A DNA stretch of 40,275 nt from assembly GCA_017396845.1 (NCBI GenBank), contig JAFQKQ010000060.1:1-40275 (forward strand). The letters run 5' to 3'. Source of the DNA: Clostridia bacterium (lineage in GTDB: Bacteria; Bacillota; Clostridia; Christensenellales; Aristaeellaceae). Shown piece by piece: positions 1 to 40,275 of the stretch (position 1 is its first letter; every line of letters begins with the position of its first letter). A model generated the notes under the pieces. That model searched no databases. It was not told the origin of the DNA and worked only from the letters and a program-made list of their open reading frames with translations. The translations under genes and the position numbers were made by a program.

Positions 1-18
1 AGTAGGACGCCGCCGGAT
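1..18 (+). rRNA. rrf: 5S ribosomal RNA, 3' end only (partial)
   Basis: The window opens with AGTAGGACGCCGCCGGAT, which matches the conserved 3' tail of Firmicute 5S rRNA (GAGAGTAGGNCGCNGCC...). Only the tail is present, so this rests on motif recognition and on context: a tRNA-Asn gene follows about 40 bases later, a common arrangement at the end of clostridial rRNA operons. Between them, positions 25-52 can fold into a 7-bp hairpin (GATACCG/CGGTATC), possibly a processing signal. The exact 3' end is uncertain by a few bases. Confidence 0.7.
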
Positions 19-57
19 TCCAAAGATACCGAAAGAGAAATCTTCCGGTATCAATAT

Positions 58-130
<73 letters not shown>

Positions 131-132
131 GG

Positions 133-164
133 AAAAAAGCATTTGCTTCGGCAAGTGCTTTTTT
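133..164 (+). terminator. Intrinsic terminator of the rRNA/tRNA operon
   Basis: Inverted repeat AAAAAAGCATTTGC / GCAAGTGCTTTTTT around a TTCG tetraloop, ending in a run of six T. It starts four bases after the tRNA-Asn gene. Confidence 0.9.
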
Positions 165-390
165 ATGAAATCCGTTCGTTTGACGGGTGAAATACCGCTT
201 CGCAATGTCAAATGCGCCATTGGCGCATGAAATGTCGCCGCACGATGATTTCGTTTGCTTAATCACGGGTTTGAATTTCTGCGCAGTGTGATACTGGGCA
301 GTTACGAAAAGAGAATCGTAAAAGAGAAGGTTTGTCGGTTAACCAGCCGCTTGCTTTCCTTCCGATCGGAAGGCGCGAAGCGTTAAGAAA

Positions 391-1207
391 GGAGCTGTCT
401 CATTAAGAGGCGGCTCTTTTCATTTTGCTAAAAGGTATTCAGGCTGTACAAACCCAAGCGCCTGCGGTGGAATGTAACTGCAATGAAAACAAATCGACCG
501 CAAGCAGATTATTGCGCAATGGAGAACGGGTTTCAACTGGCAATGCCGCTAAACTGCGAAAGAACCATCGGCAAGAATGCGCCGGTGAGATTGCTAAATG
601 CCGTAATGGAAAGGATAGATTACAGGAAAGTGTATGCGGAATACTCCCGCTTGGGGAGAATCGAGTATTCGCCGAAGATTCTTATAAAGATCATAGTGTA
701 CGGCTGCATGCGCAAGCCGTTATCCGGCCGTGCGCTGGAAGCATGTGCCGCGAAAACCTGCACTTCATCAAACTGCCGGATGGACAGTGTGCGCCGGATC
801 ATAATACCTTCAATCTCTGCCGCAGGAATATCCTGACACAGGCTGCCGGGCATGATATTCTTACGGCAGCTGGTTTTGCTGTTGAATCAGAGTGGACTTT
901 TGAGACCGGAAGCTGCTTTTATAGACGGAACCAAGATTGAACTAAAATGCGAACAAGTACAGCTTCGTATGGAAGAAAGCGACATCCAAGAATGCAGTAA
1001 AGTTGCTCCAAGGGTTTACGAAGAACTTCCGTCAAAGCTGAAAGTACCCAAGTCATTTCCTGCCGGATTGTAAGCTATCATTTGGGCAATTCTGAAAAAC
1101 AGAGAACTTTTTCGCAGCCTTTTGCTGCGCTGTTTTCGTGCTGCACAAAACTGCATATGGAAAGGCGCTGTCTCTCTTGGATATTTAATGCCATTTTGAG
1201 ACAGCGC
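391..1207 (+). mobile_element. Degenerate, internally deleted IS1182-family element
   Basis: The left end at 392-402 (GAGCTGTCTCA) is matched in inverted orientation at 1197-1207 (TGAGACAGCGC): nine of the ten terminal bases agree. This GCTGTCTCA end is typical of clostridial IS1182-type elements. Between the ends lies a broken transposase gene (483-1044). The element is about 0.8 kb, roughly half of the usual 1.6-1.9 kb, so the central and 3' part of the transposase is missing. The left end can fold as a terminator-like hairpin (392-416, then TTTT). The right end contains a perfect 10-bp inverted repeat GCGCTGTCTC/GAGACAGCGC (1165-1174 and 1198-1207). No target-site duplication was identified by eye. 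Confidence 0.7.
483..1044 (+). pseudogene. IS1182-family transposase remnant (several frameshifts, 3' part lost)
   Basis: The piece from 483 to about 750 reads as an IS1182 transposase N-terminus: QLAMPLN, then VRLLNAVMERIDYRKVY, YSRLGR, SPKILIKIIVYGCM and LEAC. The family continues with a PDHNT motif, here found in another frame at about 755-850 (LHFIKLPDGQCAPDHNT). The next family block, FIDGTKIE, lies in a third register at about 855-945. NANKYSFVWKKA and NAVKLLQGF follow in yet another register from 946, ending at a TGA at 1042-1044. At least three frameshifts are therefore needed. The remaining roughly 350 residues, with the rest of the DDE catalytic residues, are gone. It cannot make a working enzyme. 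Confidence 0.85.
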
Positions 1208-1775
1208 ATTTTAGTATAGTGCAGAGCGAAGCAGTCCGGAATGTAGGGGTGCGTGAGCGGTGGATGGGACGCTAAAACCTGCTATAAACGCAATACGCCG
1301 TCTATCATTACCGCCAGCCCCCGTGGCTTTCCCTATGGGAGAGCTGTCTGCGAAGCAGACTGAGAGGGTTTTTGCATTTGATAGCGTCAACAAAAAACGG
1401 AACAAAAATCCTCAGGCGCTCACGAGCCTCCCGGCTCCTCTTTTACGAAAAGGGAGCCGGGAGGCTCGTGAATTATGCTGGAGAATACAAAGATGAATCA
1501 TCGCTGCATTCAAGGAGCTGCAATTTATGCTGAATCATCAGCCCCGTGCCGCCCTTCACTAAAGAAGGGCGGCAAGAGAGCGGCTGAGGGGCTGCGTTCC
1601 TGTTTGTTTCTTTTATAGCGTTTGACAAAGACGAAATACTGGTGCAAAAGTTACCGGACTCCTCAGTCCAGCTGCGCTTGACCACTCTTCCCCGCTTGTT
1701 TGGAAGAAGAGTATGGGAGATGGACATAATGTTCTGCCATCCTTCACCGGATGCAGTCCGACTTATTTTGCCTGC
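1208..1775. repeat. Non-coding patch of hairpin-forming interspersed repeats
   Basis: No convincing gene is present. The stretch holds several inverted repeats. 1336-1367 has GGGAGAGCTGTC, TGCGAAGCAGAC and TGAGAGGG, with a GTCTGC/GCAGAC stem. 1421-1470 has an 18-bp perfect stem. 1548-1573 has GCCGCCCTTC/GAAGGGCGGC nested within CAGCCCC (1540-1546) and GGGGCTG (1588-1594). 1656-1700 looks like a decayed, inverted copy of the 1336 motif (CCTCAGTC, GCGCTTGAC). Motifs of this type recur in Clostridia genomes between genes. The string GAAGGGCGGCAAGAG (1564-1578) recurs at about 16630, in the other repeat patch. Confidence 0.6.
1421..1470. repeat. Long perfect inverted repeat (18-bp stem)
   Basis: CACGAGCCTCCCGGCTCC (1421-1438) is exactly complementary to 1453-1470. 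With one bulge the stem extends through TTTT/AAAA to a tight loop around 1445-1447. There is no T-run on either side to make it a standard terminator. It belongs to the repeat patch between the IS remnant and the LysR gene. Confidence 0.85.
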
Positions 1776-2678
1776 TCAGTCGCTTCCATCCGGCAGTTTC
1801 TGAATGAAATGCTGAAGGGCCGGATTATCGTCGGTTTTGCGCCATGCGATCAATATTTCCTCTGTTTCCCCTTCGCCGGACAGAGGTACGAAAATTACGT
1901 TTTCTGTGCCTACGTCCCACGGATGAGAATATTCGGGGACGATGGAAATTCCCTCTTCTGCCGCCACCATCATCAGGATGCTTTCCATATCGTTTGAGCG
2001 CATAAGGATGTTTGGCTGATAGCCTGCTTGCTGATACAAACGGATGTAAAAAGCATCGCCGAAGGATTCACCTGTTCCCGAGGGCGACATGAACAGGATG
2101 TTTTCCCGGCGTAGATCCCGCCGGGTAAGCTGACGCCGTCTGGCGAGCGGATGATTGGCATACAGTGCAACCCGAAGCGGTACGCGCTCAACAAGCTGCA
2201 TTTGCAGGTTTTCTTCCTTGTGTATGTTTGTGCTGTCCCAGGTGAAGATTACGTCGTAATCCCCTTTTATCAGCCCCGCTGCAAGCATATCGGTGTCGCA
2301 GCGATAGCAGGAGAGAAGCACATTGGGGTAATCCTGATGGAAGCTGCGCAGATATTTCGGCAGGTCGCTGTGCTCATAGCCCTTCGTATAGCCGACCCGC
2401 AGTTCGCCTTCAAGCCCCGTAGATGCCTCTCTTGTGCGGAGCAAAGCGGCGTCTACCCTATAGAGGATTTCCCTTGCTTCTTTTAAAAACACTTTTCCCG
2501 CCGACGTCAGCGTGACCGGACGGCTGCTTCGGTTCAGCAGTTTCGTACCTATACTTTCCTCAAGCGCGTGGATCTGCTGCGTAATCGCTGTCTGAGAAAT
2601 ATAGTGATTCATAGCCGCCTTTGTGAAGCTTCCGGTTTCGGCAACCGATACGTAATACCGCAATTGGTTCAGATTCAT
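1776..2678 (-). CDS. LysR-family transcriptional regulator
   Basis: A 300-residue protein with standard LysR layout. Residues 1-60 form the winged helix-turn-helix (MNLNQLRYYVSVAETGSF, then TKAAMNHYISQTAITQQIHALEE), followed by the linker helix and, from about 90, the periplasmic-binding-protein-like effector domain (ELRVGYTKGYEH). The start ATG at 2678 has a GGAGG site 8 bases upstream. The gene is divergent from the phenylacetate-CoA ligase operon, the classic arrangement for a LysR regulator that controls its neighbour and itself. The effector is not readable from sequence; an aryl acid would fit the neighbour (inference). The intergenic region contains a perfect dyad overlapping this gene's own -10 box. 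Confidence 0.93.
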   Translation of the reverse strand: MNLNQLRYYVSVAETGSFTKAAMNHYISQTAITQQIHALEESIGTKLLNRSSRPVTLTSAGKVFLKEAREILYRVDAALLRTREASTGLEGELRVGYTKGYEHSDLPKYLRSFHQDYPNVLLSCYRCDTDMLAAGLIKGDYDVIFTWDSTNIHKEENLQMQLVERVPLRVALYANHPLARRRQLTRRDLRRENILFMSPSGTGESFGDAFYIRLYQQAGYQPNILMRSNDMESILMMVAAEEGISIVPEYSHPWDVGTENVIFVPLSGEGETEEILIAWRKTDDNPALQHFIQKLPDGSD

Positions 2679-2696
2679 TTCCGCGCCTCCGCAAAT

Positions 2697-2713
2697 AATA
2701 AGAATATCTTATT
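2697..2713. promoter_or_regulatory. Perfect dyad, candidate LysR operator
   Basis: AATAAGA (2697-2703) and TCTTATT (2707-2713) are exact inverted copies around ATA. The site sits 19 bp upstream of the LysR start codon and touches the TATAAT of the LysR promoter (2711-2716). That placement suits autorepression. LysR sites often follow T-N11-A with inverted symmetry, which this sequence satisfies. Assignment to this regulator is inferred from location. Confidence 0.5.
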
Positions 2714-2739
2714 ATATTATGAAAACTGGATATTTGCAA
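2711..2739 (-). promoter_or_regulatory. Promoter of the LysR gene (TTGCAA-17-TATAAT)
   Basis: On the minus strand TTGCAA (2739-2734) is followed, after exactly 17 bp, by TATAAT (2716-2711). The -35 hexamer is self-complementary and is also the -35 of the divergent promoter. Confidence 0.7.
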
Positions 2740-2762
2740 TCCGTCAATGTATCGTGTATAAT
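2734..2762 (+). promoter_or_regulatory. Promoter of the T-box/paaK operon (TTGCAA-17-TATAAT)
   Basis: TTGCAA (2734-2739), a 17-bp spacer and TATAAT (2757-2762). Transcription would begin near 2769, just ahead of the T-box leader. It uses the same TTGCAA hexamer as the divergent LysR promoter. Confidence 0.75.
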
Positions 2763-2789
2763 AAGATTATCATAAATGATGCTCAGACA

Positions 2790-3087
2790 ACAGAAGAGAA
2801 TCGATAAATGCGTTTGAGCAGAAAGAGTAGCGGGAGAAAGATTTCAAGAGAAATGCCGGTTGGTGCGAGGCATGAATCAGAGCCCCGTGAAGTTCATTCT
2901 GCGAGCGGTGCGCTGAATTATCAGTAGGCGCAACGGGTGCGACCGTTACATCGCTAAGACTTTTCAGCCTGCGGGAATGATAATCCGTTGGGTGCGAAGC
3001 CTGATGAGGCATTTGCCGCAAGGCAATGTGAAACAGAGTGGTATCACGAGCAATTCGTCCCTGTATTGATGCAATACAGGGATTTTT
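2790..3087 (+). ncRNA. T-box riboswitch, specifier UUC (Phe), with terminator/antiterminator
   Basis: All landmarks of a T-box leader are present. The AGAGTAG element of the Stem I base is at about 2824-2830. The distal Stem I loop is GCCGGTTGGTGCGAGGC (2855-2871). The specifier-loop strand is GTGAAG-TTC-ATTCTG, with TTC at 2893-2895 followed by the usual A. A Stem II region with AGTAGGCGC lies near 2922-2930. The T-box AGAGTGGTATCAC is at 3036-3047, where UGGU would pair with an ACCA tRNA end (discriminator A, as in tRNA-Phe). The terminator CCCTGTATTG/CAATACAGGG (3059-3081) plus five T (3083-3087) follows. CGTCCCT can instead pair with the T-box side to form the antiterminator. Uncharged tRNA-Phe should favour read-through. 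A one-base shifted reading (GUU, Val) is the main alternative for the specifier. Confidence 0.93.
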
Positions 3088-3127
3088 GATTGTCAAAAAC
3101 AAGGCGGTATATAAGGAGGAAAATCTT

Positions 3128-4429
3128 ATGGAACGTTACTATCAGCCGGAAATCGAGTGTGCTCCCGTTGAACAAATCAAGGCGCTGCAGGATGAGCGGC
3201 TGGTCAAACAGGTGAAGCATGTATGGGACAATGTTCCCTATTACCGCAAAAAGATGGAAGAAAAAGGCGTGACGCCGGATGACATCAAAGGCACGAAGGA
3301 TATGTATAAGCTGCCGTTTCTTACCAAGGACGATCTTCGAATCGCATATCCCTATGGCTTGATGGGCAAGCCTCTGAAGGAATGCGTCCGCATTCAGTCT
3401 ACCTCCGGCACCACCGGCAAACGCGTAGTGGCGTTTTACACGCAGCATGACATCGATTTATGGGAGGATTGCTGTGCCCGCGCGATCGTGGCGGCCGGCG
3501 GCACGGATGAGGATGTTTGCCAGGTATCCTATGGTTACGGCCTGTTCACAGGCGGTCCGGGTCTTAACGGCGGAAGCCACAAGGTAGGATGTCTTACCGT
3601 TCCCACTTCCTCCGGAAATACCGAGCGCCAGATTATGTTTATACAGGATTTGAAATCCACTATTCTGTGCTGCACGCCTTCATATGCCGCGTATCTCGGT
3701 GAAACCATGAAGGAAATGGGACTTACGCCGGATCAGATTCCGTTGAAAGCCGGTATCTTCGGCGCAGAGGCCTGGAGCGAAGAAATGCGGCAGGATATAC
3801 AGAACACGCTGGGCATCAAGGCTTACGATATATACGGGCTTACGGAGCTTTCCGGCCCCGGCGTATCCTTCGAGTGCTCTGAGCAGTCCGGCATGCACAT
3901 CAACGAGGATCACTTTATCGCCGAGATCATCGATCCCAACACCGGCGAAGTACTGCCCGAGGGTACCAAGGGTGAATTGGTATTCACCTCTCTCACCAAG
4001 GAAGCCTTCCCGCTTCTGCGCTACCGCACCCGCGATATCTGCGTACTTACGCGCAAAAAGTGTTCCTGCGGACGTACATTCATCAAGATGGCAAAGCCCA
4101 TGGGCAGAAGCGATGATATGCTGATTATCCGCGGCGTAAACGTATTCCCCTCTCAGATTGAGGCGGTGCTGATTGCAGCCGGATATCCGGCCAACTATCA
4201 GATTGTGGTGGATCGAGTTAAAAACAGCGATACGCTGGATGTACAGGTGGAAATGACGCCTGAAATGTTCGCGGACAATGTGGGCGAAGTCAAGAAGCGT
4301 CAGGCAGCGCTGGAGGCAGGCTTGCGCTCCATGCTGGGCATTTCTGCAAAGGTTGTCTTGGTAGCGCCTAAGACCATCGCCAGAAGCGAAGGCAAGGCCG
4401 TGCGCGTAATTGACAAGCGCAAGATTTAG
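3128..4429 (+). CDS. paaK: Phenylacetate-CoA ligase (aryl-CoA ligase, PaaK family)
   Basis: A 433-residue AMP-forming acid-CoA ligase of normal PaaK length. It activates phenylacetate or a related aryl acid to its CoA thioester using ATP. Visible signatures are the adenylate P-loop STSGTTGK (residues 91-98), the central YGLTELSGPG segment, and the C-terminal hinge CSCGRTF, then MGRSDDMLIIRGVNVFPSQIE, typical of PaaK. The start is the ATG at 3128 behind AAGGAGG, not an earlier in-frame codon. It is followed 16 bases later by an ACT-domain gene, a frequent partner of PaaK-like ligases next to indolepyruvate/aryl-pyruvate ferredoxin oxidoreductases; no such oxidoreductase is present here. Control by a Phe T-box suggests a biosynthetic role: phenylacetate to phenylacetyl-CoA to phenylpyruvate to Phe (inference). 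The real substrate could be another aryl acid. Confidence 0.92.
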   Translation: MERYYQPEIECAPVEQIKALQDERLVKQVKHVWDNVPYYRKKMEEKGVTPDDIKGTKDMYKLPFLTKDDLRIAYPYGLMGKPLKECVRIQSTSGTTGKRVVAFYTQHDIDLWEDCCARAIVAAGGTDEDVCQVSYGYGLFTGGPGLNGGSHKVGCLTVPTSSGNTERQIMFIQDLKSTILCCTPSYAAYLGETMKEMGLTPDQIPLKAGIFGAEAWSEEMRQDIQNTLGIKAYDIYGLTELSGPGVSFECSEQSGMHINEDHFIAEIIDPNTGEVLPEGTKGELVFTSLTKEAFPLLRYRTRDICVLTRKKCSCGRTFIKMAKPMGRSDDMLIIRGVNVFPSQIEAVLIAAGYPANYQIVVDRVKNSDTLDVQVEMTPEMFADNVGEVKKRQAALEAGLRSMLGISAKVVLVAPKTIARSEGKAVRVIDKRKI

Positions 4430-4445
4430 TAAGGAGGATACTGTT

Positions 4446-4880
4446 ATGAGTTTGAATCAGATTTCCGTATTTGTGGAAAATATGCCGGGCAGACTGCAGC
4501 TGCTGACAGATGCGCTTGCGAAAAACCGGATCAATATGCGCGCGCTGTCTTTGGCGGAGACCTCCGAATTCGGTATTGTCCGCATTATTGTGGACGACCT
4601 TGAAGCTGCGGTTTCCGTTCTGAAGGAGGAGAGCTTTATCTACACCGTTACCAAGGTACTGGGCGTAGCGATTCCTGATGAGCCCGGCGGACTGAACCGC
4701 GTGCTTAACGTGCTTTCCGGGAGAAGCTTGAATGTTGAGTATATGTATGCCTTCTTAGGCGGCAAGGACGCTGCGCACGCATACATGATCTTCCATGTTC
4801 AGGCGCCGGATGAAGCGGTTTCCGCGCTTTCCGAAGAGGGAATTACCTGCATAGACGATGGGAATCTTGCGAACCTTTGA
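4446..4880 (+). CDS. Tandem ACT-domain protein, partner of the aryl-CoA ligase
   Basis: A 144-residue protein made of two ACT domains (about residues 3-70 and 72-142). ACT domains bind amino acids and act as allosteric sensors. The start at 4446 has AAGGAGG 9 bases upstream, and the gene is co-transcribed with paaK. Small double-ACT proteins of this sort are commonly encoded beside phenylacetate-CoA ligase and indolepyruvate ferredoxin oxidoreductase genes and are taken to be feedback modules. Here it may sense phenylalanine and restrain the ligase, giving a second layer above the T-box (inference). No catalytic domain is present. Confidence 0.88.
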   Translation: MSLNQISVFVENMPGRLQLLTDALAKNRINMRALSLAETSEFGIVRIIVDDLEAAVSVLKEESFIYTVTKVLGVAIPDEPGGLNRVLNVLSGRSLNVEYMYAFLGGKDAAHAYMIFHVQAPDEAVSALSEEGITCIDDGNLANL

Positions 4881-4901
4881 CAGCGCTTATAAAACGTATG
4901 G

Positions 4902-4938
4902 AAAAACACCGGGCTGAATAAATTCAATCCGGTGTTTT
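4902..4938. terminator. Bidirectional terminator between convergent genes
   Basis: AAAACACCGG and CCGGTGTTTT form a 10-bp stem with an A-run on one side and a T-run on the other, so it can work on both strands. It separates the ACT gene from the isomerase-like gene. Confidence 0.88.
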
Positions 4939-4974
4939 CTGATGCGGTTTTATCTTTGCGTACAGATTCTTTGG

Positions 4975-6402
4975 TTATTCTACGATCTCCAGCTCCATAT
5001 CCATCAGCCTTGCAAAGCAGCGGATCTCTTTCAGGAGATTGCCGGTGCCGAGCGCGAGATGGTGGGTAGGACCTGCTTCGCACCAGCGGGCGAGGAAATC
5101 CGAGACGGGCGACTGGAATACCACTCGGGTATTGGTGTTTCCCGTCTGGGGGATTTTGCCCGCCTGAGAGATTCCGGTTGCGGCGATCAGCTTGAATTTT
5201 CCGTTCGGCAGATAATTCATGCTGAGCATGGTGATGGGACCCGCCTTCAGGCTGAATTCCACGCCAATTCCGCTTCCGGCCTTGCCATGATACTTTTTAA
5301 GCTTCCTTAAAATCGGCTTGCCTTCGCTGATGGCGATGTTGTGTGGGCCGTCGTGGCCTACCAGCACGCAGTTACCTTCAATATCGAAGGGGTGCAATTC
5401 GGCAAAGGAGCCGCCGCCGCCGATGCGGTTCATGATGAGCATGGTTGCGGCGGTTTTCAGATCCGCTTCACCTGCCAGCGGAATACCGGCGGAAGTGAGC
5501 AGTGTGTTTCCGATGATCAAGGCTGCGCCGATGCGCTCGTAGAGATTGTTGTCTTCGCCCTTGTAATAATACGCCAGAGCGGTCAGATGATTGTTTTCAA
5601 TCATCAAATCAAGCGCGCACGCCATGCGGGCGGACCATTCGAGATCGCTGTCCTGTACATAATCCGTAAGCGGATCGATGGACGGATCCTGAATGGAGAA
5701 GGTATTTTTGATAATTGCAATCTTGGCCTGAACCTGGTCGTCCGTCACCTGATCCGCATACTTAGCAAGCTCGCACATTTCGAGCATCTTTACATGCGAT
5801 TTGAATGTCGAGGAAAAAGCCGTAGGATCGGTATGCATGTCGTACATGCCTTCGTAGGTATGCCCCAGATAGCCGAACTGTGCGTATTTGAACGCTGCCT
5901 TGGCGGCGATTGCGCGCTGCCAGCTGAGCACTTCGCGCTTGATTAAGTCCGTCTGGCTGGAGGCAAATACGATGCACGGAGGCATTTTCTTTCCGAGGCG
6001 CAGATATACGCCGGCGATTTCGGGCATGGCGCATACGTCGTCGTTTGCCAGCTGCATGAAGGTAGTGCATTTATCATAATCCAAGTGATCCCTTGGCTGA
6101 ATGCCTACCAGAATCTGCGGTACGTCCAGATAATTGGCAAAGGGCGCGGCGACGGCGGAGGGCAGATAGGTTGTAAGCAGCATAAAAATGCCGTCTACGT
6201 CCTTTGCCTTTAGACTGCGCACGCATGCAAACGCCTTGTCTACATCATCCACATAATCCGTAATGATGGTTTCGACAGAGTCATCCAGATAAGCCGCAAA
6301 CTCCGAAGCTTTTTTATTCAGTTCCTCATAAAGCCCTTCAAACTGCTGAAAATAGATATAGTGCCCTAAGGGAACAATGGCGATAACAGGCTTACGATTC
6401 AT
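4975..6402 (-). CDS. L-fucose/L-arabinose isomerase family protein
   Basis: A 475-residue protein of the AraA/FucI-like fold. Members interconvert aldoses and ketoses using a divalent metal held by Glu and His residues. The N-terminal substrate-entry region reads PLGHYIYFQQFEGLYEELN. The C-terminal half has GGGGSFAELHPFD, VLVGHDGPHN and GPTHHLALGTGN, carrying the expected Glu and His candidates. It is divergent from well-studied AraA, so the sugar cannot be fixed; L-fucose or L-arabinose are natural guesses given the GH29 fucosidase nearby. The ATG at 6402 is chosen because GAGGTG lies 6 bases upstream; a GTG three codons earlier is part of that site. It is the last gene of the minus-strand glycan cluster and is separated from the WbsX genes by about 260 bases. 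Confidence 0.82.
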   Translation of the reverse strand: MNRKPVIAIVPLGHYIYFQQFEGLYEELNKKASEFAAYLDDSVETIITDYVDDVDKAFACVRSLKAKDVDGIFMLLTTYLPSAVAAPFANYLDVPQILVGIQPRDHLDYDKCTTFMQLANDDVCAMPEIAGVYLRLGKKMPPCIVFASSQTDLIKREVLSWQRAIAAKAAFKYAQFGYLGHTYEGMYDMHTDPTAFSSTFKSHVKMLEMCELAKYADQVTDDQVQAKIAIIKNTFSIQDPSIDPLTDYVQDSDLEWSARMACALDLMIENNHLTALAYYYKGEDNNLYERIGAALIIGNTLLTSAGIPLAGEADLKTAATMLIMNRIGGGGSFAELHPFDIEGNCVLVGHDGPHNIAISEGKPILRKLKKYHGKAGSGIGVEFSLKAGPITMLSMNYLPNGKFKLIAATGISQAGKIPQTGNTNTRVVFQSPVSDFLARWCEAGPTHHLALGTGNLLKEIRCFARLMDMELEIVE

Positions 6403-6663
6403 GCAAAACACCTCACAAATTGAAAAGTAACCGCGGATAGAACGCAGGATGTATGTTTGATAATGGAAACATCATGCGCTTGAAGTTTGGCCGCGTTCGC
6501 AAAATAAAAGAGGGAATAAATTTCTAAGGCGCGCAAGGAGAGGTTTGAAAGCCTCTCGGCAAGGGGGACATTTTGAAAACTTCAGGCGCGGAAGGCGATA
6601 AACCGGAAAACAAACGCCTTTATGATACGTCTTTCGTTATCGCTCACGCCCCCTGCAAGCGCA
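6403..6663. other. Intergenic stretch with a small hairpin repeat
   Basis: There is no gene. GAGAGG/CCTCTC around 6538-6558 forms a short hairpin followed by GGCAAGGGGG, resembling the repeat patches elsewhere in the window. I see no clear promoter for the isomerase gene here, so its transcription from the upstream operon or from a weak local promoter is open. Confidence 0.4.
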
Positions 6664-7875
6664 TTATTTCCTGCCGTATTTATTGGCGCAAATTAGCGCC
6701 ATGTCCGGCTCTTCCCAGGTCTTGTTGAGATTGCCGTTGAGTCCCATATCCCAGGGAGAACGGTAATCGGGCAGGTTATCGCGCTCGGTCAGCTCCTCGC
6801 GGATGGCCTGCAGATAACGGAAGCCGAATTCATAGCTGGGCGCTACATAGTGTCCCTCGTCCCACTCGTTCCAGTTGTCGATCATGAGGATCTTTCTGGC
6901 CCATGCATCCTCGGGAAGCGAGTCCGCCATTGCCTTCATACGGCGAACCAGCACGCGGTATTCGTCGGGCTGCAGATACCAGATCTTATGCCTGTCAAAG
7001 CGATAGCCCATGTTGATCCAATGGGGCGTAGTGCGGGGCGTGGGATCGCTGAAGCAGGAGGGCGTGGGGATGAAGTGCAGAGGATCGATATCGGTGCGCG
7101 TTTTGAAAAGGTTCAACTGATCTTCAATGATCGATTCCGCCGGCGGGAAATGTTCCTTGGCGCTGTATCCGGCGTTGTATCCGAAGCGGAAGTCGTAGCC
7201 TCTTGCAAGTGCGTTGTCGTTGGCTTCCTTGGTGGGCTCGGTATCGCATACGGCGATGATCAGTCCGTCAAAGCCGTATTTTTCCTTTGCGTCTCTGCGG
7301 CAGGCGTCGAATGCGGCCTTCTGCGCTTCGGGGCTTCCGAACACCTCTTCCAGGCGCTTAGGATAGTATACAAACAGTACGGGCTTATTGTCAATCTTAA
7401 GATAATTTTCGCGGCTGAAATACTGCTCTACCCAGAAGGGCATGAGGTTATTCAAAAGATCGTCCAGATCCTGCGCGGTTCCCCAGCGCGGGCTGTTTTC
7501 AAACATGATGGCGAATTTCATGTAGTTCTGATATTTTGCGTTGAACAGCGCCTCGTGCAGGCCATGGCCGCAGCGAAGATCGTTGGGCGTAAGGGGCTTG
7601 CCCATGTTTACCAGATGTCTGTACCAGCAATGGATAAAGCAGTTGATGCCGTGCTCTACCGCCCACTTGATTTCCCAATCGCATACTTCGGGATTTTCTT
7701 CGTCATAATAGCCCATCAGCGGCGTGCGCTCCGGATAGGCAAACAGGTCGTCGAAGCCGTTGTGAAGGCCGGGCGCGCCCTTTTTCCATGCGGCGTAGTA
7801 ATGCGCGGCAACGATGCGGTCGGTTGTCGCGGGCATGGGCTTGGGTACATAGTTTTCAAGTTTAATCTTATACAT
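6664..7875 (-). CDS. GH99-like / WbsX-family protein, copy 2
   Basis: A 403-residue protein of the glycosyltransferase WbsX/GH99-like family. Family features are an early AHYYAAW segment (cf. YYPQW), WEIKWAVEHGINCFIHCWYR, and the C-terminal acidic signature IDNWNEWDEGHYVAPS, where GH99 enzymes carry their catalytic Glu residues. GH99 members are endo-acting on alpha-mannosides; many WbsX proteins lack a proven activity. There is no signal peptide, so it is cytosolic and probably acts on an imported oligosaccharide. The start at 7875 is preceded by AAGGGG. It lies 17 bases behind a close paralogue (7893-9107), a clear tandem duplication. The first 45 residues and the last 100 are the most alike and the middle has diverged, hinting at different substrates. 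Confidence 0.85.
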   Translation of the reverse strand: MYKIKLENYVPKPMPATTDRIVAAHYYAAWKKGAPGLHNGFDDLFAYPERTPLMGYYDEENPEVCDWEIKWAVEHGINCFIHCWYRHLVNMGKPLTPNDLRCGHGLHEALFNAKYQNYMKFAIMFENSPRWGTAQDLDDLLNNLMPFWVEQYFSRENYLKIDNKPVLFVYYPKRLEEVFGSPEAQKAAFDACRRDAKEKYGFDGLIIAVCDTEPTKEANDNALARGYDFRFGYNAGYSAKEHFPPAESIIEDQLNLFKTRTDIDPLHFIPTPSCFSDPTPRTTPHWINMGYRFDRHKIWYLQPDEYRVLVRRMKAMADSLPEDAWARKILMIDNWNEWDEGHYVAPSYEFGFRYLQAIREELTERDNLPDYRSPWDMGLNGNLNKTWEEPDMALICANKYGRK

Positions 7876-7892
7876 ACGATATCCCCTTCCGT

Positions 7893-9107
7893 TTATTTTT
7901 GTGTAAGCCGCTTTTCGCACATTTCGCTTAAATCCGGCTCATCCCAACTCTTATTGAGATTCTTATTAAGCCCCATATCCCAGGGGGAACGGTAATCGGG
8001 CAGGTTATCGCGAAGGGTGAGTTCTTCGCGGATGGCCTGAAGATACTTAAAGCCGTATTCATAGCAGGGAGAAACATAATGTCCCTCGTCCCACTCGTTC
8101 CAGTTGTCGATCATGAATATGCGCTTGCCCCATGCGCCGTCGGGAAGATGATCGGCAATTTCCTTCATGCCGCGCAGCACCTTCCTGAATCCGTCGGCGG
8201 TTAAATGGTAGCGCGTTTCCTGGGCAAAACGAAAGCCCAGATTATTCCAAGCCTCGGTTGTTCGCGGCGTTGCGTCGCGGAAGCACGAAGCTACGGGTAT
8301 GTGCTTCGTAGGATCGGGTGAGAGGCGTTTTTTCAGGAATTCTATCTGGCCTGTGATGATTTCGTCGTCTGACGGGAGGTCCTTTTCGGGGGCATAGCCC
8401 GCATTGTAGGAAAAGTGAAAATCGTATCCGCGATTTTCGCAGTCTTTGTAGAGTTCCGGATTGATCTCGTTGTAATCCCAGATGCATGCAGCGATTAAAA
8501 GCCCGTCAAAGCCGGCCTTTTTCGCGTATTCGCGGCAGGCGTCAAATACGGCCCTTTGTTCCTCAACGGATGCAAACGCCGCGTCCAGATGGCTTTTTCC
8601 GCACACAAACAAAACGGGCTTGTTGTCAAGCAGCAGATAGTTTTCTCTCTTAAAATACTCTTCCGTCCAGAAGGGCATTAAGTTTTCTACCATGTCGCGC
8701 TTGTCGGTGTTTCCCCAGCGACCGCCGTTTTCAAACATGATGGCAAATTTCATCATGCTCTGATATCTGGCGTTAAAAAGCGCCTCGTGAAGGCCGTGTC
8801 CGCACCTGAGGTCGGAAACCGTTACGGGCTTTCCTTCGTTGTGCTTTCTGCGGTACCAGCAGTGGATAAAGCAGTTCACGCCATGTTCCAGCGCCCACTT
8901 GATCTCCCAATCGCATACCTCGGGGTTTTCTTCGTCGTAATAGCCCATAAGAGGCGTGCGCTCGGGATAGCCGTGAAGATCATCAAAGCCGTTGTGAAGG
9001 CCGGGCGCGCCTTTTTTCCACGCGGCATAGTAATGCGCGGCGACGATGCGGTCGGACGCTGCGGGCATAGGCTTGGGTACGTAGTTTTCCAGTTTGATAT
9101 TATACAT
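7893..9107 (-). CDS. GH99-like / WbsX-family protein, copy 1
   Basis: A 404-residue paralogue of the next gene, sharing long identical blocks such as VPKPMPA, DRIVAAHYYAAWKKGAPGLHN, FIHCWYR and FMIDNWNEWDEGHYV. It is predicted to be cytosolic, with the TIM-barrel fold of GH99-like proteins and the paired acidic residues in the C-terminal NEWDEG motif. It sits downstream of the sugar transporter genes, with a GC-rich hairpin (9201-9234) between the binding-protein gene and this one, so it may be expressed at a lower level than the transporter. The role is probably hydrolysis of a mannose-type linkage in the imported glycan (inference from family and neighbours). A transferase role, as the WbsX name suggests, is not excluded. 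Confidence 0.85.
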   Translation of the reverse strand: MYNIKLENYVPKPMPAASDRIVAAHYYAAWKKGAPGLHNGFDDLHGYPERTPLMGYYDEENPEVCDWEIKWALEHGVNCFIHCWYRRKHNEGKPVTVSDLRCGHGLHEALFNARYQSMMKFAIMFENGGRWGNTDKRDMVENLMPFWTEEYFKRENYLLLDNKPVLFVCGKSHLDAAFASVEEQRAVFDACREYAKKAGFDGLLIAACIWDYNEINPELYKDCENRGYDFHFSYNAGYAPEKDLPSDDEIITGQIEFLKKRLSPDPTKHIPVASCFRDATPRTTEAWNNLGFRFAQETRYHLTADGFRKVLRGMKEIADHLPDGAWGKRIFMIDNWNEWDEGHYVSPCYEYGFKYLQAIREELTLRDNLPDYRSPWDMGLNKNLNKSWDEPDLSEMCEKRLTQK

Positions 9108-9200
9108 ACGGCATCCTTTACGCGATTTACTGTGAATACGCGTGTTTTTTAAGATTTCTTACGGATGATGTGCTGTAAATTCAACCGGTGCTAAAGAATT

Positions 9201-9234
9201 GCCCCCGGAGCGGAGCAAGCTGCACTCCAGGGGC
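9201..9234 (-). terminator. Hairpin between binding-protein gene and WbsX genes (attenuator-like)
   Basis: GCCCCTGGAG/CTCCGGGGGC (minus strand) makes a 10-bp stem with one G-U pair. The following bases are AATTCTTT, a weak T-tract. It could partly terminate transcription after the solute-binding protein gene, which is often expressed above its operon partners. Confidence 0.5.
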
Positions 9235-9273
9235 GGAATTATGGACTATGAATTCAAGAAATCAGGCTTTGAA

Positions 9274-10905
9274 TTAATAGTACATGTTGTAGATTTCGAG
9301 AAGCTCCTGTACGCCGTACTCTTCGAGGGTGGCGATGAAGTTATCATACTCGTCCTCGATGGAGATTTCGCCGACGATGAACTTGGCTTCCATGGATTTT
9401 ACATAGTCATCCAGCGGAACGGTCAGCTCGTTTACACGGGCGAGATCGTCAGCGGTGAAGAACATGTGGGGAACGGAGTCTACATAGAAGGGGCTGTAGG
9501 CTTGCTGCTGCTGGATTTCATCATCGCGGCATACGTCGCCGTCTTTAAACAGCTTGCCGACTGCGGTTTCGGGATACTTCTGGCCGAGGATTACTCTGTA
9601 GGGAGCGTAGCCGGTCTGATGGAAGCCGGGTACAGACCACAGGGACAGGTTGGTGCAGCGGTGCGTCCAGTCGCTGGCCATGTCATCGGGACGGTTGTAG
9701 GAGAGGTTCTGGATCTCCTCGTTCCAGTAGTGGCCGTCGCCGTTCCAGTCGAGTTCGGAACCTACCTGCGGGCCGTATGCGGCGAAGCTGTACCACTCAA
9801 CGGTGTACATAGTGTCAGCCAGCTTGGCAATTGCGATTGCTACTTCTTCGGAAGCATCGGCGTTGATGGAGAAGAGGGATACCTGGGCGACGGGGTTGGG
9901 AGCGGGCCATACGGGGGTATCGCCGTCGTTGTCTACGAGAGCGTCTGCTGCGCACCACTCGGTCTGACGATCGGGATCGTATACGTAGGGAGCGGACATT
10001 GCAGAGAAGAATACATCGCCCTCAAGAATGGTGGCCTGAACCTGAGTTTCGGCCTGGGTGAACATATCGGGATCGATGAGGCCTTCGTTCCACAGATCGT
10101 TCATGTAAAGGAGGAAATCCTTATAGTATTCCGCATAGGGAATATAGATGATGTCCTTTTCTTCCTTGTTGTAGTCAATGGCAATGTAGTTGCCGCTGTT
10201 GGCGACATAGCCGTAAGCACGGATGAAGAAGCCGCGCTCGTTCTGAGCTTCGTCCCAGGAGCCGGTGAAGGGGATTTCGTCGTCGGTTTCGCCGTCGCCG
10301 TCTGCGTCGCCGTCGCGTACTGCGATCAGAACGTCTTTGAACTCTTCAAGAGTCTTGGGCATTTCGAGGCCGAGGTTGTCGAGCCAGGAAGTGCGGATGA
10401 ACTGACGTACGTCGTAGTTCCAGATGTTGTTAAGGCCCGGGAAGCCGTAGATGTTGCCGTCGGCTGCGGTGATTCCCTTAGCGATGGCGGGATCATCTTC
10501 CAGGATCTTGGAGAAGTTGGGCATATACTGGAGAAGATCATTGATGGGGCGCAGGATGCCTTCGGAAACGCCGTACTGTACAATCTTGTTTGCATCGAAG
10601 GAGTAGCCGAGGATGGCGTCGGGCATATCGCCGGAGTTCAGCATCATCGGTACGCGGTCATTTGCGGCTGCGGAGTCGATTACGGACTATTCAATATCAA
10701 GTCCGCTGTAACGGGAAAGGTACTGAGCCATCCAGTTGCGGTCAACGGAAAGGTTGACGGAAGCGCCGTTTGCAACAAGCGCGATGCTTACCTTGACGGG
10801 TTCGTCAGATACGGGCAGGCCGGGAACGCCGGTAAGTCCGCCTTCCGCCATGGCGAAGCTTGCGAGCATCATCAAAGCGATGATAAGAGCAACGAGTTTT
10901 TTCAT
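9274..10905 (-). pseudogene. Sugar ABC transporter solute-binding protein (LipO type) with an in-frame TAG
   Basis: From the ATG at 10905 (AAGGAGG upstream) the frame codes a signal peptide (MKKLVALIIALMMLASFAMA) and reads to a TAG at 10689-10687, after the segment YSGLDIE. The same frame then continues without interruption for 470 codons: SVIDSAAANDRVP, MLNSGDMPDAILGYS, and on to NMYY at 9274. Related proteins normally carry Trp just after this GLDIE-like segment, so the simplest reading is a TGG to TAG change in a gene of about 543 codons. TAG serves as the ordinary stop of paaK in this window, which argues against general recoding. A sequence error, a recent null mutation or amber suppression would each explain it. 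The signal peptide ends in AMA and has no lipobox Cys. Confidence 0.8.
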
Positions 10906-10952
10906 GGGAAAACCTCCTTTTTTTTATATTGCACAGCTCAAAGCTGTAACAA

Positions 10953-11882
10953 TTATCCTTTGATCGAACCGATCATGACGCCCTTTACAAAATACTTCTG
11001 AACGAAGGGGTAGGCGATCAGTATGGGAAGGTTGGCGATGATAATCAGGGAATACTTCATAGTTTCTGCAAGGCGCTGTCTGCGCAGAAGATCGGCAAGC
11101 TCTTCCGTGGACATGCCCGTTACGTCCAGGCTGATGGACTGGTTCATCAGGAGAACCTGCCTCATAACCAGCTGCAGCGGGAAATACTTCTGGCTGTTCA
11201 GGAACAGAAGGCCGTTGAAGTAGCTGTTCCAGTGGCCTACGGCGTGATACAGCGCCATAACGGATATAATCGCGCCGGACAGGGGGAGAATAATCTGCAT
11301 GAAGATTCTGAACTCGCCCGCGCCGTCCACCTTGGCAGCTTCTCTTAAGGTTTCGGGGAAGGACTGGAAATTCGTTCGGGTGATGATCATGTTGTACACG
11401 CTGAACGCGCCCGGAATGATCATAACGGCGGGCGTATCGATAAGCCCTAAGGATTTGATTACCAGATAAAACGGTATCGTGCCGCCGCCGAAGTACATGG
11501 TGAATACAAAGTAGCCGGTGATAAGGCCGCGTCCCTTGAGCGTTTTTCTCGACAGCGCGTAGGATGCGGGCAGAAGCAGGAAAAGGTTGTACACGGTACC
11601 GATCGCGGTATACAGTATCGTATTGCGGTAGCCCGTCCATACCTGCGAATAATTCAGTACCGAACGGTAGGAATCAAGCGTATACCCGATCGGCCACAGG
11701 AAAACTTTTCCGCCGATAACGGCATTCGGGTCTGAGAAGGAGGCGACAATGGTGTAATAAATGGGATATGCGCAGACAAAAATGATGACGCACATCAAAA
11801 GAAGGTTTATGGTATCGAATACTACGTCAAAACGCGTTCTGGCTTCAACGCCCTTGTGCCTTGGCTTAAGAAGCTTTTTCAT
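10953..11882 (-). CDS. Carbohydrate ABC transporter permease (YtcP family)
   Basis: A 309-residue inner-membrane permease with about six membrane segments. The conserved EAA loop reads LREAAKVDGAGEFRIFMQIILPLS, the contact point for the ATPase. The C-terminus VMIGSIKG is typical of YtcP-like partners of LplB. The second ATG (11882) is preferred because GGAG lies 8 bases upstream; the first ATG overlaps that spacing. With the gene upstream and the binding protein downstream it forms a polysaccharide/oligosaccharide importer. No ATPase is encoded in this cluster, so a shared MsmX-like ATPase must be used; one is present at 36440-37543. Confidence 0.93.
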   Translation of the reverse strand: MKKLLKPRHKGVEARTRFDVVFDTINLLLMCVIIFVCAYPIYYTIVASFSDPNAVIGGKVFLWPIGYTLDSYRSVLNYSQVWTGYRNTILYTAIGTVYNLFLLLPASYALSRKTLKGRGLITGYFVFTMYFGGGTIPFYLVIKSLGLIDTPAVMIIPGAFSVYNMIITRTNFQSFPETLREAAKVDGAGEFRIFMQIILPLSGAIISVMALYHAVGHWNSYFNGLLFLNSQKYFPLQLVMRQVLLMNQSISLDVTGMSTEELADLLRRQRLAETMKYSLIIIANLPILIAYPFVQKYFVKGVMIGSIKG

Positions 11883-11898
11883 ATGCATTGCTCCTTTC

Positions 11899-12837
11899 TC
11901 AGAACAGCGATGTATCGCTGACCTTCCTGGAAATACCGTTTACCAGCAGCAATACGATCGCGTTGATGATATTGTTGAAAAGGCCGATGGCGGTGGTGAG
12001 GCTGAACTGGCCTCCCAATATGCCCAAGCGGTAGGTATAGGTGGAAATAACCTCGCTCACGTCGCGGTTCAAATCGTTTTGAAGCAGGTATACCTTTTCA
12101 AAGCCGACGTTCAATACCGTGCCCACGCGCATAATGAGAAGGATGATGATGGTGGGGAGGATGGTCGGAACATCGATGTACATGATTTTCTGAATGCGGT
12201 TTGCACCGTCGATTCTGGCGGCTTCAATGGATTCCATATCAACAGCGGCGAGCGCCGAGAGATAGATAATGGAGTTCCAGCCGGAGTGCTGCCAGATTTC
12301 CGAAATTACATAGATTGGACGAAATGCCGAAGACATGCCGAGGAAGGCAACCTGTTCTCCGCCCATCGCTTTTATGATGATATTCACGATGCCGCTTTCG
12401 CGATCCAGAAACAGGCTGATCAAGCCGGCGACCGCTACCATAGAAATGAAGTGCGGCATGTAGGTGAGCATCTGCGCGGTCTTTTTCAGGCGAAGGTTTC
12501 TGATTTCGTTGATCATGAACGCCAGTATGATCGGAACGGGGAATGTGAATATGATTGTATACAGGGACAGAAGAATCGTGTTCCCGATGAGCTCCACAAA
12601 ATTGGGGGCTTCAATAAACTGAATGAAATATTTAAATCCCGTCCATTCGCTGCCTAAAAAGCCTTGTTTGATTTTAAAATTGCGGAAGGCGATTTGAATG
12701 CCGTACATAGGGATATACTTGAAAATAAATACGTCTAACAAGGCCGGCAGGAGAAACAGATAAAAAACCCAGTGGGATTTCATGTAGCGAAAAAAGCGCG
12801 CCTGCCAGGAGGACTTGCCTAAAAGCGTTGGCTGCAT
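11899..12837 (-). CDS. Carbohydrate ABC transporter permease (LplB family)
   Basis: A 312-residue permease, the first gene of the minus-strand glycan operon. The N-terminus has the LplB-type FLLPALLDVFIFKYIPMYGI segment. The EAA loop reads SIEAARIDGANRIQKIMYI, and five to six membrane spans are evident. The ATG at 12837 is chosen for the AGAGGA site just upstream; an in-frame ATG at 12855 is an alternative. The stop lies 16 bases before the next permease start, so the two are translated together. LplB/YtcP pairs import oligosaccharides such as those released from plant or host polysaccharides. Confidence 0.93.
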   Translation of the reverse strand: MQPTLLGKSSWQARFFRYMKSHWVFYLFLLPALLDVFIFKYIPMYGIQIAFRNFKIKQGFLGSEWTGFKYFIQFIEAPNFVELIGNTILLSLYTIIFTFPVPIILAFMINEIRNLRLKKTAQMLTYMPHFISMVAVAGLISLFLDRESGIVNIIIKAMGGEQVAFLGMSSAFRPIYVISEIWQHSGWNSIIYLSALAAVDMESIEAARIDGANRIQKIMYIDVPTILPTIIILLIMRVGTVLNVGFEKVYLLQNDLNRDVSEVISTYTYRLGILGGQFSLTTAIGLFNNIINAIVLLLVNGISRKVSDTSLF

Positions 12838-12867
12838 GTATTCACATCCTCTCATTTATTATACATT

Positions 12868-12897
12868 ATTATAACGGGTTGGTCGGTTCGATTACAA
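12868..12897 (-). promoter_or_regulatory. Likely promoter of the glycan transporter operon
   Basis: Minus strand TTGTAA (12897-12892), an 18-bp spacer and TATAAT (12873-12868), about 30 bases before the LplB start. It fits a sigma-A promoter and faces away from the regulator gene. Confidence 0.6.
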
Positions 12898-13109
12898 TAT
12901 TAAATACTTGCACAAGACTTGAGCATCGATTTTTGGAGTGATTTTACCGAAAGAGTATTTGGTCAGAAATATTAAAAACTTGCAATTGGGCGTTTTTTTC
13001 GCTTTTTATAGTTGTGATTTTTTGCGCAGAGTTATATCACTAACAAAAAATGGTTAAAACGCCCCATAATAAGCGCCAAGACTTATGCAATATATACATA
13101 CATATCCAT

Positions 13110-13138
13110 TTGACTAATTTTGTAAAATAGTTTACAAT
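13110..13138 (+). promoter_or_regulatory. Promoter of the AraC-type regulator gene
   Basis: TTGACT (13110-13115), 17 bp, TACAAT (13133-13138). The predicted start near 13145 leaves a leader of about 95 bases before the gene. Confidence 0.75.
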
Positions 13139-13240
13139 AGAGGATAAGTAGCCTGGGGGTTTTGTGCGCTTTTTTGCCCTTTGATGGATCGCTGCGGAAG
13201 CGTCTTCGGCTACAGATCATAACAAGGACAGGTTTTGCCT

Positions 13241-15367
13241 ATGAATAGATCTGCCGGTTTCCGTTTATCTCATATCATTAAAACGCGTTCTTTTTTGCTG
13301 CAGCTTTTGATCACAGCCATTATAGCCGCCTCGGTTCCGCTGGCAATTATGACCATCCGCATGGTATCGGACGGCATGAATCATGTATATGAAATGACCG
13401 ATACGCGCCTGAAAAACGCCACGGACGCGGCCGCCATTCAGTTCGAAAGCTATGTAAACCGCATGGATGAAGTTTCCTATAAAATGCATGTTGCTCCAAA
13501 GCTGTTTGACAGCGCGCTTGATGACGGCGTACAGGCGGAAAAGGATGCGCTGGAGTTGATGAAGAACTATGAAACATCGCTCCCCTATGCGGACTGCTAT
13601 GCGCTGTATTCCCTATCAAACGACGCCATATATACAAACCAGGGAAAAATGCGCACGAACGGATTCTGCGCGTTCGTGCTGGGTATGTCGGAAGAGGAGT
13701 TCATTAATCTGCTCGATTCCTTCGGTACGGCAAGAGGCTTTGCTACGTGGGAGAAGAGCAAGGGCAATGTTCTGTATGTTATGCCCCTTCGAACCGGTAC
13801 GTCGGCCGCCGTCAGCCGTTATGTGATTTTTAAGAGTTCACCGAGTCATTTTTCCGAAATCTTTTCAACCGTGCTTTCAGAGGAGTATGAAATCCATGAG
13901 ATACAGGACGGGAAAGGAAACATCATATATAAGAATGTAGCCTCTGAACATAAGGATCAGTATTCGGAGCAGCTTCTGTCCATGACGATCCGCGGCTCCG
14001 GCGGTTTTGTTTTGACCGTATGTACGGATAAATCCTCATTGCAGGCGGGGCTTGAAAAGCTGGGCGGATATTCAAGGCTGCTCTGTACGATATGCGCTCT
14101 TTTGTGCGGTATTCTGATTGCGGGACTCGTATTCGTCAACTACCGCCCCATCGCGCAGCTTCTTAAGCAGGTTCATAAATCGGACGCCGAACGATTCGCC
14201 TCCGAATTCGAAACCATACTTTCTTCCTATTACAACCTGATCAATGAAAAAGGCAAGCTTACCTATCAGCTGTACGAGAAGGATGTAGTGATCGTAGACA
14301 GGATCATGGACGAGCTTTTGAGCGGCAGAAAGATTTCCGCAAAGGATATGGCGCTTCTTACGCTGGATTCGCCGTGGTATTGGGTTGTGTGCGCGCCGCT
14401 GGATCAGATCAAAAACGTAACCGAGATTATTGAACACAACGGCATTGGAACACCGATTTATGCCATAGAAATGTACCGCGACAACCATCTGGCATTTGTG
14501 TGCGGCGCGCCGGAGGATTCCGAAGAGTCTTTGATGCTCCTTTCCAAAACGCTGCGCCAGCTTGTAGCAAGCGATACGGTTCCCTTGGGTTACAGCCGGG
14601 CGTTTGACAATCCCACATATCTGGCGCAGGCGTATCTTGAGGCCAATCAGGCGCTTCATACGGCCCAGAATACCGACAAGAGCGATTTCTATCGGTCGGA
14701 TATCAATCAGCAGCCGATGTTTATGCTGGAACAGAATGACGAAAGTATTGAAAAGCTTGCAAACGCGGTAAAAACCGGCGACGATTATATGATTCGCTAT
14801 GCGGAGGAGTTCTTTGAAAAGCTTACGCAGAGCGATTCCTCTCAGGCGCTTCAGCGCTATCAGTGTTATCAGCTGGTGGATTTATACCGAAGCCTGCTGG
14901 AAGCCTCAAACCACGCCATAGATATGGAGAAGTTTTCTTCGGTGCTTCATGAAAACAGCCTCTCCGCGCTTCGCGTAAAGATACCGGAGATGATCGAGGC
15001 GCTTCAGACGGAGATCCGAAGCGGCATGGAAAACAGCGCCGTGTCCGCCGAGGCCGCGCTGATACAGTACATCGACAAGAATTTCACCAATCCTCTTCTT
15101 GATATGAACGACGCGGCGGATCATATCGGCGTATCCATCTATACGGCCAGCCGAATCCTGAAAAAGCTCACCGGCGTCAACTTCAGAAGCTATATCAACG
15201 ATCTTCGCCTGGAATACGCGCAGGAGCTTCTTCTGAACACGGATATGTCCGTAAACGATATATCCGCGCAAGTGGGCTTCACATCGCCCAGCTACTTCAT
15301 CAGCAGCTTCAAAAAGGCATTCAGCATGCCGCCCGGAAGTTTTCGAAAGTCCTGTAAGGAGGAATGA
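13241..15367 (+). CDS. Membrane-anchored AraC-family regulator (sensor plus DNA-binding)
   Basis: A 708-residue one-component regulator. A first membrane span (about residues 18-40) and a second (about 280-301) enclose an extracellular sensor of some 240 residues, probably Cache-like. After a cytoplasmic linker, the last 100 residues form the AraC double helix-turn-helix: DAADHIGVSIYTASRILKKL, then SVNDISAQVGFTSPSYFISSFKKAF. Such proteins sit beside LplB/YtcP/LipO transporters in Firmicute glycan loci and sense extracellular sugar directly. The start is uncertain: ATG at 13241 or TTG at 13235, the latter 6 bases behind AAGGA. The stop overlaps the ATG of the next gene (ATGA), so the esterase gene is in the same operon. 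It probably controls the divergent transporter operon. Confidence 0.9.
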   Translation: MNRSAGFRLSHIIKTRSFLLQLLITAIIAASVPLAIMTIRMVSDGMNHVYEMTDTRLKNATDAAAIQFESYVNRMDEVSYKMHVAPKLFDSALDDGVQAEKDALELMKNYETSLPYADCYALYSLSNDAIYTNQGKMRTNGFCAFVLGMSEEEFINLLDSFGTARGFATWEKSKGNVLYVMPLRTGTSAAVSRYVIFKSSPSHFSEIFSTVLSEEYEIHEIQDGKGNIIYKNVASEHKDQYSEQLLSMTIRGSGGFVLTVCTDKSSLQAGLEKLGGYSRLLCTICALLCGILIAGLVFVNYRPIAQLLKQVHKSDAERFASEFETILSSYYNLINEKGKLTYQLYEKDVVIVDRIMDELLSGRKISAKDMALLTLDSPWYWVVCAPLDQIKNVTEIIEHNGIGTPIYAIEMYRDNHLAFVCGAPEDSEESLMLLSKTLRQLVASDTVPLGYSRAFDNPTYLAQAYLEANQALHTAQNTDKSDFYRSDINQQPMFMLEQNDESIEKLANAVKTGDDYMIRYAEEFFEKLTQSDSSQALQRYQCYQLVDLYRSLLEASNHAIDMEKFSSVLHENSLSALRVKIPEMIEALQTEIRSGMENSAVSAEAALIQYIDKNFTNPLLDMNDAADHIGVSIYTASRILKKLTGVNFRSYINDLRLEYAQELLLNTDMSVNDISAQVGFTSPSYFISSFKKAFSMPPGSFRKSCKEE

Positions 15368-15369
15368 AT

Positions 15370-16419
15370 ATGATTCAAACCGAAGATGTTTCCGTCTCCC
15401 ATGCATACCGAAAAGCGTATACAGACGGCATGAAAAACGTAATCGCGCTGCGCCGAAAAGAAATCGATGCAAAACGCGAAGCGGAAATCACGCCCGAAGC
15501 CATGAAGGAAAACGCGCAGGCGTATCGGCGCGGGCTTATGAAAACGCTGGGCTGGCCGCTTACGGAGGAAAGGACGGAGCTTGCGAAGGTTACGGTTTCC
15601 GAAGAAAAGGAATATGAGCCCGGGATTCTTATGAGAAGACTTACGATTGAAACGCTGCCCGGCCTGCCCTTTTACGGAATTCTTCTGATTCCCGAGACCG
15701 AAGGCAGGCATCCGCTCGTGATTTCCCAGCACGGCGGCTGGGGAACGCCCGAACAGACGGCGGATCTTCACAGACCCAACCGATATAAGGATATGTCGGC
15801 AAGACTTGCAAGAAGCGGCGCGGTTGTATTTGCGCCTCAGCTGCTTCTTTGGCGCGAGGACGAAGGCGAAGAAGAGCGCGTGGGATATAATCTTCCGCAC
15901 AATCGTCAGGCGCGGGAAAACGAGCTTAGACAGATCGGAAGCAGCATTGCGGCCGTTGAAATTTACTCCATTATGCGCGCGCTGGATTATCTCGTTACGC
16001 TTGATTTCGTAGATGCAGACAGAATCGGAATGACCGGTTTGTCCTACGGCGGCTTCTATACCCAGATGACGGCTGCGATTGATACCAGGATTAAAGCGGC
16101 TGCTACGAATGCGTTTTATAACGACAGATATCATTACTGCTGGGGCGATTTTTCATGGTTCGGCTCGGCATACCGGTTTAAAGACGCTGAAATCTGCGCC
16201 CTGATCGCGCCGCGCCATTTCTGCATTCATGTAGGCGAAACGGACGCCGTTTTTGACGTAAACACCGCGCTTCCCGAAATCGAGCGCATCAAACCCTTTT
16301 TCGCAGCGCAAAACGCCGCCGATAAGCTGAAAATCATCGTATCGCCCGTAAATCATACCCTTACCGATACCGGCGAAGAGCTGGATTTCCTGATGAACGC
16401 GCTTAATGAGAAAATCTGA
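15370..16419 (+). CDS. Alpha/beta-hydrolase, acetyl esterase/dienelactone-hydrolase type
   Basis: A 349-residue hydrolase. The nucleophile elbow is GLSYGG (Ser225), with Asp292 in GETDAVFD and His329 in VNHTLTD, completing the triad. VISQHGGWG supplies the oxyanion-hole region. There is no signal peptide, so it works in the cytosol. In this setting it probably removes acetyl or other ester groups from the imported oligosaccharide (inference). The ATG at 15370 is preferred, since GGAGG is 7 bases upstream; the ATG at 15364 overlaps the regulator's stop codon and sits too close to the Shine-Dalgarno. It is followed by a strong terminator at 16434-16470. Confidence 0.85.
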   Translation: MIQTEDVSVSHAYRKAYTDGMKNVIALRRKEIDAKREAEITPEAMKENAQAYRRGLMKTLGWPLTEERTELAKVTVSEEKEYEPGILMRRLTIETLPGLPFYGILLIPETEGRHPLVISQHGGWGTPEQTADLHRPNRYKDMSARLARSGAVVFAPQLLLWREDEGEEERVGYNLPHNRQARENELRQIGSSIAAVEIYSIMRALDYLVTLDFVDADRIGMTGLSYGGFYTQMTAAIDTRIKAAATNAFYNDRYHYCWGDFSWFGSAYRFKDAEICALIAPRHFCIHVGETDAVFDVNTALPEIERIKPFFAAQNAADKLKIIVSPVNHTLTDTGEELDFLMNALNEKI

Positions 16420-16433
16420 CGGACATAAGAACG

Positions 16434-16470
16434 GGGGTGCTTAAGAAAATGCTTCTTAAGCGCCCCTTTA
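16434..16470 (+). terminator. Strong intrinsic terminator after the esterase gene
   Basis: GGGGTGCTTAAGAA pairs with TTCTTAAGCGCCCC (14 bp, one G-U) and is followed by TTTA. It lies 15 bases after the stop codon. Confidence 0.88.
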
Positions 16471-16736
16471 AATTATTTGAGAAATCGATCTTTATAACAC
16501 CAAACACGCTGTCCGCGTTCCGTCCCTCCGCCGCTCATGCGGTCCCCTGTTCCGGGTCGCTTCGCTCTGCGCTTTGGCTGAAAATATGCCGCCGGCATAT
16601 TCTCTTGGCGCGTCGTTCTTTTCCATTGGAAGGGCGGCAAGAGGCCGGTAAACCGGCGAATATTTCTGTTCCTTTGAAATATACAAGTCTCCCGGCGCCC
16701 TTTTTCAAAGGAGCAGCACATTAAGAAGAAGCGCCT
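16471..16736. repeat. Non-coding interspersed repeat patch
   Basis: No gene is supported; open frames here are short, lack ribosome binding sites and read through hairpins. Structures include AATATGCCG-CCGGCATATT (about 16581-16602) and GCCGGTAAACCGGC (about 16643-16656). The string GAAGGGCGGCAAGAG is shared with the repeat patch at 1548-1594. Confidence 0.55.
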
Positions 16737-18197
16737 TTATCGAATCTTCAGAACGTTTGCACACTTTACCGGCAGATTTTCGGGGAGAGATACGGTGAGA
16801 ACGCCGAAATTCTGGGTAAACGCAGCTTTTCCGTATCCCAGCAGCTCTACGCTTGACACGTTTATATCGGAAAAGCTTCTGAGCACGGCGGGCTTACCGG
16901 GCTTTGCGCCCATCATGAAGGCGTATACATAGCCGTCTTTTTGAACGAAGCGGTAATCATTTTCGTTCCATGCGGTTTTTTCTTCTTTAAAGCCGTCGAT
17001 GGTTGCCCGCGTTTCGCCTTCGCAGTAGACGTGCCAGGGTCTGGTTGAATAAACGGCTTCCGCGCACACGTCAAACCATGCGGCGAGCTCTTTCAGTATG
17101 TATTCCGCGTCCTCGTCAATGCTTCCGTCGGGGCGCTGGAGGATATTTAAGAGCATGCAGCCGTTTTTCGAAATGATGTCCGCGAGCATTTCGATAATCT
17201 GTTCGGGGCGCTTGTAGGGATGATGCACATCGTAGAACCAGTTTCCGATGCATGTATCCGTGTGCCACGGGTCGGGCATAATGCCGGGCAGCTGGCTTTT
17301 TTCTATGTCCAGCACGCCCACCTTGTACACGGCGGGGTTTCTGTCCTTCTGAAGGTACACGGCCTGGTTGGAAGCGTGCTTTTTTATGGAAGTGTTGTAA
17401 AGGTGCGCTACGGCTTTCAGGCCTTCCGAGTACATTGAATCATCCGATGCGCCGCTTTTTTCGCCGAGCCAGTGTGCGCCGAAGGGGAGAGAACCGTCCG
17501 TATAGAGGATTTCCGGCTGGAAGATATCGATCATTTCGGTAACGGCTTTGAGCCAATACGCGTGATAGGCTTCGTTTTTCGTATACCACGGGTCGATGCT
17601 TCCGGGATTTTCCGTTCCGTGCTCATAGTTGTCAAAATAGAAATCCCTGTATGCGGGGTCGTTTCCGTCATAGGGAACGCCGGCATAGGGGCCGAACCGA
17701 TCCGCGCCCTTGTTTACGCGCCACCACGAAAACGATGCGCCCAAATGCTCGGATATGCCGAAGGGCAGACGATGCTTGTCGCACGCCGCCTTCCACAGGG
17801 CGAGGATATCCTTGTTGGGGCCGATGTTTACGCTGTTCATGGGATTTACGGACGAATGATAGTTGAAAAAGTGGTCGTGGTGCGTACCCTGCGTCATAAA
17901 ATAACGCGCGCCCGCCTTTACATATTTTTCCATGAGCCCGTCGGGATCGAAATTCTCCGCCTTCCAAAGCCTGCAAAGATCCTTGTAGCCGAATTTGCTT
18001 GGGTGCCCGTAATGGCGCACATGGTATTCGTACTGAGGCGTTCCCTCGATATACATATTGCGGGCGTACCAATCGCCGAACATGGGAACGCTCTGCGGCC
18101 CCCAGTGACTCCATATGCCGAACTTGGCGTTACGGAACCATTCGGGCGCGGAATACTGTAAAAGGGAATCAAAACTCGGCAGAAACATCTCGGACAT
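16737..18197 (-). CDS. Alpha-L-fucosidase, GH29 family
   Basis: A 486-residue GH29 enzyme without a signal peptide. The N-terminus WFRNAKFGIWSHWGPQSVP is the family hallmark, as is GARYFMTQGTHHDHF. The nucleophile is Asp234 in ILYTDGSLPFG. A C-terminal beta-sandwich of about 90 residues follows the barrel. The start at 18197 has AAAGGAG 8 bases upstream; a slightly later ATG is possible. It removes terminal fucose inside the cell from imported glycans. Its position beside the regulator/esterase operon and the fucose/arabinose isomerase-like gene supports a fucose-containing substrate for the locus. It is convergent with the esterase gene across the repeat patch, so it is transcribed on its own. 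Confidence 0.93.
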   Translation of the reverse strand: MSEMFLPSFDSLLQYSAPEWFRNAKFGIWSHWGPQSVPMFGDWYARNMYIEGTPQYEYHVRHYGHPSKFGYKDLCRLWKAENFDPDGLMEKYVKAGARYFMTQGTHHDHFFNYHSSVNPMNSVNIGPNKDILALWKAACDKHRLPFGISEHLGASFSWWRVNKGADRFGPYAGVPYDGNDPAYRDFYFDNYEHGTENPGSIDPWYTKNEAYHAYWLKAVTEMIDIFQPEILYTDGSLPFGAHWLGEKSGASDDSMYSEGLKAVAHLYNTSIKKHASNQAVYLQKDRNPAVYKVGVLDIEKSQLPGIMPDPWHTDTCIGNWFYDVHHPYKRPEQIIEMLADIISKNGCMLLNILQRPDGSIDEDAEYILKELAAWFDVCAEAVYSTRPWHVYCEGETRATIDGFKEEKTAWNENDYRFVQKDGYVYAFMMGAKPGKPAVLRSFSDINVSSVELLGYGKAAFTQNFGVLTVSLPENLPVKCANVLKIR

Positions 18198-18476
18198 TTT
18201 TTTCACTCCTTTTCTATAGCTGCGCATCTCATTAGAAAATTAAGTACAGAAAGCCGCTTATAACCGGTAATTCTGCAAATATAGCGAATTTCCTGCAGCT
18301 GCAGGCGGGAAGTTTCTCTTTTTGATTGCCGATATGGATGAAATAATAATGTAAATTGTAAATGGGATGTAAAAAATCTCCGCCAATGTGATATTATATA
18401 AGCACATTGCAAAGTATACGGCGTATGCAATGCGCGGTATGAACGGAAGGGGATGGTTTAACAATAAAAAAACGCA
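18198..18476. promoter_or_regulatory. Divergent region of GH29 and the amino-acid transporter, with a dyad
   Basis: An extended -10 (TGATATTAT, 18389-18397) points toward the permease gene. Just after it, CATTGC (18405-18410) and GCAATG (18427-18432) form an inverted pair with an inner ATAC/GTAT pair, a candidate operator or leader hairpin. No clear -35 is visible. AAGGGGATGG at 18447-18456 looks like a ribosome binding site, but the ATG in it is followed at once by a stop in its frame. Confidence 0.4.
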
Positions 18477-19142
18477 TTGCTTGGACAGCGCTGGAAGCTG
18501 ATGGCAAGGGGTCTTGGCGTAACGCTGGTGATTTCCGTTTTCTCGGCGCTGATCGGAACGGTGCTTGGCTTCGGCCTTTGCATGCTTCGTCTGAAGAAGA
18601 ATGTATTCGGCAATATCGCGGGCGCGTTCATCAAGCTCATTCAGGGAACGCCCATGCTGGTATTATTGATGCTTTTGTATTACGTGATATTTGCCAAAAC
18701 GGGTCTTGCCGCAATTACGGTCGCCATTATCGCGTTCTCCATTAACTTTAGCGTCTACGTATCGGAAATGATGCGCTCTGGCATTCAGGCCGTGGATCCC
18801 GGTCAGACCGAAGGCGCGCTCGCCATCGGCTACACGAGATCCGAGAGCTTTTTCAAGGTGGTCTTCCCGCAGGCGGCGAGGCATTTCCTGCCTGTGATCA
18901 AGGGCGAATTCATTTCGCTGGTCAAGACTACGTCCGTTGTAGGTTATATCACCATTGAGGACCTCACGAAGGCCTCCGACATCATCAGAAGCCGCACCTA
19001 CGACGCATTCTTCCCGCTGATTGTTACGGCGATAATCTACTTCTTCTCCGCATGGCGCATGACGCTTGCGCTGGAGCGCATAGAAATCCGCCTGGATCCC
19101 AAGAGAAGGAAGAACGTTCTGAAAGGAGTGAAACAGTTATGA
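18477..19142 (+). CDS. Polar amino-acid ABC transporter permease (GlnP/HisM type), 5' end doubtful
   Basis: A 221-residue permease from a TTG codon. It has five membrane spans and the EAA-type loop QTEGALAIGYTRSESFFKVVFPQAARHFLP, standard for amino-acid importers (family HisM/GlnP). The C-terminus ends with TGA overlapping the ATG of the ATPase gene. The 5' end is odd: TAA lies four codons upstream and no Shine-Dalgarno serves the TTG. If the A7 run at 18464-18473 had one more A, an ATG at 18439 would read into this frame and add about 13 residues (MNGRGWFNNKKNA), giving an N-terminus more like its relatives. No solute-binding protein gene is adjacent. Confidence 0.8.
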   Translation: MLGQRWKLMARGLGVTLVISVFSALIGTVLGFGLCMLRLKKNVFGNIAGAFIKLIQGTPMLVLLMLLYYVIFAKTGLAAITVAIIAFSINFSVYVSEMMRSGIQAVDPGQTEGALAIGYTRSESFFKVVFPQAARHFLPVIKGEFISLVKTTSVVGYITIEDLTKASDIIRSRTYDAFFPLIVTAIIYFFSAWRMTLALERIEIRLDPKRRKNVLKGVKQL

Positions 19143-20223
19143 GTATGATTTCCATTCGCCATCTCCGAAAGGAGTATCCGAATATTACGCCCCTTAAGGA
19201 CGTGAATACCAATATCAACAAGGGCGACGTGATTTCCGTCATCGGCCCCTCCGGTACCGGCAAGAGTACGCTGCTTCGCTGCATCAACCGCCTTGAAACC
19301 CCGACCGGCGGCGAAATCTGGATTGACGGCGTGAATATGTGCAGCCCGAAGGCCAACCTGCCCGCCATGCGCCGCAGAATGGGCATGGTATTTCAGAACT
19401 TCAACCTGTTTAACCATCTGACGGTGGTTGAAAACCTGATGTGCGGACCGATAGACCTCCTTAAAAGAGCTGTCAGGAAGCTTATGACCGCGCGATGGAG
19501 CTGCTGACGATGGTCGGCCTTGCCTCCAAGGCGCTGAACTACCCCGACGAGCTCTCCGGCGGACAGAAGCAGCGCGTGGCAATTGCGCGCACGCTTGCGA
19601 TGGATCCCGAGATCGTGCTGTTTGACGAGCCGACCAGCGCCCTTGACCCCACGATGGTGGGCGAGGTTCTCTCCGTAATCCGCAAGCTCGCCTCCACCGG
19701 CATGACCATGATGATCGTAACGCACGAAATGAAATTTGCAAGAGACGTTTCCAACCGCGTTTTCTATATGGACGAAGGCGTGATTTACGAGGACGGAACG
19801 CCGGAGCAGATTTTCGACCATCCCAGGAAGAAAAAGACCGGCGCATTCATTCATCAGCTGAAAACCCTTGAAATCGCATGCGATTCCAAGGACGCGGATC
19901 TTCCTGTCGCGGTTAGCGCGATTGAAGAATTCGGACGCAGACAGTTTATGTCCCAGAAGCAGATTTACGCCATCCAGCTGGCGTTTGAAGAAATCGTCGT
20001 ACAGAAGCTTTCCGGAAAGCTGAAAGAAAGCGACAAGCTGACCGTATACGTAGAATATTCGGAGAAAAGCGGACGCGCCTTCCTGCGCGCCGTGTATTCC
20101 GGCGATTTCAATCCTTTCGAGGATGAAAACGATCTGTCGTTCATCATGCTCCGCCCGATGTGCTGCAGCATGGAGCACTCCGTCGAAGACGGCATGTCCA
20201 CAGCGCTGATTACAACGGTGTAA
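19139..20223 (+). pseudogene. Amino-acid ABC transporter ATPase (GlnQ type) fused to an RsbW-like domain, with a frameshift
   Basis: The first frame (ATG 19139, GGAG upstream) gives Walker A GPSGTGKST (residues 36-44) and the Q-loop VFQNFN, then runs into TGA at 19507. The next frame resumes at once with [25 protein letters not shown], the Walker [12 protein letters not shown] and the H-loop VTHEM. One extra A in CTTAAAAGAG (about 19459-19463) restores a single 361-residue protein. After the ATPase (about residue 250) come about 100 residues resembling the RsbW/SpoIIAB HATPase fold: [13 protein letters not shown] (N-box position), [17 protein letters not shown] (G1/G2 position), [12 protein letters not shown]. 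The ATP-binding Asn and Asp are not conserved, so this part is probably a degenerate regulatory domain. It is either a broken gene or a homopolymer error in the sequence. Confidence 0.85.
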
Positions 20224-20285
20224 TGCGTTTTGCCGGTTCATTCAATCGGAATATGCGATTCAATACCTGGCAATTTTGCCCTATC

Positions 20286-20328
20286 AAAAAAGGATGCCGC
20301 GGAAACTTCTTCCGCAGCATCCTTTTTT
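20286..20328. terminator. Bidirectional terminator between convergent genes
   Basis: GGATGC-C-GCGGAA and TTCCGC-A-GCATCC form a 12-bp stem with one mismatch, flanked by A6 and T6, so it can stop transcription from both sides. Confidence 0.92.
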
Positions 20329-20334
20329 ATGTCA

Positions 20335-22893
20335 TCAGCAGGTTGCGCCGCCCTTGACGGTCTTATTCATAATTTCGTCCTTTGCGATTTCGCCGTTTAA
20401 AAGCTTGTTTTCTACGTATTCAAAGCCCAGGCGGTTTACGGTATCCGCAAAGCGTTCGCCGGAAATGCCTTCGTCTCTGAAGAAGAGTATGGCGCGTTCG
20501 ACTACGTCCATCACTTCTTCATCGCTCAGGAAAATCTTGCTGAGGGCTTTTCCGTGCGCGACGTTCTTGCCCCAGCGTCCGCCGATGTACACCTTGTAGC
20601 CGTTTACATATTCCTCGGTCACGCCGAAGGGGCATTTGCCCTTGCAGCGGCCGCAGTTGTTGCATGCGTCTGTATCAATGTGAAGCTTTCCGTCCTGAAG
20701 CGACGCGATTTTGATCGGACAGGTATTTACCACCTGGCAGGTTTTGCAGCCGCGGCATTTGCTCAGATTAAACATCGGAACTCTCTGGCCGATGATGCCC
20801 AGATCGTTCAGGTTCGGCTTTACGCAGTTGTTCGGGCAGCCGCCGACGCCGATTTTGAACTTATGGGGAAGCGTCACCTTGTGATAGCCCACATAGAACC
20901 GTTCGTGCAGTTTTTCGCTTAATCCGAAGGTGTCGGCGAGGCCGTACTGGCAGGTGGTGCCCTTGCAGGATACGATCGGGCGGACGAGGGAGCCGGTGCC
21001 GCCGGTTTCAAGGCCATATCCCTTCAAAAACTCGATCAAAGGCTCGATATTGTCGTATTTTACGCCCTGAATTTCGATGGTTAAGCGGCTGGTCATGGCT
21101 GCTTCGCTGCTTCCGAAGCGCTCGGCGGCTTCCGCGATGGCGCGGTGCTCAAGGGCCGTGATTTTTCCGTTTCTGGTGATCACGCGCACATTGAATACGT
21201 CGTCAAAACGCTTGTCCTGAAGACAGCCCAGCCCCTTTACGCGCTTGATCTGATCGGGCGTAAGCTTTCCGCCTTCGCTTCTGGGTTCCCTGATTACGCT
21301 CACCGATGCGCCGCCTTCGAGCACCCGTGTATTCACATATCCGAGCGCGCGCAGTCGCTTCTGCATGAGATAACCCCGCTTGCCCCTTGCGCATACGAGC
21401 AGCAGCTTTTCATCCTTCGAAAATTCCCGGATTTCATTTTCGATGTTCGAAAGGTTCAGCCATTTTGCGCCCGGAAGCGTGGGCGCGGGCATTGCGTCGA
21501 TCAGGCGGTAGCCGTTGGCTGCGCCGGAGGCATATTCGGCGGGGGTGAAGGAGACAAGGCCGCCGGTCAGCTTATTGAGAAGAACGGTGCACGCCGCGGC
21601 GAAGGGATGAATGGCGGTGGAGAAAGGCGGCGCGTAAGCAAAGTCCATCGTGATAAAATCGTCTATCCTGGCGTTCAGGCTGATTCCGACAACAGCGATA
21701 TCCGCCATCTTGTCCACCGCGCCCGCGCCGATGACCTGCATGCCCAGCAGTCTTCTTGATTCCTGATCCGCGATCATTTTTACGATAAAGGCGGAGGAGT
21801 CCGGGTAATAATGCGCCTTTGCGTCCACTACGCTTACGGCGGTGATAACGGAAAAGCCCGCGTCGGCGGCCTGCTTTTCGGTAAGACCGGTCTTTGCCGC
21901 GTTCAGCTGCTCGTCAAGCTTTACAACGGCGGTTCCGAGGCAGCCCGGATAAGCAGATTCAGTTCCTGAAAGGTTCATTGCCAGACAGCGTCCCGCAATG
22001 TTTGCGGTCGAGCCCATCGCCGACCACTGGCGGCTGCCGGTCACGCGGTTTTTGACGATCGCGCAGTCGCCTACGGCGCAGATGTTCTTTACGCTGGTAT
22101 TCATCTGATCGTCCGTAACAATCAGCCCGCGCTCCATCTCGATTCCGGAGGATACGAGGAATTGCGTCGCCGGGCGGATGCCGACGGCGAGGATTACCAT
22201 ATCTGCGGGGATGTTTCCGCCGTCCGTTTCAACGCCCGTTACGTTTGCTTCGCCGTGAATTTCCTTAAGCGCACAGCCGGTCATGATGCGCATGCCGTTT
22301 TTCTGAAGCGTGCGTCTAATATAATCCGCCATTTCGGGATCGAAAATGCCGGGCATGAGCTGGTTTGCCATATCGGCGACCGTTACATTTACGCCGCGCG
22401 ATTTCAGGTTTTCGGCGACCTCCAGCCCGATAAAGCCGCCGCCGATGACGACCGCCCGCTTGACGGAGTTGTTCTCGGCGTATTCGCGGACGCCGATTGC
22501 GTCCTCAACCGTGCGTACGGTAAACACGCCCTTTAAATCCGTGCCTTTGACGCCTGGAATTACGGGGTATGCGCCGACGGCGAGAATCAGCTTGTCGTAG
22601 GAAACTTCTTCGTCGTTCACCGTTATGGTTTTTTTCTCGGCGTCGACATTCGTAACTTCGCTTTCGGTATATACAATGGTGCGGGTGAGCCCCATGAATT
22701 TTTCGGGCGTGTTAACGATCAGCTCTTCCTTTTTTTCGATGCTGCCGCCGATGTAATAGGGAAGACCGCAGCCCGCGTAGGAGATGTTTTTGCCTTTGGT
22801 GTAGATGACGACCTCCGCATTCGGGTTTTCGCGCTTAAGCTTTGCGGCTGCTTTCGTGCCCGCAGCAACGCCGCCGACGATGACGATTTTCAT
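20335..22893 (-). CDS. Fusion: CoA-disulfide reductase + rhodanese + sulfite-reductase-like/ferredoxin module
   Basis: An 852-residue three-part protein. Part 1 (about 1-445) is an FAD/NAD(P)H CoA-disulfide-reductase/NADH-oxidase-type flavoprotein, with the GGVAAGTKAAAKLKRENP dinucleotide motif and the redox Cys in SYAGCGLPY. Part 2 (about 455-545) is a rhodanese with CARGKRGY as its persulfide-carrying Cys loop. Part 3 (about 555-852) has a nitrite/sulfite reductase-type siroheme/4Fe-4S motif (CKGTTC ... GGCPNNC). It also carries two ferredoxin clusters (CRGCKTCQVVNTCP, CNNCGRCKGKCPFG). The set suggests NAD(P)H electrons passing by persulfide or iron-sulfur relay to a sulfur oxyanion, polysulfide or nitrite; the substrate is unknown. 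The start has AAGGAGCGG upstream. It is cytosolic and transcribed downstream of the GH2 gene, perhaps independently. Confidence 0.9.
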   Translation of the reverse strand: MKIVIVGGVAAGTKAAAKLKRENPNAEVVIYTKGKNISYAGCGLPYYIGGSIEKKEELIVNTPEKFMGLTRTIVYTESEVTNVDAEKKTITVNDEEVSYDKLILAVGAYPVIPGVKGTDLKGVFTVRTVEDAIGVREYAENNSVKRAVVIGGGFIGLEVAENLKSRGVNVTVADMANQLMPGIFDPEMADYIRRTLQKNGMRIMTGCALKEIHGEANVTGVETDGGNIPADMVILAVGIRPATQFLVSSGIEMERGLIVTDDQMNTSVKNICAVGDCAIVKNRVTGSRQWSAMGSTANIAGRCLAMNLSGTESAYPGCLGTAVVKLDEQLNAAKTGLTEKQAADAGFSVITAVSVVDAKAHYYPDSSAFIVKMIADQESRRLLGMQVIGAGAVDKMADIAVVGISLNARIDDFITMDFAYAPPFSTAIHPFAAACTVLLNKLTGGLVSFTPAEYASGAANGYRLIDAMPAPTLPGAKWLNLSNIENEIREFSKDEKLLLVCARGKRGYLMQKRLRALGYVNTRVLEGGASVSVIREPRSEGGKLTPDQIKRVKGLGCLQDKRFDDVFNVRVITRNGKITALEHRAIAEAAERFGSSEAAMTSRLTIEIQGVKYDNIEPLIEFLKGYGLETGGTGSLVRPIVSCKGTTCQYGLADTFGLSEKLHERFYVGYHKVTLPHKFKIGVGGCPNNCVKPNLNDLGIIGQRVPMFNLSKCRGCKTCQVVNTCPIKIASLQDGKLHIDTDACNNCGRCKGKCPFGVTEEYVNGYKVYIGGRWGKNVAHGKALSKIFLSDEEVMDVVERAILFFRDEGISGERFADTVNRLGFEYVENKLLNGEIAKDEIMNKTVKGGATC

Positions 22894-22983
22894 AAATACT
22901 CCGCTCCTTTTTCGTACATGTATTGATTACAGGTCTTTTTTACGATAAATGAAACTCTTTTTGGCGTTTTATTTTTTCTTTAC

Positions 22984-25275
22984 TTAAGCCTCATATTCAA
23001 ACGGCTCGGGAAGATTCTTGATTTCGCTTAGCCATCTCTTCATATCCTCCGGGTTGTATGCCGGTGCGCCGGTCAGGAAATGGTTGGCGTATGTTTGATT
23101 GTCAACGGTCCATGTGATCAGGAACACCTTTTTATCGCTGATGAATCCCGGAATGGAGCCGATGCTCTTTGCGGAATTTTTGGAAACCGTATAGGTTCCG
23201 GAAAATACCTCTGCCTTTGTGTCCGCATCGCGGACGGAGACGGATACGGTTTTGTCCGAAGGCGTATCATTTGCGATATATACGGGATAGCCCCAATCCC
23301 TGAGATCCGAGATCATCGTGCAAACGGGAGTCTGCACGCGCTTTATGTAGTGGAAGGCCAGCTTCTTTTTGAAGTAGTAGTCCACCACGGAGTCCGAAAT
23401 CTGCGGCCAGCAATCCAGCATGTTCCACCAGATGATGCCCGTTTTATCCCATTTCTGCATGCGCACGCGCTCGATCTGGTATTTTACGGCCTCGCCCTGA
23501 TACATCTGAGAGAGCAGCGCAAACTCTTCCAGCGTATCCGGAATATCGCCGTACATAATTTTCACGTGCTTTGCCATCAATTCATTTCTGCCGTTCAAAT
23601 ACTTTTCAAAGCGCACATCCTCGGTGCTGTGAATCGCCCATACGATGTTGTCAAGCGGCCACAGCTGCTCTTTCGGTATGAATTTTTCTATGCTTGACGG
23701 CGCGGGACAGCCGTGGAAGCCGTACTCGCTGATGAAGCGGGCGTTGATATCGCGGTAGTAGTCGTCCTTGTACCATGCGCGCGCGCCCCAGCGGTGCTGC
23801 TCCGGAACCGTATACATGGAAAAGCCGGCCGGGATTTCGGGAGACGACTTAATCAATATGCGGTAGGGGTCGTGCGATTGTACGAGGCGGGGAAGGACTT
23901 CGTAGGCGATTCGGTTGTAGGAGCTTTCGCGGCTTGGATAATCGAAGCCTTCGTTTTTATAATCGATTTCGTTGTCGCTGCACCAGAAGGCGATGGAAGG
24001 GTGATTTCGAACCTTCTTTATGAATTTGCCCGCTTCTTCATCGATTGCCGGTACAAAATCGGGCGTTTGCGGGAAATTGGTATTGCCCATGGCGAAATCC
24101 TGCCATACCATTACGCCTTCCCTGTCGCACAGATCGAAAAATGCGTGATCTTCATAGGTGTTTCCGCCCCAGCAGCGGATGATGTTTACGCCGGATTCTG
24201 CGATCAGCTGAAACGCTTTTTCCAGTCTTTGGGCGTCTCTGTGGTGCATGGCGTCAAGCGGCACCCAGTTGGTACCCTTCATAAATATGGGCTGCCCGTT
24301 TACGAATATCTTGAATTTCTGGTTTCCGGGCGTAAAATCCCTTTCCAGGCGCACGGTGCGCAAACCGATTTTTTCTTTCTTTGTATCGATTACTTCACCT
24401 TTATGAATCAGCTCCGTTTTCACTTCATACAGCGCCGCTTCGCCCGTGCCCTTCGGGTACCAGAGCGCGGGGTCTTTAACGGTAAAACGGTAGTTTGCGC
24501 TGACAAAGGCGAGATTTTCGGTGAATTCGAATTTGCGTTCACCGCAGGCGCCGCTTACGCGAAGAGAAAAATCCTCAAGCGTGTCCGCATCCGTTGTAAA
24601 ACGAATGGCGTACTGAAGATCGGCTTCGTTTTCACGAATGCGGGAGCAGGCGAAATAGGTTTCGAGAATCCGCGTGGGTTTTTGAATGCCGATTGACACG
24701 CCGCGCCAGACGCCTGCGGTCACCAGCCTCGGCGCGATATCCCAGCCGAAGGAATGCGGAGGCTTTCTTATGCGGCAGATTTCCGCCCTGTGCGCGGTTC
24801 CGCGCATGCCGACGGTGTATTCCTGCCGCCTGATTTCGTTCATCGCGGAATGAATGTGCACATGGATTTCGTTTTCTTCTCCGAATTTTACGAAGCCTGA
24901 AATGTCAAATTCGTGCTCCACCATCATGTTGGCGGCATTTCCTGCGAATTTGCCGTTTATGTATACGTCCGCAATGGTATCGATGCCGTCAAATCGAAGG
25001 ATAATGCTTTCGCCCTTCCATGCGTCGGGCACAAAAAACAAACGCGCGTACAGCCACTGGTAGTATTCATAGCGCGTAAAGGCATAGAGGTTTTCTCCGT
25101 AATACGGATCCTCTTCAATGCCTGCGTCTACCAGCGCTTCCTGCGCGCAGCCGGGCACGTTTCCGGGTATGCATTTCCATGTATTCATCATGTCCGGTGA
25201 AAAAGTATCGGCTTTGCCGCCCTTTTCCATGGCGTAATACAGTTTCCATTCGCCGTTTAACGAGATGCTGTTCAT
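22984..25275 (-). CDS. Glycoside hydrolase family 2, beta-mannosidase-like
   Basis: A 763-residue GH2 enzyme without a signal peptide. The N-terminal sugar-binding domain begins LNGEWKLYYA, and IILRFDGIDTIADVYINGKF is typical of this domain. The barrel has NIIRCWGGNTYEDHAFFDLCD. The acid/base is Glu436 in WCSDNEID and the nucleophile Glu517 in ISEYGF, matching beta-mannosidase relatives (W-GGNxYE and WCGNNE-type motifs). Beta-mannosidase is the best call; a beta-galactosidase or glucuronidase role is less likely. It is cytosolic and probably trims mannose-containing oligosaccharides taken up by one of the two sugar transporters in the window. Its own promoter, with a dyad inside the spacer, lies at 25336-25364. 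Confidence 0.9.
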   Translation of the reverse strand: MNSISLNGEWKLYYAMEKGGKADTFSPDMMNTWKCIPGNVPGCAQEALVDAGIEEDPYYGENLYAFTRYEYYQWLYARLFFVPDAWKGESIILRFDGIDTIADVYINGKFAGNAANMMVEHEFDISGFVKFGEENEIHVHIHSAMNEIRRQEYTVGMRGTAHRAEICRIRKPPHSFGWDIAPRLVTAGVWRGVSIGIQKPTRILETYFACSRIRENEADLQYAIRFTTDADTLEDFSLRVSGACGERKFEFTENLAFVSANYRFTVKDPALWYPKGTGEAALYEVKTELIHKGEVIDTKKEKIGLRTVRLERDFTPGNQKFKIFVNGQPIFMKGTNWVPLDAMHHRDAQRLEKAFQLIAESGVNIIRCWGGNTYEDHAFFDLCDREGVMVWQDFAMGNTNFPQTPDFVPAIDEEAGKFIKKVRNHPSIAFWCSDNEIDYKNEGFDYPSRESSYNRIAYEVLPRLVQSHDPYRILIKSSPEIPAGFSMYTVPEQHRWGARAWYKDDYYRDINARFISEYGFHGCPAPSSIEKFIPKEQLWPLDNIVWAIHSTEDVRFEKYLNGRNELMAKHVKIMYGDIPDTLEEFALLSQMYQGEAVKYQIERVRMQKWDKTGIIWWNMLDCWPQISDSVVDYYFKKKLAFHYIKRVQTPVCTMISDLRDWGYPVYIANDTPSDKTVSVSVRDADTKAEVFSGTYTVSKNSAKSIGSIPGFISDKKVFLITWTVDNQTYANHFLTGAPAYNPEDMKRWLSEIKNLPEPFEYEA

Positions 25276-25335
25276 GTGTCCGGTCTCCTGTCTTTATTCC
25301 CGCATTAAAGCTGAATATCCTTAATACGTATGAAT

Positions 25336-25364
25336 ATTATAGCAGATTCCGTATCACGGAACAA
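25336..25364 (-). promoter_or_regulatory. Promoter of the GH2 gene with dyad operator in the spacer
   Basis: Minus strand TTGTTC (25364-25359), 17 bp, TATAAT (25341-25336). A perfect dyad TTCCGT-ATC-ACGGAA (25347-25361) fills most of the spacer, and a second one, CCGTT-AA-AACGG (25365-25376), abuts the -35 on its other side. A repressor bound here would block the promoter. The repressor is not in the window as far as I can tell. Confidence 0.6.
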
Positions 25365-25375
25365 CCGTTAAAACG

Positions 25376-25679
25376 GAGGCTGATATAGGATGATTCTTCT
25401 GTTTTCTTACCGCGCTTGGGGCGGTATCGCCCGTTTGTGCGGCGGATTTTTCCGAAATGGGGCATTTGCAGCCGAATACTTTATATATGCTTGCAAAGAA
25501 GAGGATAATAAAAAAAGAAAAGCGCCGGATATACGCCGAAGGCGATGTTATAATATCCCGTGAACAGCTTTATGCCTGCAACGCCCCGGCCGATGATGAG
25601 TGTGCTGGCGGCGGTTATTTTGCCCGCGTCAGAAATTTTTTTATGCTTTTCCGCCTTCCTTGGGAAAATAGAATTGTCA
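25376..25679. other. Low-confidence stretch: possible gene remnant
   Basis: No complete gene is supported. On the minus strand, 25693-25481 is open for 70 codons and reads like a membrane-protein fragment (KAEKHKKISDAGKIT, then LIIGRGVAGIKLFTGYYN). It has no ATG/GTG/TTG start with a binding site, so it may be a decayed gene. On the plus strand, a 57-codon frame from ATG 25390 has GGAGG about 10 bases upstream but an unconvincing, Arg-rich tail. I would not annotate either as a gene. Confidence 0.3.
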
Positions 25680-26099
25680 TCAATATCCGTGATCTACGTG
25701 CTTCCATTTCCCGCCTTCGCTTCTGACGAGAATCCACATCCAATTATTGTATGTGCTCATCGGATTCAATGAGCCGTTGCCGCCGGACTCGTCTACATCA
25801 AAGGACGACAGAAGTACGATCACTTCATCCGCCCGGTGACTTGCTGCATGACCAATGTATGCTTTGCTTTCTTCATCGCCCGCATAATATATTTCATTTA
25901 GCGTGCAGCCGCTCCAATGCCGGTCAAATTCCGTTATTATGGTATGTACTGCGGATTCAATGTCCTCCTGTGTGTACATTTCGGAAGCAACATCCCGCGT
26001 TTTTGCCGTATTCACGTCTCCGCCGGAATCCGATTGGAAAAAGACAGCGGCTGACGAAAATATAGCCGCTATCAAAACAATCAAGAAAATATTTTTCAT
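25680..26099 (-). CDS. Small exported protein, DUF4829-like
   Basis: A 139-residue protein with a hydrophobic N-terminus (MKNIFLIVLIAAIFSSAAVFF) serving as a signal peptide or anchor, and a soluble domain ending NNWMWILVRSEGGKWKHVDHGY. That ending, and EVIVLLSSFDVDESGG, resemble DUF4829-type proteins of Clostridia, which are of unknown function. The start has GGAGG 8 bases upstream. It lies downstream of another small exported protein, separated by a terminator, so the two are probably transcribed separately. I cannot assign a role. Confidence 0.7.
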   Translation of the reverse strand: MKNIFLIVLIAAIFSSAAVFFQSDSGGDVNTAKTRDVASEMYTQEDIESAVHTIITEFDRHWSGCTLNEIYYAGDEESKAYIGHAASHRADEVIVLLSSFDVDESGGNGSLNPMSTYNNWMWILVRSEGGKWKHVDHGY

Positions 26100-26127
26100 G
26101 CGTATCCTCCGTTTTCGGGTATTCAGG

Positions 26128-26163
26128 AAAAAACCGGAACCGTCGAAAAAAACGGTTCCGGTT
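26128..26163 (-). terminator. Intrinsic terminator after the 251-residue exported protein gene
   Basis: On the minus strand AACCGGAACCGT and ACGGTTCCGGTT form a 12-bp stem followed by a T-run. It sits 15 bases past the stop codon of the gene at 26178-26933. Confidence 0.88.
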
Positions 26164-26177
26164 GAAAAGCTGCGTTA

Positions 26178-26933
26178 TTACGGAATGTAAAAGTATTCGA
26201 GGGAAGTGATCTGACCATTTTCGTTCATCTCGGGCACAGCGTGGAAGGAGAAGGAGAAGCCCAGAAGTTCACAGGCGTCCTCGTACCATGCCAGAAGATC
26301 CTCAACCTCAACCAGATTATTGAGGTTATCAAAATCTGCAAAAAGCTTGATTTTGCAGTCTTCGGCGAGGGATACGGTAACGGGGTTTTCTTCATCGAAG
26401 CCTACGAATACAAGGTTTTCTTCGTCTGCGGGGAAGGCATAATCGCCGAACGAGCCTTCAATGCATACGATGCCGGAGGAATCCGGCGTGTAGACGTTGT
26501 CAACAAGGAACAGCGGGTAATTCAGGGGGTTGAAAAATACGCTGAAATCGTCGTCGGGGCTGATGTTCGACTCTTTAGAAATGGCGATCGCGCCGGTTTC
26601 GTCCATAAGCAGCTCGGCTCTTCTTACTTCCATCAGAGTGCCGTCCATATTTTTCCTGCATACCGCGACGGATGCGGTTCCCTCAAAGGGTGCGAACGCT
26701 AAAAAGCTTGCCGCATAAAGGTTTTCGCCGTCAACATATTCGTGGGTAAGCAGTTCCAGCGCATAGGGGTTTGAAATCAGGTATTCGCAGCTTTCGCCTT
26801 TAGACACATCCACAGGCACGCGGATTGTGAGTACGTTTTCGTTTGCTTCATACCATGTGTTTTCCTCGTTTTGGGCCCATGCAAAAGGCATAAGTAGCAT
26901 AAGCGAAAGGATAAGGGCGGTCATTTTCTTCAT
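26178..26933 (-). CDS. Exported protein of unknown function
   Basis: A 251-residue protein. It has a clear signal peptide (MKKMTALILSLMLLMPFAWA, cleavage after AWA) and no lipobox, so it is predicted to be secreted or held by an unknown means. The mature part is acidic, rich in Glu, Asp and Asn, with alternating beta-like segments; I recognise no catalytic motif. The ATG at 26933 is chosen for AAAGGAGG 8 bases upstream and because the signal peptide starts exactly there. No obvious relation to the neighbouring genes. Confidence 0.75.
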   Translation of the reverse strand: MKKMTALILSLMLLMPFAWAQNEENTWYEANENVLTIRVPVDVSKGESCEYLISNPYALELLTHEYVDGENLYAASFLAFAPFEGTASVAVCRKNMDGTLMEVRRAELLMDETGAIAISKESNISPDDDFSVFFNPLNYPLFLVDNVYTPDSSGIVCIEGSFGDYAFPADEENLVFVGFDEENPVTVSLAEDCKIKLFADFDNLNNLVEVEDLLAWYEDACELLGFSFSFHAVPEMNENGQITSLEYFYIP

Positions 26934-27061
26934 AAAGTATCCTCCTTTATTGATATCCGGTTTATAGACGGGGCGTATATCCAAAATGTTCCGAAAAATA
27001 TGAAATCGACGGGATTTCGTCGGCGTTTGAATCAGGCGGCAGAACTGCCGATGGGCGGAAT

Positions 27062-27090
27062 TTGCGTTTTTTATTAAAGAGGCTTATAAT
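27062..27090 (+). promoter_or_regulatory. Promoter of the DUF89 gene
   Basis: TTGCGT (27062-27067), 17 bp, TATAAT (27085-27090), about 30 bases before the start codon. Confidence 0.6.
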
Positions 27091-27119
27091 GATAAAAAAC
27101 AAAAGACGAGGGCTGATAA

Positions 27120-27980
27120 ATGAAAATCAATGATTGCTGCGAAAAATGCCTGCTGGATAAATATATGGCGAAGATTCCGTCTTCTGCAAATGAAACAAAG
27201 AAAAGAGAATATGCAAAGGTGCTTTTTGAAGCCGTTTCGGAAAGCCGAATGCTGAGCGCGCCGGAAGTGGTTGAAAAGATCGAGCGCGTTCATGCGCGTT
27301 TTTTCGGCCCCGGACAGGCGTATCGGGAGATCAAGCGCTATTTTAATCAAATGATGCTCTCGAAAGAAGAAATGCTCTATCAGAAAACAAGCGCCGCTTC
27401 GGATCCGATGAAGCTTGCCGTGCAATTCGCCATGGCCGGAAATTTCATTGATTTCGGAGCTATGAAATCCGTAGATGAAGAGAAGCTGAACGCCTTTTTT
27501 GATAAAGCCGATCAAACGCCCCTGAACGCCGAGGTGTTTTCCGAATTCAAGGACGAAATCATGAAAGCGAAGAGACTTGTGTTTTTCACCGATAACTGCG
27601 GCGAAATCGTCGCGGATAAGGTGCTTATGAGGGTTATCAAGGAAATGAATCCGCGCATTCATATTACTGCTGTCGTCAGAGGCTTCCCGGCCCTTAACGA
27701 CGCGACCCTCGAAGATGCGGAACAAGTTCGCCTGATCGAATGCATAGATGAAATCCTTCCAAACGGAACCGGTGTGGCCGGAACGGTGCTTTCCCGCCTT
27801 CCGAAAGAAGCCGATGAGGCGGTAAAGCTGGCGGACGTGTGCATTTCCAAGGGTCAGGGCAACTACGAATCCTTATGCGGCTGCGGGTTGAATCTCTTTT
27901 ACATATTCATGTGCAAATGCGATCTTTTTGCAGACCGTTTCCGCGTCCCGCTCTACGGCGGTGTGCTGACAAAAGAATAA
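27120..27980 (+). CDS. DUF89/ARMT1-like metal-dependent phosphatase
   Basis: A 286-residue DUF89 protein. Family features are the N-terminal Cys cluster (CCEKCLLDK, residues 6-14), the metal-binding TDNCGEIVADK, and the later ISKGQGNYESL. DUF89 proteins are metal-dependent phosphatases thought to clear damaged or overflow phosphometabolites such as sugar phosphates (damage-control phosphatases). The bacterial stand-alone forms are poorly characterised. The start has GAGGG about 8 bases upstream and a good promoter. It is transcribed alone, convergent with the ribokinase gene. A role in sugar-phosphate clean-up beside a ribokinase is plausible but unproven. Confidence 0.88.
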   Translation: MKINDCCEKCLLDKYMAKIPSSANETKKREYAKVLFEAVSESRMLSAPEVVEKIERVHARFFGPGQAYREIKRYFNQMMLSKEEMLYQKTSAASDPMKLAVQFAMAGNFIDFGAMKSVDEEKLNAFFDKADQTPLNAEVFSEFKDEIMKAKRLVFFTDNCGEIVADKVLMRVIKEMNPRIHITAVVRGFPALNDATLEDAEQVRLIECIDEILPNGTGVAGTVLSRLPKEADEAVKLADVCISKGQGNYESLCGCGLNLFYIFMCKCDLFADRFRVPLYGGVLTKE

Positions 27981-28000
27981 AACGCAATTTCCGTGCGCAT

Positions 28001-28022
28001 AAAAAAGCCCGCCGAAGCGGGC
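28001..28022 (-). terminator. Intrinsic terminator downstream of the ribokinase gene
   Basis: On the minus strand GCCCGC-TTCG-GCGGGC is followed by six T. The stem is symmetric, but only the minus strand has the T-run. Confidence 0.9.
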
Positions 28023-28026
28023 AATT

Positions 28027-28089
28027 CTCACGCGCTGTGAGGTTGGGCAAACGGCGGTTTTGCCTGCGCCGTAACGGAATGCGCGTGAG
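28027..28089. repeat. Long hairpin just behind the ribokinase gene
   Basis: CTCACGCGC (28027-28035) is complementary to GCGCGTGAG (28081-28089). Inside it a smaller stem GGCAAA/TTTTGCC (about 28045-28063) forms. It may be a REP-like element or part of the 3' end structure of the transcript. Confidence 0.6.
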
Positions 28090-28091
28090 CC

Positions 28092-29027
28092 TTACGTACA
28101 AAGATATTTTTCCACGTCTTTCGCCGCCGGTATGCTGCCGGCGGCGCCTTTTTTGGTTACGCTGATTCCGGCGGCGACGGCGGCGCGTTCGGCGGCTTCT
28201 TTCAGGGGATAGCCTTTGGCGAGGAAGGCGGTCAGGGCGCCTGAGAAGGTATCGCCCGCGCCGGTGGTGTCTATGGTTTTTCCCGGGGAGAATGCGGGAA
28301 TCATGCAGGAATGTTCGCCGTCTATCAGAAGCGCGCCCTTTCCGCCCATGGTGACGGCGGCTTTTTTAATGCCGAGTGTCTTAAGAGAATGTTTGAGCGC
28401 CTGTTCCGTCGGTGTATCGTTTTCTGTGAATCCGGCGAGGGATTTGACTTCACCGAAGTTCGGGGTGATGAGCGCGCATTCCTTCAATAACTCCTTTGGA
28501 ATGCGTTCGGCCGGCGCGGGGTTCAGTATGACGGGAATCTGCATTTTTTGGGCAAGCGCGAAGGCGGCCGACAGGCATTCCTCCGACAGCTCGTTCTGCA
28601 AAAGCAGATAGTCGCAGCCTGTGAGCGCGTTTTTGATATCGCTCCTGTTAAGGTCGTTTCCCGTAAGCGCTTTTGCCGCGCCGCCGTGAACGGCCACTGT
28701 GTTTTCGCCGTCTGAGCGCGTTGTAATCACGGCGTAGGCGGTAGGCGCGTTCTTTTTGATCAGGCGCGCATCTATGCCTTCCTTTTTCAGTTCCGCCGCG
28801 CAGCTTTCGCCGTTTGCATCATCGCCCACCGCGCCGATAAATACGGTATGAACGCCCATCCTCGCGCAGGCGACGGCCTGATTATAGCCCTTGCCGCCCG
28901 TTTCAAAGAACAGGGATGAACAGGAAACCGTTTCTCCCGGCGCGGGGAAATGATGCGTCGTCATGAAAGCGGACTGACCTGCCAGGCCGATCACTGCAAC
29001 TTTTCCGCATTTTTCATTTTTCGTCAT
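28092..29027 (-). CDS. rbsK: Ribokinase / PfkB-family sugar kinase
   Basis: A 311-residue PfkB kinase. It has the substrate-binding FFETGGKGYNQAVACARMG (family signature 1) and the catalytic/anion-hole DTTGAGDTFSGALTA, where Asp of GAGD is the base. These fit ribokinase, which phosphorylates D-ribose at O5 with ATP. Related substrates such as deoxyribose cannot be ruled out. The start has AAGGAG upstream. It lies 50 bases after the cca gene on the same strand and is probably the last gene of the rnz-cca transcript, ending at the 28001-28022 terminator. Confidence 0.88.
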   Translation of the reverse strand: MTKNEKCGKVAVIGLAGQSAFMTTHHFPAPGETVSCSSLFFETGGKGYNQAVACARMGVHTVFIGAVGDDANGESCAAELKKEGIDARLIKKNAPTAYAVITTRSDGENTVAVHGGAAKALTGNDLNRSDIKNALTGCDYLLLQNELSEECLSAAFALAQKMQIPVILNPAPAERIPKELLKECALITPNFGEVKSLAGFTENDTPTEQALKHSLKTLGIKKAAVTMGGKGALLIDGEHSCMIPAFSPGKTIDTTGAGDTFSGALTAFLAKGYPLKEAAERAAVAAGISVTKKGAAGSIPAAKDVEKYLCT

Positions 29028-29077
29028 ACCGCCGCTCCTTGCGCGGGTGCGCCGCGAAGATACGCGTCAATCATCCG

Positions 29078-30343
29078 CTACATCGTCTTTGCAAATTCCA
29101 GCGTTTTACTGAGCGCTTCTTCCTTCTTGATTCCGCTTAGGTGCAGATCGTGCGAAAAGGCGATCAGGCGGCCCATGGCTTTTCCGGGCTTTATGCCGTT
29201 TTTGATCAGGTCTTCGCCGCGCACCTGAGGCTCCGCCATAAGCATCCGATAGGCCGAAAGGAGAGAAACAAGGCGATCTTCTCTTTCGCTGTCCTCCGAC
29301 TCGTTGAAGATTTCTGACAGCATAATCAGATCTTCGGGGCTTTCCGAATGGTCGAACAGCCGCATAAATTCGATTTGAAGCGCATTTTCCGCATAGAGCG
29401 CATGGGGCTGATCGCTTAAAAGCGCCATGCTGCGCACGTACTTATGAAGCTTCGCCTCGTTTGTGAGAGCCGTCAGGAATTCTTCTGCGGCTGAGGCGCG
29501 TTCCTCCGCCGTATCCGCTTCAAAATGGCAGGCGAGGGAAGAGAGCATAAAGCCGAGGGGGGAATTTGCTCCTTCGCGCTTTCCGGCGGCGCGTTTTATT
29601 GCGCGCATGGCTTTTTCAAACCTTGCGCCATCTTTTGATATGACCGAAACGTTTGGAAACCACGTTTCCAGCTGATCCATTTCTTTTAGCACGCGGAAGA
29701 AGATATCGGGCGACTTTGATTTCATAAGTCCCTTTGAAAGCTCTTCCATGATGCGCTCGCTGGCCAAATACGTAAGATCCATTTTTTTGCAAAGCCTGAT
29801 GGTTTCGGGCGCGACCCGAAACTCAAACCGGGCGGCGAACTGCGCGGCCCTTAATACCCGAAGGGGATCCTCCTGAAAGGTATCGTCGTTTACATGGCGC
29901 AGAACGCCCGTCTTCAGATCCTGAACGCCGCCGAAGAAATCCAGAATTTCACCGGTCAATACATCCTGCATCAAGGCGTTGAACGTGAAATCCCGGCGCA
30001 TCGCCGCCTTTTCGGGGCCTAAGAAGGGATCGACGAACACGTCGAAATCCTTATGACCGCGGCCGGTTGCGTGTTCCGAGCGGGGCATTGCGATATCCAG
30101 ATCCAAATGGCGAAGACCGTAGATGCCGAAGCTTGCGCCCATTACGGTGCGCTGGCCGAGGGAATCCAGTATTTCCTCCAGCTGCTTCGGCGTTATGCCG
30201 TGCACCTCTACATCTACATCCTTATTATCGCGTCCGAGAACCTGGTCACGCACAAAACCGCCTACGTAATACACCCGGCCGCCGGCATGACTCACCTTTT
30301 CCGCCAGGCGTTTTGCCATCAGAATATCCTTCGTGTCCGTCAT
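29078..30343 (-). CDS. cca: tRNA nucleotidyltransferase (CCA-adding enzyme), class II
   Basis: A 421-residue class II nucleotidyltransferase. The head domain has VYYVGGFVRDQVLG (residues 25-38), with DVDVEV (metal-binding Asp42 and Asp44) just after. It then has the RRDFTFNALM motif and the neck motif EDPLRVLRAAQFAARF. It adds or repairs the CCA end of tRNA, needed here because the tRNA-Asn gene in this window lacks an encoded CCA. Poly(A) polymerase or A-only/CC-only enzymes share these motifs. The ATG at 30343 is used because GAGGAG lies 8 bases upstream, inside the end of rnz. The 5-base gap to rnz implies coupled translation. Confidence 0.9.
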   Translation of the reverse strand: MTDTKDILMAKRLAEKVSHAGGRVYYVGGFVRDQVLGRDNKDVDVEVHGITPKQLEEILDSLGQRTVMGASFGIYGLRHLDLDIAMPRSEHATGRGHKDFDVFVDPFLGPEKAAMRRDFTFNALMQDVLTGEILDFFGGVQDLKTGVLRHVNDDTFQEDPLRVLRAAQFAARFEFRVAPETIRLCKKMDLTYLASERIMEELSKGLMKSKSPDIFFRVLKEMDQLETWFPNVSVISKDGARFEKAMRAIKRAAGKREGANSPLGFMLSSLACHFEADTAEERASAAEEFLTALTNEAKLHKYVRSMALLSDQPHALYAENALQIEFMRLFDHSESPEDLIMLSEIFNESEDSEREDRLVSLLSAYRMLMAEPQVRGEDLIKNGIKPGKAMGRLIAFSHDLHLSGIKKEEALSKTLEFAKTM

Positions 30344-30348
30344 TGATA

Positions 30349-31290
30349 TCACTCCTCAAATCGAAGTGTGGTCTTCATGCCGTCCTGCCCGCAGACTGCG
30401 TTTTCAAATATTCCGACTGCATTTTCCCTGTACGCTTCGGGGTCGTCCACCATCGGGGAATAGTGGGTCAGCCACAATTCGCCCGCGCCTGCATCCTTTG
30501 CAAGCTGCGCCGCCTGAGAAAACGTCATGTGGCCGTGTTCATTGGCGGTTTCTTCCTGCTCGTTTTCTCCGTAGGTGGCTTCGGCAATGAGCAGATCCGC
30601 ATTTTTTGCACCGTTTACGGCGCTTTCGCATGCGTTGGTGTCTCCGGTATATACAACCGTGAGTCCCTTTCGCGCTTCGCCCATCACCTGATCGGGCGTA
30701 ACCGCATTTTCGCCCACCATCACCGTTTCGCCCTTTTGAAGACGCTTCCATTCGTTCACGGGAACGCCCAACGCCTTCGCTTTCTGCGGCTGGAATTTGC
30801 CAAGGCGAGTGAGTTCAAACCGATAGCCGATGCTGGGCACGCGGTGTTCCGTTTTAAAATGCGACAGCATGAACCCATCCGGCATGGCGGGGATCAGCTT
30901 TTTAAGCGCCATCGGCGCAGTTTCGCCGTTTTCATCCGTAAGTTCCATAAAGCGAAGCTCGTAGGGCAGGTAGGGGCAAAGCATCATAAAGGGCTTCATG
31001 TTTTCGGAAAGTCCCGCCGGGCCGAAAATCGTAATCGGCTCCGTGCGCCCGGCCATGCCGATGCTCTGTAAAAGACCCGGAAGGCCGTAGGTGTGATCTC
31101 CGTGGTAGTGCGTAAGCAGGATGGCATCGATTTTCATAAGGCTTACGTCCGCCTTCTTTGCGACGGATTGAGTGCCCTCGCCGCAGTCCAAAAGCAGAAT
31201 ATGACCGTTTATTGTAATGGCGGCGCTTGCAAGCGCGCGCTGCGGCAGGGGCTGAAGCGCGCCCGTACCGATCAATGTAATATCAATCAT
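30349..31290 (-). CDS. rnz: Ribonuclease Z (tRNA 3'-endonuclease)
   Basis: A 313-residue metallo-beta-lactamase-fold nuclease. The metal-binding motif is HYHGDH (residues 61-66), with further ligands in YTGDTNAC (Asp) and ELWLTHYSP (His). Length and the GTGALQP start are normal for bacterial RNase Z, which cuts the 3' trailer from tRNA precursors lacking an encoded CCA. The next step, CCA addition, is encoded by the following gene. The Shine-Dalgarno of cca (GAGGAG) is made by the last two Glu codons of rnz. The start ATG has GGAGGAG upstream. Confidence 0.93.
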   Translation of the reverse strand: MIDITLIGTGALQPLPQRALASAAITINGHILLLDCGEGTQSVAKKADVSLMKIDAILLTHYHGDHTYGLPGLLQSIGMAGRTEPITIFGPAGLSENMKPFMMLCPYLPYELRFMELTDENGETAPMALKKLIPAMPDGFMLSHFKTEHRVPSIGYRFELTRLGKFQPQKAKALGVPVNEWKRLQKGETVMVGENAVTPDQVMGEARKGLTVVYTGDTNACESAVNGAKNADLLIAEATYGENEQEETANEHGHMTFSQAAQLAKDAGAGELWLTHYSPMVDDPEAYRENAVGIFENAVCGQDGMKTTLRFEE

Positions 31291-31651
31291 TGTATCTCCT
31301 CCGTTCGTATGGGTAAATATCTATATTTTCGGGGAATAGGATTCATGCTGCGTTTTATTGGATTTACGCCGTATCCCCGTTTATCGGCGCCTCCTTTGCA
31401 GCGGGCATTCCAGCCCATGCGTCAAAATGATATCATGTCGGCGGAAGAGCCGTTGAAAGGCATTTCCAAAAATCCCGAAGCTATCATAGCACAAAATCCG
31501 GGATAAGTAAATTGATTCGGGCAAATCTTTCGAGGCGGAGAGAGAACAGGAGGATATGCAAAAGTAATATTTTCCGAATGCGCCGCGCCTTCTTGCGGGA
31601 AGAAGCCTGCGGCTTTGCGCATGCTGCTTGATTGCGCCCGCGTTTCCCGCT
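31291..31651. promoter_or_regulatory. Leader and promoter of the rnz-cca operon
   Basis: On the minus strand TTTACT (31511-31506), 17 bp and TATGAT (31488-31483) preceded by TG form an extended -10 promoter. This leaves a leader of about 185 bases before rnz. The leader holds an AAAGGAGG at about 31393-31400 not followed by a usable start codon. Nothing else is recognised in the remaining stretch up to 31651. Confidence 0.5.
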
Positions 31652-32221
31652 TTACGGCATTTCGTTTCGATTGCCGATTCCGACGACCGTATATATGCCG
31701 TTTTCACGCGTCATCCAGCCGAGGCCGATGAACGCGCGGCGCACGGTGCAGAAATCCTCGTGGATTTTGCCTATGATTTCGTTGACTTCTTTTTCTTTAT
31801 AGGTTTTTCCGGTTTCAAAATGATTGAAGATTTCTTCGTATACGATCATTCGCTTTTTTACCTGTGCGGGAAGCGTTTTGCAGACGCCGTAGGGCATAAA
31901 GGATTTAATCACCTTTTGCCGGTACTGGCTTTCCAGAAGCGCTTCTTTGGTCTGCGTATTCTCTTCGGGAAACGCCAATTGGCCGATTGTAAGGGTTAAT
32001 ACGTCTATTTTTATGGAATACATCATGTAATACTGATCCCGCTTCTGCTCGACGAGTCCTGCGGCGAGGAGCTTTTTCAGGTGAAACGATACCGTTGCCG
32101 GCGTAAGCTGAAGCCTTTGCGCCAGAAGCTCTACATACATATCCTTTTCTTTTAGCTGCATAAGGATTTTCAGCCGCGTCTCGTCCGCCAGCGCTTTAAA
32201 AACCGAAAGGCCGTCGCTCAT
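31652..32221 (-). CDS. ArsR-type regulator with DUF2087 domain
   Basis: A 189-residue protein. Residues 1-80 form an ArsR winged helix (FKALADETRLKILMQLKE, then LTPATVSFHLKKLLAAGLV). The C-terminal 80 residues match DUF2087 (VKKRMIVYEEIFNHFETGKTYKEKEVNEII, then FCTVRRAFIGLGWMTRENGIY). This fusion is common in Firmicutes; the signal sensed is unknown. I see no Cys pair of the metal-sensing kind in the HTH domain. AAGGAGG lies ahead of the start, and the ATG overlaps the stop of the upstream gene (ATGA). A direct repeat in the promoter is the likely operator. Confidence 0.9.
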   Translation of the reverse strand: MSDGLSVFKALADETRLKILMQLKEKDMYVELLAQRLQLTPATVSFHLKKLLAAGLVEQKRDQYYMMYSIKIDVLTLTIGQLAFPEENTQTKEALLESQYRQKVIKSFMPYGVCKTLPAQVKKRMIVYEEIFNHFETGKTYKEKEVNEIIGKIHEDFCTVRRAFIGLGWMTRENGIYTVVGIGNRNEMP

Positions 32222-32535
32222 ACTGTTTCCTCCTTCATAAGGCGCATGGCTCTTTTGATAGCTTCTGCTTTTTCCCGTTCGCGGTCGGCGCTGTCAAAAT
32301 CGCAGACCTTTAAAAAGCTTTCCTGCTTGCTTATGCATGTTTTAAGAATGCTTTCGATAACGCCGGTTCTGACGCCGCTGATTTCCGTCTTTCCGAGCAC
32401 CGTCAGCATGTCCGAAAACATGCTCGCCTTCATAAGATGAATGCTTTTCATGCGCTCGTCCTCTGTAAGCTCAGCTTTTTCTTTCTCGCATCCGGCCCAT
32501 TCGGCGAGCGTTTTCTGATACATTTCAAAGGTCAT
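32218..32535 (-). CDS. Small helical protein of unknown function, co-transcribed with ArsR/DUF2087
   Basis: A 105-residue, charged, alpha-helical protein with no signal peptide or membrane span (EKEKAELTEDERMKSIHLMK, then SADREREKAEAIKRAMRLMKEE). The ATG at 32535 has GGGAGG 8 bases upstream. It is the first gene of the two-gene operon, and its stop overlaps the ArsR start, so the two products are made together and may interact. I recognise no family with confidence. Confidence 0.7.
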   Translation of the reverse strand: MTFEMYQKTLAEWAGCEKEKAELTEDERMKSIHLMKASMFSDMLTVLGKTEISGVRTGVIESILKTCISKQESFLKVCDFDSADREREKAEAIKRAMRLMKEETV

Positions 32536-32552
32536 GAAACTGCCTCCCAATC

Positions 32553-32603
32553 TGATTAGATATATTTCGAATTAATTGTACGTCGTGATTAGATAAATGT
32601 CAA
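32553..32603 (-). promoter_or_regulatory. ArsR operon promoter with a 13-bp direct repeat
   Basis: Minus strand TTGACA (32603-32598), 17 bp, TACAAT (32580-32575). On the plus strand TGATTAGATATAT (32553-32565) and TGATTAGATAAAT (32586-32598) are near-identical direct repeats, 33 bp apart, about three helix turns. One copy lies in the -35/-10 spacer and the other just past the start of transcription, as expected for autorepression by the ArsR protein. Confidence 0.7.
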
Positions 32604-32667
32604 TGCAGTTTACAAATAATAAATATGCGGCTGTTCGTCATTCAAAAAGAAAGCGCTTTGATTCGGC

Positions 32668-32697
32668 TTGACACAGGATATTATAGGGGCATATAAT
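32668..32697 (+). promoter_or_regulatory. Promoter of ydcF-like gene, implying a leaderless mRNA
   Basis: TTGACA (32668-32673), 18 bp, TATAAT (32692-32697). The A of the start codon is at 32704, seven bases after the -10, where transcription should begin. No ribosome binding site is present. Confidence 0.7.
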
Positions 32698-32703
32698 ATT
32701 CAT

Positions 32704-33288
32704 ATGAAGAAAAATACCGAAACAAAGCTGGACGCGATTCTTTTATTGGGGCTTAAGCTCAAGGAGGACGGAAGCGCCGATGAGGAAATGCTGTGCCGCG
32801 TCAGGAGGGCGGCGGAGGTGTTTCATTCGGGCGTATCCGACGTGATTATCGCCTGCGGCGGCGAAACGGCGAAGGGGTATCCCACGGAAGCGGAAGTGAT
32901 GAAGGATCAGCTTATAAAGCTGGGCGTTCCCTCCGAGCGCGTGATGCTGGAAGACAAGAGCCTGATTACGGTTGAAAATATACGAAATGCCAGGGCGTTT
33001 TTGCGGGGCGAGAAGCCGCGCGCGGCGCTGGTAACATCGGATTATCACGGCTTTCGCGCGAAAATGATCTGCCGCATGAACAAAATCCGCGCCGTGCGGT
33101 TTGATGCGGTTACGCCGGACGGCGATAAAAAGAAGGATCTTATAAAGCTTGAAAGACTGTATCTGATCGATCTCCTTCTGGGTTATCAGGGAACGGAGAA
33201 AAAACGCTCGAAGGCGGTTCAGATGATTCGCCGCCGGGTTGCCGATCCCGTATATGAACGTTTGAAGCGGAAACAGGGACAGAAATAA
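32704..33288 (+). CDS. YdcF/ElyC-like DUF218 protein
   Basis: A 194-residue DUF218-domain protein. It has the family pattern DAILLLGLKL, then VIIACGGETAKGYPTEAEVMKDQLIKLGVP, ERVMLEDKSLITVENIRNAR and VTSDYHGFRA. DUF218 proteins (YdcF, SanA, ElyC) are linked to cell-envelope work, but the biochemical reaction is unsettled. Unlike SanA and ElyC, this one has no membrane span and looks cytosolic. The ATG at 32704 is the first codon and coincides with the predicted transcript start. The gene precedes the dehydrogenase gene by 26 bases and is likely in one operon with it. Confidence 0.85.
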   Translation: MKKNTETKLDAILLLGLKLKEDGSADEEMLCRVRRAAEVFHSGVSDVIIACGGETAKGYPTEAEVMKDQLIKLGVPSERVMLEDKSLITVENIRNARAFLRGEKPRAALVTSDYHGFRAKMICRMNKIRAVRFDAVTPDGDKKKDLIKLERLYLIDLLLGYQGTEKKRSKAVQMIRRRVADPVYERLKRKQGQK

Positions 33289-33314
33289 AGGATTATAACG
33301 GGAGGAACGGAAAT

Positions 33315-34097
33315 ATGATTTTGAATTCTTTCAGCCTTGAAGGAAAAGTGGCGTGGATTACCGGCGCAAGCTACGGTATCGGCTTTGCCATCGCGGAAGC
33401 GCTGTATGAGGCGGGCGCAAAGATCGTGTTTAACGATATCAATCAGGAACTGGTGGACAGGGGACTTGCTTCCTATGCCGAGAAAAACATTCCCGCGAAG
33501 GGATATGTTTGCGATGTAACGGATGAGGAGCAGGTAAATCTGCTCGCAGAGAAGATTAAGGAAGAGGTAGGCCCTGTCGATATCCTCGTCAACAATGCAG
33601 GTATCATCAAGCGCATTCCCATGTGCGAAATGTCCGCCGCAGATTTCAGGAAGGTGATCGACGTCGACCTGAACGCGCCCTTCATCTGCGCCAAGGCCGT
33701 TATTCCTCAGATGATCGAAAAGGGACACGGCAAGATCATCAATATCTGCTCCATGATGAGCGAGCTCGGACGCGAGACGGTCAGCGCCTACGCAAGCGCC
33801 AAGGGCGGTCTTAAGATGCTCACCAGAAACATCTGTGCAGAGTTCGGCGAAAAGAATATCCAGTGCAACGGCATCGGCCCCGGCTACATTGAAACGCCGC
33901 AGACCGCGCCCCTGCGCGTACCCGGACATCCCTTCAACGAGTTCATCATCGGAAAAACCCCCGCTGCGCGCTGGGGGCGGACCGAGGATCTGAAGGGTCC
34001 CGCCGTATTCCTCGCCTCCGACGCATCGAACTTCGTAAACGGCCACGTGCTGTATGTTGACGGTGGTATCCTCGCTTCCATCGGCAAGCAGCCGTAA
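33315..34097 (+). CDS. idnO: Gluconate 5-dehydrogenase (SDR family)
   Basis: A 260-residue short-chain dehydrogenase. It has TGASYGIG (residues 16-23) for NAD(P) binding, NNAG, and the catalytic Ser146, Tyr159 and Lys163 (YASAK). The C-terminal DASNFVNGHVLYVDGGILASIGKQP is characteristic of gluconate 5-dehydrogenases, which interconvert D-gluconate and 5-keto-D-gluconate. 2-Deoxy-D-gluconate 3-dehydrogenase (KduD) is the nearest alternative. The ATG at 33315 has GGGAGG 9 bases upstream. It follows the ydcF-like gene closely and ends before a strong terminator. Confidence 0.88.
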   Translation: MILNSFSLEGKVAWITGASYGIGFAIAEALYEAGAKIVFNDINQELVDRGLASYAEKNIPAKGYVCDVTDEEQVNLLAEKIKEEVGPVDILVNNAGIIKRIPMCEMSAADFRKVIDVDLNAPFICAKAVIPQMIEKGHGKIINICSMMSELGRETVSAYASAKGGLKMLTRNICAEFGEKNIQCNGIGPGYIETPQTAPLRVPGHPFNEFIIGKTPAARWGRTEDLKGPAVFLASDASNFVNGHVLYVDGGILASIGKQP

Positions 34098-34130
34098 GGA
34101 TCGGATATAAGCGCCGATAAGCGGCATAGT

Positions 34131-34184
34131 AAAACAGCGGGCTGATTTTCTGACGAATCGGAAAATCGGCCCGCTGTTTTTTTT
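34131..34184 (+). terminator. Strong intrinsic terminator after the dehydrogenase gene
   Basis: AACAGCGGGC-T-GATTTTC pairs with GAAAATC-G-GCCCGCTGTT, a 17-bp stem with one mismatch, followed by a run of eight T. Flanking A4 makes it partly bidirectional. Confidence 0.93.
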
Positions 34185-34468
34185 GAAGAAAGCACATGGA
34201 AATACAAAAATTACAGCGAAAATGTGTTTAGCGGCTGTACTTTTTGCGATGGAAAATGCGCCCCTTAAAAAGAGCCTTCGGGAGGATGAAACGGGGATGC
34301 TGCGAAAAGAAAGAAGCCGAGCAGTCCGCGGGAGGATGATTCCCCCCTTGGAAAAACGAATCTGATTTTCGCACAATTCCGCTCTTTCCCCTTGCCGTTT
34401 CCGCCTGCGGTGAATAGGGGCCGACAGACGCGAAACGGAAGGGGCTTGGCAGTCTATGCGCGTATTTT
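34185..34468. other. Intergenic stretch with an imperfect inverted repeat
   Basis: There is no supported gene; a 60-codon open frame starting in the terminator T-run has no binding site. CCCCTTGCCGTTTCCGC (34388-34404) and GCGAAACGGAAGGGG (34430-34444) form an imperfect stem with two bulges, downstream of the PHP gene. There is no T-run, so it is not a standard terminator. Confidence 0.4.
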
Positions 34469-35362
34469 TTATTTCGGGGTTTCTTCCGGAATAATGGGAT
34501 TCGACCAGGCGCGCCTGCCGTTTTCGTCGATCAGCATCACGCGCATATAGCGCATCCGGAGCCCCGGTTGAATCTTCATTTCGGCATAGGTGAGGCCTTC
34601 TCCGCACTTGGAGCGCCCCGCCATCCACGGAAGGTCGGAGAAGAATACGATAGCGTTTGCAGGCGACGTCCATACGCGCATCGTTTCTCCGTCAAATTCG
34701 ATTTTTTCGAACTTCGGGCCCTGAGTAGCGTAGAAATCGCCCTTTCTGAGCGCCGCTTTGATGCTTTCCTCATCGTTTTCTTCGCAGGCGAGCATGATGT
34801 AGCTTTGGCACTGATCGCCGTTGTAGAAATGCGCGTCGTCGGAAGCGACAAAGTTCAATATGGTGCCGTTTGCGCCGCATACGTCCAGAATCGAGGAGGA
34901 ATCCGCGCGGTCTGCGTTCCACGGAAGGCCGGACACGGTGTTGTAGATTTCGGCGGCGGTGAGGCCGCAGAGGGAAGAAATGACGGCAGGCGTATTCATG
35001 GACCATGCGGGATGCGCGAGAATGGCGCAGCCGCCGGCTTTATTGATTTCGTCAATGGCGCGCTGGGGGCTGAAGAAGCGCTCGACAGCCTCCGCTACGC
35101 CCTCCTTCGGGCCGACGCCCACGATGTGCATAACCTGTCCCGGGAGATTAAAATCGAATTCAATGCCCTGGATTACGGTCAGGGATTTATATTTTGTCGA
35201 TTTTACGGACACCTTTCTGTGATCGGTAATCGCCAGAAAATCGTAACCGGCCTGATAATACATTTCCATTGCGTCCTCAGGTGCTGCGCGTCCGTCGCTG
35301 AACGTGGTGTGCAGATGAAGATTTCCCTTTAAAAGCCTGCGGCTTCCGTCCCAGATGATCAT
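34469..35362 (-). CDS. PHP-domain metal-dependent phosphoesterase
   Basis: A 297-residue PHP-domain protein. The metal ligands are visible as NLHLHTTFSDGR, FLAITDHRK, GIEFDF, ILAHPAW and FVASDDAHFY. A beta-rich tail of about 90 residues follows the barrel. Stand-alone PHP proteins hydrolyse phosphate esters, for example histidinol phosphate or nucleotide and sugar phosphates; the substrate here is unknown. The ATG at 35362 is preferred, with GGCGG 6 bases upstream; the in-frame ATG at 35368 lies directly on that site. It is transcribed alone, divergent from the RDD/sugar transporter operon. Confidence 0.9.
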   Translation of the reverse strand: MIIWDGSRRLLKGNLHLHTTFSDGRAAPEDAMEMYYQAGYDFLAITDHRKVSVKSTKYKSLTVIQGIEFDFNLPGQVMHIVGVGPKEGVAEAVERFFSPQRAIDEINKAGGCAILAHPAWSMNTPAVISSLCGLTAAEIYNTVSGLPWNADRADSSSILDVCGANGTILNFVASDDAHFYNGDQCQSYIMLACEENDEESIKAALRKGDFYATQGPKFEKIEFDGETMRVWTSPANAIVFFSDLPWMAGRSKCGEGLTYAEMKIQPGLRMRYMRVMLIDENGRRAWSNPIIPEETPK

Positions 35363-35654
35363 TCGCATCCGCCTTTCATTGTATATTTTGTTTTATCCTG
35401 TCAATTTGAAATTGTACCGCCAAATCGTGAAGCGCTGTTGGAAGAGAGATTAAATTTGCTTAAATAAGGCAGAAATTCAAATGATATGATTCGGCAACAT
35501 AAATGGGAAATGCGCTTACGGATAACCGGCGCGTGAAATGTGTTTAAATTATTGTCGTAAAGTAGATTTTTTCGTCGATTTGTGATATTATATTTCATGA
35601 GGTTATATGGCATTTATAACAGTATATACGCTTGGCAGAGGAAGGAGCGCCTCC
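35363..35654. promoter_or_regulatory. Divergent region of PHP and RDD/sugar transporter operon
   Basis: An extended -10, TGATATTAT (35583-35591), points to the RDD gene, but no good -35 is visible. The 13 bases TGTGATATTATAT match those at 18388-18400 ahead of the amino-acid transporter, so the two may share a promoter type. No other element was identified. Confidence 0.4.
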
Positions 35655-36416
35655 ATGATTTACGATCTTCAGAAGGCCGGTATGTGGAAGCGTATTTCTG
35701 CATGGCTGTTCGATATGATTCTGCTGGCGGTAGTCGCGGCGCTTTTCGGGTATCTGATTTCGACAGCCGTAAATTACGACGGATACGCCGCAAAATTAAA
35801 CGATAGATACAGCGTATATGAGGCGGAATACGGCGTGAATCTTCATATGTCATCCGCCGATTATGAGGGGCTTTCGGAAGAGGAGAAGCTGAACGCCGAA
35901 AACGCGTACCATGCGCTTTCGATGGATGACGAAGCCGTGTACGCCTACGGCATGATGACGCAGCTTACGCTGATTATCACAACGTTTGGCATACTGCTCG
36001 CCTTTATCGTGATGGAATTTACGATTCCCATGGCGTTTGGAAACGGTCAGACGCTCGGCAAAAAGATATTCGGCATCGCGCTTATGACCAAGGAAGGCGT
36101 GCGCGTATACGGAAAGACGCTCTTTGCCCGAACGATTCTCGGAAAGTTCGCCGTTGAAACGATGATTCCCGTATATATAGTCATTATGATTTTCTTCGGA
36201 ACCATAGGCATTTTGGGTCCTCTGATACTTGCGGCGCTTCTTCTGGTTCAGGCTGTCATGCTGATTTCTACTTCCGCCCATTCGGCGATTCACGACGCGA
36301 TTGCGTCGACCGTGGCGGTCGATTTCGGAAGCCAGATGATATTTGATACCCGTGAAGAGCTGATCGAATATAAAAATATGATTCACGCGCAAAAGGTTCA
36401 AGAGTCTGCCTATTAA
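35655..36416 (+). CDS. RDD-family membrane protein
   Basis: A 253-residue RDD protein. The first membrane span carries the hallmark Arg/Asp residues (KRISAWLFDMILLAVVAALFG). Further spans are at about 103-125 and 170-210, with QTLGKKIFGI between them as in other RDD proteins. The roughly 65-residue loop after the first span is unusually long and acidic. RDD proteins are poorly understood; some act in ion transport. The ATG at 35655 is favoured by GGAAGGAG 8 bases upstream over an earlier ATG. It precedes the sugar-transport ATPase by 23 bases and is probably in its operon. Confidence 0.85.
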   Translation: MIYDLQKAGMWKRISAWLFDMILLAVVAALFGYLISTAVNYDGYAAKLNDRYSVYEAEYGVNLHMSSADYEGLSEEEKLNAENAYHALSMDDEAVYAYGMMTQLTLIITTFGILLAFIVMEFTIPMAFGNGQTLGKKIFGIALMTKEGVRVYGKTLFARTILGKFAVETMIPVYIVIMIFFGTIGILGPLILAALLLVQAVMLISTSAHSAIHDAIASTVAVDFGSQMIFDTREELIEYKNMIHAQKVQESAY

Positions 36417-36439
36417 CGATATCAAGGAGAAGGTACAAT

Positions 36440-37543
36440 ATGAAAATCGTCCTTAAGGACCTGACAAAGATTTTTCCCAGCCGCAATAAGAAGGCGGGGG
36501 AAGAGGTAGTCGCGGTAAGCAACTTCAACATCACCATTCCCGACGGAAAGCTGATCGGTCTGCTCGGCCCCTCGGGCTGCGGAAAGAGCACTACGCTGTA
36601 CATGATCAGCGGACTTCAGAAGCCCACCAGCGGCCGGATTTTCTTCGGAGAAAACGACGTTACGGAGCTTTCCACCGAAAAGCGCGGAATCGGCCTTGTG
36701 TTTCAGAACTATGCGCTGTATCCGCACATGACGGTTAAGCAGAACATCATGTTCCCGCTGGACAATCTGACCGGCAAGGACAAGATGACGAAGATTCAGA
36801 AGCTCAAGCGCGCATACGAGACGGCGAAGCTTGTTCAGATCGAAGATCTTATGGACAGAAAACCCTCCGAGCTTTCCGGCGGTCAGCAGCAGCGCGTCGC
36901 CATTGCCAGAGCGCTTGTAAAAATGCCCCGCGTATTGCTTTTGGACGAGCCGCTTTCCAACCTCGACGCGCGCCTTCGCCTGCAGACCCGCGAGGAAATC
37001 CGCCGCATTCAGAAGGCCACCGGCATCACCACCCTTTTCGTAACCCATGATCAGGACGAGGCGATGAGTATCTCCGATATGATCGTCGTTATGAAGCAGG
37101 GCGTGGTTCAGCAGGTCGGAAAACCGCAGGATGTATATGATAATCCCGCCAACCTGTTTGTCGCCAAGTTCCTGGGCATTCCGCCGATCAACGTATTTGA
37201 AGGCGAAGTGCGCGGGGAGAAGCTGTACATCGGAAACGACTGCGTTATGGACGTAAAGGGCGTATCGGACTGCGCCGTCACCGTGGGTATCCGTCCCGAA
37301 GGCTTTATCCCCTCCGAAAACGGCGGCCTTGCCTGCAATATCTCCAATATCGAGGTTATGGGAAGAGACGTAAGCATCGTATCCACGCATGCGGCGAGTC
37401 TGAATCCTGTAATCCGCTCAATTGTAAACAGCGATCTGAATATCTCCGAGGAGAAGACCTCCATCCGTTATCAGCTCAAGCCCAACAAGGTGTTCCTCTT
37501 TGACAAGGCTATCCAGGAGCGTATTCCTTTTGAGGTGAAATAA
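36440..37543 (+). CDS. Sugar ABC transporter ATPase (MsmX/UgpC/MalK family)
   Basis: A 367-residue ATPase. Walker A GPSGCGKST (residues 43-51), Q-loop VFQNYALYPHM, signature LSGGQQQRVAIARAL, Walker B VLLLDEPLSNLDARL and the H-loop THDQDEA are all present. A C-terminal TOBE/regulatory domain occupies about residues 235-367. AAGGAG lies upstream. It energises import by the two permeases that follow. MsmX-type ATPases often serve several transporters, so this one may also power the LplB/YtcP system at 10953-12837, which lacks its own ATPase. Confidence 0.95.
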   Translation: MKIVLKDLTKIFPSRNKKAGEEVVAVSNFNITIPDGKLIGLLGPSGCGKSTTLYMISGLQKPTSGRIFFGENDVTELSTEKRGIGLVFQNYALYPHMTVKQNIMFPLDNLTGKDKMTKIQKLKRAYETAKLVQIEDLMDRKPSELSGGQQQRVAIARALVKMPRVLLLDEPLSNLDARLRLQTREEIRRIQKATGITTLFVTHDQDEAMSISDMIVVMKQGVVQQVGKPQDVYDNPANLFVAKFLGIPPINVFEGEVRGEKLYIGNDCVMDVKGVSDCAVTVGIRPEGFIPSENGGLACNISNIEVMGRDVSIVSTHAASLNPVIRSIVNSDLNISEEKTSIRYQLKPNKVFLFDKAIQERIPFEVK

Positions 37544-37544
37544 T

Positions 37545-38492
37545 ATGGTAAACAGTAAACAGGGCTGGAAGGCGTGGCTGTATCTTGCGCCCGCGATCGT
37601 GCTGCTTCTGATATTTACCGTCTGGCCGATCATCAATACCGTGCGCATGGCGTTTCTGGATAACTACAGCGGTCTGCGCGCCGCCGGCGGCGAAAAATTC
37701 GCGTATATCGGCTTTGGCAACTTTGCCAAGGTTATCGAATACCGCGGCTTTATCAGCTGCCTCAAAAACACGGTACTTCTGTGCGTATGGACGGTACCGA
37801 TTTCCACCATTCTTGCGCTTCTGATCGCAGTAGCGCTCAATTCCATCAAGGTGCTGAAAAAGGCGCTTCAGACGATTTTCTTTCTTCCTTACGTAACCAA
37901 CTCCATCGCCATCGGCATGGTGTTCGCCGCTATGTTCAACATCGTCGGCTCCTTCTACGGAACGGAAAACGAATTGATCGTAACGGCGGGTATCATCAAC
38001 AACGTTATTGAGTTCTTCGGCGGCGAGCATGTCAACTGGATCAACTCCGGCTCTTCCTACGAGGCGAACATGTTCGTAATGATCGTGTACATCGTGTGGA
38101 ATGCGCTTCCGTTTAAGATTCTGGTGCTGCTGGGCGGACTTCAGAGCATCAACAAGCAGTACTACGACGCCGCAAAGGTCGACAGCGCGCCCCGCAGGCG
38201 CATATTCATGCGCATCACCGTACCGCTGCTTTCGCCCATGCTTGCATACGTCATCATCACCGGCTTTATCGGCGGATTTAAGGAATATACCTCCATCGTC
38301 GGTATCTTCGGTGAAAAAATGGGCCCGCCCGACGACGCAGGCAGACTCAACACCATGGTTGGCTTTATCTACGATGCGCTGAGCGCCAACAACCAGGGCC
38401 GAGCCAGCGCGGCGGCGCTGATACTGTTCGGCATTATTCTTGTAGTAACCATGATCAACATGCATGTCAGCAAGAAGCGCGTGCATTATTAA
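37545..38492 (+). CDS. Sugar ABC transporter permease (UgpA/MalF type)
   Basis: A 315-residue permease with six membrane spans. It opens with GWKAWLYLAPAIVLLLIFTVWPIINTV, the usual first span, and has the EAA loop YYDAAKVDSAPRRRIFMRITVPLL. Its start codon follows the ATPase stop by one base, with GAGGTG overlapping the end of that gene, so translation is coupled. It pairs with the next permease. Confidence 0.95.
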   Translation: MVNSKQGWKAWLYLAPAIVLLLIFTVWPIINTVRMAFLDNYSGLRAAGGEKFAYIGFGNFAKVIEYRGFISCLKNTVLLCVWTVPISTILALLIAVALNSIKVLKKALQTIFFLPYVTNSIAIGMVFAAMFNIVGSFYGTENELIVTAGIINNVIEFFGGEHVNWINSGSSYEANMFVMIVYIVWNALPFKILVLLGGLQSINKQYYDAAKVDSAPRRRIFMRITVPLLSPMLAYVIITGFIGGFKEYTSIVGIFGEKMGPPDDAGRLNTMVGFIYDALSANNQGRASAAALILFGIILVVTMINMHVSKKRVHY

Positions 38493-38502
38493 GAGGTGCT
38501 GT

Positions 38503-39396
38503 ATGATGAAAGAGACTTTAAATGTCATGCATGCACGCGACATGCAGAGGCAGAAAAAGCTTGGCCGCATCGGAAAGGTGTTAGTCGAGATTTTCAACTA
38601 CCTGTTTCTGATTGCCATGGCGCTGATCGTGCTGTTCCCGTTTTACTGGATGATCATCTCTTCCCTGAAATCGCTGGCCGAATACCGCATGAGCAAGCCC
38701 ACCTTCTGGCCGCGCGAGATCATGCTTTCCAACTACATGGACGCATTCACCACCGCAAGCCTTGGCCGCCTGTTTATAAACACCATGATCGTAGGCATCG
38801 TGTCTACGCTTCTGTCTCTGGTGATTACCATTTTAACGGCGTTTGCGTTTGCGCGGCTTGAGTTCAAGGGAAAGAACATGCTGTTTGCGGGTCTTCTTGC
38901 CACGATGATGATCCCGGGCGAGCTTTTCACCATTACCAACTATTCCACTGTCACCCAGTTCGGCTGGATTAATACCTACACGGTTTTGATTGTGCCGTTC
39001 CTGGTGAGCGTTTTCTACATCTATCTGCTCAGGCAGAATTTCCTGCAGATTCCCAACGAATTGTATCTGGCCGCAAAGGTGGACGGAACCAAGGATATTA
39101 AGTACCTTTGGAAGGTCATGGTGCCTTTGGCGCTTCCCACGCTCATCTCCATCACCATTCTTAAGATGATGGGCGCATGGAACTCCTACATCTGGCCGCG
39201 CCTGGTTGCAAACGACGAAGCGCACAGAATGATCACGAACGGACTTAGAAACGCGTTTACCGAAACATCGGGCGACGTGAACTACCCCGTTCAGATGGCG
39301 GCGGTCGCACTGGTATCCGCGCCGCTTTTCCTGGTGTTCATATTTCTGCGCAAGTACATTATGTCCGGCGTAAGCCGAAGCGGCATCAAGGGCTGA
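38503..39396 (+). CDS. Sugar ABC transporter permease (UgpE/MalG type)
   Basis: A 297-residue permease with six spans and the EAA loop LYLAAKVDGTKDIKYLWKVMVPLA. Its C-terminus, YIMSGVSRSGIKG, is the typical MalG/UgpE ending. The ATG at 38503 has AGAGGTG directly upstream; upstream in-frame codons inside the previous gene are not used. It starts 10 bases after the stop of its partner permease. The substrate of the transporter is not readable from sequence; UgpB-type binding proteins carry glycerol-3-phosphate or oligosaccharides. Confidence 0.95.
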   Translation: MMKETLNVMHARDMQRQKKLGRIGKVLVEIFNYLFLIAMALIVLFPFYWMIISSLKSLAEYRMSKPTFWPREIMLSNYMDAFTTASLGRLFINTMIVGIVSTLLSLVITILTAFAFARLEFKGKNMLFAGLLATMMIPGELFTITNYSTVTQFGWINTYTVLIVPFLVSVFYIYLLRQNFLQIPNELYLAAKVDGTKDIKYLWKVMVPLALPTLISITILKMMGAWNSYIWPRLVANDEAHRMITNGLRNAFTETSGDVNYPVQMAAVALVSAPLFLVFIFLRKYIMSGVSRSGIKG

Positions 39397-39469
39397 TGTA
39401 TCAGCCGCTACTCAGGTTTTGAGGTCAATCGGCCTTAAACATAATTCACTAAAAAGGAAGGTCGCACAC

Positions 39470-40275
39470 ATGAAGAAGATCGTATCCATGATCCTGCTCG
39501 TTGCCATGATGCTGGTATGCCTGAGCATGCCCGCGATGGCTGTAACCGTTCCCGAGAACGGCTACGACGGAAGCGAAGTAACCATCACCTTCTATAACAC
39601 CATGGGCTCCAACCTGACCCCCGTTCTGGACGCCTACATCGCCGAGTTCAACCTGCTGTACCCGAACATCACCGTTGAGTATACCTCCGTCGGCGGCTAT
39701 GATGACGTTCGCGATCAGGTTTCCACCGAGATCACCGTCGGCGCACAGCCCAACATCGCCTACTGCTATCCGGACCACGTTGCGCTTTACAACCTGGCCA
39801 AGGCGGTTGCCACGCTGGACGAGCTGATTGAGAGCAAGATCGAAATCACCCGTGCAGACGGCTCCACCGAGATCCTGGGTCTGACCGACGAGCAGAAGGC
39901 AGACTTCATCGAGGGTTATTACAACGAGGGCATGCAGTTTGGCGATGGCCTGATGTACACCATGCCGCTATCCAAGTCCACCGAGGTTCTCTACTACAAC
40001 AAGACCTTCTTTGAAAAGCACAATCTCGCCGTTCCCACCACCTGGGACGAGCTGGAGGCTGTCTGCAAGAAGATCAAGGAGATCGATCCCGACTCCATCC
40101 CTCTGGGCTATGACTCCGAGTCCAACTGGTTCATCACCATGTGCGAACAGTATGGTTCCGACTACACCAGCGCCACCGGCGATCATTTCCTCTTCAACAA
40201 CGACACCAACCGCGCTTTCGTAAAGATGTTCCGCGAGTGGTACGAGAAGGGCTATCTGACCACCCAGACCCTGTA
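39470..40275 (+). CDS. Sugar ABC transporter solute-binding protein (UgpB type), 3' truncated by window edge
   Basis: The frame is open from ATG 39470 (AAGGAAGG upstream) to the right edge, 268 codons, so the protein is incomplete. A signal peptide (MKKIVSMILLVAMMLVCLS, then MPAMA) is followed by VTITFYNTMGSNLTPVLDAY, typical of family-1 sugar-binding proteins, and YTMPLSKSTEVLYYNKTFFEK, a ligand-site segment of UgpB/MalE relatives. It is the fourth gene of the transporter operon, 73 bases behind the permease. The cleavage site reads AMA-V; there is no clear lipobox, as in the other binding protein of this window. Confidence 0.93.
   Translation, partial: MKKIVSMILLVAMMLVCLSMPAMAVTVPENGYDGSEVTITFYNTMGSNLTPVLDAYIAEFNLLYPNITVEYTSVGGYDDVRDQVSTEITVGAQPNIAYCYPDHVALYNLAKAVATLDELIESKIEITRADGSTEILGLTDEQKADFIEGYYNEGMQFGDGLMYTMPLSKSTEVLYYNKTFFEKHNLAVPTTWDELEAVCKKIKEIDPDSIPLGYDSESNWFITMCEQYGSDYTSATGDHFLFNNDTNRAFVKMFREWYEKGYLTTQTL

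Follow-up and report, generated by a model that had tools for sequence, protein, structure and literature searches.

A phenylalanine-type T-box leader on a paaK-like ligase and ACT-domain operon of a Clostridia bacterium and its predicted role in phenylalanine salvage from phenylacetate

Introduction

Genes for enzymes of the IOR or VOR type and for aryl- or acyl-CoA ligases fit breakdown as well as synthesis, and the annotation of a genome cannot decide between the two. This question is raised by a locus in the window studied here, the whole stretch of 40,275 nucleotides of contig JAFQKQ010000060.1 from a Clostridia bacterium, in which a gene for a phenylacetate-CoA ligase-like protein follows an RNA leader of the phenylalanine type. 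Is the ligase used to degrade phenylacetate, or to rebuild phenylalanine from it?

The pathway from phenylacetate to phenylalanine is itself old knowledge. In the sections considered here, PMC7356843 describes how phenylalanine is formed from phenylacetate in the rumen, and PMC4162585 describes the use of aryl acids by the methanogen M. maripaludis. In Bacteroides, IOR genes stand beside a gene for an AMP-forming arylacetate-CoA ligase, and the authors of a 2026 study suggested in the part considered here that aromatic amino acid biosynthesis may be their role (PMC13285125).

Results

Architecture of the locus

The T-box leader, the terminator, the ligase gene and the ACT-domain pair reported in the earlier note on this DNA were confirmed as real features, all on the forward strand. 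The region begins with a promoter-like site of the sigma-70 type (TTGCAA-17-TATAAT, 2734..2762), a consensus match only, which agrees with the consensus at 10 of 12 positions; six such sites were counted in the stretch against 3.0 in shuffled sequences. The following leader (2804..3065) matched the Rfam family of T-box leaders, which are tRNA-sensing riboswitches (RF00230), over the full model (1-219) with 101.2 bits, a gathering score of 93 and an E-value of 2.4e-21. It overlaps an intrinsic terminator of 12 bp with a T-run (3057..3083), the competitor of the T-box antiterminator. The terminator, which the earlier note had placed before the ligase gene, was borne out by a folding energy of -16.9 kcal/mol (z -5.7) that was equalled by none of 200 shuffles; the antiterminator stretch of the window leader folded by itself no better than shuffled sequences.

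The first gene behind the leader (3128..4429) encodes a protein of 433 amino acids that was assigned by profile matches to the AMP-forming phenylacetate-CoA ligases. Both the AMP-binding domain (PF00501) and the PaaK-type C-terminal domain (PF14535) scored over their cut-offs, and the three best solved relatives, 2y4o, 2y27 and 4r1l, are all named phenylacetate-CoA ligases. The match to TIGR02155 (511.4 bits) stayed under the equivalog cut-off of 646.3, and the protein is therefore called PaaK-like. The second gene (4446..4880) encodes a protein of 144 amino acids that matched ACT_8 (PF19571) over residues 1-143 with both domains (73.6 bits, cut-off 23.5), in agreement with the double-ACT protein of the earlier note. 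The same domain pair is found in PDB entry 2f06 (E 1.1e-24), which we take to be a B. thetaiotaomicron protein. A hairpin (about 4902..4938, fold z -5.7) follows the paaK-ACT operon. The second half of the "two-level circuit" put forward earlier, feedback through the ACT protein, is a guess.

The specifier codon

In the window the specifier loop (2889-2902) reads GAA-G-UUC-A and runs into UUCUGC (2897-2902), which pairs with GCAGAA (2818..2823), the 5' arm of the basal helix. The phenylalanine codon UUC thus lies at 2893..2895 and is followed by A2896. The pheS leader of the same genome reads GAA-G-UUC-G before CCCC, with the loop GAA-G-UUC as in the window. The specifier was read by eye and by comparison with relatives and with this leader.

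The eye reading was calibrated with twelve T-boxes of the genome, located before pheS, cysS, leuS, an aminotransferase-tyrS pair, metG, serS, ileS, valS, alaS, thrS, proS and trpB; the leaders of iorAB and hisS (the latter read as GAC by eye) stood outside this set. In 12/12 calibrators the cognate codon was found by eye on the 3' side of the specifier loop, one to two bases before the basal helix and with a purine next to it. This purine rule is not universal, since a C follows the codon in the paaK leader L136 and, among the leaders before genes other than synthetases, in some of the Leu and Ile types. An automatic helix-based codon caller was correct in only 4 of the 12 calibrators, with one lacking a helix, and was given little weight; on the paaK leaders the same caller returned UUC in 10 of 11 cases and no helix for L148. 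Because the caller performed poorly, the specifier call rests on eye reading and comparison.

UUC was present in all eleven paaK leaders known here, i.e. the window and ten homologous leaders, with A as the next base in ten and C in L136. The arms of the basal helix covary, with GCAGAA/UUCUGC in the window, GCAAGA/UCUUGU in L116 and CGGAA/UUCCG in L148; these changes were read from the raw sequences, as some rows of the alignment have the 5' arm displaced by one base. The bulge for the tRNA acceptor end, UGGU (3039..3042 in the window), which needs a discriminator A, was likewise found in 11/11 paaK leaders. Elsewhere in the genome UGGC occurs in the serS, trpB and hisS leaders and UGGA in those of cysS and thrS. 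The genome carries a tRNA-Phe(GAA) gene whose discriminator base was read as A, so that UGGU matches the tRNA expected to bind.

A leader sensing another amino acid, with UCA or UCC (Ser) or GUU (Val) as specifier, is a very improbable alternative. It draws on the Rfam alignment, in which a U is inserted and UCA comes to lie under the consensus "uuc" columns with a low posterior (5-6 of 9). The covariance check called for earlier thus upheld the T-box itself over the gathering score, while its columns show UCA and not UUC. Moreover, the serine frame gives serine codons throughout, UCA in ten leaders and UCC in L136. Against this, the serine frame would place a U after UCA, whereas a purine follows the cognate codon in the twelve synthetase and trpB leaders, and the valine frame turns into AUU (Ile) in L105, L114, L116, L136 and L148. 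The discriminator base of tRNA-Ser is G; the serS leader carries UGGC, in contrast to the UGGU of all eleven paaK leaders, which makes the serine frame unlikely. The identical loop of the pheS leader and the Phe-rich leader peptides on paaK in relatives, described below, also disagree with both frames. Both specifiers were rejected on the bulge base, the next base and the comparison. Four observations decided for UUC: a purine comes next, the pheS leader shows the codon too, all paaK leaders contain it (11/11), and the bulge is UGGU. The UUC specifier named in the earlier note was retained. The leader is a T-box reading the phenylalanine codon UUC, and antitermination by uncharged tRNA-Phe is predicted.

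Conservation among relatives

PaaK relatives (E <= 1e-30) were found in 83 of 120 genomes of the family. A scan of named genomes gave at least 593 loci. The analysis covered the 80 best, whose PaaK proteins were 71-95% identical; by their titles, many of these 80 came from ruminant and gut samples. Among the 80, an ACT gene followed paaK at a distance of at most 300 nt in 70, with more than 450 nt of downstream sequence present in 76, and iorA or iorB occurred somewhere in the locus in 44.

By pattern search, a T-box was located on paaK in at least 7 of these 80 top-ranked named loci, and in at least 4 of 30 loci of the family (L029-L058), the window counted in. None of the seven T-box-bearing named loci contained iorAB. 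All ten paaK relatives that were submitted to Rfam after the pattern search returned a T-box match; eight scored over the gathering score of 93, and two, with 92.1 and 88.5, barely below it. In a rapidly built PaaK tree with 116 rows, in which 39 of 113 inner branches were unresolved, the T-box label (11 rows) required four changes, at least three of them forced by well-supported branches. The label for Phe-rich leaders (10 rows) required six, at least five of them forced in this way; both counts pool gains with losses.

Phe-rich leader peptides in T-box-less relatives

In some relatives that lack the T-box, paaK is preceded by a short, Shine-Dalgarno-led ORF with clustered phenylalanine codons and by a terminator. 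Examples of the encoded peptides are MKSFEAIFFFSKSAMD (L048) and MSKLSNRTFSFTSGYFFSRFFAMPKRQPCVGSVRR (L100). A scan of 103 non-redundant regions, in which a cluster was defined as at least three of one residue in ten, yielded 16 leader-like ORFs, four of them inside T-box leaders. Phenylalanine was the most frequent clustered residue (7 regions), followed by arginine (4) and by alanine, asparagine and serine (3 each). It made up 45 of 389 residues in the scanned leader-like ORFs versus 4.0% in long ORFs (ten loci). The reverse-strand control gave one ORF and no phenylalanine cluster, and is weak because it consists of this single ORF. The leaders of L112 and L058 were picked by eye outside the scan; that of L051 was in the scan, under the threshold of three phenylalanines, and is weak (2 Phe, binomial P 0.12).

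The segment GCGATGGAT is common to the ends of the leader ORFs of L047, L048, L050, L051, L112 and L132. These six loci were selected for folding because they share it, with L049, L058, L100 and L133 outside the antiterminator folding. In 6/6 folded loci, GCGATGGAT was predicted to pair with the 5' arm of the terminator as long as the 3' arm had yet to be made, and covering GCGATGGAT allowed the terminator to form, again in 6/6. With GCGATGGAT and both terminator arms free, the terminator was the stabler fold in all six loci; the antiterminator must therefore form first. The elements of a ribosome-mediated attenuator, a Phe-rich leader (weak in L051), an overlapping antiterminator and a terminator, were thus all present in the six loci, and as judged from these predicted folds the leaders of the relatives follow the logic of ribosome-mediated attenuation. 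Since paaK carries a T-box in some genomes and a Phe-rich attenuator in others, two unrelated phenylalanine-sensing devices appear to act on one gene.

Partner enzymes and the direction of use

The search for an indolepyruvate/phenylpyruvate ferredoxin oxidoreductase, proposed in the earlier note, was successful in the genome (2.79 Mb, 73% complete): IorA, the alpha subunit of IOR, scored 709 bits on contig C43, over its cut-off, with IorB adjoining. IorAB thus co-occurs with paaK-ACT in the genome, as the reductive carboxylation pathway demands, and IorA was present in 6/6 genomes examined. Of the 80 named loci described above (the best among at least 593), 36 have iorB upstream of paaK, with its end no more than 250 nt away. 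A cultured relative, Butyrivibrio proteoclasticus P18 (L095), carries the operon iorAB-paaK-ACT. Together with the Phe-rich attenuators, these findings lend weight to the earlier proposal of phenylalanine salvage from phenylacetate, and the salvage reading of the paaK operon is supported by the sequence evidence. As prephenate dehydratase and chorismate synthase were found in 6/6 genomes, salvage would be an additional route to phenylalanine, not the sole one.

The ligase might instead serve phenylacetate breakdown or phenylalanine fermentation (phenylalanine to phenylpyruvate, phenylacetyl-CoA and phenylacetate), with the T-box being incidental or anticipatory. Other clostridia do ferment amino acids with 2-oxoacid:ferredoxin oxidoreductases, according to the part considered here of PMC13285125. 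That same part states that AMP-forming ligases typically favour acyl-CoA synthesis, however, and a phenylalanine fermentation induced by uncharged tRNA-Phe would make little physiological sense. PaaA and PaaC, of the aerobic phenylacetate oxygenase family, were found in 0/6 genomes, a result that concerns the aerobic route only; on this basis the breakdown reading was set aside, in line with the earlier note. The Phe-rich attenuators on paaK also agree with control by phenylalanine shortage. Breakdown or fermentation is accordingly regarded as quite improbable.

Proposed mechanism

At a probability of roughly 0.8, we propose that a transcriptional T-box reading uncharged tRNA-Phe governs the paaK-ACT operon, and that the ligase feeds phenylacetate to phenylalanine via IorAB. 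Read from sequence were the regulatory elements with their UUC/UGGU pair, IorAB as partner enzyme, the conservation and the Phe-rich attenuators of relatives. As long as tRNA-Phe is charged, the leader would fold into the terminator at 3057-3083. When phenylalanine is short, the anticodon GAA of uncharged tRNA-Phe would pair with UUC at 2893-2895 and the acceptor end with the UGGU bulge (3039-3042); this would allow the antiterminator to form, and the ligase would be produced. It would convert scavenged phenylacetate to phenylacetyl-CoA; IorAB, encoded elsewhere in the genome, would carboxylate this reductively to phenylpyruvate, and an aminotransferase would yield phenylalanine. The substrate of the ligase, the direction of flux, the response in cells and any role of the ACT protein are predictions of this model.

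Other T-boxes in the genome

The genome contains 18 T-box matches at E <= 0.001, nine of them over the cut-off. One precedes an apparent operon of an MFS transporter, an AMP ligase and iorAB. Its codon was ambiguous when taken alone, ACA or UAC, and the automatic caller gave ACA. In orthologous iorAB leaders (L154 and L165, from genomes G001 and G114), UAC-A precedes the helix, and the iorAB T-box was therefore taken as Tyr type.

This second ligase bears on the substrate of the PaaK-like enzyme, whose main substrate might be a different aryl acid, either 4-hydroxyphenylacetate or indoleacetate, with phenylalanine control reporting only a general aromatic shortage. Such a role would be compatible with the score under the TIGR02155 equivalog cut-off and with a C. 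difficile ligase that is active on phenylacetate, hydroxyphenylacetate and indoleacetate, as given in the part considered here of PMC13285125. It is nevertheless unlikely, given that the Tyr-type T-box precedes a ligase gene of its own together with iorAB, which hints that the two ligases divide the work, and that the three best solved relatives bear the name of phenylacetate-CoA ligases. Phenylacetate thus stays the predicted substrate.

Further T-boxes were located on contig C63. An AUC (Ile-type) T-box and a GUC (Val-type) T-box each precede a gene for an HTH-cupin-acyl-CoA ligase fusion; with 73 and 71 bits, respectively, neither reached the gathering score. The nearest named family of the two fusions was MbcS, with 433.5 and 423 bits, below the cut-off of 850. 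A CUC (Leu-type) T-box of 101 bits precedes a LeuA-like gene, which is followed by genes for a TIM-barrel/AMP ligase, IlvE and a VOR-type cluster. VorB scored 528.7 bits (cut-off 399), and the other VOR subunits had fitting Pfam domains and scores under the NCBIfam equivalog cut-offs. Presumed acid-salvage genes were thus found behind a matching T-box for five amino acids (Phe, Tyr, Ile, Val and Leu), with the specifiers read by eye.

Discussion

The leader of the paaK-ACT operon resembles the T-box riboswitches of pheS and other genes (RF00230) in its architecture, specifier loop, UGGN bulge and terminator. It differs from usual T-boxes in its target: an acyl-CoA ligase for acid salvage takes the place of a synthetase, a gene of classical biosynthesis or a transporter. 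The terms phenylacetate, indolepyruvate and acyl-CoA have no occurrence in the main text of a 2008 T-box survey (PMC2494555) and are likewise absent from PMC3766115, in which RNA-controlled regulons were surveyed in 2013. The operon is apparently a new target for a known class of riboswitch.

An arylacetate-CoA ligase and an IOR are also what is expected for phenylalanine synthesis by reductive carboxylation in rumen anaerobes and methanogens, whereas RNA control that senses phenylalanine goes unmentioned in the sections considered here of the studies describing that pathway (PMC7356843; PMC4162585). The locus likewise differs from the IOR and ligase genes of Bacteroides, as far as these are covered in the part considered here of PMC13285125, in being clostridial and under phenylalanine-specific RNA control. 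Such control on the ligase provides independent evidence for the biosynthetic direction. The occurrence of unrelated sensors of one amino acid on one gene family has a parallel in the exchange of T-boxes and leader peptides on hisS in Firmicutes, as reported in the part considered here of PMC2965389; the gene here is paaK, and the amino acid phenylalanine.

Beyond this locus, we consider it rather likely that Clostridia of the gut and rumen salvage carboxylic acids to amino acids under a single codon-read regulon, in which each ligase has its own RNA sensor for the amino acid that it supplies (Phe, Tyr, Ile, Val or Leu) and in which T-box and attenuator replace one another on paaK. If so, the cells would select salvage one amino acid at a time, from the charging of their tRNAs. 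A phenylalanine-specific switch on the ligase points to the direction in which the enzyme is used, and the leader peptides of the relatives say so independently. Whether anaerobes of the gut and rumen regenerate their aromatic and branched amino acids on demand, with acids of fermentation as the starting material, is an old question that such evidence makes directly testable. As a rule for annotation, we suggest that such ligases be classified by their specifier codon.

The paaK operon of the window is divergent from a gene for a LysR-type regulator (1776-2678, minus strand), with back-to-back promoter-like sites at 2711-2762, and might also be controlled by this regulator. The same genome encodes a second PaaK-like ligase, 56% identical, on contig C57 (36829-38130; locus L060, 3330-4631). 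It is accompanied by an ACT gene of its own, and a pattern search upstream of it revealed no T-box motif. All four family loci L063-L066 contain the cluster paaK-iorA-iorB-paaK-ACT, in which one IOR is flanked by two PaaK paralogues.

Further RNAs were detected. In the window, 58-238 holds a tRNA-Asn and, after it, a match to Gut-1 RNA (53.1 bits vs. a gathering score of 50). The relative L114 (JAFUOY010000041.1) has a strong second T-box (119 bits) at 1181-1426, which precedes that relative's paaK T-box by about 2 kb.

On contig C63, two regions encode a cupin fused to an MbcS-like acyl-CoA ligase (35553-38137, L019 5554-8138; and 45547-48166, L019 15548 to L020 2166). Each fusion is preceded by a T-box, with specifiers read by eye as AUC and GUC. 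For a protein encoded behind an amino acid sensor, the joining of a regulator-like part to a ligase is unusual. A helix-turn-helix was recognised in one of the two fusion proteins.

A Tyr-type T-box on contig C43 precedes genes for an MFS transporter and an AMP ligase, together with iorAB (29523-35111; L059 3524-9112); this operon is a candidate for the import and salvage of 4-hydroxyphenylacetate. The Leu-type T-box operon of C63 (48270-56858; L020 2270-10858) encodes a LeuA-like protein scoring far below the isopropylmalate-synthase cut-off, a TIM-barrel/AMP ligase fusion, IlvE, a small ATPase-like protein, a ferredoxin and VOR subunits; it is likely a branched-chain acid salvage operon.
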